Both the position numbers and the translations under genes were made by a program. Below the pieces are notes generated by a model. The model worked only from the letters and a program-made list of their open reading frames with translations. It was not told the origin of the DNA and ran no database searches. A stretch of DNA of 64,000 nt from contig NZ_PGFQ01000004.1 of NCBI RefSeq assembly GCF_029870955.1, forward strand, positions 1-64,000, given 5' to 3'. Positions 1-64,000 of the stretch are shown in pieces. Position 1 is the stretch's first letter, and each line of letters opens with the position of its first letter. This DNA is from Sulfitobacter faviae. GTDB lineage: Bacteria > Pseudomonadota > Alphaproteobacteria > Rhodobacterales > Rhodobacteraceae.

Positions 1-729
1 CCGCAGCCGCTGGATGATGCGCTTAGCGATGCAGCGCGAAATCACCTCAGATGATCTAATCCAGAAAACCCATTGGCCCAACATTGATCTGATCGGTGCG
101 CAGCTGAAACCTCTACTGGGCGGAATTCCAAATTCCCGTTTGGCGCATGGCCGCACGCGTTGGAAGCTTTGGGATGCGCTAACCGACCGGCTAGAAGCCG
201 ATGGTGTACTGGACAACTACGATGTCATCTTCCTCGATACGCCGCCCGCGCTTGCTATCTGACGATCAATGGATTGGCCGCCGCTGACATCTTGCTGGTG
301 CCCTTGGGCGCGTCCTTCCTTGAGTTTGATTCCACAGGGCGTTTCTTTGACATGCTGCACGCGACATTCTCCTCAATCGAAGACGGGGAAAACGTCGCTG
401 CACGTGCCCTGGGCCAACCAGAGGTTAACTTCGAATGGGATGCGGTGCGCGCGGTCATCACCCGTTTTGACAGCACCCAGCAGGCCGAAATGGCGGCACT
501 CATGCAAGCCTATTTAGGGCCAACCTTGTCACCCCACCGTCAGGGTTTTACAGCACTGATCGGGCAAGCGGGCGAAAGCGTGAATGGTATCTATGAGGCC
601 GACTACCGTGATTTTAACCGTGAGACCTATGCCCGGGGCCGCGAGACCTTTGATGAAACCTATGCCGCGTTCAAAAAGCTTTTGATCGGCGCATGGGCAC
701 GGGACGTGGCAGAAGAGGGCGCGTCATGA
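1..729 (+). CDS. parA: ParA C-terminal part (contig-start copy, error-rich)
   Basis: This is the C-terminal half of the partition ATPase that is complete at 57703-59067. Four single-base differences from the other copy (near 33, 109, 160 and 252) break the frame, so only residues from about base 253 onward read cleanly to the stop at 727-729. The region includes the VIFLDTPPAL segment that follows the ATP-binding core in ParA/MinD proteins. Take the sequence from the second copy. It ends 72 bp before parB. Confidence 0.85.
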
Positions 730-801
730 ACCACCCTACCCTCCCTTTGAACTGCGTACGTCGGGCTAACCCTTTTTTCACTCTTTCTGCAGGAGGCTAC
801 C

Positions 802-1810
802 ATGGCCAAACGTAAACGCCTTGCTGTTCCGGACCCGTCCCAGATCGCAGCGCCGGAGACTAAAGCCATGGACATTCCAATTGGATATGCGCCCGATCAC
901 ATGAAGCGCCGCGCGCCGATCGCCGATGTCGCGGGGCAGGCGGCCACAACCGCCGCGTTAGAGACTGTCGCGGGCGAAATGCAGGCGGCCCGCGAAGAGG
1001 GGCGCTTGGTTCAGAAGATCCCGCTCGACGCAGTAGATGCCGCCCATATGATCCGCGACCGGATCACAATCGACCCCGAAGAAATGGCAACACTCGAAGC
1101 TTCTCTTCTGGCACGCGGGCAGCAGACCCCGATTGAGGTGGTCGAGACAACACCGGGCCGCTACGGGCTGATCTCTGGTTGGCGCCGTATTAGTGCCTTA
1201 CGCAGCCTCGCACAGCGTGGGGGGGGCCGGGCAATGTGCTGGCGCTGATCCGTAAACCGGATACCGCCTCAGATGCCTATATCGCCATGGTCGAGGAAAA
1301 CGAAATCCGTGTCGGCCTCAGCTATTTTGAACGGGCCAGTATCGTCGCTGGCTCTGTTCGTGAAGGCGTGTTTCGCAACGAAAAAGAGGCCCTGAATAGC
1401 CTTTTCGCGGCCGCTTCTCGTGCCAAACGGTCTAAGATTAAAAGCTTCCTCCCGGTGGTCGAAACCCTCGGCGCTATGTCCGTCACCCTTCAGCACTGAC
1501 TGAACGCCTCGGCCTCGCGGTATCGACCCGTTTGCAGGCAGAGCCGGAGTGGGGGAAGCGTCTCTATGACAGGCTTCGTAAAGCAGATCCGGCCACGCCG
1601 GAGGATGAAGCAGCCTTGATACAAAAGGCTCTGGAGGGCGGTTCATATTCTAAGAAGGTGGGGCAGGGGGCAGCAAAGCCTGCACCCACTATCCCGGCAT
1701 CGCCAATTACCGTAAGCCGCAGCAAAGGTACGCTGCGCTTATCTGGTCCAGCTGTAACAGATGATTTGATGGATGCAATTGAGGCGTTGGTCCGGGATTG
1801 GAAGGCATAG
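802..1810 (+). CDS. parB: ParB partition protein (first copy, frame broken twice)
   Basis: ParB/Spo0J-family centromere-binding protein. The start ATG at 802 follows aggaggct, a strong ribosome-binding site. An N-terminal linker (residues 1-70) leads into the ParB nuclease-like domain with LISGWRRISALRSLA (about residues 125-140) and a helix-turn-helix region. Two errors break this copy: the ggggaggggcc of copy 2 reads ggggggggcc near 1222, and one c is lost near 1474. However, its C-terminal end, from EPEWGKRLYDRL to RDWKA, is correct here, while copy 2 loses a g at that point. Combining the copies gives an intact protein of about 336 residues. It is cotranscribed with parA. Confidence 0.88.
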
Positions 1811-1842
1811 TCTCAGGTGTCGCCAGAAAATGGCATACCCAA

Positions 1843-1862
1843 ATGTTTCGCACGCGAAACAT
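1843..1862. promoter_or_regulatory. parS-like palindrome
   Basis: The sequence ATGTTTCGCACGCGAAACAT is a 20-bp inverted repeat (9-bp arms around AC), 33 bp after the parB stop. It resembles the ParB binding consensus TGTTTCACGTGAAACA, with the same GTTTC/GAAAC outer arms but a different centre. Position and symmetry make it the best centromere candidate on the plasmid. Binding by this ParB is an inference. The second reading is at 60182-60201. Confidence 0.7.
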
Positions 1863-2169
1863 AATTTTACAAGGTACTGTTATATATAAAGAAAATAAAT
1901 CTTTCTTAGGAAGGGATGGTAAATTCTAGTGTTATCCTTCGGGATATTCACACAGGTTCTGCACGAACTCGCCACTTAGTACCGATAGTGTGGTGTCACT
2001 AGCGTGGTAATGAAATCGAACGGCGTTTACTGGATACTGGCGTTCGAGATTATTCTGGTGAATGCGCGTTAAGCAGGACAATGCGCCGTCTTTCGGGCCG
2101 CACTCTACGGTGTGTTGGGCACAAACCTAACGCAGAACCATAGTCTGAGACCATCGTTGGTATTGAAGC
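1863..2169. other. Intergenic region after parB
   Basis: About 300 bp without a convincing gene. It starts A+T-rich (tatatataaagaaaataaat, 1883-1902) next to the parS-like site and becomes mixed towards the IS110 relic. Short reading frames here have no recognisable family features. Confidence 0.5.
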
Positions 2170-2571
2170 TAGTGGCCAGATGTGCCCCCACCTGTGCGCT
2201 TGGAAGAGTGCCAAGCACGTCACCGTCTGGCCTTGCTTGGCCTCAGGCAACAAAACTTCCGGAGAGAATTTGCTATCTTCGCGGAGACGACGGTCCTCCA
2301 GTCGTGCAGCCGATCTGTTTCGTCTGGTTGTCGTGACGATTGACAAAAAGCGACACGGCCTTGGGTGCCTTTTACCGGCGGCTGGGAACGCGCATAGGCA
2401 AGCGAAAGGCAGTGACGGCCACGGCGCGCAAGATCGCAATCTACGACTCCATCCGCTATAGCATCACCTATCAGGATAAGGACGCCGCAGCTTTTGATGA
2501 TCGACATCGGCAACGCGTCTCTGAGACCTCCAGCAGCGTCTCAAACAATGGGCTATGCAAAACCACTGTTG
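2170..2571 (+). pseudogene. IS110-family transposase, C-terminal relic
   Basis: Fragments in shifting frames give a typical IS110-family (Transposase_20) C-terminus: SAKHVTVW and SGNKTSGENLLSSR (about 2205-2285), then DTALGAFYRRLGTRIGKRKAVTATARKIA (about 2346-2432; adjacent pieces) and a tail LKQWAMQNHC ending near 2573. Frameshifts near 2345, 2440 and 2528 and the missing N-terminal DEDD domain show it is dead. A conserved hairpin follows directly. The same C-terminal tail and hairpin recur at 9540-9645. Confidence 0.75.
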
Positions 2572-2577
2572 AGACCT

Positions 2578-2639
2578 GAGACCCGGTTATGGCCACCCGC
2601 TGCGCAATTTGAGGGCTGCGCAGACGGCCATAACGTCTC
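2578..2639 (+). repeat. Conserved IS110-end hairpin, locus 1
   Basis: A long imperfect stem directly follows the IS110 C-terminus. GAGAC (2578-2582) pairs with GTCTC (2635-2639), TTATGGCC (2587-2594) with GGCCATAA (2626-2633), and CTGCGC (2600-2605) with GCGCAG (2618-2623), around a TTGAGG loop. The homologous hairpin at 9586-9645 keeps the pairing despite base changes in both arms. It may be an IS110/IS1111 right-end structured RNA segment or a DNA hairpin. Confidence 0.75.
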
Positions 2640-2741
2640 CACGGCACTTCTTTCCGACTGAACTGGCCCCCATTTCGACCGGACACCTCGGACTGACCAA
2701 GGAGGCTTAAGGATAGCCTTAAGCACATGCTTATGTCTGCG

Positions 2742-3164
2742 ATGGAAATCATTACTGATGGTGGGCGCCGTCGACGCTGGTCTGCGGCTGAAAAGCTGCG
2801 GATCGTTGAAGAGACCCTCTACGACGGGGATAGTGTTTCGGCCGTTGCTCGTCGTAATGGCGTGGCGCCCAATCTGTTGTATCGTTGGCGTAGATTGATG
2901 CTTGAGGGAGGGAGTGTCGCTGTGACAGGAGATGAAAGCGTGACCAGCAATAAGGCTGTTCGAGAGATGGAAGCCCGCGTTCGGGAGCTTGAGCGTCAGC
3001 TGGGACGCAAAACGCTGGAAGTGGAGATCTTGAAGGAAGCGCTCGACAAGTCCCGCTCAAAAAAACCGACCTTGCTTGCGCGTGCCTGCGGCACCTCAAA
3101 CCGGGCGGTTCCCGATGAAGGCGGTGGCACAGACGTTAGGCGTATCCCGTTCGAACCTACATGA
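2742..3164 (+). CDS. IS3-family transposase OrfA (IS2-like)
   Basis: A small DNA-binding protein of the IS2 type. The N-terminus MEIITDGGRRRRWSAAEKLR leads a helix-turn-helix (VSAVARRNGVAPNLLYRWRR, residues about 33-52), followed by a leucine-zipper-like coiled coil (REMEARVRELERQLGRKTLE) used for OrfA-OrfB assembly. The start at 2742 matches the family better than the upstream ATG at 2727. OrfB lies in another frame and overlaps the 3' end, as expected for frameshift production of OrfAB. Confidence 0.85.
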   Translation: MEIITDGGRRRRWSAAEKLRIVEETLYDGDSVSAVARRNGVAPNLLYRWRRLMLEGGSVAVTGDESVTSNKAVREMEARVRELERQLGRKTLEVEILKEALDKSRSKKPTLLARACGTSNRAVPDEGGGTDVRRIPFEPT

Positions 3165-3941
3165 ACGGCAGAGGGGAAGCACGGAGCCGCGTCGGAGCTA
3201 TTATAAAGCTCAGGACGCGGCGCTCTTGCCACGTATCGAGTGTTTGGTGGCGGAACGCCCAACCTATGGCTACCGTCGGATCTGTGCAGTGCTGAACCTG
3301 GAACTCAAGGCAGAAGGCCTTGCCCCGGCAAATCATAAACGCGTCTATCGCAGGCCAATCACCTGCTGCTGGAGCGATCCGGCTTCGACCGGCCCGAACG
3401 CGCCCACGATGGCAAGGTCATCATGATGCGGTCGAACTTGCGCTGGTGCTCTGACGGGCTGGAGTTCACCTGCTGGAATGGCGATGTTATCCGCGCGGCG
3501 TTCTTGCTCGATGCTCATGATCGCGAGGTCATCGCTTGGCGGGCTGTCGCCAATGCCGGGATTAGCGGCTCGGACGTGCGTGACATGCTTCTGGAGGCCG
3601 TCGAAAAACGCTTCGGCAGCTATTACGCCCCAGAGGTTGTTGAGGTCTTATCCGACAATGGAAGCGCTTACACAGCAAAGGAAACCCGCATCTTCGCTCG
3701 CCAGATCGGCCTGAAGTCATGCTTCACCCCAGTCGCCAGCCCGCAATCTAACGGCATGTCCGAAGCCTTCGTAAAGACGCTCAAACGCGATTACGTACGC
3801 GTCAATCCACTACCCAATGCCGAAACCGTTTTGAATTTGATAGGAGAATGGATCGAGGACTATAACGACAACCACCTAGACAGCGGCCTAAGATGGCGAT
3901 CGCCTCGAGAGTTCATCAAGGCTAAAACCGAAACCGCTTAG
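3115..3941 (+). pseudogene. IS3-family transposase OrfB (IS2-like), frameshifted
   Basis: DDE integrase-type transposase. The N-terminal part MKAVAQTLGVSRSNLHERQ to NHKRVYR reads to about 3350, then the frame changes and continues as ANHLLLERSGFDRPERAHDG up to the stop at 3939-3941. Catalytic residues are visible: D in VLSDNGSAY and E in GMSEAFVKTLKRDY. A few bases between VYR and ANHLLL are missing compared with family members. The break is identical in both readings of the locus (61690), so it may be real and the element immobile on its own. Confidence 0.75.
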
Positions 3942-3973
3942 GTGTCCGGTGAAACGGGGGCCGGTCCACCGAC

Positions 3974-4334
3974 ATGCTATGAGACCGAGTTCACCAGTCA
4001 AGCGATCTTAAAATGGGCCGACGAGAACAAGGTGCTTTGGCACTACATCGATCCGGGTAAGCCTCGGCAAAACGCTTTCGTTGAAAGCCTCAACGGCAGG
4101 CTTAGGGATGAGCTTCTGAACGAGGAAATCTTCGATAGTGTGGAGGACGCACGGAGCAAGCTTGCCCTCCGGCGTTATGATTACAACACGGTCAGACCGC
4201 ACTCGTCCCTGGACAACCAGACACCGCAGCAAGCGCGCCGAGCGTTTGAGCAATCTGAGGGCTCCACGCCCGGCGCACTTGCGCCAGACGGAGAAGCCGA
4301 ATACCGAAATCCAACCTGTAGACTCTCGTTATGA
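3974..4334 (+). pseudogene. IS3-family OrfB C-terminal relic, locus 1
   Basis: This is the last third of an IS3-family DDE transposase of a different group from the neighbouring IS2-like element. It reads [37 protein letters not shown] (with the catalytic E) and [12 protein letters not shown]. There is no start or upstream D,D region. It was joined to the IS110 hairpin before the IS2-like element landed between them. A close relative is fused to the same hairpin at 9665-9928. Confidence 0.85.
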
Positions 4335-4743
4335 ACGATGATCCGGCGGAGGGCAGGTCTAAAAAAGGTAACAGGGCAGGGGTTGGGCGGATTCTGAGAC
4401 CTAGATCAGGGAACTCAATAGGGAGTAAGTCAGACCTACACGCGTCAAACTTTGCATCACTTGCATTGTTTTAACAGTGCTGTGCAGCGCTTGAACTGAT
4501 AGTTGGGCTAGGTTAGGCAGCGAAGAGCTCTTAACGTTACTTGATGCACGGCGTATCAAACATTCGCACGGAGTAAATTGGTGATGAAGAAAATATATGG
4601 GCACCCGTGGGAGCTTTTGCGTCGGACGCAACATCTCACGAAAACTGGAACAGTACTTAGACAACCGAATTCAATCCAAGATATCTTTCCGAGAAACAGA
4701 AATACAATTATAAGCTACTTTTTTGCCAACTAAAGGGATCGGT
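4335..4743. other. Intergenic, upstream of the glycan block
   Basis: No gene is supported in these 409 bp. The first 70 bp look like IS3 flank. The remainder is A+T-rich and probably carries the promoter for the 4744-8960 block. The last bases, aaagggatcggt, supply the ribosome-binding site for the ATG at 4744. Confidence 0.5.
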
Positions 4744-5900
4744 ATGTCACCTAATAGAAAAACTGGTCACGTTTGGTTGTTTTCAGAAAGTTGCACAGCT
4801 GAATTCTCCCAAGAACTAGCCGGAATATTTCCTAAAATCAAAAAGTTGAATGAAGGGACAGCTTCCAGTGAAGCTCATGTTTTTCAGAATCAAAAAGGAA
4901 TTATCCTTGTTGGTCGCGGCCTCGTTGATACACTTGTAACTACAATAGCGCAACGCTCTGATCCACTTGAAAAACTTGAAGAGTGGAAGTTAGAGACGGC
5001 GAACATCCTAGCAGTATATCGACGTAGCCGAAGAAAAGCCTCTATGTTTTTGATGGAGGAAATTATAACTGATCCTAACCGTGCCATTCGAGAAGTTTCT
5101 CGTAAAACCGGGTACAATGTACGATATCCAACTACATTAACTAATGGGCAAAGTATAGAGCGAAGCGCATTGCACTGGTTGCTCGCCGAGGCTTTAGCTA
5201 CAAGAGACGTTGAGGCGCAAAAGCTTAGCGAAGAACTTGAAGCGTCATCGATACCACTCGTTGAACGTAAGAAGGAAAAGCTTGATACGGCACTTGCTGC
5301 GTTGAAGTGCTGCGCTCAACTACAATACGACGCCGACGTAAAAGAACAGCAAAGTGTAGAACTTGAAATTCTAGAAAAAAAAGTGTCGGATCAGCTAGAA
5401 GCCCTTATTGAAGCAGACACACAAGCAACTGAAGTCAAACTTCTTGTTGAGCAAGCTAATGCTACAAAAATAGAAATGACGCAGCTATTAGGTGAAAACC
5501 GATTTGCCGAAGCTGAGATCGAAATGCTCTTGTCTCAAATAATCTCGTTGCAACACTCGGTTGAAGAGGTATTCAATGAGCTTCAGGATGCACTACAGTA
5601 TAAAGAAATAGCCTCTGAGCGAGATAGGGAAATATTAAGCCTGAATAACCGAATAGGAGAAATCATCTCTGAACGGGATCAGGAAATAAAAAGCCTAAAT
5701 GTCCGAATCGAAGAAATCATCTTTCAGCGAGATAAAAAATACTGGACTTAAATAGTCGAATGAATAGTTTGGAATTTTCTAACGCGACTTTAGATAGGTC
5801 GGTTAAAGAGAAAAATAGGATGATTGAGGATCTCTACCAATCGTCCTCTTGGCGTATAACCGCACCACTACGGTTTATAAAAAAGTCTCTTAGTAAGTAA
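4744..5900 (+). CDS. Coiled-coil protein of polysaccharide loci (one-base frameshift)
   Basis: The ATG at 4744 follows aaaggga. Residues 1-130 are a mixed alpha/beta region without a domain I recognise (SECAEF-type start, IILVGRGLVDTLV, then a helical NRAIREVSRKTGYNVRYPTT segment). From about residue 140 on it is coiled coil, with near-repeats REILSLNNRIGEIISERDQE and KSLNVRIEEIIFQRDKK. The frame stops at 5751 because a run of six A (5734-5739) lacks one base. Restoring it gives ILDLNSRMNSLEF and a C-terminal SSSWRITAPLRFIKKSLSK ending at 5900. That SWRxTxPLR tail recurs in surface-polysaccharide proteins. Function unknown; possibly a scaffold or chain-length factor. It heads an A+T-rich operon. 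Confidence 0.75.
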
Positions 5901-5946
5901 TTATCCGTTCAAAGCTAGATGTTAGTAGAGTTATGTTGAGGGCCCT

Positions 5947-6729
5947 ATGTACTGGCGAAAAAAATACTATCGTACCCTTTGGAAATCTACCCTTCCATTG
6001 ACCAGACGATTTGATCTTTCAAACGGGCTTTTCTCTGGTCGGGAAGCCTATATTTTCGCTGCTGGCCCTTCTTTAAAGAATGTCGACGTCGAATCTCTCC
6101 GTTTACGGCTTGATAAGTCGCTTGTTATTTGCATCAAACAATCGATCGATATCGTAGATTTCGATTGTGATGCACTGATTATGAACTTTTGTAACTTCAG
6201 TGGATATGAGTGGGATCGCATACAGTGCCCCACTTTTTGGACTACGTTCGATCGTAAGCACAATGAAATGATTCAGGCGAAGGGTGCAAATTGTAATGCT
6301 ACGTTTGAGGTTGTAGAGAATGGCCCTAATACCGCCGCCGGTTTCTCCCTAAGTACTGCTGGCGGTAACCGGTGGGAAAACTTAGACAAAATCACCGATG
6401 GAAAAGCTCGATGGGGGCCAGGGCTTATGTATGAACTCGCAATCCCGCTCGCCCTACTAGCAGGGGTGTCTCATATTAATCTAGTTTCATGGGACATAGG
6501 CACAATCAGTCAAGAGAATGATACAGCATTTCATAATGAACACTTCTATGAGCAAAATAAAGTGGAAATGAGTACCAAAATCACGAATCTTGAAATCACT
6601 ACTGTTGCCAATTCAACTTTAGCCCTTAGAAATTGGTTAGCTGCGAAAGGCGTCGGTTTGTCGGTGATCTCAGACCGCAGTCTTGTACATGAAAGTATTC
6701 CGCGAAAGCCAGAGTGGATTATTCAATGA
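5947..6729 (+). CDS. MptE/DUF115-like glycan-locus protein
   Basis: A 260-residue protein with an N-terminal Rossmann-like motif, AYIFAAGPSLKNVDV (residues about 35-49). This pattern is typical of the DUF115/MptE-like group, whose members sit in flagellin-glycosylation and capsule loci and resemble sialyltransferases. Later GPGLMYELAIPLALLAGV and INLVSWDIGT resemble the second Rossmann half. No signal peptide or membrane segment. The following gene starts inside its stop (ATGA). The assignment is by motif only. It could be a transferase or a sugar-modifying enzyme. Confidence 0.55.
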   Translation: MYWRKKYYRTLWKSTLPLTRRFDLSNGLFSGREAYIFAAGPSLKNVDVESLRLRLDKSLVICIKQSIDIVDFDCDALIMNFCNFSGYEWDRIQCPTFWTTFDRKHNEMIQAKGANCNATFEVVENGPNTAAGFSLSTAGGNRWENLDKITDGKARWGPGLMYELAIPLALLAGVSHINLVSWDIGTISQENDTAFHNEHFYEQNKVEMSTKITNLEITTVANSTLALRNWLAAKGVGLSVISDRSLVHESIPRKPEWIIQ

Positions 6730-8033
6730 AAGTTCTAACTTTGGATTGGAGAAAGTTTGGCGACTTCAGTGCAGTTGGCCAACTTACTCAGAAGATTTTT
6801 TCCCATGGTTCTGGCTATAGTATTCATCCCGTGCAATGCATCAACAATACAGATTGCCGTGTTTTTGAAGTTGGGTCAGATAAGGCTGTTGTGGACGTTT
6901 ACAAAAGCAATATACACCACGACGCTGTTCTTAATTATGTTTCAGAACTTAAGCCCTCTGTTTTCTATGTACGCCTTTCTCCACACATTCCGACTCTCGA
7001 ATTAGCCTGTAAGCTAATTTCACGTTTTCACGAAGTTCCACTAATTGTCCATTATATGGACAAACCCAGCTTTTCAGAGATGTCGAACACTCGTATTGCC
7101 TATGTTCAGCATATGTATGACGTTTTAGTTAAGAATGCAGACCAGTTTTTAACTATCCACAGTTCAAGTATAGAAGATTTGGAGAAATGCTTCGGATATA
7201 AGCCTAAGGTGCTCGCTAACTTTATTCGTAAGCCGGTATCAAAAACATCAGCTAATGTAGGCTTTTCCGGACAGCCAATCAAGATATTCTATTTTGGTAG
7301 CATTGATAAAAAGATGAACGAGAGCGCTATTGCTAGCCTGGCTCAAGAGGTTTCTTCTAATCAATGGGTTTCATTGTCTCTCTGGTCCAACAGTGGACTC
7401 TGGGGAGAGATTAAACAACTAGTCGAAAACTCGCAAAATATTCATGCTTTTAAATCCAACCTTGATGTCGAACAATTCCAAAGAAAGATGAGCGAGGCTG
7501 ACATACTATTGCTACCATATAATTTTGACGAAACGTCGAAAATTTTTTTGAAGCATAGCTTTTCTAATAAGTTTGTCGACTACCTTGAAGCTGGGGGTGT
7601 GATTCTATGTCTTGGACCGGCGGAGATCCCTACTGTAATGGCATGTAAGGAAAGTGGTTTAGCTCTCGTTCTTGAGAGCAAAAGTGCATTGAAAGCGGCT
7701 TTCTCATCCGAAGAAGCGTTTAGAAATGCATTAGGAACCCTTGATCTTGAGAGTTACAATGCAAAAGCAGAATCCTTGAGGAGAGCTCAGGAGGTTCTTG
7801 TTGAGGAATTTTTCGATTCTATGGAACGTATTGTGAGCCGGGGCTCCAAGCGTACATTTCGAACTAAAGACATTACTTCTAAATCACATATCGAAGAAAC
7901 AATGTTGGGCGTTTTGATCCGCCAGAAATTCTTTGACCATGCGCAACCGGTGGAACAGCAATCCCTGGTTTCGTCTTTAATGGCAGAAATTTTGCGGCGA
8001 CGCGGTTATAAGGGCCTTCAGTATGAAATTTAG
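6726..8033 (+). CDS. GT-B fold glycosyltransferase
   Basis: A 435-residue cytosolic protein beginning MKVLTLDWRKFGDFSAVGQL, with overlapping ATGA coupling to the gene before. The middle contains a nucleotide-sugar-type segment: IKIFYFGSIDKKMNES starts the second Rossmann domain (about residue 190), and ADILLLPYNFDETSKIF then KHSFSNKFVDYLEAGGVIL form the usual GT4-like C-terminal donor-site region. Sugar specificity cannot be read. Its last 11 bp overlap the next gene. Codon use is A+T-rich like its neighbours, suggesting the whole block was acquired together. Confidence 0.7.
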   Translation: MKVLTLDWRKFGDFSAVGQLTQKIFSHGSGYSIHPVQCINNTDCRVFEVGSDKAVVDVYKSNIHHDAVLNYVSELKPSVFYVRLSPHIPTLELACKLISRFHEVPLIVHYMDKPSFSEMSNTRIAYVQHMYDVLVKNADQFLTIHSSSIEDLEKCFGYKPKVLANFIRKPVSKTSANVGFSGQPIKIFYFGSIDKKMNESAIASLAQEVSSNQWVSLSLWSNSGLWGEIKQLVENSQNIHAFKSNLDVEQFQRKMSEADILLLPYNFDETSKIFLKHSFSNKFVDYLEAGGVILCLGPAEIPTVMACKESGLALVLESKSALKAAFSSEEAFRNALGTLDLESYNAKAESLRRAQEVLVEEFFDSMERIVSRGSKRTFRTKDITSKSHIEETMLGVLIRQKFFDHAQPVEQQSLVSSLMAEILRRRGYKGLQYEI

Positions 8034-8960
8034 TATTGCCGCGCATGCGGAAAGCTATGGAAAACACCGTTTCTCGAATAATGAGATACTCAATAAACTT
8101 GCCAAAGAAGTGGAAGTATCTGATGATCTGACGTTCGTATGGTGGGTTGAAAAAATGTTCCTAAGCCCGAAGTACGAAGAAATCACTCGACAAATGATGG
8201 AGAAGCCTTGGTTCGGCGTTATGCACGTTCCATTGCTCACTCCTAATTGGGCGATGTATTCCCAAAATAACTTATCGAAGATGTATTTCATGGGCGAGTG
8301 GCGCATGGCTTTGAAAAATTGTCGCGGGATTATTACTTTATCTGATCATATGCGAAAGCAAGTGAAGGCTATTTATCCAGAACTTGATGTCTTTTCTTTA
8401 AAGCATCCCATGCCCGGGACCGTAAAGCGTTTTGATCTGGAATCGTACATTAATGACCCTAAGCTTCTATTGGTAGGAGCTTGGCTTAGGGATTTTAGCA
8501 AGTTCGTCAGTCTTGAAACAAATATAAGAAAATTTATTGTTATAAATCATTATGCTAGGGATTTTATAGAGCAACGCTATAAGAAATATCAACCTAATAT
8601 TCTAAAAGACGTTCTCAGCCACGATCACGTAGGGTTTCTTGATAATCAGGACTATGATGACTTGATATGTTCTTCTGTACTTTATCTTAGTCTTCATGAA
8701 ACCTCGGCCAACAATGCCATCTGCGAATGCGTCCAGTACTCAGTACCTTTCGTGGCTCGACGCCATCCTGCAATTGAAGAATATGCAGGCGAAGAATATC
8801 CTCTTTTGTGGAGGATGACACGTTCTTAGATATTTCGGTCGATCAAGTTATTGAAGCGCATAAGTATCTTGAGGCGAGAAATGATTTGAAAAAGGATTTG
8901 AATATTTCTTCCTTTATAGATGGTATTAGGGCTATATATTCAAGAATGGAGCACAATTAA
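8023..8960 (+). CDS. GT-B fold glycosyltransferase (one-base frameshift)
   Basis: The product shows MKFSIAAHAESYGKHRFSN, a sugar-acceptor style N-terminus, GIITLSDHMRKQVK in the middle, and LSLHETSANNAICECVQY then PFVARRHPAIEEYAG in the donor site (about residues 225-260), a layout common in GT-B enzymes. The frame stops at 8829, but adding one T to the run at 8804-8807 restores PLFVEDDTFLDISVDQVIEA up to RMEHN, ending at 8960. Full length is about 313 residues. It probably acts in sequence with the transferase encoded upstream. Confidence 0.7.
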
Positions 8961-9119
8961 AGTCAGCATGTTGAGCTATCTGTTCATTTTTACTGAGAAC
9001 TGAATCGGTAGTTTCTACCGAGATTTGACCTATTCTCAGTTATGCGTCGTGGTTAACCTGCCCCTGCGAAGTTTCTCACCGTGATGTAGAGGCTGCGCCA
9101 ACTTTGAAGGAGCAGGCAT

Positions 9120-9403
9120 ATGCGAAAAAGCCGCTTTACGGGTGCACAAATTATCGGAATGCTGCTCAAGGAGCAGGAAGCGGGATACCAACCGCTGAGA
9201 TGTGCCGCAGGCATGGCCTGTGCACCTACAAGCTGAAGGCTAAGTATGGCGGCCTGGACGTGTCCGAGGCCGCCGAGTTGAGGGCGCATGAGGACGAGAA
9301 CGCCAAGCTCAAGCGCCTATTGGTCGGCACCATGCTGGACAACGTCGTGTTGAAGGATTTGCTGGGAATGGAGGCCGCCAGCCCGCCATCGGTTCGAGGG
9401 TAA
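9120..9403 (+). pseudogene. IS3-family OrfA relic
   Basis: MRKSRFTGAQIIGMLLKEQEAG then, after a one-base shift near 9182, IPTAEMCRRHGL, LKAKYGGLDVSEAAEL and NAKLKRLLVGTMLDN form an IS3-family OrfA: helix-turn-helix plus leucine zipper. It is cut off near 9390, where an inverted IS110 fragment begins. The OrfB C-terminus at 9665 is probably the other end of the same dead element. Confidence 0.75.
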
Positions 9404-9409
9404 GGTCGA

Positions 9410-9535
9410 GCCTGACGACATTGACGAGCGAAGGCGCTTCTTACCTGGAACAGCGATCAGAACTTCATGGTGGGCTTTTGCGATATCAATCGCCACCAAA
9501 ACAGGCTCGGCTTGTGCAATAGTGGTATCGGTCAT
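9410..9535 (-). pseudogene. IS110-family transposase N-terminal relic
   Basis: On the minus strand [20 protein letters not shown] begins at 9535 and continues [12 protein letters not shown]. This is the start of an IS110 transposase, with the first acidic residue of the RuvC-like DEDD domain in AIDIAK. Only about 40 residues remain. It points away from the IS110 C-terminal tail and hairpin at 9540-9645, so two IS110 pieces lie head to tail-inverted at this junction. Confidence 0.7.
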
Positions 9536-9585
9536 AGTCGGTCTCTATTGCAGCGTGGTTTGCTGCAGAACCACTGTAGGGGCCT

Positions 9586-9645
9586 GAGACCCGGCTATGG
9601 TCACCTGCTGCGCTATTTGAGGGATGCGCAGACAATCATAGTCTC
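9586..9645 (+). repeat. Conserved IS110-end hairpin, locus 2
   Basis: It follows an IS110 C-terminal tail (RGLLQNHC). GAGAC (9586-9590) faces GTCTC (9641-9645), CTATGGT (9595-9601) faces ATCATAG (9635-9641, sharing one base), and CTGCGC (9608-9613) pairs with GCGCAG (9626-9631). Compared with 2578-2639 the stem carries two compensatory pair changes and one G-T wobble while the loop TTTGAGGG is kept. Confidence 0.75.
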
Positions 9646-9664
9646 TCAATCAGCGCTATTCCAG

Positions 9665-9928
9665 AGGTGTTATGGGACGGAGTTCACCAGTCAGGCCATG
9701 CTGAAATGGGCGGACGAGAATGAGGTGCCGTTGCACTACATTGATCCGGGTAAGCCGCAGCAAAACGCCTTTATCGAGAGCTTCAACGGCAGCCTGCGGG
9801 ACGATCTGCTGAACGAGGAGATATTCGACACCCTAGGTGACGCACGGCGCAAGTTGGCCCTGTGGCGCTACGACTACAATGCGGTCAGGCCACACTCGTC
9901 CCTGTCCAACCAGACAAGACCAACATAA
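9665..9928 (+). pseudogene. IS3-family OrfB C-terminal relic, locus 2
   Basis: It reads [36 protein letters not shown] and [15 protein letters not shown], clearly homologous to the relic at 3974-4334. It ends abruptly after SNQT. It forms the right boundary of the A+T-rich glycan block, with the same hairpin fusion on its left as at locus 1 and the same orientation. Confidence 0.85.
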
Positions 9929-9955
9929 TTATTTATGTCAAGATAAGAAAGTATT

Positions 9956-10626
9956 CTAGAGGGAGAAATCTATACTTAATTCACTAATGCTGCTAACACT
10001 AGAAATTTTCTCTTTCCTAAGAAATTCAGCCCAATCGGGCAACTCGCTCCATCCGCTGACGAAAACAAAATCAATACCAGCCGCATGTGAAGCACGATAG
10101 TCATAAGTGCTATCGCCTAGAAAAAGAGCTTTGGGGTTATAGTCTGAGCTGCCTGCTCTCTCGACAAGATAGCTTCTTTGCTGTCTGGGCTGCCAAAAAT
10201 ACCGCCATCAAAATAATGATCTATTCCCCGAGCGGCAAATATTTCCCGGAGTTCCGTTTGATCCCCTCCCGAAACAATCAACCAAGTTTGGTTGGGCATG
10301 GCTTCACGCAGGTCGCCTAGCCCCTTACAAACAGCGCACTCCATCAGCCCTTCTTTCACGGCGATCGCGTAATCTTTCAAAAGAGATTGTAAAGCCAATC
10401 CACCGGAATTGGGTTCAATACCCTTTATAATATTCTTAAGAAAATACTCAAATTTTGCATATCTAGAAATTCCACCGTTGATAAGGTGGTAAGTTACCAA
10501 AGCATCAGCTGCCGCTGCGCCATAGGGTAAGGCAGCTTGGCGAAAGGCTTCTGTCTTAATGCGGTTCGAATCCAGGATCACCCCATCGCAATCGAAAACC
10601 AGGGTTCTATAGTCAATTAGCTTCAT
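9956..10626 (-). CDS. HAD-family phosphatase (one-base frameshift)
   Basis: Haloacid-dehalogenase hydrolase. Motif I is LVFDCDGVILDSN near the N-terminus (nucleophile and acid Asp), motif II is WLIVSGGDQTELREIF, and motif IV FLGDSTYDY appears only after restoring one base near 10156-10161. The corrected frame ends at 9956 (about 223 residues). The start ATG at 10626 overlaps the stop of the CMP-sugar synthetase gene (ATGA). Within this operon it most likely dephosphorylates a sugar-acid intermediate, as KdsC-type phosphatases do, but the sequence is of the broader phosphoglycolate-phosphatase-like subfamily. Confidence 0.75.
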
Positions 10627-11362
10627 AGTTCCCAATGCCGCTTCAACGCGGCTTCTACGGGGGCGATATCTTCTGGCACATCTACGGCCATCGTCCCGGG
10701 TGAAGTTTCGTACATAACTATATTTCGCCCTAGTTCCTGAAACCGCAGGATCTCAATATCTTCATGCTTCTCTAATGTGCCTTTGCGTCCAAAGTCCGAA
10801 AAGGCTTGTAGTTCCTCCCCGGTGAACCCATAGATACAAACTTGCTTTTTGTAGCGCATCGGCGCATCTTCGGGTTCTTTGAACCCAGGAATTACAGTCC
10901 GAGACATGTAGACCATAACATCGTTCTCGGTAGTGATTACCTTGGGTATATTTACACTATGGGGTCTTCGTTTTCGCTGATCCAAGCAAAACCGTTAACG
11001 ATATGAGTGGGGTTAGCCATCTTGATTTCGACACAGCGCTTGATGTCATTTGGGTTCACTAATGGCTCGTCTCCTTGCACATTAATGTAGATGTCATAGT
11101 CGAGCATCTGTGCGGCTTCGGCCAAACGATCTGTACCGGTTAAAGCCGTCTTACTTGTCATTAAAGCTTTGAAACCTGCGGCCTCAACCACATCTACAAT
11201 ACGTGCATCTTCCGTAGCGATATATACATGGTCCTGCCCTACAGCGCGGGCGCTTAGTTCCGCCACCCAAAGGATCATTGCCTTTCCAAGGAGAGGGGCA
11301 AGCGGTTTGCCTGGATAGCGGGTTGATGCATAGCGTGCTGGGATGATTACGCAAGCGGTCAT
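10623..11362 (-). CDS. kdsB: CMP-KDO synthetase-like cytidylyltransferase (one-base frameshift)
   Basis: 3-deoxy-manno-octulosonate cytidylyltransferase family, activating an ulosonic acid with CTP. Motifs: IIPARYASTRYPGKPLA (nucleotide-binding loop), TDRLAEAAQ, NVQGDEPLV (metal and base binding). A missing base in the run at 10961-10964 splits it. With it restored, ENEDPHSVNIPKV is continuous and the product is about 247 residues, the usual KdsB size. A housekeeping kdsB would be chromosomal, so this copy probably serves the plasmid's own polysaccharide. It lies between the aldolase (3 bp upstream) and the phosphatase genes. Confidence 0.82.
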
Positions 11363-11365
11363 AGG

Positions 11366-12978
11366 TCACATTCCATATATAGAAACCTGTTTCAGATGCT
11401 CATATCGCGATGGGGTAATAGATACTATTTCTGGGCTGCCGGGCACCTCATCGAATAGCCGTAGGATATCCTCTGCCTCGCGATTACGTTGATCACCTTC
11501 TCTATACCCGTCAAACCCTGCTAGAAAAATCCGTTTGGCGCGTCCTGACCCTGCTATAGCCAATGCGTAGGCCATCACCAAAAGGCTGGGGGATACACAA
11601 TAAGTTTCTGAAAAATAGAACCCATCTGAAAGGCTTATACCAAAGTCCAGAACGTCTTTGTCTTGAAGTGGGCTACGCATATCGTCAGTCAACATTGAAA
11701 ACGGTACGATTAGGGGCTGACGCAGAGAGGTAAGATAGGTTTCGCTATCTGCCATCAAACGAACCGGATGGCACGCCGCCCGGAGTTCTATCAGTTCCTC
11801 ATCAATTCCGCTTTGTGTGTTGAGCGCAATTACAATAGGCTTACTCTTTCGTATATAGGATTCAAGGGCAATACGATGCTCAGAAACCCCAGCCCCAGCT
11901 CCCAAAATCAGAACGTCGCGACCCGCAAGCAAGTTTTTGGGGGACCAATGACCTTGGGCTGTGCTTTTGTAGAAGTTACGGGCATTATACAAAGTATTGT
12001 CATTGTAGCTTTTACCGCCAGTCCTACGCAAATGCTCAATAACCGCTAAGATATCCTCTTCTGAATAGCGGGAGTCCATCAGCATATTTTGTATATAGGT
12101 GGGGTGTATGCCATGTTTTCCAGACAAGAAGTAAAATGGATTGGTGCCCCACCCATAACGTTCTTTCATCGGAAGGAAGTACTTGCGTAGGAGCGCCATT
12201 AAAGGGACTAAATTTGCCGGGCGGTTGCGCAAGGCCTGCGCCTCAATCACTAGTTCCTCAGTGCGGGCATTGCCGGGCCCCCTCCCCATTCCAGTTACTG
12301 TAGCATCTAGCCAAGTAGCACCTTCCGTATGCGCGCGTAGGGTGTTTTGGAGAGCGAGGCCCATGTTGTCATGAGTGTGTATGCCAATCGGACCATCCCA
12401 TTGCTCGCGCAGCCAGCCAATGATACGTGTGGTGTCGTCGGGCGTCATACTGCCCATACTGTCAGCGAAATAGAGCACCTCAAGTGGGTACTCACAGGCG
12501 GCGAGTGCCAGATCCAAAACCTCCTCTCGGCTCCGATCTGCAATCTGCATCAGGTTGAAGCCAACCCGATAGCCTCGTTCAGTTAGCCATGTAACCGCGG
12601 GAAGGACGCTCCTAACCTCACGAAGGTGGCAAGCAAAGCGAACGAGATCAACTGGCGTATCCTTTGCGGGTACCGGAAAGAGCTTTTCCAAAGTCGGGAT
12701 TAAACCGAGGTCGGTCATCAGGTCGCTTCCATTGACCATTACCGCCACGGTGAGTTCTTTAGGAATATCAAGGCTTTGCAGGAACTCGTCGCTAGTGTAT
12801 GCGCAGGGCCTTTAAAGCCGCTATTTTGCAAAAAGCGGAAACCCATTTCGACAATATCTACTTGTGCTGCATTCATTGCAAGTAGATATGAATTCACTAG
12901 ATCAGGTGCGAAATCCCACGCATTATAGTATCCGCCATCCCGCAATGTGCAATCGAGAATCAAAGTTTTAGAGGTCAA
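11366..12978 (-). CDS. DRE-TIM (HMGL-like) aldolase fused to a Rossmann-like domain (one-base frameshift)
   Basis: Residues 1-300 form a DRE-TIM metallolyase barrel as in 4-hydroxy-2-oxovalerate aldolase and HMG-CoA lyase: TLILDCTLRDGGYYNAWDF with the catalytic R-D, GFNLMQIAD, and the metal site IGIHTHDNMGLALQN. From about residue 330 a second domain starts DVLILGAGAGVSEHRIALE and ends with AKRIFLAGFDGY, resembling the MptE/DUF115-like protein at 5947. One T is missing near 12806; restored, it reads KGPCAYTSDEFLQSLD. First gene of a three-gene operon. By context it may condense pyruvate with a sugar aldehyde to make a 3-deoxy-ulosonic acid. That role is inference. Confidence 0.7.
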
Positions 12979-13375
12979 AAGAGCTTCTCCACTATAGATT
13001 TACTTGACTTATCCCGAGATAGCCATGGAGAACAAGCGCATTGGGGCGACATAGTGTGAGGTTTGGAGCTAAAGTTCCTGGTTAAGCTGAAATCTATGTG
13101 GCTTGACCCTCGTGTCACCCTCGACCGCGGCGCCACTGTTGATCGGGGAACTGCAGCCTTTGACTAGCCCTGACAGTTTTCGGCTTCGATAGCCTGACAC
13201 GTATAATATGACAACTGACCAAAGGAGATCGGAACTTAAGTAGATTAAACACCTATTACAGAAATGGTGTTGATAGTATGGTTCTTTTGGCAAGTAATTG
13301 CTTATTAGCGACCAGTATGGCCTTACAGTCTTAAGTTGATCTGAACTTTCGTTCGATTCCAAAACGGATCCTCTA
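12979..13375. other. Divergent promoter region
   Basis: About 400 bp between the minus-strand aldolase operon and the plus-strand coiled-coil gene. No gene is supported; the 116-codon minus-strand frame here shows no domain. It must hold promoters for both directions. I could not pick convincing -35/-10 pairs. Confidence 0.5.
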
Positions 13376-14641
13376 ATGCACGATATTTCCCTCCCAGCAC
13401 CCGGCACCTTAATAATCATCGGGCAGCCTCCCGCTTATCTTGATGACTTTTGTTTTTCGGGGCAAGCAGAACGGACCATTGTGGTAGAGCCGGATCCGAT
13501 GTTAGCTGCAGAAGCAGAAACACGGTTAGGCGGCGCGGCTGAGATTCAGATAATAACCGCGGCCCCCTGGGATGGAAAGCCACAGGTTGAGCTTAAGACT
13601 TTCAATTTTCCAGGCTTGCGCAGTCTCTATTCGCCGAACAAGAGATTGAAAAGGCTTTTACCCGGGCTGAAAGAGTGTGGCCGGATTGCCGTGGAAAGCA
13701 TTGCCCTTAAAACTTTAACAGAAAAGTTTGTAGATTTGCGAAGCCCTGTACATGTCATGATACACTTGCCGGGATCGGAATGCCGGATTATCGATTTTTG
13801 GCAGAAATGGGGGTTTCTGCAAGAGGTCGATCAGCTTGATATATTATGCTGCGCAGAAGCTTTCTTTCATCAAGGCGAAAACGTTGATGAGGTCCAGAGT
13901 GTGTGTGCCGAAAACGCTTTTGATCTTGTTTCCAGAATTGACGATGACCCCGACTGGCCGATGCTGACCTTTCGTGCCTGCCTAGAAAAGCGAGAGCTGG
14001 TAGCACTACGTAAGGAGTATAGCCAACTTGATATAGATTTAACTGCAACAAAAGCAGGTTTGGAAGAGCAGTTTAAAGCTAGAGAATCCGCACAGTTACA
14101 AACTGCTGAAGCTCAGGGGCGCGCCGACGAAGCAGAAATGGCACTAGAAGAATTAAAAGTAACTTTGAAGGCTCGAGAGGACGCTTTGTCGGAGGCTAAA
14201 GTAAAGGAGCAAGCTGCACAGTTAGAAATCGCTACGGTTCAAAGGCGCGCCGACGAAGCAGAAATGACACTAGAAGAATTGAAAGTGAATTTGAAGGCGC
14301 TAGAGGGCGCTTTGGCGGAGGCTAGGGAGCAGTCTGAAACTGATAGCGCCATTCGTAGCTTAATAGAGCAGGTCCAGGCAGACAGCACGAAGCGTACCAA
14401 AGAATTGCAGTCCGCGAATGAAGAGCTATCTATAGCCCTACGAATGCAGTCGGTACTCCAAGCTGACTTGTCCGATTTGCGTAGTCGTTTTGCGGAATCT
14501 GAACGGCAGCGCCGCGAGCAGGAAAAACTACTCACTAAGCTTACTCCTCGTTTGCAGCAGGCGGCCGAGCAGCTCCAATATTTGAGTCTACCGAATGAGG
14601 AGCCTCCGGCCGCAGAAGCCTTTGAAGGTTCCAAAGAATGA
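13376..14641 (+). CDS. Coiled-coil protein with possible methyltransferase-like N-terminus
   Basis: 421 residues. The N-terminal 200 residues have a Rossmann-like opening (GTLIIIGQPPAYLDDF, IVVEPDPML) reminiscent of SAM-dependent methyltransferases. From about residue 205 it is a long coiled coil. A 126-bp in-frame direct repeat (starting near 14121 and 14247) encodes RADEAEMALEELKVTLKARE and RADEAEMTLEELKVNLKALE, exactly 42 residues apart, six heptads. Its stop overlaps the start of the sulfotransferase gene (ATGA), so the two are coupled. Function is not known; similar proteins sit beside sulfotransferases in polysaccharide clusters. Confidence 0.65.
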   Translation: MHDISLPAPGTLIIIGQPPAYLDDFCFSGQAERTIVVEPDPMLAAEAETRLGGAAEIQIITAAPWDGKPQVELKTFNFPGLRSLYSPNKRLKRLLPGLKECGRIAVESIALKTLTEKFVDLRSPVHVMIHLPGSECRIIDFWQKWGFLQEVDQLDILCCAEAFFHQGENVDEVQSVCAENAFDLVSRIDDDPDWPMLTFRACLEKRELVALRKEYSQLDIDLTATKAGLEEQFKARESAQLQTAEAQGRADEAEMALEELKVTLKAREDALSEAKVKEQAAQLEIATVQRRADEAEMTLEELKVNLKALEGALAEAREQSETDSAIRSLIEQVQADSTKRTKELQSANEELSIALRMQSVLQADLSDLRSRFAESERQRREQEKLLTKLTPRLQQAAEQLQYLSLPNEEPPAAEAFEGSKE

Positions 14642-15560
14642 CCGTAAGTAATAAGATCGATTTAGCCCGGAATATTCAGGAGGCGCTCGCTTTCCTACAA
14701 GAACAAACAGATTTACCGAAATCTGGGGTGACTGAGCCGCTAGGTAGTCTGCTGTCGCAATGCGAAGAAGCGCTCGCCGCGAGCCCTGCCCCTGCGCCAA
14801 TTCGTACTATTCATCACTTTGCTTGTACGGGGGTACTTTAATTAGTAAATGTTTGGCACTTGTGCCAAATGTGACTTTGCTGAGCGAAATCGACCCACTC
14901 AGCCAGATGCAGAATGGAAAATCGAATCGCTTCCATCCTAGTGATTTCCTTTATGCGGCACGTAGTGGCCTGCGCCCGATTAGTGAGCAGATGACTATCC
15001 GCAGTTTCAACGCGGGAATTGCGGAGCTGCATCGTGCCCTTGGGGAAGTGGGGCGGTATCTAGTGTTGCGCGACCATGCCCATAGTCAGTTCTGTACCGA
15101 GGCCGACCCCTTTGCCCGGCCAAGCCTACGCGCAATACTTCAGCGGGTCATGCCAGTGCAATCGGTGCTTACCCTACGCCATCCTCTAGATTCTTTTCTA
15201 TCACTGGATAGCAACGGTTGGCATCACTTTAAACCTTTCACATTAGAAACTTACGCTAAGCGATATGAGTGCTTTTTATCAGAGTACGAAGACCTCCCTA
15301 AGTTCCGCTATGAAGATTTCGTCGCTAACCCAGAAACCGAGCTGGAAAAGATCTGTACTATTCTTAAGTTGCCGTTTCATTCGGGTACAACAGCGCTTCT
15401 TAAAGTAGTTGAACTCACGGGCGATAGCGGTCGTTCTTCGTCTCGGATAGCCCCGAGGGTTCGACGCGAGTTGCCTGAAGGTATCGCGCAACAAATGAAA
15501 TCCAGTAATGCTTATCGGCGGCTTTGTACTCGTCTGGACTATCCGCTACATGATGAATGA
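14638..15560 (+). CDS. Sulfotransferase (one-base frameshift)
   Basis: PAPS-dependent sulfotransferase. The 5'-phosphosulfate loop reads HHFACTGGTLISKCLA once one G is restored in the run at 14829-14833; the 3'-phosphate site is SVLTLRHPLDSFLSL, with FRYEDFVANPETEL further on. Full length about 308 residues. It likely sulfates the exopolysaccharide, with PAPS made by the plasmid's cysD and cysNC. Coupled to the coiled-coil gene upstream and followed 76 bp later by gmd. Sulfation target unknown. Confidence 0.8.
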
Positions 15561-15636
15561 AATGCAGCTAGCCAGGGCATAATTCAACAGGACAAAAGTG
15601 CTGGCAGCATAAATATTCCAAGAGGATTCGTCGAAG

Positions 15637-16757
15637 ATGAAGAAAGCGATTGTTACCGGGGTGACGGGGCAAGATGGTTCCTATCTTGCAGAGTTTCTAT
15701 TAGAGAAGGGTTATGAGGTGCATGGCATAAAGCGCCGTGCCTCATCCTTCAACACCCAGCGGATCGATCATATCTACGAAGACCCGCATATGAATCATAC
15801 GCGGTTCAAACTGCATTACGGTGATCTGACCGACACCTCCAACCTGACCCGCATTCTTTCTGAGGTCGGCCCCGATGAGGTCTATAACCTCGGCGCACAA
15901 TCACATGTGGCGGTGAGCTTTGAGGCCCCAGAATATACCGCCGATGTCGACGCTATCGGCACCCTGCGCCTGCTCGAGGCAATCCGCTTTTTGGGGATGG
16001 AGAAAACCACCCGTTTTTACCAAGCCTCAACGTCTGAGCTCTACGGTCTTGTCCAAGAAACACCGCAAACCGAAACAACACCTTTCCACCCGCGTTCGCC
16101 CTATGCGGTGGCCAAAATGTACGCCTATTGGATCGCAGTGAACTACCGGGAGGCCTATGGCATGTATGCTTGCAACGGTATTTTGTTCAATCACGAGTCC
16201 CCCGCCGTGGTGAGACTTTCGTGACTCGCAAGATTACCCGTGGTCTGGCTAACATTGCTCAAGGATTAGAGCCTTGTCTTTATATGGGCAACATCGACAG
16301 CCTTCGGGATTGGGGCCATGCTAAGGATTATGTTCGGATGCAGTGGATGATGCTCCAGCAAGACAGGCCCGAAGACTTTGTGATCGCCACAGGCGTGCAA
16401 TATTCGGTGCGCGAGTTTATCACTTGGACCGGTAAGGAGCTGGGCCTGACGCTGGAGTTTACCGGCAACGGCGTTGATGAAATCGCGACGGTCACTGCTA
16501 TCGAAGGCGCTATGGCGCCAGGTGTGAAGGTTGGTGATGTGGTGATGCGCATTGACCCGCGCTATTTCCGTCCGGCAGAGGTTGAAACACTGCTGGGTGA
16601 TCCGGCCAAGGCCAAAAAAGTACTGGGCTGGGTGCCAGAGATTACCGCGCAGGAGATGTGTGCCGAGATGGTAGCCGAAGACTTGCGCACAGCGCGGCGA
16701 CATGCCCTGCTGAAAGAGCATGGCTATGCACTGCCGATCAGCGTGGAGCAGGGCTAA
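15637..16757 (+). CDS. gmd: GDP-mannose 4,6-dehydratase (one-base frameshift)
   Basis: First step from GDP-mannose to GDP-L-fucose. NAD(P) motif [20 protein letters not shown], catalytic STSELYG and [10 protein letters not shown] (Y-x3-K) of an extended short-chain dehydrogenase. A run of five C near 16199 should be six: restored it gives [16 protein letters not shown], an invariant Gmd segment. Full length about 374 residues, matching the family. One base after its stop begins fcl. Confidence 0.93.
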
Positions 16758-16758
16758 C

Positions 16759-17730
16759 ATGCGAAAGATCTATATCGCAGGGCATCGCGGCATGGTCGGC
16801 AGCGCGATTCTGCGCCGGTTGGAGGCGCGAAAAGCGGCGGGCGAAGACCTTCAATTGATCACGCGCACTCATGCGGAACTGGATTTAACGGCTCAAGCTG
16901 CCGTGCGCGATTTTATGCAGGACGAGAAGCCAGATGTCGTGATCCTTGCTGCGGCCAAGGTCGGGGGTATTCACGCCAATAATGCCTATCCGGCGGACTT
17001 CATCTATGAAAATTTGATGATCGAATGTAACGTCATCCATCAGGCCTTTGCCGCAGGTGTGGCCCGTCTGTTACAACTTGGCTCAAGCTGCATCTACCCG
17101 CGCGCCGTAGCACAGCCGATGAAGGAAGATGCGCTGCTGACCGGTGTGCTCGAACCCACTAACGAGCCTTATGCTGTCGCCAAAATCGCTGGGATTAAAC
17201 TCTGTGAGAGCTATAACAGGCAGCATGGCACGGATTACCGCTCGGTTATGCCCACTAATCTCTATGGCCCCGGCGACAACTTCCATCCCGAGAACTCTCA
17301 TGTGCTGCCCGCGCTAATCCGGCGGTTTCATGAGGCCGCCCAAGCGGACGACGAAGAGGTGCGGATCTGGGGATCAGGTAAGCCGCGGCGCGAGTTTTTG
17401 CATGTTGATGATATGGCCGAAGCGAGCCTCTTCGTACTTGGCCTTGACCCCAAAACCTATGCTGCCAACACCGAACCGATGCTGAGCCATATCAACGTGG
17501 GTACGGGGATCGATGTTTCAATCATGGAACTGGCGCAGATGGTGGCCAAGGTGACTGGTTTTCAGGGGCGTATTACCAACGATCCTAGCAAACCGGACGG
17601 TACCCTGCGCAAGCTGATGGATGTGAGCCGTTTGGCAGATATGGGCTGGCAGGCGTCAATAGACCTCGAAAAAGGGCTGCAGGGCACCTATGACTGGTTT
17701 ATCAAAAACCAAGATAGCATTCGCCACTGA
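16759..17730 (+). CDS. fcl: GDP-L-fucose synthase
   Basis: Epimerase/reductase completing GDP-L-fucose synthesis. [15 protein letters not shown] (NADPH site), [21 protein letters not shown] and [15 protein letters not shown] (Y-x3-K) are all present. 323 residues, intact. The ATG at 16759 sits directly after the gmd stop, so translation is coupled. Upstream in-frame starts fall inside gmd and were discarded. Confidence 0.95.
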
Positions 17731-17752
17731 CCCGTATTTTCAAGGATATTTC

Positions 17753-19199
17753 ATGACACATATTGTTCACCCTATTCTTCTTGCTGGCGGCTCTGGGACG
17801 CGGCTGTGGCCACTTTCGCGCAAAAGCTATCCGAAGCAATTCGCCCAACTGATGGGCGATGAGAGCTTGTTTCAGGCGTCGGCCCTGCGGCTTTCGGGCG
17901 AAGGCTTTGCCGCGCCGGTGATCCTGACGGGGCGGACTTCCGTTTCATCGTGACTGAGCAATTGGCCGCCGTGGAAATTGCGGCTGCGGGTATTTTAATC
18001 GAACCCGAAGGGCGCAATACGGCGCCTGCGATCCTTGCTGCTGCCCTCAACCTTGCGGCACGTGCGCCCGAAGCATTGATGCTCGTCGCGCCTTCGGACC
18101 ATGTAATCCCGGATGCGGCAGGCTTCCGTGCGGCTGTTCAAGGTGCGACCGAGGCCGCGCAGGCAGGTCAGTTGGTGACTTTTGGCATTCGGCCTGACCG
18201 GGCAGAAACCGGCTATGGCTGGCTGGAGATGAGCGAAGCGCCAAATGCCGATTTTGCCCCCGTGCCACAGCCCTTAAAGCGTTTCGTTGAAAAACCCGAT
18301 AGTGCTTCTGCCCAAGCGATGCTTGAGGGCGGCCAGCACCTTTGGAACGCAGGTATTTTCCTCTTTTCAGTGCAAACGATCATCGCCGCTTTCGAGGCCC
18401 ATGCCCCTGAGATGCTGACACAGGTGCGCACGGCCGTTGATCAGGCAGAACAGGATCTCGGCTTCACTCGTCTGGCACCCGACGCTTGGGCGCAGGTCGA
18501 AGATATCTCAATTGACTATGCAGTGATGGAGAAGGCCGACAACCTGAGCGTTGTGCCCTACGGCGGTGTTTGGTCAGATTTGGGTGGCTGGGACGCCGTT
18601 TGGCGCGAGATGGGGCCGGATGAAGCCGGGGTGGTGGCCACGGAATCAGCTACGGCAATTGACTGCGAGAACACCCTACTGCGCGCCGGCGATCCCAGCA
18701 GCAATTGGTGGGCATCGGGCTGACTGATATCATTGCGGTGGCTATGCCAGACGCGGTGCTGGTCGCGCATAAAGACCGCGCGCAAGACGTGAAAAAAGCC
18801 GTGGCCGCGCTGAAGGCCAAAGGCGCCAAACAAGCTGAGACTCTACCGCGCGATTATCGACCTTGGGGCTGGTTTGAGAGCCTCGTTGTGGGATCACGTT
18901 TTCAGGTGAAGCGTATTGTCGTTCATCCCGGTGCCGCTCTCAGCCTACAAAGCCATCATCATCGTGCGGAACACTGGATCGTAGTCGAGGGCACTGCGCA
19001 GGTGACCGTAGGCGAAGAGGTGAAACTCGTGACCGAGAACCAGTCGGTCTATATCCCGCTTGGCGCGACCCACCGGATGGAGAACCCTGGAAAGGTGCCC
19101 ATGGTGCTGATTGAAGTACAGACCGGCAGTTATCTTGGTGAAGATGACATCATTCGCTATGAGGATGTTTATGCGCGCGGGCAGGGGGCGAAGGGGTAA
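17753..19199 (+). CDS. manC: Mannose-1-phosphate guanylyltransferase / mannose-6-phosphate isomerase (two frameshifts)
   Basis: Bifunctional type II enzyme making GDP-mannose for gmd. The N-terminal pyrophosphorylase has [19 protein letters not shown] and the C-terminal cupin isomerase has [12 protein letters not shown] and [17 protein letters not shown] is missing near 17930 (restored: [14 protein letters not shown]) and a base near 18704 (restored: [21 protein letters not shown]). Corrected length is about 483 residues. It follows fcl by 22 bp, closing a GDP-fucose operon with gmd. Confidence 0.92.
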
Positions 19200-19203
19200 C
19201 TCT

Positions 19204-20249
19204 TTACAAGGTGAGGAGCGGGAAATCGCAGACATGCTGTAAAGCGTGCATGACGCCGGTTCCTACGTGGTCGCGACTGCTCTGCCATGCTTCTGCCGGG
19301 GTAAACAATTGCTTCAGCGTGGCGATGGCGCTCGGCATTGTCACTGCGGTTTCACTGCCTCGCAGGGCATCCGCAATCCGCGCCGCGCCTTCGTCTGGCG
19401 TCATCCCCCATAGGTTCACCCAAGACCTCTCCGGTAAACCCAATTCATGGATGCGGTGCCCAGGGCTCGCCCAATAGATAGGTACCGCTCCGCAGGCAAA
19501 AGCGTCGAAGAACTTCTCGGAGATGTAGTCGGGGTGATGGGTGTTCTCAAGCGCACCCATCAAGCGAGTACGCCCATCTAGGCGGGTCAGTTTGTCCATG
19601 TGCCAGTCGGTGGTTAGTTCAAAACGGCTTTGGCCACCCTGCCAGCTTTGGCCCAAGCGTTCGACCACACCAATGGTACACGCCTCAGCTAGATCAGTGC
19701 GCCATGAACAAAGACCGGTCAGATCTGCCTCGGGCCATTCTACCCAGTGATGCCGCTCGGCGCGGCGTTCAAACATGAAGGCGACGTCGACGGGGCGGCG
19801 GGCGAAATCCTCTTGCCAGTCTTGCACGGTGCGCGCGGCATTTCGGGCGAAGCGGTGACGGTAGGCGTTGGCGAAACGATGGTTGGTCAGTAGGTAATAG
19901 GGATGTGTTGGAATTTATAGATATCGCTGGTGCAGTGATTGATCTGATGCACGGGCAGGGGGCCCCAGTCGGTCTCGACATAGATCACCGGGTCAAGCGG
20001 GCGGCCGCCCCAGATTGTATCCCAAAAGGGCTCTTCGGACAAAAGCACTACGGGGCGTTTGCGGGCGCGCCAGTCCTCAATTACTTCAAACGGTGCGTCT
20101 TGGATGTCGAGTACATGGGCCAAGACATAAATATCGGCAAGAGAGGGTCGGTCGACCAATTCGATCTTACCTTCAAAGAGCGGCCATAGTGCCGGATAGC
20201 TAAGCGGTGTGCGGTGGCTGTGCCGGCCCGTTTTGAATACTTTGATCAC
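19204..20249 (-). CDS. GT10 fucosyltransferase (one-base frameshift)
   Basis: Alpha-1,3-type fucosyltransferase family GT10, recognised by ENTHHPDYISEKFFDAF then CGAVPIYW in the GDP-fucose site. A missing base in the ggg at 19900-19902 splits it; restored it reads HIPYYLLTNHRFANAYRHRF across the break. I chose the GTG at 20249 because it lies just after the upstream stop and gives about 349 residues. It is the obvious user of the GDP-fucose made by the convergent gmd-fcl-manC operon, whose end is only 4 bp away. Confidence 0.88.
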
Positions 20250-20262
20250 TCTATTTGGCCCA

Positions 20263-20700
20263 TTAGAGACCGCGAAGGCGTGTATAGAGGCTGCGCAGAT
20301 AATCCGGCCCCGGTAGGGCGAGGTCGAGATCTTGGCGCAGCCTGCCATACGCGCGTGCCAGAATATCGGTGCGGTACTGTTGCTGGGCGGATATCTGCAG
20401 GCTCAACTCGGCCTTGGCGCCTAAGCTACCGTCTTTGATCTGCGCATCCAGCAGACACGCAAAGGCACCGGGCTGCTGGGACATGTTTCTTCTGACCGGC
20501 CGCGGCAGGTGGGCGACGATATTTGGCAGCGTATTAAGAATAAAGGATGTCTCGGCAGGGGGGCAAAGTGTAAGCTGTTCATCTAGAAAGGGCATCCATT
20601 CCGCAAGGCATGCGGCCCGTTCGCTTTTGGGCTGTGCCGCAAGGGCTTCGGCAAAGCTCAACATCGCTGGGGCCGGATTGCTGGGGGCATACAGATGCAT
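20263..20700 (-). CDS. Unrecognised protein, possibly the C-terminus of the GT2 protein upstream
   Basis: 145 residues, start MHLYAPSNPAPAMLSFAEAL, mostly helical, no domain recognised. Its ATG overlaps the preceding stop in TGATG. Given the many missing bases in this contig, one extra T in the run at 20703-20706 would fuse it in frame to the GT2-like protein upstream. Whether it is separate or the tail of that enzyme cannot be decided here. Confidence 0.5.
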   Translation of the reverse strand: MHLYAPSNPAPAMLSFAEALAAQPKSERAACLAEWMPFLDEQLTLCPPAETSFILNTLPNIVAHLPRPVRRNMSQQPGAFACLLDAQIKDGSLGAKAELSLQISAQQQYRTDILARAYGRLRQDLDLALPGPDYLRSLYTRLRGL

Positions 20701-21292
20701 CAAAACGGGGCAGGCGCGGCCATCAGTTCGGTGCTTTGCGTTAGGGCGCGTTCATAAACGCCCTGTCGTCTGCCAATGGTGGCCATGTGGCGAGGCGGGC
20801 CAGCCAGTCGGCGGTTCTGAAGATTAGCCGCCGCGGATCTGGCAAGAGGTTCGCGCAATCGCTGATTGAGGGTCGCTGCGGCAGAGCTTCAAGCAGAGCG
20901 CTATCGCTACGGGCAGGGGTGGTCGGCATCAGCGAGCCACCAAGCACTATGAAGTAGGCAAAGATCGGGGTCTCTTGCTGCAATGTCCTGCGCAGGGCGC
21001 GGAAAGCTTCGGGCTGCAGGCGGTCCGTTGGGGCCAGCGCCATGGTGTAGTCCGTTTCGGCCATCTCTAGCGCCAGCCGCAGAAGGTCGCTTCGGTTGCC
21101 TACGGGGCTATCGGTGCGGATGATGTGTGCAGAATGCGTCGCCGCGAAAGTCTGGAGGCGCGCGAAGGTGCTGTCATCGCCTGCATGAAAGACCAGTAGG
21201 GCGTCTTCTGGTCCTTTGGCCTGCACCAGAGCGTCTAGAGTCAGATCAAGATCTGGGCCTTCGTTTTCTGTGGTCATGACAAAGGTCAGCAT
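20700..21292 (-). CDS. GT2-like glycosyltransferase-associated protein (one-base frameshift)
   Basis: MLTFVMTTENEGPDLDLTLDALVQ, LLVFHAGDDSTFARL and TDYTMALAPTDRL resemble a GT-A fold with weak DxD-like elements. The frame stops early at 20741, but one G restored near 20760 extends it as DRGVYERALTQSTELMAAPAPF to 20700. The start at 21292 overlaps the end of the GT2 gene upstream. Enzymatic activity is uncertain since the metal motif is not canonical. Confidence 0.55.
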
Positions 21293-22215
21293 GGCAGCCG
21301 CCCACCTGTCATTTGCAGGCCAATATGCAGGGCAAGAACGGGGTCTTGGTGGATCAATTGTGCCTCTTCCTGTGGACCAAGTGTAGCTTGCCAAAACCGC
21401 TGTATAGAGACGAGAAGCTCGTCATGCCACCTTGGATCAATATGGTAGTAGATCCAGTCGAAAAGTCCGCTGGTGAAGGTCTGAAAGGCCAACCGTAGGG
21501 CGGCTGGCAGGCGGGCGCTGACCTTTTGCAGGGAGGTGATGGCACCGATCCGCTCGCGCCCACGGAAGTTGGTCATTCGGCCACCACCGGGCGATACAGT
21601 ATGTGTGGCACAGATGCGGTCTGACGCCAGAATAGTACTTGCTTTGGCAAAGCTTTCCCAATGTGGGGCGATATCTTCGTGGAGCATGAGATCGGGAAAA
21701 CTGATCCCAGCCTCACGCAGAAAACCAGTACGGTAAATCTTGTTCCAAGGGTAGTTGGCGGTCTGAGCCAGCCAAGCTACGGCCTGTCCTGTCACGGGCG
21801 TAAGGTGTTGCCCACCCATGCCTGCCAGCCGCCAAAGCGCATCGTCATTGGGCATTTGGTGCCAGCGCCCCCGTGCGATCTGACGCGTGTCAGCATGGCG
21901 GAATAAACAAAAGTCAAAATCACGCCCCGCCAGATCGCGCCAAAGCGGGATGATCTGGGGCGTGATCATATCGTCACTGTCAAAGAACAACACATGGTCG
22001 GTTTCGATCTCGGCCAGCCCAATATTGCGGGCGGGGCCGGGGCCGGTGGCCGTGTCTTGTCGGATGATTTGGGCCAGCTCCGAGGCAACCGGCTCTGCCG
22101 AGCCGTCATCAACCACGACGATCTGGTCAAACACCCCCAGTTTACCGGCTTCCGCCAGAAGCTGGTCTAACGCGACATGATCGTCACGTACGGGAATGAC
22201 CAGACCAAGGCTCAT
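21286..22215 (-). CDS. Family 2 glycosyltransferase
   Basis: Classic GT2 N-terminus: LVIPVRDDHVALDQLLAEA, IVVVDDGSAEP (first nucleotide-binding Asp) and HVLFFDSDDMI, the DxD metal site. Later LMLHEDIAPHWE provides the catalytic-base region. 309 residues, intact. It sits in the minus-strand operon downstream of rmlCBDA, so a rhamnosyltransferase role is plausible but not shown by the sequence. Confidence 0.82.
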   Translation of the reverse strand: MSLGLVIPVRDDHVALDQLLAEAGKLGVFDQIVVVDDGSAEPVASELAQIIRQDTATGPGPARNIGLAEIETDHVLFFDSDDMITPQIIPLWRDLAGRDFDFCLFRHADTRQIARGRWHQMPNDDALWRLAGMGGQHLTPVTGQAVAWLAQTANYPWNKIYRTGFLREAGISFPDLMLHEDIAPHWESFAKASTILASDRICATHTVSPGGGRMTNFRGRERIGAITSLQKVSARLPAALRLAFQTFTSGLFDWIYYHIDPRWHDELLVSIQRFWQATLGPQEEAQLIHQDPVLALHIGLQMTGGRLPC

Positions 22216-22220
22216 GGCGA

Positions 22221-22750
22221 TCAGACGACGAAAAGGCGCAGGTCGATGAAGGACAGGCGGAAATTGGAGGTAGGCAGGAAGAAAATCAGCTCACGCCAGG
22301 CCGCTTCCATCGGCATTGGCTCGCGGTAGTGGACCGGGATCGCATCAACATGGCTGGCCTCTTCGGGGCGAAACAGCAGATGCTTGTCGAAAAAATAGTC
22401 GGAAAAACCGTCCGGTCCGCCCGAGCGTATGCAGGCACGGGCCACGAAAACTTCAGGCGCGGCAATACGGGCGGCAAAGCCGATGCTGCCCACATGGTGC
22501 AGTTTCTCAGCCGGGAGCCGCACATGCAGCCCACACCAGCCGCCCTGGCCGTGAGTCTGGGCCTCCATTTCCAGAACGCGCCCTCGGGCGAACTGTAGCG
22601 CCCCGTCAGCCCCAAGGCAGGATCGGCATGAAGGTCCAGTCCCGGCAAGAAATGCAGATCTGTGGCCAGATCTCCTTCGCGGGTTTCATGGCGCATAATG
22701 GCAAGAGCGTGATTGGCTTGCCCATCGGGGCCGAGAGCGATGTTATCCAT
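22221..22750 (-). CDS. Unrecognised protein in the rhamnose operon (one-base frameshift)
   Basis: Two overlapping frames join near 22585: MDNIALGPDGQANHALAIMR to LTGRYSS, then RVLEMEAQTHGQGGWCGLHV to FIDLRLFVV. About 177 residues, rich in beta-strand-like segments, with no signal peptide. I do not recognise the family. It lies 85 bp after rmlA and 5 bp before the GT2 gene, in the same direction, so it belongs to the rhamnose/glycosyltransferase operon and may bind or modify the glycan. Confidence 0.55.
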
Positions 22751-22835
22751 TTTCTTCCTCTTAAGAGACTGAAGGGATTTAGAAAGCAGATGCGCCGGAA
22801 TATCAACCACTGCGGGCAGGCTGTTGGGCTTTGGA

Positions 22836-23703
22836 TTACTTCAACGTTGCGAGATAGCTGCCATAGTCATTCTTGGTGAACATCTCGGCACGCTCTGCAA
22901 GGGCCTCTTCGCTGATCCAACCATTTTTAAAGGCGATCTCTTCCAGACAACCGGTTTGCAAACCCTGTCGTTCGGTCAACGTGCGGACAAAATTTCCCGC
23001 GTCCAACAGGCTGCCATGGGTGCCGGTATCCAGCCAAGCATAGCCGCGCCCCATGCGTTCAACCTGCAATTTGCCCGCCCGTAGATACATCTCAAGCAGT
23101 GAGGTGATCTCCAATTCACCCGCGCCGATGGCTTAACCTCTGCTGCACGTTTCGGCGCATCTCCGTCGAGGAAATAGAGGCCCGTTACCGCGTAGTTCGA
23201 GGGCGGCACATCGGGTTTTTCGATGATCGCTCGGGCTTTGCCATCCGCATCAAAGCCGACGACCCCGTAACGTTTTGGGTCAGAGACGTGATAGCCAAAC
23301 ACCGTCCCCCCTTCGATGCGCGCATCTGCGGCGGCCAGCATATCCGGCAACCCGTGGCCGAAAAAGATGTTGTCCCCCAGCACCATGGCCGATGGCGCAC
23401 CGGCAAGAAAGTCTTCGGCCAGCAGATAGGCTTGGGCCAGACCATCGGGATTTTCCTGCACGATGTAGGTCAGGTTGATCCCCATTGGCTGCCGTCGCCC
23501 AATGTCCGGATGAATTGTTCTTGATCCTGCGGCGTAGTGATCATGGCGATGTCACGGATGCCCCCGAGCATGAGAACCGAGAGCGGGTAGTAGATCATCG
23601 GCTTGTCGTAGATCGGCAGCAGTTGCTTCGAAATTCCCATGGTGATGGGGTATAGCCGTGTGCCAGATCCTCCAGCGAGAATGATGCCTTTGCGTTTGCT
23701 CAT
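22836..23703 (-). CDS. rmlA: Glucose-1-phosphate thymidylyltransferase (two frameshifts)
   Basis: First step to dTDP-L-rhamnose: dTTP plus glucose-1-phosphate. The N-terminal signature is [15 protein letters not shown], followed by [18 protein letters not shown] and [10 protein letters not shown]. One base is missing in the run at 23480-23483 (restored: [16 protein letters not shown]) and one at 23119-23121 (restored: [16 protein letters not shown]). Corrected length about 290 residues, as in the family. Its start overlaps the rmlD stop by 4 bp (ATGA). Confidence 0.93.
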
Positions 23704-24551
23704 GATCGGGCTCCAAGGTCTTTGAGTATATCTGTGAGCGTCTCACGCCAGTCGGGCCGCGGGATGTCGAAAATGGTCTCAGTGGCGCGACAATCCAGAC
23801 GGGAATTCAGCGGTCTTTGGGCCGGGGTTGGATACTCGGAAGAGGGGATGTCCGTTACCGTGCAATCAAGCTGTGACCGCGCGAAAATTTCACGGGCGAA
23901 ATCGGCCCAGCTGACATCCGGCGCGCCGGAGAAATGGTAGGTTCCGCTTTTGGTTGGGTCGCTCATCAATTGCCGCGCAATGGCATGACAGGCGGCAGCG
24001 ATCTCGGCAGCGTCGGTGGGGCCGCCGATCTGGTCGGCGACAATGTTAAGCGCGTCACGCTCTGCCCCGAGCCGCAGCATGGTTTTGACGAAGTTCGACC
24101 CATGGGGCGAAACCACCCAAGAGGTGCGCAGGATGGCATGGGTGCCCCGCGCCGTTCTTACCGCCTGCTCTCCGGCCAGTTTGCTGCGGCCATAAGCGCC
24201 AAGAGGGGCGGTTCGATCCTCCGGCTGCCATGGCAAGTCGCCGCCGCCGTCGAAGACGTAATCGGTCGAAATCTGGACGAAGGGGATGGCCAGTGCCGCA
24301 CAAGCACGGGCCATGGCACCGGGGGCCGCCCCGTTGATCGTGGTGGCGCGCAGTTCTTCCTCTTCCGCCTCGTCGACAGCCGTATAGGCCGCCGCATTGA
24401 TTACCGCCTCGGGACGCTTTCTGTGGATCAGGGCGGCGCAGGCCTCTGAGTTTTCGAGATCGGCGGCGTCACGGCCGTAACATTCCGTTCCCTCCAAGGC
24501 GGCGAGTTCGCGCGCGACCTGACCCGTTTTGCCGAAGACGAGGATGGTCAT
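23700..24551 (-). CDS. rmlD: dTDP-4-dehydrorhamnose reductase
   Basis: Last step of dTDP-L-rhamnose synthesis. [18 protein letters not shown] (NAD(P)H site), ISTDYVFDG, and YGRSKLAGE (Y-x3-K) identify it. 283 residues, intact. I use the ATG at 24551, 4 bp after the rmlB stop; the longer frame starting at 24623 would overlap rmlB. Confidence 0.94.
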
Positions 24552-24555
24552 GTGC

Positions 24556-25595
24556 TCACCCCTTGGTGCCAAGCCGTTGGCCCACGCCATCGCGGTTCTG
24601 CAGCGCGCGCCACCAGTCCTCATTATCGAGATACCATTGTACGGTCCGCTCCAGCCCTTCTTCGACCGTCACCGACGGGCGCCAGCCCAGTTCATCACGG
24701 ATACGGCTGGGGTCAATGGCATAGCGCAGGTCATGGCCCGCTCGATCCTGCACAAAGGTGATCTGATCGGCGTAGGGCGCATCTTTGGGGCGCTTTTGAT
24801 CGAGAATGCTGCATATGGTTTTCACAAGGTCGATGTTGCGCGCCTCGTTCTCGCCGCCGATGTTGTAGCTGCGGCCCAAATCGCCTTTCTCCAGCACCAG
24901 CAGCAGCGCGTCGGCGTGGTCTTCTACATAGAGCCAGTCGCGCACGTTCAGCCCTTGACCGTAGACTGGGATCGGCTTGCCTGCCAAGGCGTTCAAGATC
25001 ACCACCGGCACCAGTTTTTCAGGAAAGTGGAAGGGCCCGTAATTGTTGGAGCAGTTCGTCAACACGACCGGCAGACCATAGGTCTCATGCCATGCGCGGA
25101 CCAGATGATCGCTAGAGGCTTTGGAGGCGGAGTAGGGCGAGCGCGGGTCATAAGGCGTGTCTTCGGTGAACATGCCATCTGGCCCGAGGGAGCCATAGAC
25201 CTCATCCGTCGAGATGTGGTGAAAGCGGAACCCTCCCGGCTTGCCCTGCGCCACCCAATAGCTCCGCGCGGCTTCGAGCATGTTGTAGGTGCCGGTGATA
25301 TTGGTCTCGATGAAATCCCCGGGTCCGTCGATTGAGCGGTCCACATGGCTTTCCGCGGCCAGATGCATCACCGCGTCTGGCTGGTGTGCCACTAGAATAC
25401 GATCCAGCCCCACACGGTCGCGAATGTCGGCATGCTCAAAGGAGTAGAGCGGATCATCCGCTACGCTGGCGAGATTTTCGAGACAACCCGCATAGGTCAA
25501 CGCATCGAGGTTGACGACCTCATGCCCCGCGCCACCGCCAGCCGCACCACTGCTGAGCCGATAAAGCCCGCGCCGCCCGTCACCAGAATCTTCAT
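24556..25595 (-). CDS. rmlB: dTDP-glucose 4,6-dehydratase (one-base frameshift)
   Basis: Second step of dTDP-L-rhamnose synthesis. The true start [19 protein letters not shown] at 25595 is in a different frame from the rest; one C is missing in the run at 25525-25528, and restoring it gives [16 protein letters not shown]. Catalytic ISTDEVYG and YSASKASSD are present. About 347 residues. It starts inside the rmlC stop (ATGA). Confidence 0.93.
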
Positions 25596-26158
25596 GTCGT
25601 TTTCCCATAGGTAAATGGGCTGTCGAAAGCCGCCCAATGAGCGGCCTTGGCGTCTTTGTCAGAGAGGATTGCCTCCCCGTCTATGCCCCAATCGATGCCA
25701 ATATCAGGGTCGTCAAAACGCACAGCCCCATCGCATTCGGGCGCATAGTAATCGGTGCATTTATAAATGATCTCTGTATCAGGCGCGCGCGTCGCAAAGC
25801 CGTGCAAAAAACCTTTGGGGATCAGCAGTTGCAATCCATTCTCAGCGGTCAAGTCATAGCCGACCCATTGGCCATAGGTCGGACTGCCCTTGCGGATATC
25901 CACCGCCACATCGAACAGCGCGCCTCGCCCACAGCGCACCAGCTTGTCCTGCGCGTGGGGCGGGGCCTGAAAATGCAATCCGCGCACGGTCCCCACGGCG
26001 GCAGAGAGCGAGTGGTTGTCCTGCACGAAATCAAGGGTGATCCCATGTTCCGCCAGTCTCTTGTGGTTCCAGCTTTCTGAAAAGAACCCACGTGCATCGC
26101 CGAACCTCGCGGGTTTTAACAAGAGGACCCCCGGTAGGGCGGTTTGGGTTACTTGCAT
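25592..26158 (-). CDS. rmlC: dTDP-4-dehydrorhamnose 3,5-epimerase
   Basis: Cupin epimerase, third step of dTDP-L-rhamnose synthesis. [31 protein letters not shown] (catalytic His region) and [10 protein letters not shown] are typical. The ATG at 26158 gives 188 residues, the normal length; the 29-residue longer frame lacks family similarity. First gene of the operon rmlC-rmlB-rmlD-rmlA. Confidence 0.94.
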
Positions 26159-26395
26159 GGCGGCGTGATCCTTGAAGGTTTCACACTTTCCATAGCAAGC
26201 AATAGAGTCGGTGTCATGGGATGGAATAAGAGGGCGCGTTTGCAAACCAGCAGAACAAGCCCTTTCTGCCAGTAACGCTTACATTAACCCCTCTTTCTTC
26301 AGGAATTTGCTTTGAAAGCTCCAGCTTTTGCTGGCCATGTCTGTCATAGAAAATGAAACTGGTGTATCGCCTCTTAGAAAATGCCTTTTTAGAGA
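26159..26395. promoter_or_regulatory. Divergent promoter region, rmlC and cysD
   Basis: 237 bp between two divergent operons, so promoters for rhamnose synthesis (minus) and PAPS synthesis (plus) must lie here. The plus-strand half is A+T-rich with repeated agaaaatgcctttt-like text just before cysD. No operator was recognised. Confidence 0.5.
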
Positions 26396-27308
26396 ATGCC
26401 CTTTATGACCACGACAGCCCTGACCCACCTGCAGCGCCTTGAGGCGGAGAGCATTCACATCCTACGAGAGGTTGCCGCGGAAGCCGAAAACCCCGTGATG
26501 CTTTACAGCGTTGGCAAAGACAGCGCCGTCATGCTGCATCTGGCAAAGAAAGCTTTCTATCCGGCACCGCCGCCCTTTCCGCTGCTGCATGTCGATACGA
26601 CGTGGAAGTTTCAGGACATGTATGCGCTTCGGGACCGCGCAGCGAGCGAGGCCGGGATGGAGTTGCTGGTGCATCAAAACCCGAAGCGGCAGAGCAGGGG
26701 ATCAACCCATTCGACCACGGCGCGCTGCATACTGACATGTGGAAAACCGAAGGCCTGAAGCAGGCACTCGACAAGCACGGTTTTGATGTGGCTTTCGGCG
26801 GTGCGCGTCGCGATGAGGAGAAATCCCGCGCCAAGGAGCGCGTCTTTTCTTTCCGCTCGGCAAACCACCGGTGGGATCCCAAAAACCAGCGCCCGGAGCT
26901 CTGGCGGCTTTACAATGCTCGCAAAGTCAAGGGCGAAAGCGTCCGCGTCTTCCCGATCTCGAACTGGACCGAGTTGGACATCTGGCAGTATATCCACCTT
27001 GAGGGGATTGAGATCGTTCCGCTGTATTTCTCGGCGCCGCGGCCCACTGTCACGCGCGATGGGATGATCCTTATGGTGGATGACGACCGTTTCCCGCTAG
27101 AGCCGGGTGAGGCGCCTGAAATGCGCTCGATCCGCTTTCGCACCCTGGGCTGTTACCCCTGACCGGCGCGGTGGAGAGCGAGGCAAAAACGCTGCCCGAG
27201 GTCATTCAGGAAATGCTGCTAACCACCACATCTGAGCGGCAGGGGCGTGCGATCGACCATGATCAGGCGGCCTCGATGGAGAAAAAGAAGCAAGAAGGTT
27301 ATTTCTGA
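26396..27308 (+). CDS. cysD: Sulfate adenylyltransferase small subunit (two frameshifts)
   Basis: ATP sulfurylase subunit 2, forming APS from sulfate and ATP with CysN. The PP-loop reads [16 protein letters not shown], then [14 protein letters not shown] and [21 protein letters not shown] base is missing near 26683 (restored: [13 protein letters not shown]) and one C in the run 27156-27159 (restored: [14 protein letters not shown]). Corrected length about 305 residues. An ATG at 26405 (MTTTALTHL) is an equally good start. Followed 48 bp later by cysNC. Confidence 0.93.
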
Positions 27309-27356
27309 CGCTTCCTTTCTTTTCCGGCCCTTCCATTTAAGCAGAGACATTGCCCC

Positions 27357-29270
27357 ATGACCGCCCAAAATCCGACCTATAAGACCGACGCCCTTATTGC
27401 CGAAGACATCGACGCCTATCTGGAATTGCACCAGCATAAAACCATGCTGCGCTTTATCACCTGTGGCTCTGTCGATGATGGCAAATCCACACTGATCGGG
27501 CGGCTGCTTTACGACAGCAAGATGATCTTTGAGGACCAACTGGCGACCCTTGAGGCTGACAGCAAGCGTGTTGGCACCCAAGGGCAGGATATCGATTTCG
27601 CCCTGTTGGTGGATGGTCTGGCGGCGGAGCGGGAGCAGGGCATCACCATCGACGTCGCCTACCGTTTCTTCTCGACCGAGAAGCGCAAGTTCATCGTGGC
27701 CGACACGCCGGGCCACGAACAATATACTCGCAATATGGTCACCGGCGCCTCGACTGCCGACCTTGCAGTGATCTTGATAGATGCGCGCAAAGGCGTGCTG
27801 ACCCAAACCCGTCGCCACAGCTATCTCGTGCATCTGTTGGGCATCCGACATGTCGTGTTGGCCGTCAACAAGATGGACCTCGTGGATTACGATCAAGCCA
27901 CCTATGACCAGATTGTCGAGGATTACCGGACATTCGCTGAAAGCATCGGGCTCTCCGATTTCACGGCCATTCCGATCTCGGGCTACAAGGGCGACAATAT
28001 CACGGGCCCGAGCGAGAATACCCCTTGGTACAAAGGCCCGGCGCTCCTGCCGCATTTGGAGGCGGTGACGCTAGAAAGCACAGTCGAGCAATCTGAACCC
28101 TTCCGGATGCCAGTACAATGGGTGAACCGGCCCAATCTCGATTTCCGCGGTTTCGCGGGCCTTATCGCCAGCGGGCAGCTGCGCCCGGGTGATCCGGTCC
28201 GCGTCTTGCCCTCGGGCAAGACCTCGACCATCGGGCGGATCGTCAATCTGGATGGTGACCGGGAACTCGCCGTTGCGGGGGAGTCGGTGACCGTAACCTT
28301 GGCGGATGAAATCGACTGTTCGCGAGGGCAGGTGATCGTGGCAGCACAGTCCCCGCTCGAAGTGGCGGACCAGTTCGAAACCACGCTCGTTTGGATGGAC
28401 GATGCCGAACTGGTTCCGGGGCGCGCCTATGCCCTTAAAATCGGGGCGCAAACGGTGTCGGCGACCGTTCAGCAGCCTAAACATGAGGTCAACGTCAACA
28501 CTCAGGAACATATCGCGACAAAGACCTTGGAGTTGAACGCCATCGGGGTCGCAAACATCACGACTGACCGCGAAATCCCCTTTGCTCCTTACAGCGAGAA
28601 CCGAGAGCTGGGCGGCTTCATCCTGATCGACCGGATCACAAATCGCACTGTGGCCGCTGGCATGATCAATTTCGCGCTGCGCCGCGCTCAGAACATTCAT
28701 TGGCAGGCCACGGATATTGGCCGTGACCACCATGCATCGATGAAACACCAAAAGCCTGCGGTGCTTTGGCTTACCGGGCTTTCCGGGTCCGGCAAGTCCA
28801 CGATCGCCAATGTCATCGAGAAAAAGCTCGCCCGAATGAACCGTCACACCTTCCTTCTGGACGGCGACAACGTGCGCCACGGGTTGAACAAGGATTTGGG
28901 CTTTACCGAAACCGACCGGGTCGAGAACATCCGCCGGGTGGGTGAGGTGGCAAAGTTGATGACGGATGCCGGTCTCATCGTCATTACCGCCTTCATTTCG
29001 CCCTACCGTTCGGAACGGGACATGGTGCGCAACATGATGCAGCCCGGCGAATTTATCGAAGTTTTCGTCGACACACCGCTCGACGTGGCTGAGAGCCGGG
29101 ACGTGAAAGGGCTTTATGCCAAGGCGCGCGCTGGTGAGTTGAAGAACTTCACCGGGATCGATGCGCCCTATGAGGCGCCGGAAGCGCCGGAGTTGCGCAT
29201 CGATACAACGGAGCTAAGCGCGGAAGAAGCGGCTGATTTGATTATTGAGAGGTTGATCCCAGAGCACTAA
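27357..29270 (+). CDS. cysNC: Sulfate adenylyltransferase large subunit fused to APS kinase
   Basis: Bifunctional CysN-CysC (NodQ type), 637 residues, intact. The GTPase part has [19 protein letters not shown] (G1), [11 protein letters not shown] (G3) and NKMDLVD (G4). The APS kinase part begins near residue 460 with [14 protein letters not shown]. With CysD it makes PAPS, the donor for the sulfotransferases at 14638 and 37421. Reductive sulfur genes (cysH, cysIJ) are absent, so the role is sulfation rather than cysteine synthesis, as with NodPQ in rhizobia. That reading is inference from context. Confidence 0.95.
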
Positions 29271-29390
29271 TTCCTGACCTCCAATGACACCTGAACGGCG
29301 GCATTTGTAGGTACGAGCTAACCCTAGCCTCCATGCCTGTGCCCTGCTCCCCAACGTTGGACCACCGGAAGCTGGATTTTCCCGGCCGTT

Positions 29391-29821
29391 TCACGATGAC
29401 GGGCTGGTGACGCCATCGGGATAATGCATGGTGATCGGGACGTTGTATCCGATCGCGCTGTGGGGACGATCCTCGTTGTAGTGCCGACGCCAACCTTCCA
29501 ACTTTTCACGGGCGTCGGCAAGGCTCATGAACCAGTGTGCGTTCAAGCACTCCGATCGAAGCTTGCTGTTGAAGGCTTCGATGAACCCATTGTCCGTCGG
29601 CTTACCTGGCCGTGAGAAGTCCAGCGTGACGTCGTTGGCATATGCCCAGAGATCGAGATCCCGAGAGATAAATTCGCTGCCATTATCGACACGAATGGTG
29701 TTCGGACAGCCGATCCTGCCGCAGACTTCTTCAAGCCTTTGAACCACGTCCTCGCCGCGGTAGCTGAACCGCGGTGTGAACGGCGGAGCAATACTCGGCC
29801 ACGGTAGCGACGGCATAGTGT
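29391..29821 (-). pseudogene. IS3-family OrfB relic cut by an IS21 element
   Basis: Minus-strand text reads YRGEDVVQRLEEVCGR, IRVDNGSEFISRDLDLWAY (second catalytic D) and PTDNGFIEAFNSKLRSE (catalytic E) to the C-terminus NEDRPHSAIGYNVP. The N-terminal half is gone: the frame runs straight into the IS21 left end at 29822. Its outer end near 29360 is unclear. Confidence 0.8.
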
Positions 29822-29891
29822 TGTCGCGGGCGGCGTAAAAGTCGTCCACTTTTGCCCTTTCGGATTTCGGGAGGGCTTGGGGATATACACC

Positions 29892-31382
29892 GTGGACTTG
29901 TATTTGAAGGTGCGTCACGCTCATTTCCAGGATGGATTGAGCGGGCGTCAGATTGCCCGGGATTTTGGGATCAGCCGGGACAGTGTTGCGAAGATGTTGG
30001 CCTATTCGGAACCGCCGGGATATCGGCGGACAGCGCCGATCAGGCGCCCGAAGCTGGATGCGTTCACCAGCCAGATGGACCAATGGCTTGCTGAAGACAG
30101 GAGCCGCCCTCGCAAGCAGCGTCACACCGCCAAGCGTATTTTCGAGCGGTTGCGGGACGAGTGCGGTTTTGATGGCAGCTACACCATCGTCAAGGATTAC
30201 GTTCGAGACCGGAAGCGGACCGGCAAGGAGATGTTCGTGCCGCTGAGCCATCCGCCCGGTCATGCACAGGCCGATTTTGGTGAAGCGCTTGTCGTGATCG
30301 GCGGCGTCGAGCAGAAGGCACACTTCTTTGCCCTCGATCTGCCGCACAGCGATGCATGCTACATCCGGGCCTATCCTGCGGCCAATACCGAGGCGTGGCT
30401 TGACGGCCATGTCCATGCCTTTGCGTTCTTCGGCGCGGTTCCCCAGTCGGTTCTTTATGACAATGACCGCTGCCTGGTAGCCCGGATTCTGCCGGATGGC
30501 TCCCGGCAAAGAACCCAGCGGTTCAGCGCGATGTTGTCGCATTACGTGATCCGGGACCGCTATGGCCGTCCCGGCAAGGGCAATGACAAAGGGGCCGTGG
30601 AGGGGCTGGTCGGCTACGGACGTCGCAACTTCATGGTGCCGATCCCGTCCTTTCCGGACTGGCACGCGTTCAACGCTCACCTGGAAGAGCAGTGCCGCAA
30701 GCGCCAGGGTGATGTTCTGCGTGGCCACAAGGTCAGCATCGGGGAACGGCTGAAGGCCGATCTCGCGGCGATGCGGGATTTGCCCGGCACTCCCTTTGAG
30801 GCCTGTGAGTTGCAAAGTGGCCAGGTCACATCGACATCGGTGGTGCGTTATCGCGGCAATGATTACTCGGTGCCGGTTGCCTACGGCCACCGTGCGGTCT
30901 GGATCAAGGGCTTCGTGACCCGGGTTGTCATCGGCTGCGGCGCCGAGGTGATCGCTGAGCATTCGCGCTCCTATGACACCGGCGACATGGTGTTTGATCC
31001 ACTGCATTACCTGGCGCTGATCGAACGCAAGATCATGTCCTTCGATCAGGCCGCGCCTCTGCAGGGCTGGGAGTTGCCCGAAGCGTTCAAAACCCTGCGC
31101 CGACTGCTGGAAGCCCGGCAGGGAAAGGCCGGCAAGCGCGAGTATGTGCAGGTCCTGCGCCTTCTGGAGCGCTTCGAGATTGACGTGCTGCATCTTGCCG
31201 TCAAAGATGCCCTGCGAATGGGAGCGGTCAGCTTCGATGCAATCAAGCACCTGATCTTGTGCAGGGTCGAGCAAAGGCCTCCGAGGCTGGATCTGGATGT
31301 CTATCCCTTCCTGCCCAGAACCAACATCACCACCACCTCCGCCGCATCCTACATGAGCCTGCTGGCAGGAGGTGGGGCATGA
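29892..31382 (+). CDS. istA: IS21 transposase IstA
   Basis: DDE transposase with N-terminal helix-turn-helix (GLSGRQIARDFGISRDSVAK), acidic core residues in HAQADFGEALVVIGG and SVLYDNDRCLV, and E in KGAVEGLVGYGRRNF. The GTG at 29892 (VDLYLKVRHAHFQ) matches IstA family starts better than the upstream TTG. Its stop overlaps the istB start (ATGA). Confidence 0.92.
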   Translation: MDLYLKVRHAHFQDGLSGRQIARDFGISRDSVAKMLAYSEPPGYRRTAPIRRPKLDAFTSQMDQWLAEDRSRPRKQRHTAKRIFERLRDECGFDGSYTIVKDYVRDRKRTGKEMFVPLSHPPGHAQADFGEALVVIGGVEQKAHFFALDLPHSDACYIRAYPAANTEAWLDGHVHAFAFFGAVPQSVLYDNDRCLVARILPDGSRQRTQRFSAMLSHYVIRDRYGRPGKGNDKGAVEGLVGYGRRNFMVPIPSFPDWHAFNAHLEEQCRKRQGDVLRGHKVSIGERLKADLAAMRDLPGTPFEACELQSGQVTSTSVVRYRGNDYSVPVAYGHRAVWIKGFVTRVVIGCGAEVIAEHSRSYDTGDMVFDPLHYLALIERKIMSFDQAAPLQGWELPEAFKTLRRLLEARQGKAGKREYVQVLRLLERFEIDVLHLAVKDALRMGAVSFDAIKHLILCRVEQRPPRLDLDVYPFLPRTNITTTSAASYMSLLAGGGA

Positions 31383-32143
31383 CGGATGCACCCGAACTGC
31401 TGCTGGCCCACCATCTCAAAACGCTTCGGCTGCCCACGTTCCTGCGTGAACATGACAAGCAGGCCCGTATCTGCGCCGCTGAAGGCGTAGATCACGTGCG
31501 TTACCTGGCCCGGCTGACCGAGCTGGAACTGATCGACCGGGAACGGCGCATGGTGGAACGCCGGATCAAGGCCGCAAAGTTCCCGACCATCAAAAGCCTG
31601 GACAGCTTCGACTTCAAGGCGATCCCGTCGCTCAACAAGATGATGGTGCTGGAGCTGGCGCGCTGCGAATGGATCGAACGCAAGGAGAATGTGATCGCGC
31701 TCGGTCCCTCCGGCACCGGCAAGACCCATGTCGCCCTCGGGCTGGGACTGGCTGCCTGCCAGAAAGGATTGCCTGTCGCCTTCGTGACCGCCGCAGCCCT
31801 CGTGCACGAGATGATGGAGGCCCGCGACGAAAAACGCCTCCTGCAACTCCAGCGCAAACTCGCCAAGGTCAAACTGCTGATCATCGACGAGCTGGGATTC
31901 GTCCCCTTGAGCAAAACCGGCGCCGAGCTTCTGTTCGAGCTGATCTCACAGCGCTACGAGCGAGGGTCGACCCTGATCACAAGCAACCTGCCCTTCGAGG
32001 AGTGGACCGAAACCTTCGGCACCGAACGCCTGACCGGCGCGCTGCTGGACCGGCTGACACACCACGTCAACATCCTCGAGATGAACGGCGAAAGCTACCG
32101 CCTCAATCAAAGCCGCGCCCGCCTCGCCGCCGCTAACAAATGA
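31379..32143 (+). CDS. istB: IS21 helper ATPase IstB
   Basis: AAA+ ATPase, DnaC-like, which remodels the IstA complex and selects target DNA. Walker A is GPSGTGKTHVALGLG, Walker B is LLIIDELGFVPLSK. 254 residues, intact. Starts at MTDAPELLLAHHLKTL within the istA stop. Confidence 0.93.
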   Translation: MTDAPELLLAHHLKTLRLPTFLREHDKQARICAAEGVDHVRYLARLTELELIDRERRMVERRIKAAKFPTIKSLDSFDFKAIPSLNKMMVLELARCEWIERKENVIALGPSGTGKTHVALGLGLAACQKGLPVAFVTAAALVHEMMEARDEKRLLQLQRKLAKVKLLIIDELGFVPLSKTGAELLFELISQRYERGSTLITSNLPFEEWTETFGTERLTGALLDRLTHHVNILEMNGESYRLNQSRARLAAANK

Positions 32144-32398
32144 ACCTCACAGAATTGGCCTGACGGCCAATGCGCCTTGGACCGGGCTTGCTATATGAGG
32201 GCCGCACGCTCCAAGGCGCTCGCCCCAAACTGGCCGACTTTTGCTCCGCCACAATGGCCGAATTTTACTCCGCCATTGACACAGAAATGTCACTGGGTTT
32301 GCAAAGCAGGAATGTCACTACTGGGCGCGACGGTAGCAAGGCTTTGCAGCCCGGAGACCCCACATATCGAAGGGCCGAAAAGCCTTGCGGGGATTGGC

Positions 32399-32668
32399 TT
32401 AGAGACCCAGCTTCCGTTGTTCGGTCTGATTGTAGAATGCTCTGACGCCGTCTTCGCGCACGATCTTTTCAAAGGCACGCCACGCAAGGACATCACCAAA
32501 GAAGGGCGGATTGTCTGAAATCGTCAACGTGCCGAATTGGTTCTCAACTGACAGGATCCAGCCGGGATCGATGCTGGTCTTGTAAATCTCGACGTCAAAG
32601 TGATGCCCGTCGATGGTGACGGTCTGGGTGTATTCGGAAAAGATGATCTCTGGCTCGTCCTCAGTCAT
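32399..32668 (-). CDS. Small accessory protein of the ISNCY-type element
   Basis: 89 residues, start MTEDEPEIIFSEYTQTVTID, likely a small beta-rich protein (FDVEIYKT, WILSVENQFGTLT). It lies 15 bp after the transposase gene and inside the element ends. Function unknown; not needed to explain the transposase. Confidence 0.6.
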   Translation of the reverse strand: MTEDEPEIIFSEYTQTVTIDGHHFDVEIYKTSIDPGWILSVENQFGTLTISDNPPFFGDVLAWRAFEKIVREDGVRAFYNQTEQRKLGL

Positions 32669-32683
32669 ACCGTCGATTTTGGC

Positions 32684-34036
32684 CTATTCCGCCGCCTGCG
32701 CAATCTTCTTCTTGGCTTTCGATCCTGAGGGCCTGCCAGGACGCCGCCCATTCGGTTTATAACCCATCTTCTCGGAATTTGTCCGCACCTTCGGCTTTGG
32801 CGGCGCGGCGTCCTGCATCTCCTTGATGTGTTCCAGAACTGCGCTCAGGTTTTTGTTGCTGGTGATTGCCGCATGGGTGACGCGCTGATCCATGTCGAAG
32901 ACTGTGTAGGGCAGGGAGCGGCCTTTGGAGCGCACCTCGAACCGGCCATCAACAAAGGCGTAGGTGTCCACGTATTTGCCAACCAGCCCGCGCGTGATGT
33001 CACTCTCTTCGAGCATGATCCGCTTGCGGTCGTAGGAGAACGTTAACTGCCTGCCGACATAGCGGTTCTCGCGCCAGCACAGCACATCTGCCAGCCGATC
33101 CGGTTCGACATTGAGCGCGCGATGCAGGTTGTCCGACCTGGCCGGGGCCTTGGCGAACCTGGCGTTGTGGCGGTCTTTGAAGCCTTGCAAATAGGCGTTT
33201 CCAGCTTCCATGTCTGAAATGCCCGCGATGCGCAGTTCCTTGACCAGCCGATCCTGCAACGTGCGGTTGGCGCGTTCGACACGGCCTTTGGCCTGGCTCG
33301 AATTGGCGCAGAGAATCTCGATGTTCAGCTCACTCAGCGCCCGACCAAACTGGGTGATCCGCGCACCACCCTTGGCGTCCTCTTTGGAGACACGGAACAC
33401 CGTGTGCTTGTCAGAATAGAACGCGACCGGGCGACCGTGTTTGTGCAGATAGCTTTCCAAAGCTTCAAAGTAGCTGAACGTGCTCTCTGTCTTCACAAAC
33501 CGCAGTTCCATGAGCGTGCTGGTCGCGTCATCGATGAACACAAGCAGGGTGCAAGGTGGTGCGCGGTCTTCAAACCAGCGATGGTCCGAGCCGTCGATCT
33601 GGATCAGCTCACCGAAGCATTCCCGGCGCAGGCGAGGTTGATGAAACTGGCGGCGCTGCTTGCGAGACAGCCAGATGCCATCTTCAACCATCCACTTGCG
33701 CACCGTCTCACGCGAGACCTTTAACCCATGATGTTCGGCCAACATCTCAGCCGCAAGCGTCGGCCCGAAGTCCGGATAATGTTCCTTGATGACGGTCAGC
33801 GCATAATCGCGTTTGGCTGAGTGGATTTGGTTGTTCGGCGCGCGCCCACGCGACTTGTGCCGGATCGCAGATGCACCGTCCTGGCGATACCGCTTCAAAA
33901 GCCGAAACACTTGCCGCCGTGTCAGGTCCAGCATGTTCGCCGCGTTGTCGACGCTCAGCCGCGCATCATCGACCTGCGCCAAAACCTCAACCCGGTTCAA
34001 CTCGCGCTCGCTCATCGTCACCCATCCCATGTCCAC
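32684..34036 (-). CDS. ISNCY-family transposase
   Basis: 450 residues. N-terminal helix-turn-helix (NMLDLTRRQVFRLLKRYRQDG), integrase-like DDE core with LIQIDGSDHRWFEDR (D), FIDDATSTLM, FYSDKHTVFRV (D) and SSQAKGRVERANRTLQDRL (E), and a basic C-terminal tail (RRPGRPSGSKAKKK). This layout is that of IS1202/ISNCY transposases. The start may be MSERELNRVEVL rather than the first ATG. Confidence 0.85.
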   Translation of the reverse strand: MDMGWVTMSERELNRVEVLAQVDDARLSVDNAANMLDLTRRQVFRLLKRYRQDGASAIRHKSRGRAPNNQIHSAKRDYALTVIKEHYPDFGPTLAAEMLAEHHGLKVSRETVRKWMVEDGIWLSRKQRRQFHQPRLRRECFGELIQIDGSDHRWFEDRAPPCTLLVFIDDATSTLMELRFVKTESTFSYFEALESYLHKHGRPVAFYSDKHTVFRVSKEDAKGGARITQFGRALSELNIEILCANSSQAKGRVERANRTLQDRLVKELRIAGISDMEAGNAYLQGFKDRHNARFAKAPARSDNLHRALNVEPDRLADVLCWRENRYVGRQLTFSYDRKRIMLEESDITRGLVGKYVDTYAFVDGRFEVRSKGRSLPYTVFDMDQRVTHAAITSNKNLSAVLEHIKEMQDAAPPKPKVRTNSEKMGYKPNGRRPGRPSGSKAKKKIAQAAE

Positions 34037-34093
34037 TAATCCTCGCTACCGTATGCAAGGAGAGTGACACTTCTGCTTTGCCGATGGGTGACA

Positions 34094-34880
34094 TTACTGC
34101 TTTGCGGCTACAGCCAAAAACCCAATAATACTGATTATGTGAAATAAGTACAAAAACGTTAGGCGCCGTGGCATATTTCTTCTTAGCTAGCTACCCTCTG
34201 ACATGACCAGCCAGCCCCTTCTTTACGAAAGCTGAGCGGCACCTGAAGGCCCAATCTTCAAATTTTGCTCGATCATCTGGGTTCGAGGAAAGCCCCGTAA
34301 CTTGCCCCTAATGTTAACATTCTTACCTTTTTGTCACCTTGGCAGTTTTCCAATGATCAATACAAATTGTTGCCAATGGTAATTATATAAAGAATTGATT
34401 TAATTAGATTTTAATGGCCGCGAGCTCCGATATTTCAATCCTATACACCCACCATTTAGGAGGGATTGCCAAATTCATGCTCATTATTGAAATATCCATA
34501 TTAAACTGAACAATTTGCCTCAATCAACCGGTAGGGGACGCTATGAAATTGACGGGAGTGGTGCCAGCTGAGAAAGGTTTCTGATAAGGTTGTATGGAAA
34601 ATTGCGCTGACCGTACTCTGGAAAAATTGAAGCAAAATGTCCTGTTTTTGCGCCCGATTTTTTGCGCTAAGCAAAGGATTCTTTACCTCTACACTTGAGA
34701 GTAATAGAATTATACCTTTGTTTTTATTGATTATTTGATGGTCTGCCAAGCTTACCAGACTACTCCACCCGCCCCCAGATCGAGAGATACCCTAATCTAA
34801 CCTCATTTGCGAAGTATCCACATTGAAATAAACATTTCGCCTAGCTCAAGCGCCTGCGGAAGTTATACTTAGCCTCGGGC
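34094..34880. other. A+T-rich stretch without genes
   Basis: About 790 bp between two insertion sequences. It begins with attactgctttgcgg, a repeat of the element's subterminal motif. The rest is A+T-rich; the only frame over 80 codons (34501-34749, minus) has no domain, ribosome-binding site or family features. It looks like non-coding remnant. Confidence 0.5.
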
Positions 34881-34943
34881 TGACCTGCCGCGGGATTTTT
34901 CCTCCACTATCGATTAGAGTCCGGCCCAACTTGAGGACGGACA

Positions 34944-35210
34944 ATGAAGCGAACGAGATTTACGGACGAGCAGATCATCGGTATCCTGACGGAGCACGAG
35001 GCGGGCGCGAAGTGCGCGGACCTGTGTCGCAAGCACGGCATGTCTGAAGGCACCTTCTATAATTGGAAGGCCAAGTTCGGCGGCATGACAGTGTCGGAGG
35101 CCAAGCGTCTGAAAGCGCTCGAAGATGAGAACGCGAAGTTGAAGAAGCTGCTTGCCGAGCAGATGCTGGATCTCGCGGCGATTAAAGAGCTGGTTTCAAA
35201 AAAGTGGTGA
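34944..35210 (+). CDS. IS3-family transposase OrfA (IS407-like)
   Basis: 88 residues. [20 protein letters not shown], helix-turn-helix ([19 protein letters not shown]) and a leucine zipper ([20 protein letters not shown]). At its end AAAAAAG (35198-35204) can support programmed -1 frameshifting into orfB. Confidence 0.92.
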
Positions 35211-36052
35211 CGCCTGCCGTGAAGCGCGAGGCGGTCGCGCATCTGAAGGCCCGCTTCGGGCTGTCGGAACGGCGGGCGTGCCGGATAGCCGGAGCGGATC
35301 GCAAGATGGTGCGCTACCGATCACAGCGTGCGCCTGACACTGTGCTACGTGGCAGGCTGCGCGAGTTGGCCAATGAGCGACGTCGGTTCGGCTATCGGCG
35401 GCTCTTCGTGCTGCTGCGCCGCGAGGGCGAGCCATCCGGCATTAACCGCATCTATCGGCTCTATCGCGAGGAGGGACTGACGGTGCGCAAGCGGAAGGCC
35501 CGGCGCAAGGCTGTCGGGGCGCGGGCGCCGATCCTGGCTGAGGCGCAGCCCAATGCACGTTGGTCGCTGGATTTCGTTCACGACCAATTCGCGAATGGAC
35601 AGCGCTTCCGGGTGCTAAACGTGGTCGACGATGTTACCCGTGAATGCCTGGCGTCGATCCCGGACACTTCGATCTCGGGACGCCGGGTAGCGCGCGAGCT
35701 GACGGCTCTGATCGAGCGCCGCGGGAAGCCGGGGATGATTGTCTCCGACAATGGGACGGAACTGACTTCGAATGCGATCCTGCGGTGGTGTTCCGAGCAC
35801 CGGGTCGAATGGCACTACATCGCGCCGGGCAAGCCCATGCAGAACGGCTTCGTGGAAAGTTTCAACGGGCGGATGCGCGACGAGCTGCTCAATGAGACCA
35901 TGTTCCGTAACCTGCCTCATGCCCGCGTCGTGATCTCGACTTGGGCCACCGACTACAACACCGAACGCCCGCATTCAGCCTTGAATTACCAGACCCCGGC
36001 TGACTACGCGCGGACCCTGACCAACGCAATCGCCAGATGGCGTAAACACTAA
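35204..36052 (+). CDS. IS3-family transposase OrfB (IS407-like)
   Basis: 282 residues in the -1 frame to orfA. DDE residues: [23 protein letters not shown] and [33 protein letters not shown] closes the core. Intact, so this element may be active. Produced normally as an OrfAB fusion by frameshifting; the free GTG at 35204 is a secondary start. Confidence 0.92.
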
Positions 36053-36203
36053 CCGGGCTCCGGTCGCGACTGGATGAAAGTTCAGTGGCAGGTCACGGCT
36101 GCCGAACTTGTTTGCTCGTCAGCGGCGATACCCAAACCATGTTCGGATCAAACCAGATTGTTAGAGAACCGCGACGTCTAACGCCTCGTTGTCAGTACTA
36201 CAT

Positions 36204-37337
36204 CTATATGTAACCAGAAAGTCTAGAAAGCTTCATGGCTCGCTCTCGCTTTTCATCAATAGAATCAAAATTTGCTTTTAACATGTCTTCTAGGCACTGA
36301 GTTGAGTTCAGCAGATCGAGCCAATCACTTCCAAGGTCACATACAGATTTATGTTTGACACTGTAGTAATCGTCTCCGGTAGCAACGTATGCTCCTTTAG
36401 CTCCAACCCGTGCAGCAAGCAAATGTAAGTGAAATCGCGTTGATATACATACGTCATTCTTCTTTATCGGCAGGCCGTTGCGCAACATATCAGTTTTTGT
36501 ATAAACTCTAATATCTATACCTAAAGCCGCTTCGAGTTTCTTAAAAAAGACCTGATCGGGCCCATCATGGAACTGTAGATACTTTATATCGAATGTACCT
36601 TCGTACCCATCAATAAACTTAAGGATGCGGTTCAAAATTCTATCGTGTGATTCATCTCCTGCAAGATTTGATTGCACGCATATATTAATCGAAGTTTCAG
36701 TGTTTTCTGGAGAACCTTCAACACGAACAGGCGTTATAAACGTATCATCTGAACCAAAAACTATATTACTACAGGGATATTTCCGAGAAAATTCCTCGTA
36801 GCTTTCGATGTCCCGTACCTCAATCAGATCAAACCTAGATATAATTTCGTCCACAGACTGTCGGTTCTTCTGGAGTACGGGGGTCACCCCTACCCCAGTA
36901 GCTATAAGTGGAACATTCAAGGCAAATGAAATCTCGCTAAGTAACGCAGCCATTCCCCATGGCTCGGCATAACGCTTGTTCCAGTAACCCCCGCCAAAGA
37001 ACTGAATCGCTTCAAGCTCGAGAAGGCGGCCTCTATGTTCCTCTGACGATAAAATATCAAGGGCGGCCTTCTTTCCCGCAAGTATGTTATGCTCAATATG
37101 ATCCTCTGTAACACCCCTTAAGGTTTCGACCGCGCGGCGAAAAATTTCGTGAAAACCGGTTTCCAAGCTAAAGTTGCTGCTCGCAGAATAGAAGCTTTCA
37201 AGCCAACGGTCTGGTCGAACAACACACAAGCTCAAGTCTGCCCTATTGTCACCGTAGTAGCTGATCCAACGATCCAACATATAGTCATCGCCGAAGTTTC
37301 CACACCCGCCGAAGCCGTATAAAATTCTCCAAGACAC
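36204..37337 (-). CDS. Polysaccharide pyruvyltransferase family protein
   Basis: 377 residues. N-terminal YGFGGCGNFGDDYMLDRWIS and C-terminal ISTRFHLHLLAARVGA are hallmarks of the polysaccharide pyruvyltransferase (CsaB/WcaK-type) family, which adds ketal-linked pyruvate from PEP to sugars. Middle segments (FFGGGYWNKRYAEPWGMAA, IATGVGVTPVLQ) fit. It is A+T-rich relative to flanks. Together with the downstream sulfotransferase it would add negative charge to the exopolysaccharide. Confidence 0.82.
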   Translation of the reverse strand: MSWRILYGFGGCGNFGDDYMLDRWISYYGDNRADLSLCVVRPDRWLESFYSASSNFSLETGFHEIFRRAVETLRGVTEDHIEHNILAGKKAALDILSSEEHRGRLLELEAIQFFGGGYWNKRYAEPWGMAALLSEISFALNVPLIATGVGVTPVLQKNRQSVDEIISRFDLIEVRDIESYEEFSRKYPCSNIVFGSDDTFITPVRVEGSPENTETSINICVQSNLAGDESHDRILNRILKFIDGYEGTFDIKYLQFHDGPDQVFFKKLEAALGIDIRVYTKTDMLRNGLPIKKNDVCISTRFHLHLLAARVGAKGAYVATGDDYYSVKHKSVCDLGSDWLDLLNSTQCLEDMLKANFDSIDEKRERAMKLSRLSGYI

Positions 37338-37420
37338 CTTTTTTCCCTTCTGCGCGCTCAGTTTCTTAGCTGCCTTAAGGCGACTAGACCTTAGTATGTA
37401 TAGGTTAATTCTTTTCTTTG

Positions 37421-38509
37421 CTACAACGCCAAATCCCGCACCAACTTATCAATTATACGCTTTCCGTTGTCTGAAAGCCCTTCGATTGAATTTGCAGCTT
37501 GAAGGCAACTTCCTAAATACTCCATATCTATACTCCCCGAATCTCTACTCTCGGGATATTCATCAAAGTTGGAATCAAATAATTTTGACCGCCCTAAAAT
37601 ATCACATAACACCTTGTTGCTTTGTGAAAACTTATGCATAAAAGAGATTGCCTCGTCTTTTGAGGGAAGAAATTTCTCGCTCTGCAAGCTGGAAGGTAAG
37701 TTTTTCCAAATTTTTTTTAGATCTTGAATGGATACACCGCATCTCTTCAACTTCCACATTAATCGGGATTCTTGCTCAGTAGCAGATTGGTTCAACAGAA
37801 TTCTTTTGCGTCGTAGGCAATTAATACCAATCAGGTTATAGAAATCTTCAACTGTATCCTGGCCAACGAGGCTTGACCGATGGTAGATGCGAATTATAAT
37901 TTCGGCTTTTGGGAAGGCATTGGACCATCTCAGGTATAATTTGTCGTAACTTAGATAAGTTTCCGCTGAAGCTCTCAGCTTGATGGGTAAAGGTGCGTCT
38001 TCAACCCCCATCAATATCATTTGCTGGGGAGTCTTAACTCCTTGGGACTTTAGTGAAACCGCCATTCTATCTTGACGGCGAAGGTATATAATAATTTTTA
38101 TGTTTGCAAATATATCATTCAATCCGGCACTCAATTTACTTACGTCATAATCAGAAAGTAGGCTTAAATCTTCAGAGCTAATTATTGTATTTAGTTTGCT
38201 TTTGCGGAGATCCTGAAGGATTGTTTCGTACACTGGTTCAACAATTCCGAAATTGGCATCTCTTGTATAGCTCCAAGACACCATTCTATTCAGGTTTGGA
38301 CCCGCATAGCGCTTTTTGAAATACTTTAATCCATGAAGTAACTGTAAGCGCCAACGATCTTTGGAAAGAGAGCTTTGAAGTGATGATGTGCCTGTCTTGT
38401 GTAGACCAATATGCAGATATAGGGTTCGATCGTTCTTACCGGCTCTGATATGCTGGTGGTCAGTTTTCGCATTTTGGGAAAGCGTGGGGCCCAATCTATT
38501 TTGGGTCAT
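37421..38509 (-). CDS. Sulfotransferase-like protein
   Basis: 362 residues. LYLHIGLHKTGTSSLQSSL (residues about 30-48) is the phosphosulfate-binding loop; IKIIIYLRRQDRMAVSL contains the 3'-phosphate-binding residues. The C-terminal 150 residues are helical. A+T-rich codon use like the adjacent pyruvyltransferase gene, 83 bp away and in the same direction. Second sulfotransferase on the plasmid; acceptor unknown. Confidence 0.8.
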   Translation of the reverse strand: MTQNRLGPTLSQNAKTDHQHIRAGKNDRTLYLHIGLHKTGTSSLQSSLSKDRWRLQLLHGLKYFKKRYAGPNLNRMVSWSYTRDANFGIVEPVYETILQDLRKSKLNTIISSEDLSLLSDYDVSKLSAGLNDIFANIKIIIYLRRQDRMAVSLKSQGVKTPQQMILMGVEDAPLPIKLRASAETYLSYDKLYLRWSNAFPKAEIIIRIYHRSSLVGQDTVEDFYNLIGINCLRRKRILLNQSATEQESRLMWKLKRCGVSIQDLKKIWKNLPSSLQSEKFLPSKDEAISFMHKFSQSNKVLCDILGRSKLFDSNFDEYPESRDSGSIDMEYLGSCLQAANSIEGLSDNGKRIIDKLVRDLAL

Positions 38510-38529
38510 ATTTTTTGCCTCATAGGTAG

Positions 38530-38826
38530 TTAGCTGACGCGTTTAGCCCTGGCTAATGCTACGCCGGCCATTGTTAGTTCTTTATGAAGCCAGGTTGGCC
38601 CTAAACTGATTGAGTACTTGGCCCAACTGGCTAGTCTGATTATGTGGCGCGTTGTCTGTGATTCAAGGCAGCGTTTTGTGGCCTTGTCCATTTGATTGCT
38701 AAAATAGCCGTAGAGCGCTACGTCGGAACGATCACCTATTCGGCTATAGCTAAGGCGCTTGGCGAGACTACGCGTTTGGGGAGTGTCGGCTAACTTAGCA
38801 ATCAAATGGACAAGGAGGTTTGCCAT
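38530..38826 (-). CDS. Unrecognised short protein
   Basis: 98 codons, MANLLVHLIAKLADTPQTRS to ALARAKRVS, basic and helical, with aaacctcctt upstream. I do not recognise it. A 21-bp perfect inverted repeat (38682-38702 and 38795-38815) lies within it, so the frame may be incidental to a repeat element or a relic. It ends 20 bp before the sulfotransferase start. Confidence 0.35.
   Translation of the reverse strand: MANLLVHLIAKLADTPQTRSLAKRLSYSRIGDRSDVALYGYFSNQMDKATKRCLESQTTRHIIRLASWAKYSISLGPTWLHKELTMAGVALARAKRVS
38682..38815. repeat. 21-bp inverted repeat pair
   Basis: CCTTGTCCATTTGATTGCTAA (38682-38702; split for reading as CCTTGTCCATTTG + ATTGCTAA) is the exact complement of 38795-38815, with an inner TAGCCG/CGGCTA continuation two bases further in. 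The arms are 92 bp apart. Possible small invertible or mobile unit end pair, or regulatory structure. Confidence 0.7.
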
Positions 38827-39131
38827 ATAAGTCTATGAATGGCATCTGCCAGCTGACAGACATCGCTGGTTCTCAGCACCAGAAGTCAGTATTCAGCGCT
38901 GGAAGGGCAGTTGATCGGGCTTACCTCATCAGGCTGTTGCTAATTTAGATTTGAGCATAGGAGGCCTGAATATTCCCGAAGAGGAAGCCCAAAACTGTTC
39001 TGTCAAATTAGACCACCTCTGTAGGTGAAACATAGCTTGTGGCTTTCGAAGGTGATCATCGGCGTTTCACTATCCGGCCTGCGGCTCTACGTCCCCATCT
39101 CAATACCGCTTTAATCGCCACAATAGTTGCC
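38827..39131. other. Intergenic region
   Basis: About 300 bp without a supported gene. It holds a loose inverted pair, gtgaaac (near 39027) and gtttcac (near 39064). No IS end was identified with confidence. Confidence 0.45.
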
Positions 39132-40102
39132 TCACCGGTCAATTTTTTTTTGTAGTTCAATTTGCCAGTTCGCCTTGAACGCGTCCCAATCGGCGACAAG
39201 CCGGGGGTGGGGGCTGGGATAGGCTTCACGCACCTTGGGGAGCAGGTCTGTCAGATAACGTTTCTGCGGCCCGAAATAGAGATGAACGAAAGGGATATCT
39301 TCGCGAATTACGATGGTTTTATCGTTGGTGTCGCAATAGATATTCAGCATCTCTTCGTCGTCTACACCGCCCGTGGCAACCTTGGACCAAAGGTCGCGCT
39401 GAAACAGCATGACGTTGATGGAAAAGCGCACGCTAGGGTCGAATTCGACGGCGCCAAGACCGGCTGTCAGCGATTTGAACCGCTCCGGCTGCAAGGTGGT
39501 CTCTTCGTGAATCCAACGGGCCAGATGTGGGAATTGCCAGACGGTGCCCCAGCCGCCGGGATCGGCAGCACCGGGTTCTGTGATACGGAACTCTTGATAG
39601 CCGGGCACATATTCACCAGCTATATGGCTATGTTTCATGATCCCGGCGTAGGTGTCCTGCAATTCCGGCAGGCTGGTCAACCGGTGGAACCCATAGGGGT
39701 TATTGTTCACCAGACCACTGACATAGGCAATTTTGTCAGGGTCTTGCTCAGCATAGGTTTCGATCATCCCTTCAAGCCAGCCGGGGTGATGGGGAATGCG
39801 TCATCGTCCAACTTTAGGATGTATTCGGCGTCGATATGGTTTTCGATCGCGTCCTGGATGCCAAAAAATGCTGGCTGTGCCTTCATCGGGTTCAACCAAT
39901 GTACCCGGCCGTAGTTCTGGCGGGAGGTGAACCGGCACATATCTTCGCAGATATCCGCCCCAGGCATCCCATGGCAATTAGACAGCAGGTAGATCGGCAC
40001 CGACTGCGGGGTGGTGGCTAGAACCTGACTGATGGTGATGTCGAGCGCCTCGAAATCATTGCAGGTCAGGATGAGGATCGCTGTGTTTGAAAGGGAAATC
40101 AT
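39132..40102 (-). CDS. Family 2 glycosyltransferase (one-base frameshift)
   Basis: N-terminal ILILTCNDFEALDITISQVL and EYILKLDDDAFPI (DxD metal site). The frame stops at 39764 but one G restored near 39770 gives PAGLKGMIETYAEQDPDK and continues to 39132. About 324 residues. Its start overlaps the stop of the galactofuranosyltransferase gene (ATGA), so they are co-translated; it probably adds the next sugar to the same glycan. Confidence 0.8.
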
Positions 40103-41877
40103 GAATTTGTCCTGCGGTCTTTATAGGCGCGTAGCAACCGCCCCCGGATGCAGTACAGCTTTGCGATAAGCAAGACGGCATGTAGGAAGCGGAAGGGTGC
40201 TGAAATCTCACGTTTGCGCAGATAGGCGGTATCGGTGAAGGGAACTACATCCAGATAGGCCCCCTGTGCGCGCGCGTGTAGCAATGGGTTGTTTTCCACG
40301 ATTGGCAATGGATCAGGGGTCTTCCAAGCCGAAGGTTTGATCCAGTCGCGCAGCACGGCGCGAATGCGTGGCCGTTCGCCGCCCCCAAGGCGGGCCTGCG
40401 TCTCGGGCATGTCTGATACGTCCTCAGCGGTGGCCAAATCGGTCTTATCGTCCTTCGCCACCAGCCTGTCTTTTTCCGAAGGCGCCTTAGGGATCGGCAG
40501 CGGTTTGGAAGCCATGCCGCGGACATGTTTAAGCGTCTTGCCGATATCCGACTTTTGCAGGCGATCCGGCCCCGCCATAAAATCGGACAGGGCAGCGTTG
40601 AACATCCGTTGGCGGTCTGCCTGTAAGCTCAGCATCAGGTAGCCCGCGATCTGGAACAACTGCTTCGCCGATAGGCTCAGGCCCTCGGAATTGCGCGCCC
40701 GCAGGATCAGGTCATTGCGGATGTCATAGTAATAATAGGCGGGTGCGCCCTCCTCTCCGTGGGCCACGACAAGGTTGGGCGGCACGATCGTCGGCACATC
40801 CTGCGCCCGGCTTTCATAGCCGAACATGATGTCATCGCGTTTGATGAACTGTTTTTCGGGCATGGTGGGTGTTGGCCCGTTTAGGTCTACCATCAGACTC
40901 CACCAGCCGCTGAAATCAGCCTCGTAATAGCCGTAAACCCGGTGCCGATCCCATCCTTGTAGGTCAGAAAAGGGGTTGATCAGATCGATCCCAAAAGTGT
41001 GAGAGCCCGATACATTCGCTCCCTGCTCCTTCACGATCCGCTCAGGCACATTCAGGATCTCGGCCATCGTGCCCACATGCAAATTTTTTGCAAAACAGGA
41101 GATGGCATAAAGCCGGTCAATGAAATCGGTCAGGATCGCGATGTCATCATCCATGATGACAAAATGCCGGTACCCCTTTTCTTTGAAATGGGCATGACCC
41201 GCCAAGAAGCCGCCCGTACCGCCAACGTTTGGCAGCCCTTTGACCTCTGCCATCGCAAGGCCTTCGGGCAGCGGATCACCGTTGTTAACCACCAAAAGGT
41301 CCAGCACCCCGGCCGCATAGGCCGCACTCTGGGCCAATGTCTCAAGGTTGGGCAAAAGATAGGCCGCTTTATTGTAGGTCGTGATCGACACACCAAGCGG
41401 CTGCAGGATCTTGGGCTTGGGCGTGGTCCATGCCAACAAATCGATCGACAGGTCGCCTTCCCAACTCAGCTCGAAATAGAGCCTATAGGGTCTTTTGCTC
41501 AGCTTCACCGGGATCGCGATATCCGCCGCACCGGTTCCGACTTCCTCATGGATGAGGAGAGGGGCCATGTTGGCTGTTCGGCTCAAAATACGCAGCCGCC
41601 AATTGGACGCCGAAAAGCGCGCTAAACCAGTGACCGTCTTCAATCTGCAAATGCGGAAATAATGCTCAACGGGAAGAGCATTTAGGACAGTGTCATAACT
41701 GCGAATTTGGGTGTGGTTACTGGTAACGAAATGGGGGGCGGTCCGGTCGATGTAAGCCCCGTTGAGTTTGTCAGGGTTTCCGAACCTGTCGTCATCGACG
41801 CAACGCATCAAGATCAAATGATCTACGCTGTCGATATTGGTTGTCAGTGGAATTGTGGCTTTTGCTGATGGGGTCAT
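40099..41877 (-). CDS. GlfT2-like galactofuranosyltransferase
   Basis: 592 residues with the GlfT2 layout: an N-terminal beta-sandwich (residues 1-160; VTSNHTQIRSYDTVLNALP), a GT-A domain with NVGGTGGFLAGHAHF (UDP-Galf loop) and FVIMDDDI (metal site), then DFSGWWSLMVD and a helical C-terminus. In mycobacteria GlfT2 polymerises galactofuran from UDP-Galf. The glf gene lies 91 bp upstream in the same direction, supporting the assignment. Confidence 0.85.
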   Translation of the reverse strand: MTPSAKATIPLTTNIDSVDHLILMRCVDDDRFGNPDKLNGAYIDRTAPHFVTSNHTQIRSYDTVLNALPVEHYFRICRLKTVTGLARFSASNWRLRILSRTANMAPLLIHEEVGTGAADIAIPVKLSKRPYRLYFELSWEGDLSIDLLAWTTPKPKILQPLGVSITTYNKAAYLLPNLETLAQSAAYAAGVLDLLVVNNGDPLPEGLAMAEVKGLPNVGGTGGFLAGHAHFKEKGYRHFVIMDDDIAILTDFIDRLYAISCFAKNLHVGTMAEILNVPERIVKEQGANVSGSHTFGIDLINPFSDLQGWDRHRVYGYYEADFSGWWSLMVDLNGPTPTMPEKQFIKRDDIMFGYESRAQDVPTIVPPNLVVAHGEEGAPAYYYYDIRNDLILRARNSEGLSLSAKQLFQIAGYLMLSLQADRQRMFNAALSDFMAGPDRLQKSDIGKTLKHVRGMASKPLPIPKAPSEKDRLVAKDDKTDLATAEDVSDMPETQARLGGGERPRIRAVLRDWIKPSAWKTPDPLPIVENNPLLHARAQGAYLDVVPFTDTAYLRKREISAPFRFLHAVLLIAKLYCIRGRLLRAYKDRRTNS

Positions 41878-41968
41878 TTAATCGGCTTTAAAATAAGAAA
41901 TTGAAAGGAACCATGAACCATCGCCTGTAGCGATTATCCTGCCACCCTGATGCGGGTCAAGCGGCAGT

Positions 41969-43461
<1,493 letters not shown>

Positions 43462-43495
43462 AAAAAACGCCCTGCATTAACTACGCAGGACGTTT
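43462..43495 (-). terminator. Rho-independent terminator
   Basis: Read on minus: AAACGTCCTGCG, loop tagttaatg, then CGCAGGGCGTTTTTT-type arm ending in a T run. It sits 30 bp after the stop of the small exported protein gene and closes the minus-strand regulator unit. Confidence 0.8.
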
Positions 43496-43524
43496 CAGGT
43501 CTAAAAATATTTTCTTTCGTGAAC

Positions 43525-43866
43525 TTAATTGGTGGTCGTGGTGGTGGTAGAAGACGAAGAACCTGCAGCAATGGCTATGAGCACCAGAGCTGCCCCAGCT
43601 GCGCCGCCTGCGGTACCGATACCGGAACCTGCATCAAACAAGCCCGCGTTATCAGCACGCACACAGACGCGAGCCGTACTGCCATCAACGGTTACCGGGT
43701 CCGGCTTGCAGTTATAAACTACGCCAGTTGCACCCTGGACCTGCAAGGAATAAACGGCGTCACTTGACGCGCCCAAGACGTTTGCCTGAGTGGTGGCGGC
43801 GGTCTGAGCGGATGCAGCCCCCGAGAAGGCAATCATCGCGACGGTAGCTGCTACAAACGTTTTCAT
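43525..43866 (-). CDS. Small exported protein with Ser/Thr-rich tail
   Basis: 113 residues. Signal peptide MKTFVAATVAMIAFSGAASA, a short extracellular part with two Cys (VVYNCKPDPV, ARVCVRADN) likely disulfide-bonded, a hydrophobic Gly/Ala segment (GTAGGAAGAALVLIAIAAG) that may be a C-terminal membrane anchor, and a tail SSSSTTTTTTN. No family recognised. It follows the XRE-TPR regulator by 82 bp in the same direction and is terminated by a strong hairpin. Confidence 0.7.
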   Translation of the reverse strand: MKTFVAATVAMIAFSGAASAQTAATTQANVLGASSDAVYSLQVQGATGVVYNCKPDPVTVDGSTARVCVRADNAGLFDAGSGIGTAGGAAGAALVLIAIAAGSSSSTTTTTTN

Positions 43867-43948
43867 TGGAAATACTCCTGTTATTTACCTAAAAATCTTA
43901 CTTGCATAAACCTAATGCGACGCAAAGAGAAATCTCCTTATAAACGCT

Positions 43949-45415
43949 CTATTGGCTGTGTGCCGTGGCCCTAACCTTGATCTCAGAAGCCAGCTTACCC
44001 GCCTTTTCTTGATAGAACGTATCCCCTTCGTCTTCAAAGACCTCGAGCGCGGCGGTGATATGACGCGCGGCTAACGCGAGATGGTGTGATTGCTCAGAAG
44101 GGACATCATGCTCGGCTAGCGATTTAGCTACTATGGCTAAGTTTTCTTGTGTCAGCGCCCAGTCGAACGGTGCCGTATCCCGATTGCGCGCCTTAAGCGT
44201 ATCGTGCAGCAGTTTATCTGCCTGCTTGAGTAGCACGAGCCTGCCTTTTCCGCGTGTTGCATTCGCCGTCTCAAGCAAGGCGACAGCTACGTTCTGGGTG
44301 GTCATCGCCCATTCGAGGGGGTTGCTTTCTTGAGAACGCAAGCGAAGCGCTGCGCGGAAGGCTTCGATTGCGCGGGCCAGATAAGCAAGCCGATCGACGT
44401 CATCGTCGCACTGCTTTGCCCTTAGCGACAATGCTGCACCTAGGTTTTGCTGTATCATTGCCCATATGTCACCGTCTTCGCTTATTGAGACTAGCGAAAG
44501 AGCCTCTTCGTATTTCTCGGTCGCTTCGTCCATCAAAATCATGCTAACAGGATCCCCAGACCGAACGCTGATGTTTGCCAATGCATTGGCAAGATTTTGT
44601 AGGATGCGGGCGCGTCGGGGCGCAGCGTAGTCATCAGCTTCGAGTGCTGGGCGCAATATGTCAGCCGAACGTTCCAGACCGGTTCCTCCAAATCGCAAGC
44701 CGTGCTCGAACAGCAATCGGTGATATCCAAGCCGGGCTTCTATGGATCGTAGTGGATCGAGGCTACGCCATGTTTCTGCGGCGCTCAAAAACCCTTCATA
44801 GGCGTCATCAGCCCGCCCACGTAGCAGCGCATTGCGCGCTCGCGCCTCCTTGGCACGGACTACCATTTTGCTATAGCTTTCATCGACTTGCCGTAACAAA
44901 AATTCATATCTGTCGAAATCAAGTTGGGCGGCAGCCTCGCGTGCGGCGGTCCTAATTTCTGCCAAATCGCCCATAGGGCCATCCAATTCCCTCAGCCGGC
45001 GCTTATAAATACGGTACTCCGACGCTTTATCATCAAGGAGCTGGCGCAGTTCTGTATCGGTTCTGTCAAAGACATGCTTGATCTCGAAGCGGCTAGCTAG
45101 TGCTTCAAGCTGATCACGGCGCGCGCTGGACAGCCCTTCAAGTTGCAAGGAAGGATTAGGCGATGGCGTGCGGAGACTATCTATCTCTTGCTGTGGAATA
45201 TCGAGCGCGTGAGCTAGCCCTTGTACCGTGCGCGCTGCTGGGTTGGCTACGTGACCGTTCTCAAGCCTTGAGATGCTGGCTTTACGGCCTTCGTCATTCC
45301 ATACATTTATAGCTAGTTCTCGTACCGATAGCCCCAAATCATCACGATACGACCGGACAAGTCGTCCGAACCGGGCACCAAAAGAGTTGACGTTAGAAGA
45401 AGCACGCTTCGTCAT
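43949..45415 (-). CDS. XRE-type regulator with TPR-like C-terminus
   Basis: Helix-turn-helix at residues about 15-70 (RSYRDDLGLSVRELAINV, KASISRLENGHVANP), then a long alpha-helical region with TPR-like pairs (AMIQQNLGAALSLRAKQC, AMTTQNVAVALLETANATR, ALTQENLAIVAKSLAEHD). About 488 residues from MTKRASSNV at 45415; the ATG at 45442 is an alternative. Such proteins couple a sensory TPR domain to DNA binding. Located next to the curli genes, so it may regulate them. Confidence 0.75.
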   Translation of the reverse strand: MTKRASSNVNSFGARFGRLVRSYRDDLGLSVRELAINVWNDEGRKASISRLENGHVANPAARTVQGLAHALDIPQQEIDSLRTPSPNPSLQLEGLSSARRDQLEALASRFEIKHVFDRTDTELRQLLDDKASEYRIYKRRLRELDGPMGDLAEIRTAAREAAAQLDFDRYEFLLRQVDESYSKMVVRAKEARARNALLRGRADDAYEGFLSAAETWRSLDPLRSIEARLGYHRLLFEHGLRFGGTGLERSADILRPALEADDYAAPRRARILQNLANALANISVRSGDPVSMILMDEATEKYEEALSLVSISEDGDIWAMIQQNLGAALSLRAKQCDDDVDRLAYLARAIEAFRAALRLRSQESNPLEWAMTTQNVAVALLETANATRGKGRLVLLKQADKLLHDTLKARNRDTAPFDWALTQENLAIVAKSLAEHDVPSEQSHHLALAARHITAALEVFEDEGDTFYQEKAGKLASEIKVRATAHSQ

Positions 45416-45703
45416 CGTTCGACACCGCGTTGAGATGTGCATTGCGCTAAGCTAGCTATATTGAAAGCTGATCCTATACCTTCACTACAAGACTCTTTTC
45501 GAGGGTGACCAGCGCCTCCCAGTGACTTTTGGTGCTAGTCACCCTTCGTGCCCAAATCTTGAATGATGTGTAATCTCGAGGCGGCATTCTTAATGTCGCG
45601 GGCCAAAACTTCACCTGACAGAAAATTCCTATCATTACTTAGTGGTGGAGGGAGCTTTGCAGTATTGATCTCTCGTAGCGAGGACTTTTGCCAACACGCC
45701 TAA

Positions 45704-46336
45704 TCACCGGAGTTTTTTTTGAAACCGCAATTCCCCACGCAGAGCAATTGCGGCCTGTGTCCGGTTGTCTACTTGGAGCTTGCGAATTATTGTAGAGACA
45801 TGCGCTTCAACAGTATTGATCGAGATTGACAAGTTTCGCGCTATGGCCTTATTAGACTGGCCCTTCGCCACTTCTTCAAGGATTTCAATCTGTCGGCTTG
45901 TCAGCAAACCAAGCTGTATGCTCCCAGTTGGCTTGTCCCCGCCCACACCTTCATTGGGCAACTTGAATGGCAACACCCGATGCCCCTCCATCACCACCGA
46001 TATTACGGCCTTAATTTTAGCGGCAGGAAGGGTGGGTGGCACTACCGCGGCGACATTATCAGGTAAGCCTCGGGTACTTTCGAAAAGCACTTGGTCTTGA
46101 GGGAATAGAACAATACGCGCTGCTTCAAAGTTCTTCATGCCAAATGCGACGCATTCCGAAAGCGCATCGATCGTGGTGTACGATAGTAAAACAACGGTTG
46201 CGTCCGGAGGTACCTCAGATGATACGGAAGCAGTTATATATGGCACTTTCAAGTCCAGTAATATGAGCTCCAACGCGGATCTCATCAAAAAACAACCACC
46301 TAAAATTGCAACTTTATCGTTTTTTTCACTGTCCAT
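45704..46336 (-). CDS. LuxR-family regulator, CsgD-like position
   Basis: 210 residues. N-terminal receiver-like half without the canonical phospho-acceptor pattern (VAILGGCFLMRSALELIL, ATVVLLSYTTIDAL), then a LuxR helix-turn-helix: LTSRQIEILEEVAKGQSNKA and INTVEAHVSTIIRKLQ. That combination (degenerate receiver plus LuxR domain) is the architecture of CsgD, the curli master regulator. ATG 46336 follows gggggaaat. It is 840 bp from csgA on the opposite strand. CsgD orthology is an inference. Confidence 0.75.
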   Translation of the reverse strand: MDSEKNDKVAILGGCFLMRSALELILLDLKVPYITASVSSEVPPDATVVLLSYTTIDALSECVAFGMKNFEAARIVLFPQDQVLFESTRGLPDNVAAVVPPTLPAAKIKAVISVVMEGHRVLPFKLPNEGVGGDKPTGSIQLGLLTSRQIEILEEVAKGQSNKAIARNLSISINTVEAHVSTIIRKLQVDNRTQAAIALRGELRFQKKLR

Positions 46337-46440
46337 ATTTCCCCCGACCACTGCCGCATTTAGATTGCAACAGCACGATTAAACGATCTCATATCAGTTA
46401 TGCCGAATCTGCTTTAAAAAAGCAGACGACCCGCATAAGG

Positions 46441-46755
46441 TTACTCCACCGCGATATGTGCGATAGGCAATACAGGCACATTCTCCGCCTCCAAAGAAAG
46501 CATGGACGCATCAGCAGTCTGCGCCACCTGTACGGAAGTTTTATTACGCTGTGCTTGTTGACTCCGATTTGACCGGGCAGCCCTTGCACGCGCAGCTCGT
46601 TGATCCGGCACTTCCATCGCCTGCCGAACATACACTATCTTAGTTTTTGTGGTCGCTTGCATCACATAAACGCGATCTTTTGCGTAAGTTGACGTCCCAA
46701 GGGCAGCCATGCCCAATGCTATTGCAGGAATTGCAAACCTGAATGGAGCAACCAT
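46441..46755 (-). CDS. Small exported basic protein
   Basis: 104 residues with a signal peptide (FRFAIPAIALGMAALGTSTYA) and an Arg/Ala/Gln-rich mature part (RAARARAARSNRSQQAQRNK). No family recognised. Start preceded by ctccaggagaaag. It is divergent from csgA and lies 104 bp upstream of the LuxR gene in the same direction, so it may be part of the curli regulon. Confidence 0.6.
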   Translation of the reverse strand: MVAPFRFAIPAIALGMAALGTSTYAKDRVYVMQATTKTKIVYVRQAMEVPDQRAARARAARSNRSQQAQRNKTSVQVAQTADASMLSLEAENVPVLPIAHIAVE

Positions 46756-47175
46756 GTCTTTCTCCTGGAGGTAGTAAAAACTAGATCGTATGAAGCGAAC
46801 TTACAAACTCCCCTAAGCTCAACAGCTTACAGTAAAAATATGATCCTAATATCGCCTGCTTATAAACCACCTTGCGACACAATCTGAGCAAGATTCAGCG
46901 CAAAGTCAATATTTTTGGACTTTCCTGAGGACACCTAACGGAAAACCCTCATCGAATCGTCGATCAAGCCAAAATCCTTAGGTCGAAATCACCGAAAACG
47001 GTAACGCCGATCGCCCAGATCGAGAGTTTCCTATAAGGCCATCTGAGCCGAATCATTAAAATCCCTTGCCAAAGCTGTGACCGATCTCCGGAATGTTCGG
47101 ATGTGGGAGCTGTTCGTAACTTTGTCCTGACCTGAGGCTGATCCTCGGGCTGGGTATAGGAAAAGGACATTCGAA
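46756..47175. promoter_or_regulatory. Curli divergent control region
   Basis: 420 bp between csgA (plus) and the small exported protein/LuxR unit (minus), laid out like the csgD-csgB intergenic region of enterobacteria. The minus-strand end is A+T-rich. aaaaggaca precedes the csgA ATG. I could not define operators. Confidence 0.55.
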
Positions 47176-48090
47176 ATGAAAAAGCTTCTCATGACTTCCA
47201 CAGCGTTGGTACTAGCAGCAGGTATGTCGTTTGCTCAAACGTCAACCGGACCAGACGTCAATCCAGATGATGCGACGGCACACTCTGGTAACGGTGCCAC
47301 GGCTGATCAGAACACCGGTTCCTTTGGAAATAGCGCGAGTGCTCTCGATACTGGTGGTGGCGGTATTGATGAAACGGCAGATGCTAGAGCTGACCTCGGC
47401 GGGGAGTGGGCCGATGCATTCGTTAACACCGCTGGGGGGATTACCGCAGGCGGGCAGACCTCAAATGCTCTTTCTGTAACGGTAGACAGTCAGCCCGCGA
47501 ACGCCAACCTTCAATTCCAGGTTGGCAACAACAACCAGTCCGTCAACCTTCAGTCTGGTACCGACCAAGAATCTGCAACGCTTCAAGATGGCGATGAGAA
47601 CGACGCAATCATTAGCCAGACTTTTGCGTCTAACGAAGCAGCAATTTCCCAATTGGGCGACCTGAACCAAAACGCGATCTTCCAGAACGGTATCGATAAT
47701 GGAGCTGCTGCAGCGCAGATTGGCGTAAGTAACGTTTCAACTATTCTGCAGAGCGGCAACCATAACATTGCTGCCACTTCGCAGGCGGGTAGCGGCAACA
47801 ATGCTATGACCTTCCAAAATAACGGTGACAACACTGCGGCACAGTTGCAGGTTGGTGACGACAACCTATCGTTCATCTCGCAAGGTGGTGGTGATAACGC
47901 TTCGCTTGATGCGATCGATGGCACTACGCGGAATATTGGAATTGCCGGTTCGGGCCTGAGTGCTACGGGCGCAGTAATGGGAGCCGCGTCGCTTAACTCT
48001 GCAGCAAGCATTCAGTTGGGTAGCTTGAATAAAAGCGCGATCATCCAGCAAGGTGGCAACAACGAAGCTGTGAACTATCAGAGCAACTGA
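47176..48090 (+). CDS. csgA: Curlin (CsgA-like major fibre subunit)
   Basis: 304 residues. Signal peptide MKKLLMTSTALVLAAGMSFA, a Gly/Asp-rich linker, then from about residue 105 curlin repeats of the S/A-x4-Q-x-G-x4-N-x5-Q type: AAISQLGDLNQNAIFQNG, AAAAQIGVSNVSTILQSG, AATSQAGSGNNAMTFQNN, AAQLQVGDDNLSFISQGG and a last ASIQLGSLNKSAIIQQGG. This repeat stacks as an amyloid beta-solenoid. Longer than E. coli CsgA. Followed by a hairpin terminator and csgH. Confidence 0.88.
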   Translation: MKKLLMTSTALVLAAGMSFAQTSTGPDVNPDDATAHSGNGATADQNTGSFGNSASALDTGGGGIDETADARADLGGEWADAFVNTAGGITAGGQTSNALSVTVDSQPANANLQFQVGNNNQSVNLQSGTDQESATLQDGDENDAIISQTFASNEAAISQLGDLNQNAIFQNGIDNGAAAAQIGVSNVSTILQSGNHNIAATSQAGSGNNAMTFQNNGDNTAAQLQVGDDNLSFISQGGGDNASLDAIDGTTRNIGIAGSGLSATGAVMGAASLNSAASIQLGSLNKSAIIQQGGNNEAVNYQSN

Positions 48091-48135
48091 TAGAGAACAC
48101 GCTTCTCTGTTTTGTCAGAGAGAATGAAAACAGTC

Positions 48136-48158
48136 AGGGGCGCCATTGTGGCGCCCCT
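48136..48158 (+). terminator. Hairpin terminator or attenuator after csgA
   Basis: AGGGGCGCCA, loop TTG, TGGCGCCCCT: a perfect 10-bp stem, followed by gtattc with few T residues. Its place between csgA and the assembly genes would allow more curlin than assembly protein to be made; a weak T tract fits partial read-through. Confidence 0.7.
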
Positions 48159-48185
48159 GTATTCGCACATGACGAGGAGTGCGTC

Positions 48186-48557
48186 ATGAATATGTCATTA
48201 ACTTTATTTCTTTTAGCAATGGTCGCCACACAAACGGATTCGGCGCCATTGGGAGAGAACTGCGCTCTTCATATGTCAGAGAACGGAAATGTGGTCACGC
48301 TGCAGGGCGTAGTAGACCCGCAAGACTGGCCTCAAGGTAGCTACAAGATGCAAATTGACGCTCGGCAGGGAGGAAGTCGGTCCCTCTCGCAACAGGCTGG
48401 TCAGTTCGGCGGCGAGCATACGCAATCTGCTGGCGGCTTTCTTGTTTTAGCATCTACGACAATGTATATTGCAAACGGAGGTCGTCTTACCGTCACGCTA
48501 CATGTCAAGGGCGGAGATCGTAGTACATCCTGCTCTTTCGATTATGAGTGGAAGTGA
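48186..48557 (+). CDS. csgH: CsgH-like curli chaperone
   Basis: 123 residues with a signal-like N-terminus (MNMSLTLFLLAMVATQTDSA) and a beta-rich mature part with two Cys (NCALHMSENG, STSCSFDYEW) and QAGQFGGEHTQSAGGFLVLA. Alphaproteobacteria carry CsgH in place of CsgC; it keeps curlin from nucleating in the periplasm. The position between csgA and csgB supports it. Assignment by length, Cys pattern and context. Confidence 0.75.
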   Translation: MNMSLTLFLLAMVATQTDSAPLGENCALHMSENGNVVTLQGVVDPQDWPQGSYKMQIDARQGGSRSLSQQAGQFGGEHTQSAGGFLVLASTTMYIANGGRLTVTLHVKGGDRSTSCSFDYEWK

Positions 48558-48579
48558 CCCGTTATCAAGGAATATGGAT

Positions 48580-49115
48580 ATGCGACTTAACCTCTTTATT
48601 GCTAAAATAGCGCTTATGCTTGTCGGCACAACCACTGGCCGGGCACAAGACTTTGGCTTTCAAGTTAGCAATGGGCTTACGCTTGAACAGGTAATTGTGA
48701 CCCAAGAGCGTACTGCTGGCGCGCCCCAAAGTTCTGGCGGGGACGGGTCATCGGCGGTAATTTCTCAAGATGGTGAAGGCAACAATGCGGTCAGCTCAAT
48801 CTCAGGTAGTCAGAACTCTGGAACTCTTGTGCTGCAACAAGGTAACGCAAACGATGCCATTGCTGTCATTCAAAACTCTCCCGGTAGCGCCATCGCTCAA
48901 GCTCAACTTGGAAGCAATAATTCTTCTTTGGCCGCTATCGTTGGGGGGCGGAGAACGGGATCGCATCGGCACAAATTGGCAACAGTCTCAGCAATTCAGT
49001 AGCACTTGTGGACTCGGTCGGTACCAAGGTCGTTTACGGACAAGCTGGGCAAAGCTACAGTGGCGGAATAGTGGTGCGAAATGCCCCCCGGGGCACGGTT
49101 GTTAAACTGAATTGA
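48580..49115 (+). CDS. csgB: CsgB-like curlin nucleator (one-base frameshift)
   Basis: About 178 residues. Signal peptide MRLNLFIAKIALMLVGTTTG, then curlin-like repeats (SSAVISQDGEGNNAVSSISG, GTLVLQQGNANDAIAVIQN, IAQAQLGSNNSSLAAIVGG). The run of six G at 48943-48948 lacks one; restored it gives AENGIASAQIGNSLSNSVAL and a non-repeat end GGIVVRNAPRGTVVKLN. A basic non-repeat C-terminus is typical of CsgB, the surface nucleator. I start at 48580, which has aagga at proper spacing, rather than 48574. Confidence 0.82.
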
Positions 49116-49229
49116 CCCTGATTGCAGTGCTCAGATTGTTTTAGCTCGCCGTGGAGAGCTTTAGTGTTTGATATAAAGGCTATGACAATCTGGTTTTAGC
49201 TTTCAGGCTTTGCTTGAGAGGAGACATTC

Positions 49230-49547
49230 ATGTTATCGGTCAGAACTATGCTTGGGCTAGGCACAGCCACATTACTGGTTAGTGCGGGTTCTGCCATTGC
49301 AGGTGACCTCATCTATAAACCGCTGGTTCCTGCGTTTGGCGGGACTCCAGATAATTGGGGCTACCTTCTAGGCACAGCGCAAATTCAAAACCAGCACTTG
49401 CCTCCGGCAGAGAGTGGGGGAAGCGGCGGCGCGCCTGACATTACCTTTCCTCCAATTGTAATCGATCTTGGTGGCGTGGGTTCCGACTCCGGATCATCTT
49501 CTACAGCTCAGGGCACGAATAACACTGCGGGCACGGCATCTAATTGA
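49230..49547 (+). CDS. csgF: CsgF-like curli secretion cap protein
   Basis: 105 residues, signal peptide ending SAIAG, then DLIYKPLVPAFGGTPDNWGYLLGTAQIQNQ-type text (seen as LIYKPLVPAFGG and YLLGTAQIQNQ), the conserved CsgF N-terminal segment that lines the CsgG pore. Gly/Ser-rich C-terminus. Preceded by gagaggagaca. Sits directly before csgG. Confidence 0.9.
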   Translation: MLSVRTMLGLGTATLLVSAGSAIAGDLIYKPLVPAFGGTPDNWGYLLGTAQIQNQHLPPAESGGSGGAPDITFPPIVIDLGGVGSDSGSSSTAQGTNNTAGTASN

Positions 49548-49594
49548 GGTAAACTGTAGACCGTCAAAAACGACGGCACTGAAACGGGGACGGC

Positions 49595-50587
49595 ATGAAA
49601 TTTTTTTTGATACTTGGCTCAAAACTGAGAGCGTTTGGGCTTGGTTTCAGTTTGTTGACCACTCTTGGTGGCTGCGCAGAACTGGGGTTGCAGTCTATTG
49701 GAACGCGTTTTGACAAGGATGTAAGGCCTCCACTCTCCACCCCGGCTACCAGTACCGGTTTAGCGCTCAGGCAATTGCCCCCTGCGCAAAAGAAGATTGA
49801 TGTGGCTATCTATAAATATGAAGATAAAACCGGTCAAAATGAGGAATCTGACAATTTTACACGGTTCTCCCGCGCAGTATCCCAAGGGATGTCAGACGTA
49901 CTGATTGATGTTCTTACAGAAGTCGGAGACGGCCAATGGTTCAACGTCATTGAACGCGCTAATATTCAAGATCTTCTAACCGAACGCCAACTCATTGATC
50001 AAACTAATCAGAACTATCGCGGCTTGCAACGCTCAGCGCTTGAGCCATTGCGCTTTGCAGGGATTATAATCTCAGGTGGCGTGATTGATTACGATACCAA
50101 CGTTGTGACTGGCGGGGCTGGGGCTCGGCTTTTGGGGATTGGCAATAGCCTTGAATACCGCCGGGACCGCATCTCAGTGGTGCTGCGCGCTGTCAGTGTT
50201 CAAACCGGTGAAGTTTTGGCCTCAGTTCAAACCGAGAAAACGATCTATTCTCTTGCGGATCAACTTTCTATTTTTAGGTACGTCGCGGTTGACCGCTTGC
50301 TAGAACTTGACACAGGCTACTCTGTAAATGAGCCTACAGGTATCGCGGTACGGCAAGCGGTTGAGCTAGCAGTCTATGATCTCATTCTAGAAGGTGCAGA
50401 AGAGAATATTTGGCAGTTCAAGGATACCGCAGTACATCAGCAGCTAGTAACGCGCCAGAAAGTACGGCTGGCTTCTATTGGGCAGGCTTCGAACGCTCTT
50501 CGACCACTGGTTTCTCGGAATGTCATGACGGCTGACGTTGATTTACTCAAAAAACAGCAACGGATTCCGACCAATGTTCGGCGTTAA
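49595..50587 (+). CDS. csgG: CsgG curli secretion channel lipoprotein
   Basis: Outer-membrane nonameric curli channel. 330 residues; lipobox LTTLGGC with Cys27, then KIDVAIYKYEDKTGQN, SRAVSQGMSDVLIDVLTEV, WFNVIERANIQDLLTERQLI and IISGGVIDYDTNVVTGG, all typical of CsgG. Intact. The next gene starts 14 bp before its stop, so they are coupled. Confidence 0.94.
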   Translation: MKFFLILGSKLRAFGLGFSLLTTLGGCAELGLQSIGTRFDKDVRPPLSTPATSTGLALRQLPPAQKKIDVAIYKYEDKTGQNEESDNFTRFSRAVSQGMSDVLIDVLTEVGDGQWFNVIERANIQDLLTERQLIDQTNQNYRGLQRSALEPLRFAGIIISGGVIDYDTNVVTGGAGARLLGIGNSLEYRRDRISVVLRAVSVQTGEVLASVQTEKTIYSLADQLSIFRYVAVDRLLELDTGYSVNEPTGIAVRQAVELAVYDLILEGAEENIWQFKDTAVHQQLVTRQKVRLASIGQASNALRPLVSRNVMTADVDLLKKQQRIPTNVRR

Positions 50588-51137
50588 TCGGCGCGCCTCT
50601 TCTTTCGGGATGGTCATCGCTACTTTGGGAGTAGCCCCATTGTATGGGCAGGGAAGCGCAACTTTAGACAGTGCCAATCGCATCACTGTAGGAGATTGGG
50701 CAATCGAATGTTTGATGGGTTCCGACGTTACTGCAGGAGGATGCCAGCTTTACCAGAGGGTTCTTACACAGGATCCCAGCATTGCAGCGATGATTGTCGC
50801 CTTGGCGTGGTCGGTTCCTGAAAAAATGCTGCTCGCACAAGTTTCTTTGCCCCTCGGTAGCGATCTTACCAAACCTCCTCTTCTAAGCGTCGATGGTGTG
50901 ATCATAGGGAGTTTCTCTTGGTCGAGGTGCTTAGTTAACGGGTGTCTAATTGAGGCCTCCCTGTCCAACGCTCAAGTGGCGGCCTTACTTGAGGGAAAGA
51001 GTGCAAGTTTTACAATTGCCCAACCTAATGCAGGAGATATTCCAATTCCTGTATCGCTAACCGGATTTGCAGAGGGATTAGATCAAATTAGGCCCCGTGA
51101 CGAGGTGCAAGAGTTAACGGCAAATGACGGTGAATAA
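50574..51137 (+). CDS. IalB-like periplasmic protein in the curli operon
   Basis: 187 residues. Signal peptide (SFGMVIATLGVAPLYGQG), then an invasion-associated-locus-B-type core: RITVGDWAIECLMG, CQLYQRVLTQDP, PLGSDLTKPPLLSVDGVIIG and paired Cys (WSRCLVNGCLIEASL). IalB proteins are small periplasmic or secreted proteins of unknown mechanism. Overlap with csgG places it in curli assembly, where a CsgE is otherwise missing. The functional link is inference. Confidence 0.75.
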   Translation: MFGVNRRASSFGMVIATLGVAPLYGQGSATLDSANRITVGDWAIECLMGSDVTAGGCQLYQRVLTQDPSIAAMIVALAWSVPEKMLLAQVSLPLGSDLTKPPLLSVDGVIIGSFSWSRCLVNGCLIEASLSNAQVAALLEGKSASFTIAQPNAGDIPIPVSLTGFAEGLDQIRPRDEVQELTANDGE

Positions 51138-51245
51138 TTAACTGCGAGCCAGACTGTCAACGCACTGATCTAATGGGTCGAACTGAATTCTGACTGAGAT
51201 ACCGCTGATGTTCCAGGTTAATGGTGGAAAAAGTAAAGTTCGTAT

Positions 51246-51905
51246 TCAAGAATTTTTCATCAGTCTCTGGTGATAGGCAATGCCCTCTTCGAGATCCTCG
51301 AAATATTCGATATGCCCGTTCTCTAGCACAATAGCAGCGTCACAGAATGCCCGGACATCCGGCATAGCATGGCTCACCAGAATTGCACCGCTGCGCTCCA
51401 TCCGGTCGGCAAAGACAGCCCGGCTTTTTCGCTTGAACGAGGCATCGCCCACCGACGTGACCTCATCCACCAGATAGGTATCGAAATGGATACCCATTGA
51501 GGCTCCAAAAGCCAGACGTGATTTCATTCCCGCAGAATAGGTCCGCACCGGCATGTAGAAATGCTTGCCAATCTCGGCGAAATCCTCGACGAAATCAGCC
51601 AGTGCATCGGTGTCGGCACCGTAAATACGTGCCAGAAAACGCACGTTCTGGACCCCCGTCATCTCACCATGAAAAGAGCCGCCGAAAGCCACGGGCCAGG
51701 ATACGGAGCCGCCGTGAACAATGCGCCCGCGGTCAGGCGACAGCGATCCAGCAATCATGCTCATCAGGGTGGATTTGCCTGCTCCATTGCGGCCCAGAAG
51801 CGCCAGTGATTTACCAGCAGGTAATGTAATGTTCAGGTTGTCCACGACCACTTTCTGGGAGCCACGCACCCAAAAACTTTTGCTGAGGTTCTCGAACCGG
51901 ATCAT
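51246..51905 (-). CDS. kpsT: Capsule-type ABC exporter ATPase (KpsT-like)
   Basis: 219 residues. Walker A LLGRNGAGKSTLMS, signature-type segment RTYSAGMKSRLAF, Walker B YLVDEVTSVGD, and switch His in VSHAMPDVRAFCD. It energises export of polysaccharide through KpsM. 10 bp after the kpsE stop, so same transcript. Confidence 0.92.
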   Translation of the reverse strand: MIRFENLSKSFWVRGSQKVVVDNLNITLPAGKSLALLGRNGAGKSTLMSMIAGSLSPDRGRIVHGGSVSWPVAFGGSFHGEMTGVQNVRFLARIYGADTDALADFVEDFAEIGKHFYMPVRTYSAGMKSRLAFGASMGIHFDTYLVDEVTSVGDASFKRKSRAVFADRMERSGAILVSHAMPDVRAFCDAAIVLENGHIEYFEDLEEGIAYHQRLMKNS

Positions 51906-51915
51906 GATCGCTCTA

Positions 51916-53241
51916 CTACTGCCGGTCTCGGATCGAGTAATAGACCAACGCCCCCACCCCCCAAAGCAAGGTCAGGAATAGACAGGCCAGCCCGCCAAGC
52001 ATAAAGCGCCGCGGGAATTCAGCCGTTTCGGGTCTTGTCGGCTCAATATAGGTTGCCAGATAGCGGCTCTGGCGGGTGGCGTTGGAGCGCGCGACCTCAA
52101 CCGCAGACAGCGCCAGCCGGTAGGCTTCCTCGGCAAACTCGAGATCCACTTGCAAGCTTTCGTATTCAGCCAGAAGCTTCGGATAATCCTCAGCCACGGC
52201 ACTGGTCATATCGCCACCGGTAAAGCTATTGCGCTCGCTCAGTATGCGTTCCTGAATCACCTCTATTCGACGTTTGGCCTGGACTAGGCGCGGATCGCTG
52301 GAGCTGTTCGTCTCCCGCAGAAGATCAAATTCAATCAGCGCCTCGGCCAACTGTTGTTGCAGATTGGTCATTACCCCCATTCGCCCCTGTAGATCGGCGA
52401 GCGGATCGACGATCTGGGTCCGAGTGCGAAACCCTGTTAGAGCTTCGCGCGCTTCTTTTAGCCGGTTTAAGGCTGTTTCTAAATCAGCATTGGCATAGCG
52501 CATCGCATCCGCCCGCGCGGTATCGTTGAGCGCATTAATCATTACTTGGCTTTGGTTTAAGACTTCCTGTGCGATAGCCTGCGCCATGGCGGGGTCGAAG
52601 GCAAGAACCTGCACTTCAATCAACCCGGTGCCTTGATCGAAAGAAACCCGTACCATGCGGTCCCAGTAATCGCTCAAGTCTTCGATGCTGGCATTCGGCT
52701 GGATCGAAAATACCGGATCGGTATCCAACAAGCTCTTTCCGTCAACGCCGAACCAATATTGCGCGTAGTGGCGGCGAATATCGAGTTTTGCGTCAATTTC
52801 TGATACCAAGCGTTGGCTCTGAACAAATTTGGACAACACATCCCCGTCTGAAGATACGGAACCTCCGACGAATTGTGCCAGCCCACTCAGGCTAGAAGCT
52901 GCCGAATTCCCTTCATCTTGACGCACAACAAAGCCGGTGGTCGACCGGTACTGATCCTGCGCAAGAACAGCGAGATAGAAAGCTGTTAGAACCGTAGGAA
53001 TTACCACTGCGAAAAGAAAACTGGAAACCAACCCCCAATGTCGCCGACGCATCTTTGCGGCAGATACAACCGGGCGGATATTACCAGGGGCGGCATCTTT
53101 CTTCGGCCCGCCGGGTTTATCATCCCCACCGGGCGCCTTGCCGGGTTGTCCTGCCGACGGCTTCTGCTGAGCCCCCGGTTTGTTCGGCACAGGACTTGCA
53201 GCCGCCTTTTGCGGCGAACCTACTTTATCTTCGCTGCTCAT
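51916..53241 (-). CDS. kpsE: Polysaccharide export inner-membrane protein (KpsE/CtrB-like)
   Basis: 441 residues. Pro/Lys/Gly-rich cytosolic N-terminus (about 85 residues), one membrane segment (FLFAVVIPTVLTAFYLAVLA), a periplasmic coiled-coil domain (ALNRLKEAREALTGFRTRTQ, LEFAEEAYRLALSAVEVARS), PTRPETAEFPRR, and a second membrane segment near the C-terminus. This is the polysaccharide co-polymerase fold linking inner-membrane export to the outer-membrane channel. ATG 53241 preferred; a GTG at 53265 is possible. The partner outer-membrane channel (KpsD/Wza) is not on the plasmid. Confidence 0.88.
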   Translation of the reverse strand: MSSEDKVGSPQKAAASPVPNKPGAQQKPSAGQPGKAPGGDDKPGGPKKDAAPGNIRPVVSAAKMRRRHWGLVSSFLFAVVIPTVLTAFYLAVLAQDQYRSTTGFVVRQDEGNSAASSLSGLAQFVGGSVSSDGDVLSKFVQSQRLVSEIDAKLDIRRHYAQYWFGVDGKSLLDTDPVFSIQPNASIEDLSDYWDRMVRVSFDQGTGLIEVQVLAFDPAMAQAIAQEVLNQSQVMINALNDTARADAMRYANADLETALNRLKEAREALTGFRTRTQIVDPLADLQGRMGVMTNLQQQLAEALIEFDLLRETNSSSDPRLVQAKRRIEVIQERILSERNSFTGGDMTSAVAEDYPKLLAEYESLQVDLEFAEEAYRLALSAVEVARSNATRQSRYLATYIEPTRPETAEFPRRFMLGGLACLFLTLLWGVGALVYYSIRDRQ

Positions 53242-53337
53242 GAGACCGAACCCCTGATCCGACACTTCTTATTGGGAGCGAACTTAGTTAAAGACGTGGG
53301 GGAATGCACGTCATTTGCGAAACTAAAGGCCATCCAC

Positions 53338-54192
53338 TTGAGCACGACTGACCTTTCATCTTCAGTATCCGGGCAGGACCCTGCATCGGTCCCTCCACCT
53401 GTCGCGCAAGCACGCAAGCGCCACTCTTGGGCCTCAGGACGTGTCATCCTTGCCCTGATGCTACGCGAGATGTCGACCCGCTACGGCCGTTCGCCCGGCG
53501 GCTACCTCTGGGCCTTTTTGGAGCCGATAGGGGTCATTTTCATCATGGCAATTGGCTTCTCGCTATTGGTTCGAACACCGCCCCTAGGGTCGAGTTTTAT
53601 CTTGTTCTTTGCAACCGGAATGCTGCCCTTCACCCTATATCAGAATGTCGCACAAACCGTGGGCGGGTCCATTGGTTTTTCTAAGAGCCTGCTAAGATAT
53701 CCGATAGTAACATGGATCGATGCCATGATTGCCCGTTTCACGCTGAACGCACTGACCGGGCTTTTGGTCACCTATATCCTTATCGCCGGAATCCTTAAGC
53801 TCACAGAAACACGGGTAATCATCGATTTTGCTCCGATTCTACTTGCCCTTGGACTCGCCGCTTTTCTCGGGCTTGGCATAGGGGCGATAAACTGCGCCTT
53901 GAATGGTCTGTTCGCGCCCTGGCCTATGATCTGGTCTATCATTACAAGACCACTGTTTTTAGCCTCAGGCATCCTCATCATGTATGAAGATCTGCCTAAA
54001 GTTGCTCAGAACATTATCTGGTATATTCCGCATATGCATATCTCCGGTCTCATGCGCAGCGGTTTTTATCCGACCTATACGCCAGAATACGTCAGCGTCA
54101 CCTATGTGGTGGCGTTCTGTCTACTCACGCTCTGCCTGGGGCTAATATTACTTGGACGTTTTCACCGCGATATCCTCAACAACGGTCGCTAG
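53338..54192 (+). CDS. kpsM: Capsule-type ABC exporter permease (KpsM-like)
   Basis: About 284 residues with six membrane segments (first at PIGVIFIMAIGFSLLV) in the ABC-2 export fold; LMLREMSTRYGRSPGGYLWA is the conserved cytosolic entry helix. No ATG is available in frame, so I chose TTG 53338 with aaagg upstream. Divergent from kpsE with about 100 bp between. Its 3' end overlaps the convergent GT2 gene by 45 bp. Confidence 0.85.
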   Translation: MSTTDLSSSVSGQDPASVPPPVAQARKRHSWASGRVILALMLREMSTRYGRSPGGYLWAFLEPIGVIFIMAIGFSLLVRTPPLGSSFILFFATGMLPFTLYQNVAQTVGGSIGFSKSLLRYPIVTWIDAMIARFTLNALTGLLVTYILIAGILKLTETRVIIDFAPILLALGLAAFLGLGIGAINCALNGLFAPWPMIWSIITRPLFLASGILIMYEDLPKVAQNIIWYIPHMHISGLMRSGFYPTYTPEYVSVTYVVAFCLLTLCLGLILLGRFHRDILNNGR

Positions 54193-55163
54193 AGCCAGCA
54201 CCTCCGCGTGTGAACGTGTTAGATCACGGCGCAAACCGTCGCGAATTGCCAGACGTGTCAGGCTCTCGAAGGCTGGGCGTTCTTCCCCGTAGTGGCGCGC
54301 TTTTCGCCACCACTTGGGCAGGATCAACAACAGTGCGGGCCAAAACAAAATGCCCGCAGCACGGCGATAGACCAGTAACAAGTTACGATGATTGTAATAG
54401 GCCTTCCAAAGCGGTCGGAACCGCTGCACGGGCCCTTCAATGGACTTAAAATCGTGCTCAAAACGCAACTTAGGAGCAAATCCAATCCGGTTACCCTGTT
54501 CGCGCATACGCAGGTTGTAAAGCACATCATCTCCATAGATGAAGACTGCCCCATCCGGGTAGCCTGTACGCTCGATAGCTTTGCGCGACACGAAGAGCCC
54601 CACGAAAGAGCCTACATCAATCTCACTGGTTTCCTGCCCTTCATAGTCTTCGGCGGACAAGTGGAAGCCATCTCGTACTTGACCCGTAAATACCCCAAAA
54701 ACCGTGTTAAGGAACCGCTTAGGGCGCCAGAACGGGTTCAGCGCCGGGCGATTGATGTCGCAGATCACTCCGTTCGGATGATAGACCGCCGCTGCCAACG
54801 CATCCCAACCGCTGCGGTCCATAGCGTGAAATTGAGCCAAAGCACCCGGTTCAGGACGGCCATCGTCATCCATTAGCAGAACCCAATCAGGCCGGGCCTC
54901 TTGAGCCATGACAAAGCGCATGCCTGCCTCAAACCCCCTGCACCGCCAGTATTGGTCTCTAATCGGTAGTTCACAAGACGTGGGTCTTCCTGCGTGGCCA
55001 GCCACTCTGCCGTACCATCGTCAGAAGCGTTATCAACTACCACCAACTTGCTGAGATGAGCCTCGCTACTGTCCAGCAATCGACCCACCGTCAGTCGAAG
55101 CTGGTCAAGACGGTTATAGGTAACCACGATGGCAACCAGGTGCTGAGGATGGTTTGTGGACAC
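54148..55163 (-). CDS. Family 2 glycosyltransferase, GlfT1-like (one-base frameshift)
   Basis: N-terminal LVAIVVTYNRLDQLRLTVGR and VVVDNASDDGTAEWL, the UDP-sugar loop TNTGGAGGFEAGMRF (seen once a G is restored in the run at 54934-54938) and metal site VLLMDDDGRPEPG. About 339 residues. The GGAGG loop resembles galactofuranosyl- and rhamnosyltransferases such as GlfT1. With galE 82 bp upstream and glf/GlfT2-like elsewhere, a galactofuranosyl role is likely but not proven. Confidence 0.8.
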
Positions 55164-55244
55164 GAGGTGAATCTTTCAAGTTGGTTATTGGCCCGCAACA
55201 CAGACCGCGGCGGCTGAGGCGTGTCTACGCCCCGACGGTAAGTT

Positions 55245-56218
55245 TTAAAATCCGTCTGAGGCATGCCAGCGGTGCGCATCGCTCAACATCTGCGGCATGG
55301 TGGAGCGCGACGGGGTCCAGCTCAATTGCGTTCTAGCCTTATCCGACCCGCAGACCAACTTCACGGCATCCCCAGCGCGACGCGGGCCTTCTTCCATCGG
55401 TACGGGGCCATTGGTGACAGCGGCGGCCGCAGCGACCACCTCGCGTACCGAGAACCCGTCGCCGGTGCCCAGACAAAAGACTTCCGAAGGCTTGCCCGCT
55501 TCCAGCCATTTCAACCCCGCCACGTGGGCATCGACCAGATCGCTGACATGCACATAGTCGCGGATGCAGGTGCCGTCTTCGGTATCGTAATCAGTGCCGA
55601 AAATTGTCAGCGCCCCGCGTGTTCCGGCCACCGCTTGGAGGATCAGCGGCACCAAATGGGTCTCCGGATCATGGGCCTCGCCCACCTCTGCTTCGGGGTC
55701 CGCGCCGGCCACGTTGAAGTAGCGGAAGATCACATGGTTCAATCCTTGAGGCGCGAAATCGCGCAGCATCTGTTCGATCGCCAGCTTCGAGCCGCCATAG
55801 GCGTTGATCGGGCGTTGATCGGTTTCTTCGTTCAACACGACCCCATCTTGATCGCCATAGGTGGCGCAGGTCGAAGAAAAGATGAACTTGTCGATCCGGC
55901 TGCCCGCGTCGCCTCGATCAAGTTCAGCCCGCCCAACACATTCTCGCGCCAATAGCGGGCGGGGTCTTGCATGGACTCGCCGACTTGGCTCAGCGCTGCG
56001 AAATGCATGACCGCAATGGGGGCATGTTCCGCCAGCGCCGCATCAATCGCCGCGCGGTCCAGAAGATCCCCCTCCACAAGCGGGCCGAACTTGACCGCCG
56101 CCCGATGGCCGGTGCTGAGATTGTCGAACACCACCGGCGTATATCCCGCCTGTGCCAGCGCCTTGCAGGCATGGGCCCCAATATATCCGGCCCCGCCGGT
56201 CACCAATACTTTTGCCAT
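55245..56218 (-). CDS. galE: UDP-glucose 4-epimerase (one-base frameshift)
   Basis: MAKVLVTGGAGYIGAHACKA (NAD site), VMHFAALSQVGES, then after restoring one G near 55896 AAGIDKFIFSSTCATYG, YGGSKLAIEQML (Y-x3-K) and FRYFNVAGADP. About 325 residues, normal for GalE. Supplies UDP-galactose for the UDP-galactopyranose mutase. Lies 62 bp from the repA stop, in the same direction. Confidence 0.93.
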
Positions 56219-56280
56219 GGGTCATCCTTTTGTTTGGCGCCATGTGGCACGCTTCGGCAGATCAGGCAACCGGCCCCGCC

Positions 56281-57296
56281 CTACGTCTCGCTCCGCGCTT
56301 TCACAAAGCCTAGGAAAGCGGCATCCACACTGCGCAAGCGCTGCTGGCCCTTCCGGTGCCAATAGCTTTGCCAATCTGCTACCAGCGCGTAAACATCCAT
56401 CCCCGGCATCAAGGCGCGGGCCGCCTCCAATGCATCAGGGGAGGGACTGGGGTGATACCCGGCTCTAGCACCGCGTCCCGCGCGGTGACACGGATGATAT
56501 CGCCTGGCTCTTCCACCAGCTGGTAATCCGGCAAATGATCCGCCGCGATGATGTCGCGGACCATCTTACGAAATACCCGGCGCGGCGAATTGGACCCCGT
56601 TTTTTTCAGCAGCGTTTCCACCGACACTTGCCAACTCCGCTGGCGGCCACAATGTTTGCGTGCCAACTCGTATAGCCGCCGTTCCAGCGGCTTGCGCAGA
56701 CGAAAGTAGTCACGGCTCAACGTCAGCACTGATTTGGAAAGCACCGCCCGATACAACCAATCCGACAGCGTTACCGCCACCGACACCATGCGCCCACCAC
56801 GGGTCTTGCGCACGATCTCCCAGCTTTCGATCAAGCCAAAACCTGTCGTAACCTCGATGGGATCGTCCTTGGGCCCAGTGGCAACATTGGTGGTGATCCG
56901 CGTGCCCACCAGCCGCTCAAAAGCATCCTTGAGCCGGCGATAAGCATCACCGCTGGTCTCCCTATTCGTCGCCACCATCAGATCATGCGCCTTGAGCACC
57001 AGCCGCCGCGATGTCGCCCGGCCTGCATTCACCGCTGCCATCAGCTGCGAGATGCAAAAGATCAGAATGTCCTTGTCATGGATCGTCGCCAACCCACGCA
57101 CCGAGGGTGTTACCGTGATCTCAACGTCGTTATGCGCATAATGCAGAATGCGCCGATCTGGCCGCGTTGCCAATGAAAACAGCGGATGTTCCATGCTGGC
57201 TAGATCGCTCTTGGGCACAACATCAAACACGTCACAAAGAAAGAAATCCCCATCGGGATGATGATGAGGGGCCAAAGCCCCCTGCCCGCTTATCAT
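56281..57296 (-). CDS. repA: RepA plasmid replication initiator (one-base frameshift)
   Basis: Winged-helix initiator of the RepA type known from Rhodobacterales plasmids: DKDILIFCISQLMAAVNAG, FERLVGTRITTN, GFGLIESWEIVRKTRGGRMV, RKPLERRLYELARKHCG. The frame stops at 56409, but one C restored near 56447 extends it through DALEAARALMPGMDVYALVA to 56281 (about 339 residues). It would bind the iterons directly upstream (57395-57470). Incompatibility group cannot be assigned here. Confidence 0.88.
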
Positions 57297-57702
57297 GCTG
57301 CCCTCGTCGCTCTTGTACCGCTCTGTGGCGGCTTTTTAGAATCGTGGTTTTAGTTACGCCTAGAGTGGACTTATCCACAGCGGCCTGTCCAGTCTCGCTT
57401 ATCGCACAATCGGGGGTTCAGAGTCACTTCAGCGTGGTTTCAGAATCGCTTTATCGTGGGTTCAGATTCAATCAGTACTCAGAAAATCTAGATTATCCCT
57501 TTAAAAACAGCGGTAAAGCCTGAAAGGCTAATCCCGTAACCATAAATAACTGATATTAACACCGAAATAATTCGCTCACTCCCCTGCTTTCCGGGTGAAA
57601 AACCGCAGATTTTCTAAGAAAATTCATATGAGGAGACGAAAATAGTTCCATGTGCGCCCTTTTGTGATACTCAGTCAAAAAGGCAGCACACAGGGCAGTT
57701 TC
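57297..57702. other. oriV: Replication origin region (iterons, DnaA box, A+T-rich zone)
   Basis: The 406 bp between divergent repA and parA holds a perfect DnaA box TTATCCACA (57371-57379), iteron-like direct repeats with TTCAG at 57417, 57439 and 57461, each 22 bp apart (gggTTCAGagtcacttcagcg, ggtTTCAGaatcgctttatcg, gggTTCAGattcaatcagtac), a related tctcgcttatcg before them, and an A+T-rich zone (57480-57570). This is the standard iteron-origin set. Promoters of repA and parA also lie here. Confidence 0.82.
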
Positions 57703-59067
57703 ATGGATCACCCCCTTATTTCTCCATCACGCCTGAAAAGGCGCGGGCAGAACTGGAAGCGCCGGTAGGCACGCAAAAGTTCCTGACCATTTCCGAGGCC
57801 TGCACGCGGGGCATGGGAGACCTTGCCACAAGAGGTCTGGGCGAAGAAGGCAAGAAATCCCTCCGTCTGTTCTCCACTTGGGAAATCACCAAATACCTCA
57901 TTCCCGTAGCACAGGCCCATTTCCGCCGCGTTCTGAAAGCAAACCCCGAACTGCCCCAAGGCCGATCTGAGACCGAAGGCGGCGCCAAATGGTTTACCCT
58001 CGACGAAGTGCTGCGCCTGCGGGCCTTCTTTGCCGCCGAAGGGTCCAAGGCCAAAGAATACCTCCCTACCGACCCAAAGGGCGACCCGCCAAAATGGTGG
58101 CCGTGGCCAACTTCAAAGGCGGTGTTGGCAAAACCTCGACCGCGGCCCATCTGGCGATGTCGGCAGCGCTGGATGGCTACCGTGTGCTGGTGATCGATCT
58201 GGACAGCCAAGGTTCAATGACCAGTATTTTCGGGGCAAGGTTGAAGATGAATGGCAAACCGTCTTTCCGCTTCTCGCGCGCCACTATGCCGACCATCTAC
58301 AGGGGGAGAACCGAGCCCGTGTCTCCCGCGGCGAAACCCCGCAGCCGCTGGATGATGCGCTTAGCGATGCACGCGAAATCACCTCAGATGATCTAATCCA
58401 GAAAACCCATTGGCCCAACATTGATCTGATCGGTGCGCAGCTGAACCTCTACTGGGCGGAATTCCAAATTCCCGTTTGGCGCATGGCCGCACGCGGTTGG
58501 AAGCTTTGGGATGCGCTAACCGACCGGCTAGAAGCCGATGGTGTACTGGACAACTACGATGTCATCTTCCTCGATACGCCGCCCGCGCTTGGCTATCTGA
58601 CGATCAATGGATTGGCCGCCGCTGACATCTTGCTGGTGCCCTTGGGCGCGTCCTTCCTTGAGTTTGATTCCACAGGGCGTTTCTTTGACATGCTGCACGC
58701 GACATTCTCCTCAATCGAAGACGGGGAAAACGTCGCTGCACGTGCCCTGGGCCAACCAGAGGTTAACTTCGAATGGGATGCGGTGCGCGCGGTCATCACC
58801 CGTTTTGACAGCACCCAGCAGGCCGAAATGGCGGCACTCATGCAAGCCTATTTAGGGCCAACCTTGTCACCCCACCGTCAGGGTTTTACAGCACTGATCG
58901 GGCAAGCGGGCGAAAGCGTGAATGGTATCTATGAGGCCGACTACCGTGATTTTAACCGTGAGACCTATGCCCGGGGCCGCGAGACCTTTGATGAAACCTA
59001 TGCCGCGTTCAAAAAGCTTTTGATCGGCGCATGGGCACGGGACGTGGCAGAAGAGGGCGCGTCATGA
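57703..59067 (+). CDS. parA: ParA partition ATPase with N-terminal DNA-binding domain (three frameshifts)
   Basis: Partition ATPase, type Ia-like. With single bases restored in runs at 57710-57714 (C), 58091-58094 (A) and 58232-58235 (G), it reads from MDHPPYFSITPEKARAELEA through an N-terminal helix-turn-helix region (FLTISEACTRGMGDLA, residues about 25-125), then Walker A VAVANFKGGVGKTSTAAHLA, DLDSQGSMTS and VIFLDTPPALGY. About 455 residues. The extra N-terminal domain usually autoregulates parAB. 72 bp before parB. Confidence 0.9.
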
Positions 59068-59139
59068 ACCACCCTACCCTCCCTTTGAACTGCGTACGTC
59101 GGGCTAACCCTTTTTTCACTCTTTCTGCAGGAGGCTACC

Positions 59140-60149
59140 ATGGCCAAACGTAAACGCCTTGCTGTTCCGGACCCGTCCCAGATCGCAGCGCCGGAGACTA
59201 AAGCCATGGACATTCCAATTGGATATGCGCCCGATCACATGAAGCGCCGCGCGCCGATCGCCGATGTCGCGGGGCAGGCGGCCACAACCGCCGCGTTAGA
59301 GACTGTCGCGGGCGAAATGCAGGCGGCCCGCGAAGAGGGGCGCTTGGTTCAGAAGATCCCGCTCGACGCAGTAGATGCCGCCCATATGATCCGCGACCGG
59401 ATCACAATCGACCCCGAAGAAATGGCAACACTCGAAGCTTCTCTTCTGGCACGCGGGCAGCAGACCCCGATTGAGGTGGTCGAGACAACACCGGGCCGCT
59501 ACGGGCTGATCTCTGGTTGGCGCCGTATTAGTGCCTTACGCAGCCTCGCACAGCGTGGGGAGGGGCCGGGCAATGTGCTGGCGCTGATCCGTAAACCGGA
59601 TACCGCCTCAGATGCCTATATCGCCATGGTCGAGGAAAACGAAATCCGTGTCGGCCTCAGCTATTTTGAACGGGCCAGTATCGTCGCTGGCTCTGTTCGT
59701 GAAGGCGTGTTTCGCAACGAAAAAGAGGCCCTGAATAGCCTTTTCGCGGCCGCTTCTCGTGCCAAACGGTCTAAGATTAAAAGCTTCCTCCCGGTGGTCG
59801 AAACCCTCGGCGCCTATGTCCGTCACCCTTCAGCACTGACTGAACGCCTCGGCCTCGCGGTATCGACCCGTTTGCAGGCAGAGCCGGAGTGGGGAAGCGT
59901 CTCTATGACAGGCTTCGTAAAGCAGATCCGGCCACGCCGGAGGATGAAGCAGCCTTGATACAAAAGGCTCTGGAGGGCGGTTCATATTCTAAGAAGGTGG
60001 GGCAGGGGGCAGCAAAGCCTGCACCCACTATCCCGGCATCGCCAATTACCGTAAGCCGCAGCAAAGGTACGCTGCGCTTATCTGGTCCAGCTGTAACAGA
60101 TGATTTGATGGATGCAATTGAGGCGTTGGTCCGGGATTGGAAGGCATAG
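59140..60149 (+). CDS. parB: ParB partition protein (second copy, one frameshift)
   Basis: Better reading of parB: MAKRKRLAVPDPSQIAAPET to LQAEPEWG is continuous here, including AYIAMVEENEIRVGLSYFERASIV. One G is missing near 59890, shifting the end into a false tail that stops at 59958; the true end (KRLYDRL to RDWKA, stop 60147-60149) is in the first copy. Binds the parS-like palindrome 33 bp downstream. Confidence 0.92.
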
Positions 60150-60181
60150 TCTCAGGTGTCGCCAGAAAATGGCATACCCAA

Positions 60182-60201
60182 ATGTTTCGCACGCGAAACA
60201 T
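60182..60201. promoter_or_regulatory. parS-like palindrome (second reading)
   Basis: Same 20-bp inverted repeat as 1843-1862, identical in this reading. Confidence 0.7.
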
Positions 60202-60508
60202 AATTTTACAAGGTACTGTTATATATAAAGAAAATAAATCTTTCTTAGGAAGGGATGGTAAATTCTAGTGTTATCCTTCGGGATATTCACACAGGTTCTG
60301 CACGAACTCGCCACTTAGTACCGATAGTGTGGTGTCACTAGCGTGGTAATGAAATCGAACGGCGTTTACTGGATACTGGCGTTCGAGATTATTCTGGTGA
60401 ATGCGCGTTAAGCAGGACAATGCGCCGTCTTTCGGGCCGCACTCTACGGTGTGTTGGGCACAAACCTAACGCAGAACCATAGTCTGAGACCATCGTTGGT
60501 ATTGAAGC

Positions 60509-60910
60509 TAGTGGCCAGATGTGCCCCCACCTGTGCGCTTGGAAGAGTGCCAAGCACGTCACCGTCTGGCCTTGCTTGGCCTCAGGCAACAAAACTTCCG
60601 GAGAGAATTTGCTATCTTCGCGGAGACGACGGTCCTCCAGTCGTGCAGCCGATCTGTTTCGTCTGGTTGTCGTGACGATTGACAAAAAGCGACACGGCCT
60701 TGGGTGCCTTTTACCGGCGGCTGGGAACGCGCATAGGCAAGCGAAAGGCAGTGACGGCCACGGCGCGCAAGATCGCAATCTACGACTCCATCCGCTATAG
60801 CATCACCTATCAGGATAAGGACGCCGCAGCTTTTGATGATCGACATCGGCAACGCGTCTCTGAGACCTCCAGCAGCGTCTCAAACAATGGGCTATGCAAA
60901 ACCACTGTTG
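60509..60910 (+). pseudogene. IS110 C-terminal relic (second reading)
   Basis: Identical to 2170-2571, including the same frame breaks, so those breaks are real decay rather than contig-end errors. Confidence 0.75.
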
Positions 60911-60916
60911 AGACCT

Positions 60917-60978
60917 GAGACCCGGTTATGGCCACCCGCTGCGCAATTTGAGGGCTGCGCAGACGGCCATAACGTCTC
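60917..60978 (+). repeat. IS110-end hairpin (second reading of locus 1)
   Basis: Same stem as 2578-2639 with no differences. Confidence 0.75.
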
Positions 60979-60997
60979 CACGGCACTTCTTTCCGAC

Positions 60998-62307
60998 TGA
61001 ACTGGCCCCCATTTCGACCGGACACCTCGGACTGACCAAGGAGGCTTAAGGATAGCCTTAAGCACATGCTTATGTCTGCGATGGAAATCATTACTGATGG
61101 TGGGCGCCGTCGACGCTGGTCTGCGGCTGAAAAGCTGCGGATCGTTGAAGAGACCCTCTACGACGGGGATAGTGTTTCGGCCGTTGCTCGTCGTAATGGC
61201 GTGGCGCCCAATCTGTTGTATCGTTGGCGTAGATTGATGCTTGAGGGAGGGAGTGTCGCTGTGACAGGAGATGAAAGCGTGACCAGCAATAAGGCTGTTC
61301 GAGAGATGGAAGCCCGCGTTCGGGAGCTTGAGCGTCAGCTGGGACGCAAAACGCTGGAAGTGGAGATCTTGAAGGAAGCGCTCGACAAGTCCCGCTCAAA
61401 AAAACCGACCTTGCTTGCGCGTGCCTGCGGCACCTCAAACCGGGCGGTTCCCGATGAAGGCGGTGGCACAGACGTTAGGCGTATCCCGTTCGAACCTACA
61501 TGAACGGCAGAGGGGAAGCACGGAGCCGCGTCGGAGCTATTATAAAGCTCAGGACGCGGCGCTCTTGCCACGTATCGAGTGTTTGGTGGCGGAACGCCCA
61601 ACCTATGGCTACCGTCGGATCTGTGCAGTGCTGAACCTGGAACTCAAGGCAGAAGGCCTTGCCCCGGCAAATCATAAACGCGTCTATCGCAGGCCAATCA
61701 CCTGCTGCTGGAGCGATCCGGCTTCGACCGGCCCGAACGCGCCCACGATGGCAAGGTCATCATGATGCGGTCGAACTTGCGCTGGTGCTCTGACGGGCTG
61801 GAGTTCACCTGCTGGAATGGCGATGTTATCCGCGCGGCGTTCTTGCTCGATGCTCATGATCGCGAGGTCATCGCTTGGCGGGCTGTCGCCAATGCCGGGA
61901 TTAGCGGCTCGGACGTGCGTGACATGCTTCTGGAGGCCGTCGAAAAACGCTTCGGCAGCTATTACGCCCCAGAGGTTGTTGAGGTCTTATCCGACAATGG
62001 AAGCGCTTACACAGCAAAGGAAACCCGCATCTTCGCTCGCCAGATCGGCCTGAAGTCATGCTTCACCCCAGTCGCCAGCCCGCAATCTAACGGCATGTCC
62101 GAAGCCTTCGTAAAGACGCTCAAACGCGATTACGTACGCGTCAATCCACTACCCAATGCCGAAACCGTTTTGAATTTGATAGGAGAATGGATCGAGGACT
62201 ATAACGACAACCACCTAGACAGCGGCCTAAGATGGCGATCGCCTCGAGAGTTCATCAAGGCTAAAACCGAAACCGCTTAGGTGTCCGGTGAAACGGGGGC
62301 CGGTCCA
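60998..62307 (+). mobile_element. IS2-like IS3 element (second reading)
   Basis: Same as 2659-3968, with CCGAC direct repeats at 60993-60997 and 62308-62312. OrfA is at 61081-61503 and the frameshifted OrfB at 61454-62280, with the same break. Confidence 0.88.
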
Positions 62308-62312
62308 CCGAC

Positions 62313-62673
62313 ATGCTATGAGACCGAGTTCACCAGTCAAGCGATCTTAAAATGGGCCGACGAGAACAAGGTGCTTTGGCACTACATCGATCCGGGTAAG
62401 CCTCGGCAAAACGCTTTCGTTGAAAGCCTCAACGGCAGGCTTAGGGATGAGCTTCTGAACGAGGAAATCTTCGATAGTGTGGAGGACGCACGGAGCAAGC
62501 TTGCCCTCCGGCGTTATGATTACAACACGGTCAGACCGCACTCGTCCCTGGACAACCAGACACCGCAGCAAGCGCGCCGAGCGTTTGAGCAATCTGAGGG
62601 CTCCACGCCCGGCGCACTTGCGCCAGACGGAGAAGCCGAATACCGAAATCCAACCTGTAGACTCTCGTTATGA
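62313..62673 (+). pseudogene. IS3 OrfB C-terminal relic (second reading)
   Basis: Same as 3974-4334. Confidence 0.85.
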
Positions 62674-63082
62674 ACGATGATCCGGCGGAGGGCAGGTCTA
62701 AAAAAGGTAACAGGGCAGGGGTTGGGCGGATTCTGAGACCTAGATCAGGGAACTCAATAGGGAGTAAGTCAGACCTACACGCGTCAAACTTTGCATCACT
62801 TGCATTGTTTTAACAGTGCTGTGCAGCGCTTGAACTGATAGTTGGGCTAGGTTAGGCAGCGAAGAGCTCTTAACGTTACTTGATGCACGGCGTATCAAAC
62901 ATTCGCACGGAGTAAATTGGTGATGAAGAAAATATATGGGCACCCGTGGGAGCTTTTGCGTCGGACGCAACATCTCACGAAAACTGGAACAGTACTTAGA
63001 CAACCGAATTCAATCCAAGATATCTTTCCGAGAAACAGAAATACAATTATAAGCTACTTTTTTGCCAACTAAAGGGATCGGT

Positions 63083-64000
63083 ATGTCACCTAATAGAAAA
63101 ACTGGTCACGTTTGGTTGTTTTCAGAAAGTTGCACAGCTGAATTCTCCCAAGAACTAGCCGGAATATTTCCTAAAATCAAAAAGTTGAATGAAGGGACAG
63201 CTTCCAGTGAAGCTCATGTTTTTCAGAATCAAAAAGGAATTATCCTTGTTGGTCGCGGCCTCGTTGATACACTTGTAACTACAATAGCGCAACGCTCTGA
63301 TCCACTTGAAAAACTTGAAGAGTGGAAGTTAGAGACGGCGAACATCCTAGCAGTATATCGACGTAGCCGAAGAAAAGCCTCTATGTTTTTGATGGAGGAA
63401 ATTATAACTGATCCTAACCGTGCCATTCGAGAAGTTTCTCGTAAAACCGGGTACAATGTACGATATCCAACTACATTAACTAATGGGCAAAGTATAGAGC
63501 GAAGCGCATTGCACTGGTTGCTCGCCGAGGCTTTAGCTACAAGAGACGTTGAGGCGCAAAAGCTTAGCGAAGAACTTGAAGCGTCATCGATACCACTCGT
63601 TGAACGTAAGAAGGAAAAGCTTGATACGGCACTTGCTGCGTTGAAGTGCTGCGCTCAACTACAATACGACGCCGACGTAAAAGAACAGCAAAGTGTAGAA
63701 CTTGAAATTCTAGAAAAAAAAGTGTCGGATCAGCTAGAAGCCCTTATTGAAGCAGACACACAAGCAACTGAAGTCAAACTTCTTGTTGAGCAAGCTAATG
63801 CTACAAAAATAGAAATGACGCAGCTATTAGGTGAAAACCGATTTGCCGAAGCTGAGATCGAAATGCTCTTGTCTCAAATAATCTCGTTGCAACACTCGGT
63901 TGAAGAGGTATTCAATGAGCTTCAGGATGCACTACAGTATAAAGAAATAGCCTCTGAGCGAGATAGGGAAATATTAAGCCTGAATAACCGAATAGGAGAA
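63083..64000 (+). CDS. Coiled-coil protein, truncated by the window end (second reading)
   Basis: Same gene as 4744-5900, cut at the window edge in the coiled-coil region. The reading so far is identical. Confidence 0.75.
   Translation, partial: MSPNRKTGHVWLFSESCTAEFSQELAGIFPKIKKLNEGTASSEAHVFQNQKGIILVGRGLVDTLVTTIAQRSDPLEKLEEWKLETANILAVYRRSRRKASMFLMEEIITDPNRAIREVSRKTGYNVRYPTTLTNGQSIERSALHWLLAEALATRDVEAQKLSEELEASSIPLVERKKEKLDTALAALKCCAQLQYDADVKEQQSVELEILEKKVSDQLEALIEADTQATEVKLLVEQANATKIEMTQLLGENRFAEAEIEMLLSQIISLQHSVEEVFNELQDALQYKEIASERDREILSLNNRIGE

What the first reader, a model, noticed from the sequence alone, without database searches (positions are those of the whole stretch)
2578..2639. 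Hairpin at IS110 ends conserved by compensatory base changes
The hairpins at 2578-2639 and 9586-9645 both directly follow an IS110 C-terminus. Aligning the stems, T-A becomes C-G and C-G becomes T-A on matching arms, and one G-C becomes G-T, while the CTGCGC/GCGCAG inner stem and TTGAGG loop are fixed. Paired change in two copies points to selection on structure. IS1111-group IS110 elements encode their guide (bridge/seek) RNA in the downstream end, so this may be part of such an RNA, or a palindromic insertion target.
Basis: partly seen in the sequence, partly recalled or inferred. Interest (0 to 1): 0.75.

Follow-up and report, generated by a model that had tools for sequence, protein, structure and literature searches.

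The report
Shared hairpin at insertion-sequence ends
The two hairpins are the left-end leader hairpin of an IS110-type jumping gene, and hairpins with the same unusual core recur near the ends of several unrelated jumping-gene families in related bacteria, which points to a common but still unproven role.

Summary
They fold on the window's minus strand. In 78 of 80 relatives the hairpin lies in the left end of an IS110 element, between terminus and transposase start, on the transposase strand. A 16-pair stem is 96.5% paired over 70 distinct left ends, 7 pairs change on both sides, and G·U cells outnumber A·C 76 to 5. It is not the guide RNA: the right end holds a conserved stretch with candidate target and donor guides. 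It is not the target, which is the Asp-Asn-Gly codons of DDE transposase genes, a target already published for ISEc21 (PMC11187229). Unexpectedly, the hairpin core (GNA/GNA internal loop, ~9-nt loop) recurs near ends of IS3, IS21, IS256 and ISNCY elements of Alphaproteobacteria, with different but complementary stems, on the strand reading into the element. Rfam shows no match at the hairpins tested. The window carries it in IS110 (twice), IS3, ISNCY and, weakly, IS21. Function is inferred: an RNA leader or a single-stranded DNA signal.

The parts
2583..2637 (-). hairpin, copy 1 (left-end leader hairpin of an IS110 element)
   Evidence: model R2 69.6 bits, E 2.4e-17; R3 E 1.3e-11
2551..2650 (-). 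left-end fragment of the IS110 element that holds copy 1; transposase gene not present
   Evidence: 92% identical to a relative's left end over 100 bases
2151..2538 (+). remnant of an IS110 transposase gene, probably of another branch, against which copy 1 lies
   Evidence: 73.8% DNA identity to an annotated IS110 family transposase gene on a Roseivivax plasmid; no tblastn match to this clade's transposases better than E 0.33
9591..9645 (-). hairpin, copy 2
   Evidence: model R2 53.4 bits, E 8.9e-13; R3 E 4.9e-8
9536..9671 (-). left end of the IS110 element of copy 2, from the junction with the IS3 gene to just before the transposase ATG
   Evidence: read from the sequence against the junctions of relatives
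9428..9535 (-). IS110 transposase N-terminal remnant
   Evidence: tblastn residues 4-35, 66% identity, E 3.6e-8
9665..9925 (+). IS3 family transposase fragment, the interrupted target gene
   Evidence: NCBIfam transpos_IS3 E 2.9e-24, below its curated cut-off for a whole protein; Pfam rve_3
4230..4281 (-). hairpin of the same kind at the 3' end of an IS3 transposase remnant, opposite strand to the gene
   Evidence: R3 39.7 bits, E 1.1e-6; IS3 residues 200-326 matched at E 2.7e-61
32334..32390 (+). hairpin of the same kind near the 3' end of an ISNCY transposase gene (32684-34036, minus), opposite strand
   Evidence: R3 36.3 bits, E 6.3e-6; ISNCY tblastn E 6.4e-142; ORF
32172..32219 (-). weak candidate hairpin just after an IS21 istB gene (31259-32143, plus), opposite strand
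   Evidence: R3 21.1 bits, E 0.02; IstB tblastn E 2.1e-44
60922..60976 (-). second copy of hairpin 1 in the repeated contig end
   Evidence: repeat

Best explanation
Identity (close to certain): the hairpins are left-end leader hairpins of an IS110-family element that inserts into the Asp-Asn-Gly codons of DDE transposase genes. They belong to a wider kind of hairpin found near one end of IS110, IS3, IS21, IS256 and ISNCY elements of Alphaproteobacteria: a foot (often [G/T]AG ... CGG), a stem of almost any sequence, a symmetric GNA/GNA internal loop, two pairs and a loop of about 9 nt, on the strand that reads from the element's end inward. Mechanism (inferred, this is what the confidence refers to): it works as a folded single strand, most likely RNA. 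In IS110 and nearly all IS256 cases seen it is part of the transposase mRNA leader; in IS110 a second hairpin is predicted to hide the ribosome-binding site, and the two would hold transposase output down when transcripts run in from outside. The conserved core may be read by a common host factor.
For: Position and strand in 78 of 80 relatives. Stem 96.5% of 1119 cells paired, 113 cells changed on both sides against 33.7 +/- 7.7 in shuffles. On the transposase strand 76 G.U against 5 A.C cells; by rough parsimony 35 changes to G.U against 4 to A.C, which double-stranded DNA would not distinguish. Second hairpin: mean unpaired probability of the Shine-Dalgarno 0.18 against 0.39 with shuffled upstream leader, lower in 22 of 23 leaders (prediction only). 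Cross-family recurrence: 36 of 53 examined R2 places beside an IS3, IS256, IS21 or ISNCY gene with one place and strand per family; 13 of 17 examined R3 places in 15 genomes outside the home family and 7 of 9 further loci beside one of the five kinds; cross-family pairs 96.8% of 506 cells, 135 both-sided cells against 41.8 +/- 4.6.
Against: In IS3, IS21 and ISNCY the folding strand is antisense at the gene's 3' end, which a leader role does not explain. One IS256-like case has the opposite arrangement (L251). G.U tolerance also fits single-stranded DNA. The number of further pair types does not exceed shuffles in the IS110 set (335 of 500 as high). No RNA data were seen. No U-tract follows the stem, so it is not an ordinary terminator. 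Copies of one IS in one genome are counted more than once.
Confidence: 0.5

Rival explanations
1. Single-stranded DNA signal: the hairpin forms on one strand while the element is excised or copied as a circle and recruits the transposase or a host replication or repair protein.
For: The relation to the element's end is constant across families while the relation to the gene is not. Each arm holds the 7-mer GCGNAGC in the IS110 set, known as a very stable DNA mini-hairpin (recalled; PMC4686876 abstract start speaks of a unique mini-hairpin DNA). Several of the carrier families are known for circular intermediates (recalled).
Against: In IS110 and 11 of 12 IS256 cases it sits exactly in the transposase leader. 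No strand-specific DNA data.
Confidence: 0.32
2. Look-alike hairpins without a shared role: GC-rich genomes make such hairpins often and the cross-family likeness is convergence or model bias.
For: The bare pattern CGCGNAGC N8-11 GCGNAGCG is not enriched over its reversed control in the 149 genomes (by eye, not summed). R3 was built from hits that R2 chose, and A6 is fitted to the structure.
Against: In 489,902 bases only about 3 or 4 of 177 R2 matches at E up to 5 lack an IS explanation, about what chance predicts. Multi-copy hits fall at a fixed place and strand per family. Sliding partners drops pairing from 96.8% to 28-39%.
Confidence: 0.1
3. Part of the IS110 guide RNA (bridge or seek RNA).
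For: In most IS110-group elements the guide RNA is in the left end (PMC11208160 passages; PMC11187229 section 6).
Against: Target and donor complementary segments and a conserved ~250-nt non-coding stretch are in the right end. I saw no left-end segment that follows target or donor; the stem GG[T/C]TATGG varies in the opposite sense to the left-end start.
Confidence: 0.03
4. Palindromic insertion target or REP-type element.
For: IS110 elements often target palindromes such as REP (PMC11187229 passages); the foot [G/T]AG resembles the REP tetranucleotide (recalled).
Against: The hairpin is inside the element and the target is coding DNA. Own genome: 12 R3 matches at E up to 0.1 and no Y1 transposase.
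Confidence: 0.02

Closest known systems
IS110-family guide RNA (bridge RNA of IS621, seekRNA of ISEc11 and ISEc21)
   Same: Structured RNA region encoded in a non-coding end of an IS110-type element; a candidate of this kind is present in the right end of this clade.
   Different: The hairpin asked about is in the other (left) end and shows no target or donor match.
ISEc21 (PMC11187229, section 12 read)
   Same: IS110-family element that targets codons around the second Asp of DDE in IS3 transposase genes.
   Different: ISEc21 has its non-coding region upstream; this clade has the candidate guides downstream and a conserved leader hairpin upstream.
Leaders of IS200 and IS10 (recalled, no paper in hand; one search found none)
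   Same: Hairpins in the transposase leader that limit translation of transcripts from outside.
   Different: Those are single-family cases; here the same core recurs in several families and on antisense 3' ends.
REP elements with their Y1 transposase (recalled)
   Same: Short hairpin with a short foot sequence.
   Different: Few copies, beside insertion-sequence genes where a neighbour was identified, and no Y1 transposase in the genome.

Membership tests
IS110 family (the host element) | DEDD N-terminal domain and Transposase_20 C-terminal domain | tested here: met
   Pfam PF01548 and PF02371 above cut-off in L019 and L023; NCBIfam transpos_IS110 8.8e-60 and 3e-65
IS110 family (the host element) | insertion at a specific sequence | tested here: met
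   left flank C[A/G]T and right flank T[G/A]TC in nearly all of 64 and 66-67 junctions
IS1111 group | subterminal inverted repeats of 7-17 bp | tested here: inconclusive
   8 bp GTCGGGAA/TTCCCGAC in L019-L021, about 4 bp in L022 and L023
IS1111 group | transposase of 330-350 aa | tested here: not met
   410-419 aa; range quoted from PMC11187229 section 6
IS1111 group | long non-coding region with the guide RNA downstream of the transposase gene | tested here: met
   about 250 nt conserved right end with candidate guides; RNA itself not observed
IS110 guide RNA (for the hairpin) | segments complementary to target and donor | tested here: not met
   found in the right end only; the left end was judged by reading, not by a formal scan
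REP element | many copies and a Y1 (RAYT) transposase in the genome | tested here: not met
   12 R3 matches at E up to 0.1; 0 Y1_Tnp
Intrinsic terminator | run of T after the hairpin | tested here: not met
   the sequence after the stem reads CGGGTCTCAGG and relatives
Known RNA families (Rfam 15) | match to a covariance model | tested here: not met
   none in the window at gathering scores; none at the hairpins of 7 loci at E up to 1
IS200-type repressive leader | a hairpin hides the transposase Shine-Dalgarno | tested here: met
   predicted only, for the second hairpin: 22 of 23 leaders; hairpin 1 itself does not cover it
IS200-type repressive leader | lower transposase translation shown by experiment | not testable with these tools
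   no expression data

The most novel reading that the evidence does not exclude
One structural module, a hairpin with a GNA/GNA internal loop between GC pairs, is shared by at least five unrelated insertion-sequence families of Alphaproteobacteria and reads inward from one end of the element. It was gained or kept across families because one host factor, or one step common to these elements, recognises it as folded RNA or single-stranded DNA. It would be a general control or replication signal of insertion sequences that family-by-family study would miss.
Probability: 0.4. Interest if true: 0.8.

Novelty: new variant of a known kind. Interest (0 to 1): 0.6.

Why it matters
If the cross-family hairpin is real, unrelated insertion sequences share a cis signal and perhaps a host partner, which makes a common control of their copy number testable. 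It also corrects a trap: a covarying hairpin at an IS110 end need not be its guide RNA. The IS110 clade adds a natural candidate guide (GAUAAUG) that would pair with both codon variants of Asp-Asn by wobble, a parallel to ISEc21.

Tried and rejected
Guide RNA in the left end: rejected. Target palindrome and REP: rejected. Anti-Shine-Dalgarno pairing by the hairpin loop (CCCUCA): dropped, the loop letters are not conserved. Bare core pattern in 149 genomes: uninformative, the reversed control looks as frequent or more so (not summed). A core pattern of class X (L140, L142, L187, L190; no transposase found beside them with my references) in 289 genomes of the class: 0 matches; L243 and L244, beside ISNCY genes, share its AGACCTCA[A/T]ATATCGCAG. 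Model R1 was built with a structure one column off and replaced by R2. Alignments A4 and A5 were made and not used for counts. Alternative inner pairing of the hairpin (B) is poorer and was not used.

Rows dropped before counts: 8 of 80 loci without the right-end anchor and 3 without a right end, two more (L043, L108) because a wrong end motif was picked (both still stand in the table), leaving 67 sequences, 60 distinct; 6 of these 67 gave no donor comparison (4 without the motif, 2 without a left end); of 24 picked leaders one had no Shine-Dalgarno by my pattern; in L112 the wrong place was scored, and it is the one not lower than its control. Only transposases of five IS families were used as references, so another family would show as 'none'.

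Papers: PMC11187229 outline, passages and sections 6, 9, 12, 13; PMC11208160 passages; PMC4686876 search listing with start of abstract. IS200, IS10, REP and circular-intermediate remarks are recalled. Searches for a published cross-family IS hairpin: 0 papers; 39 papers hold at least 3 of the 4 terms, 15 listed, none about it by title; 0 papers.

Full report
Observation. Both hairpins are in the sequence. Copy 1 folds better than all 200 shuffles on either strand; copy 2 is weaker. A covariance model from relatives finds both on the minus strand at E 2.4e-17 and 8.9e-13. Their setting is not as described: copy 2 stands upstream of an IS110 N-terminus on the minus strand, and copy 1 abuts a C-terminal remnant that is probably of another IS110 branch.

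The element. The region around copy 1 matches 10 of 98 genomes searched, the own genome included, all of one genus. Five fetched copies with an open transposase frame (L019-L023) show a ~1.65-kb IS110 element inserted in IS3-type transposase genes, with the hairpin between the left terminus and the transposase start. A scan of genome contigs with the transposase alignment confirmed 315 relatives; the best 80 were kept. 78 of these 80 have the hairpin in the left end; in the other two (L064, L109) the match begins inside the transposase.

Fold. On 70 distinct left ends a 16-pair stem is formed in 96.5% of 1119 cells. 113 cells in 7 pairs changed on both sides (shuffles 33.7 +/- 7.7, 0 of 500 as high; for the number of such pairs 8 of 500 are as high); sliding the partner leaves 24-48% paired. 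The number of further pair types does not exceed shuffles (335 of 500 as high). On the transposase strand there are 76 G.U and 5 A.C cells. By parsimony on one protein tree 35 changes led to G.U and 4 to A.C, and 15 both-sided changes kept a standard pair (rough). Double-stranded DNA would treat G.U and A.C alike, so this strand folds by itself, as RNA or single-stranded DNA.

Not the guide RNA, not the target. The right end holds a conserved non-coding stretch. It contains GAUAAUG in 54 of 60 distinct sequences (GA[U/C]AAUG in 56), complementary with wobble to the target C[A/G]TT[A/G]TC, the reverse complement of Asp-Asn-Gly codons. In a second segment, UG[C/U]UAUGG, the variable base fits the left-end start (AGCA or AACA) in 60 of 61 elements that could be compared; the two forms largely follow clades, so these are not 60 independent events. 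A third segment, AGGACG, repeats the right-end letters. In the junction table CC[A/G]T precedes the element in 62 or more of 64 and T[G/A]TC follows it in most of 66-67. An IS110 element with these target codons is already published: ISEc21 (PMC11187229, section 12). In the leader, a second hairpin is predicted to hide the Shine-Dalgarno: it is less free than with shuffled upstream sequence in 22 of 23 leaders.

A hairpin shared by other families. The IS110 model R2 also gave weaker, often multi-copy matches that are not IS110; 61 of 292 genomes of the order and 5 of 299 in a phylum-wide draw, own genome included, had a match of any kind at E up to 0.001. I fetched and examined 53 such places, some of them copies of one IS in one genome. 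36 have an adjacent transposase gene in one relation per family: IS3 (19, hairpin at the gene's 3' end, opposite strand), IS256 (11, upstream, same strand), IS21 istB (3, 3' end, opposite), ISNCY (3, 3' end, opposite). Of the other 17, two look like IS110 left ends inside an IS3 gene, 12 had no hit to my references and 3 had a hit that is not at the expected place. Family names come from NCBIfam. The stems differ between families yet stay complementary, while the core stays: GNA on the 5' side in 32 of 32 and on the 3' side in 29 of 32 sequences of A6, with a foot [G/T]AG in 24 of 32 and CGG in 24 of 32. On A6, 96.8% of 506 cells pair, with 135 both-sided cells against 41.8 +/- 4.6 in shuffles; A6 is fitted to the structure. 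Read on this strand A6 has 27 G.T and 0 A.C cells, though the model itself favours G.U.

A model R3 from A6 matched 17 of 289 genomes of the class and 14 of 249 in a phylum-wide draw; every matched genome belongs to the class. Outside the home family it listed 22 places in 15 genomes, none used to build R3; I examined 17 (the other 5 are further copies in two genomes): 13 lie beside one of the five transposase kinds, 4 do not, 3 of these 4 at contig ends. In all, one search examined 21 places, 16 with such a neighbour; L265 (own genome, E 0.015) lies in an unrelated reading frame and is probably false. Of 9 further loci from the phylum draw 7 have such a neighbour. One IS256-like case (L251) has the gene on the other strand, and three ISNCY cases have the gene's end about 480-490 nt away rather than 54. 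In the window R3 adds the IS3 remnant at 4230-4281, the ISNCY hairpin at 32334-32390 and, weakly, one after istB at 32172-32219.

Chance? In 489,902 bases of relatives' loci 177 R2 matches have E up to 5. Left-end hairpins and their other strand make up most; 15 lie about 320-390 nt before the left-end hairpin, where the flanking IS3 gene should end (inferred from place), one (L112) resembles the IS3 hairpin by sequence, and about three (L083, L095, L109) are unexplained, against five expected by chance. So the E-values look honest. The bare core without stems is not enriched, so the claim rests on core, stem and place together.

How it may work. In the families above the folding strand runs from the nearest element end inward. 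In IS110 and 11 of 12 IS256 cases this is the transposase leader, so I favour an RNA that dampens transposase expression from transcripts entering the element, as in IS200 and IS10 (recalled). In IS3, IS21 and ISNCY it is antisense at the 3' end, which a leader role does not explain; a single-stranded DNA signal would. I put these at 0.5 and 0.32.

Novelty. No Rfam match at gathering scores in the window or at the hairpins of seven loci at E up to 1. Three searches of the held library found no cross-family hairpin of this kind; that library lacks most subscription papers. The target type and the two-ended non-coding layout of some IS110 elements are known; the cross-family hairpin is the part that may be new.

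Noticed in passing
window 1-5661 and 58339-64000: The two stretches are the same sequence (99.9% over 5665 aligned positions, no mismatch, 7 gaps), offset about 58.3 kb in a 71-kb contig: probably an over-assembled circular plasmid.
   Followed up: partly
L019-L023 and L033-L112, right end of the IS110 element: Conserved ~250-nt stretch with GAUAAUG and donor-like segments: a candidate guide RNA whose target is the Asp-Asn-Gly codons of DDE transposase genes.
   Followed up: partly
L140, L142, L187, L190: Hairpins with core GTAGACCTCAAAT[A/T]TCGCAGCG and fully different complementary outer stems, with no transposase found beside them.
   Followed up: partly
L056 and L045, left end: The leader's Shine-Dalgarno region GAGGAGACC is replaced by GAGGGTGCG[T/C]AGCA.
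   Followed up: no
L233, L234, L235: A further IS3 type with core CGCGGAGCTTTG[C/T][G/A]G[G/A]TTGCGCAGCG-like hairpins and arms GCAACGGGG.../...CCCCGTTGC at the gene's 3' end.
   Followed up: partly
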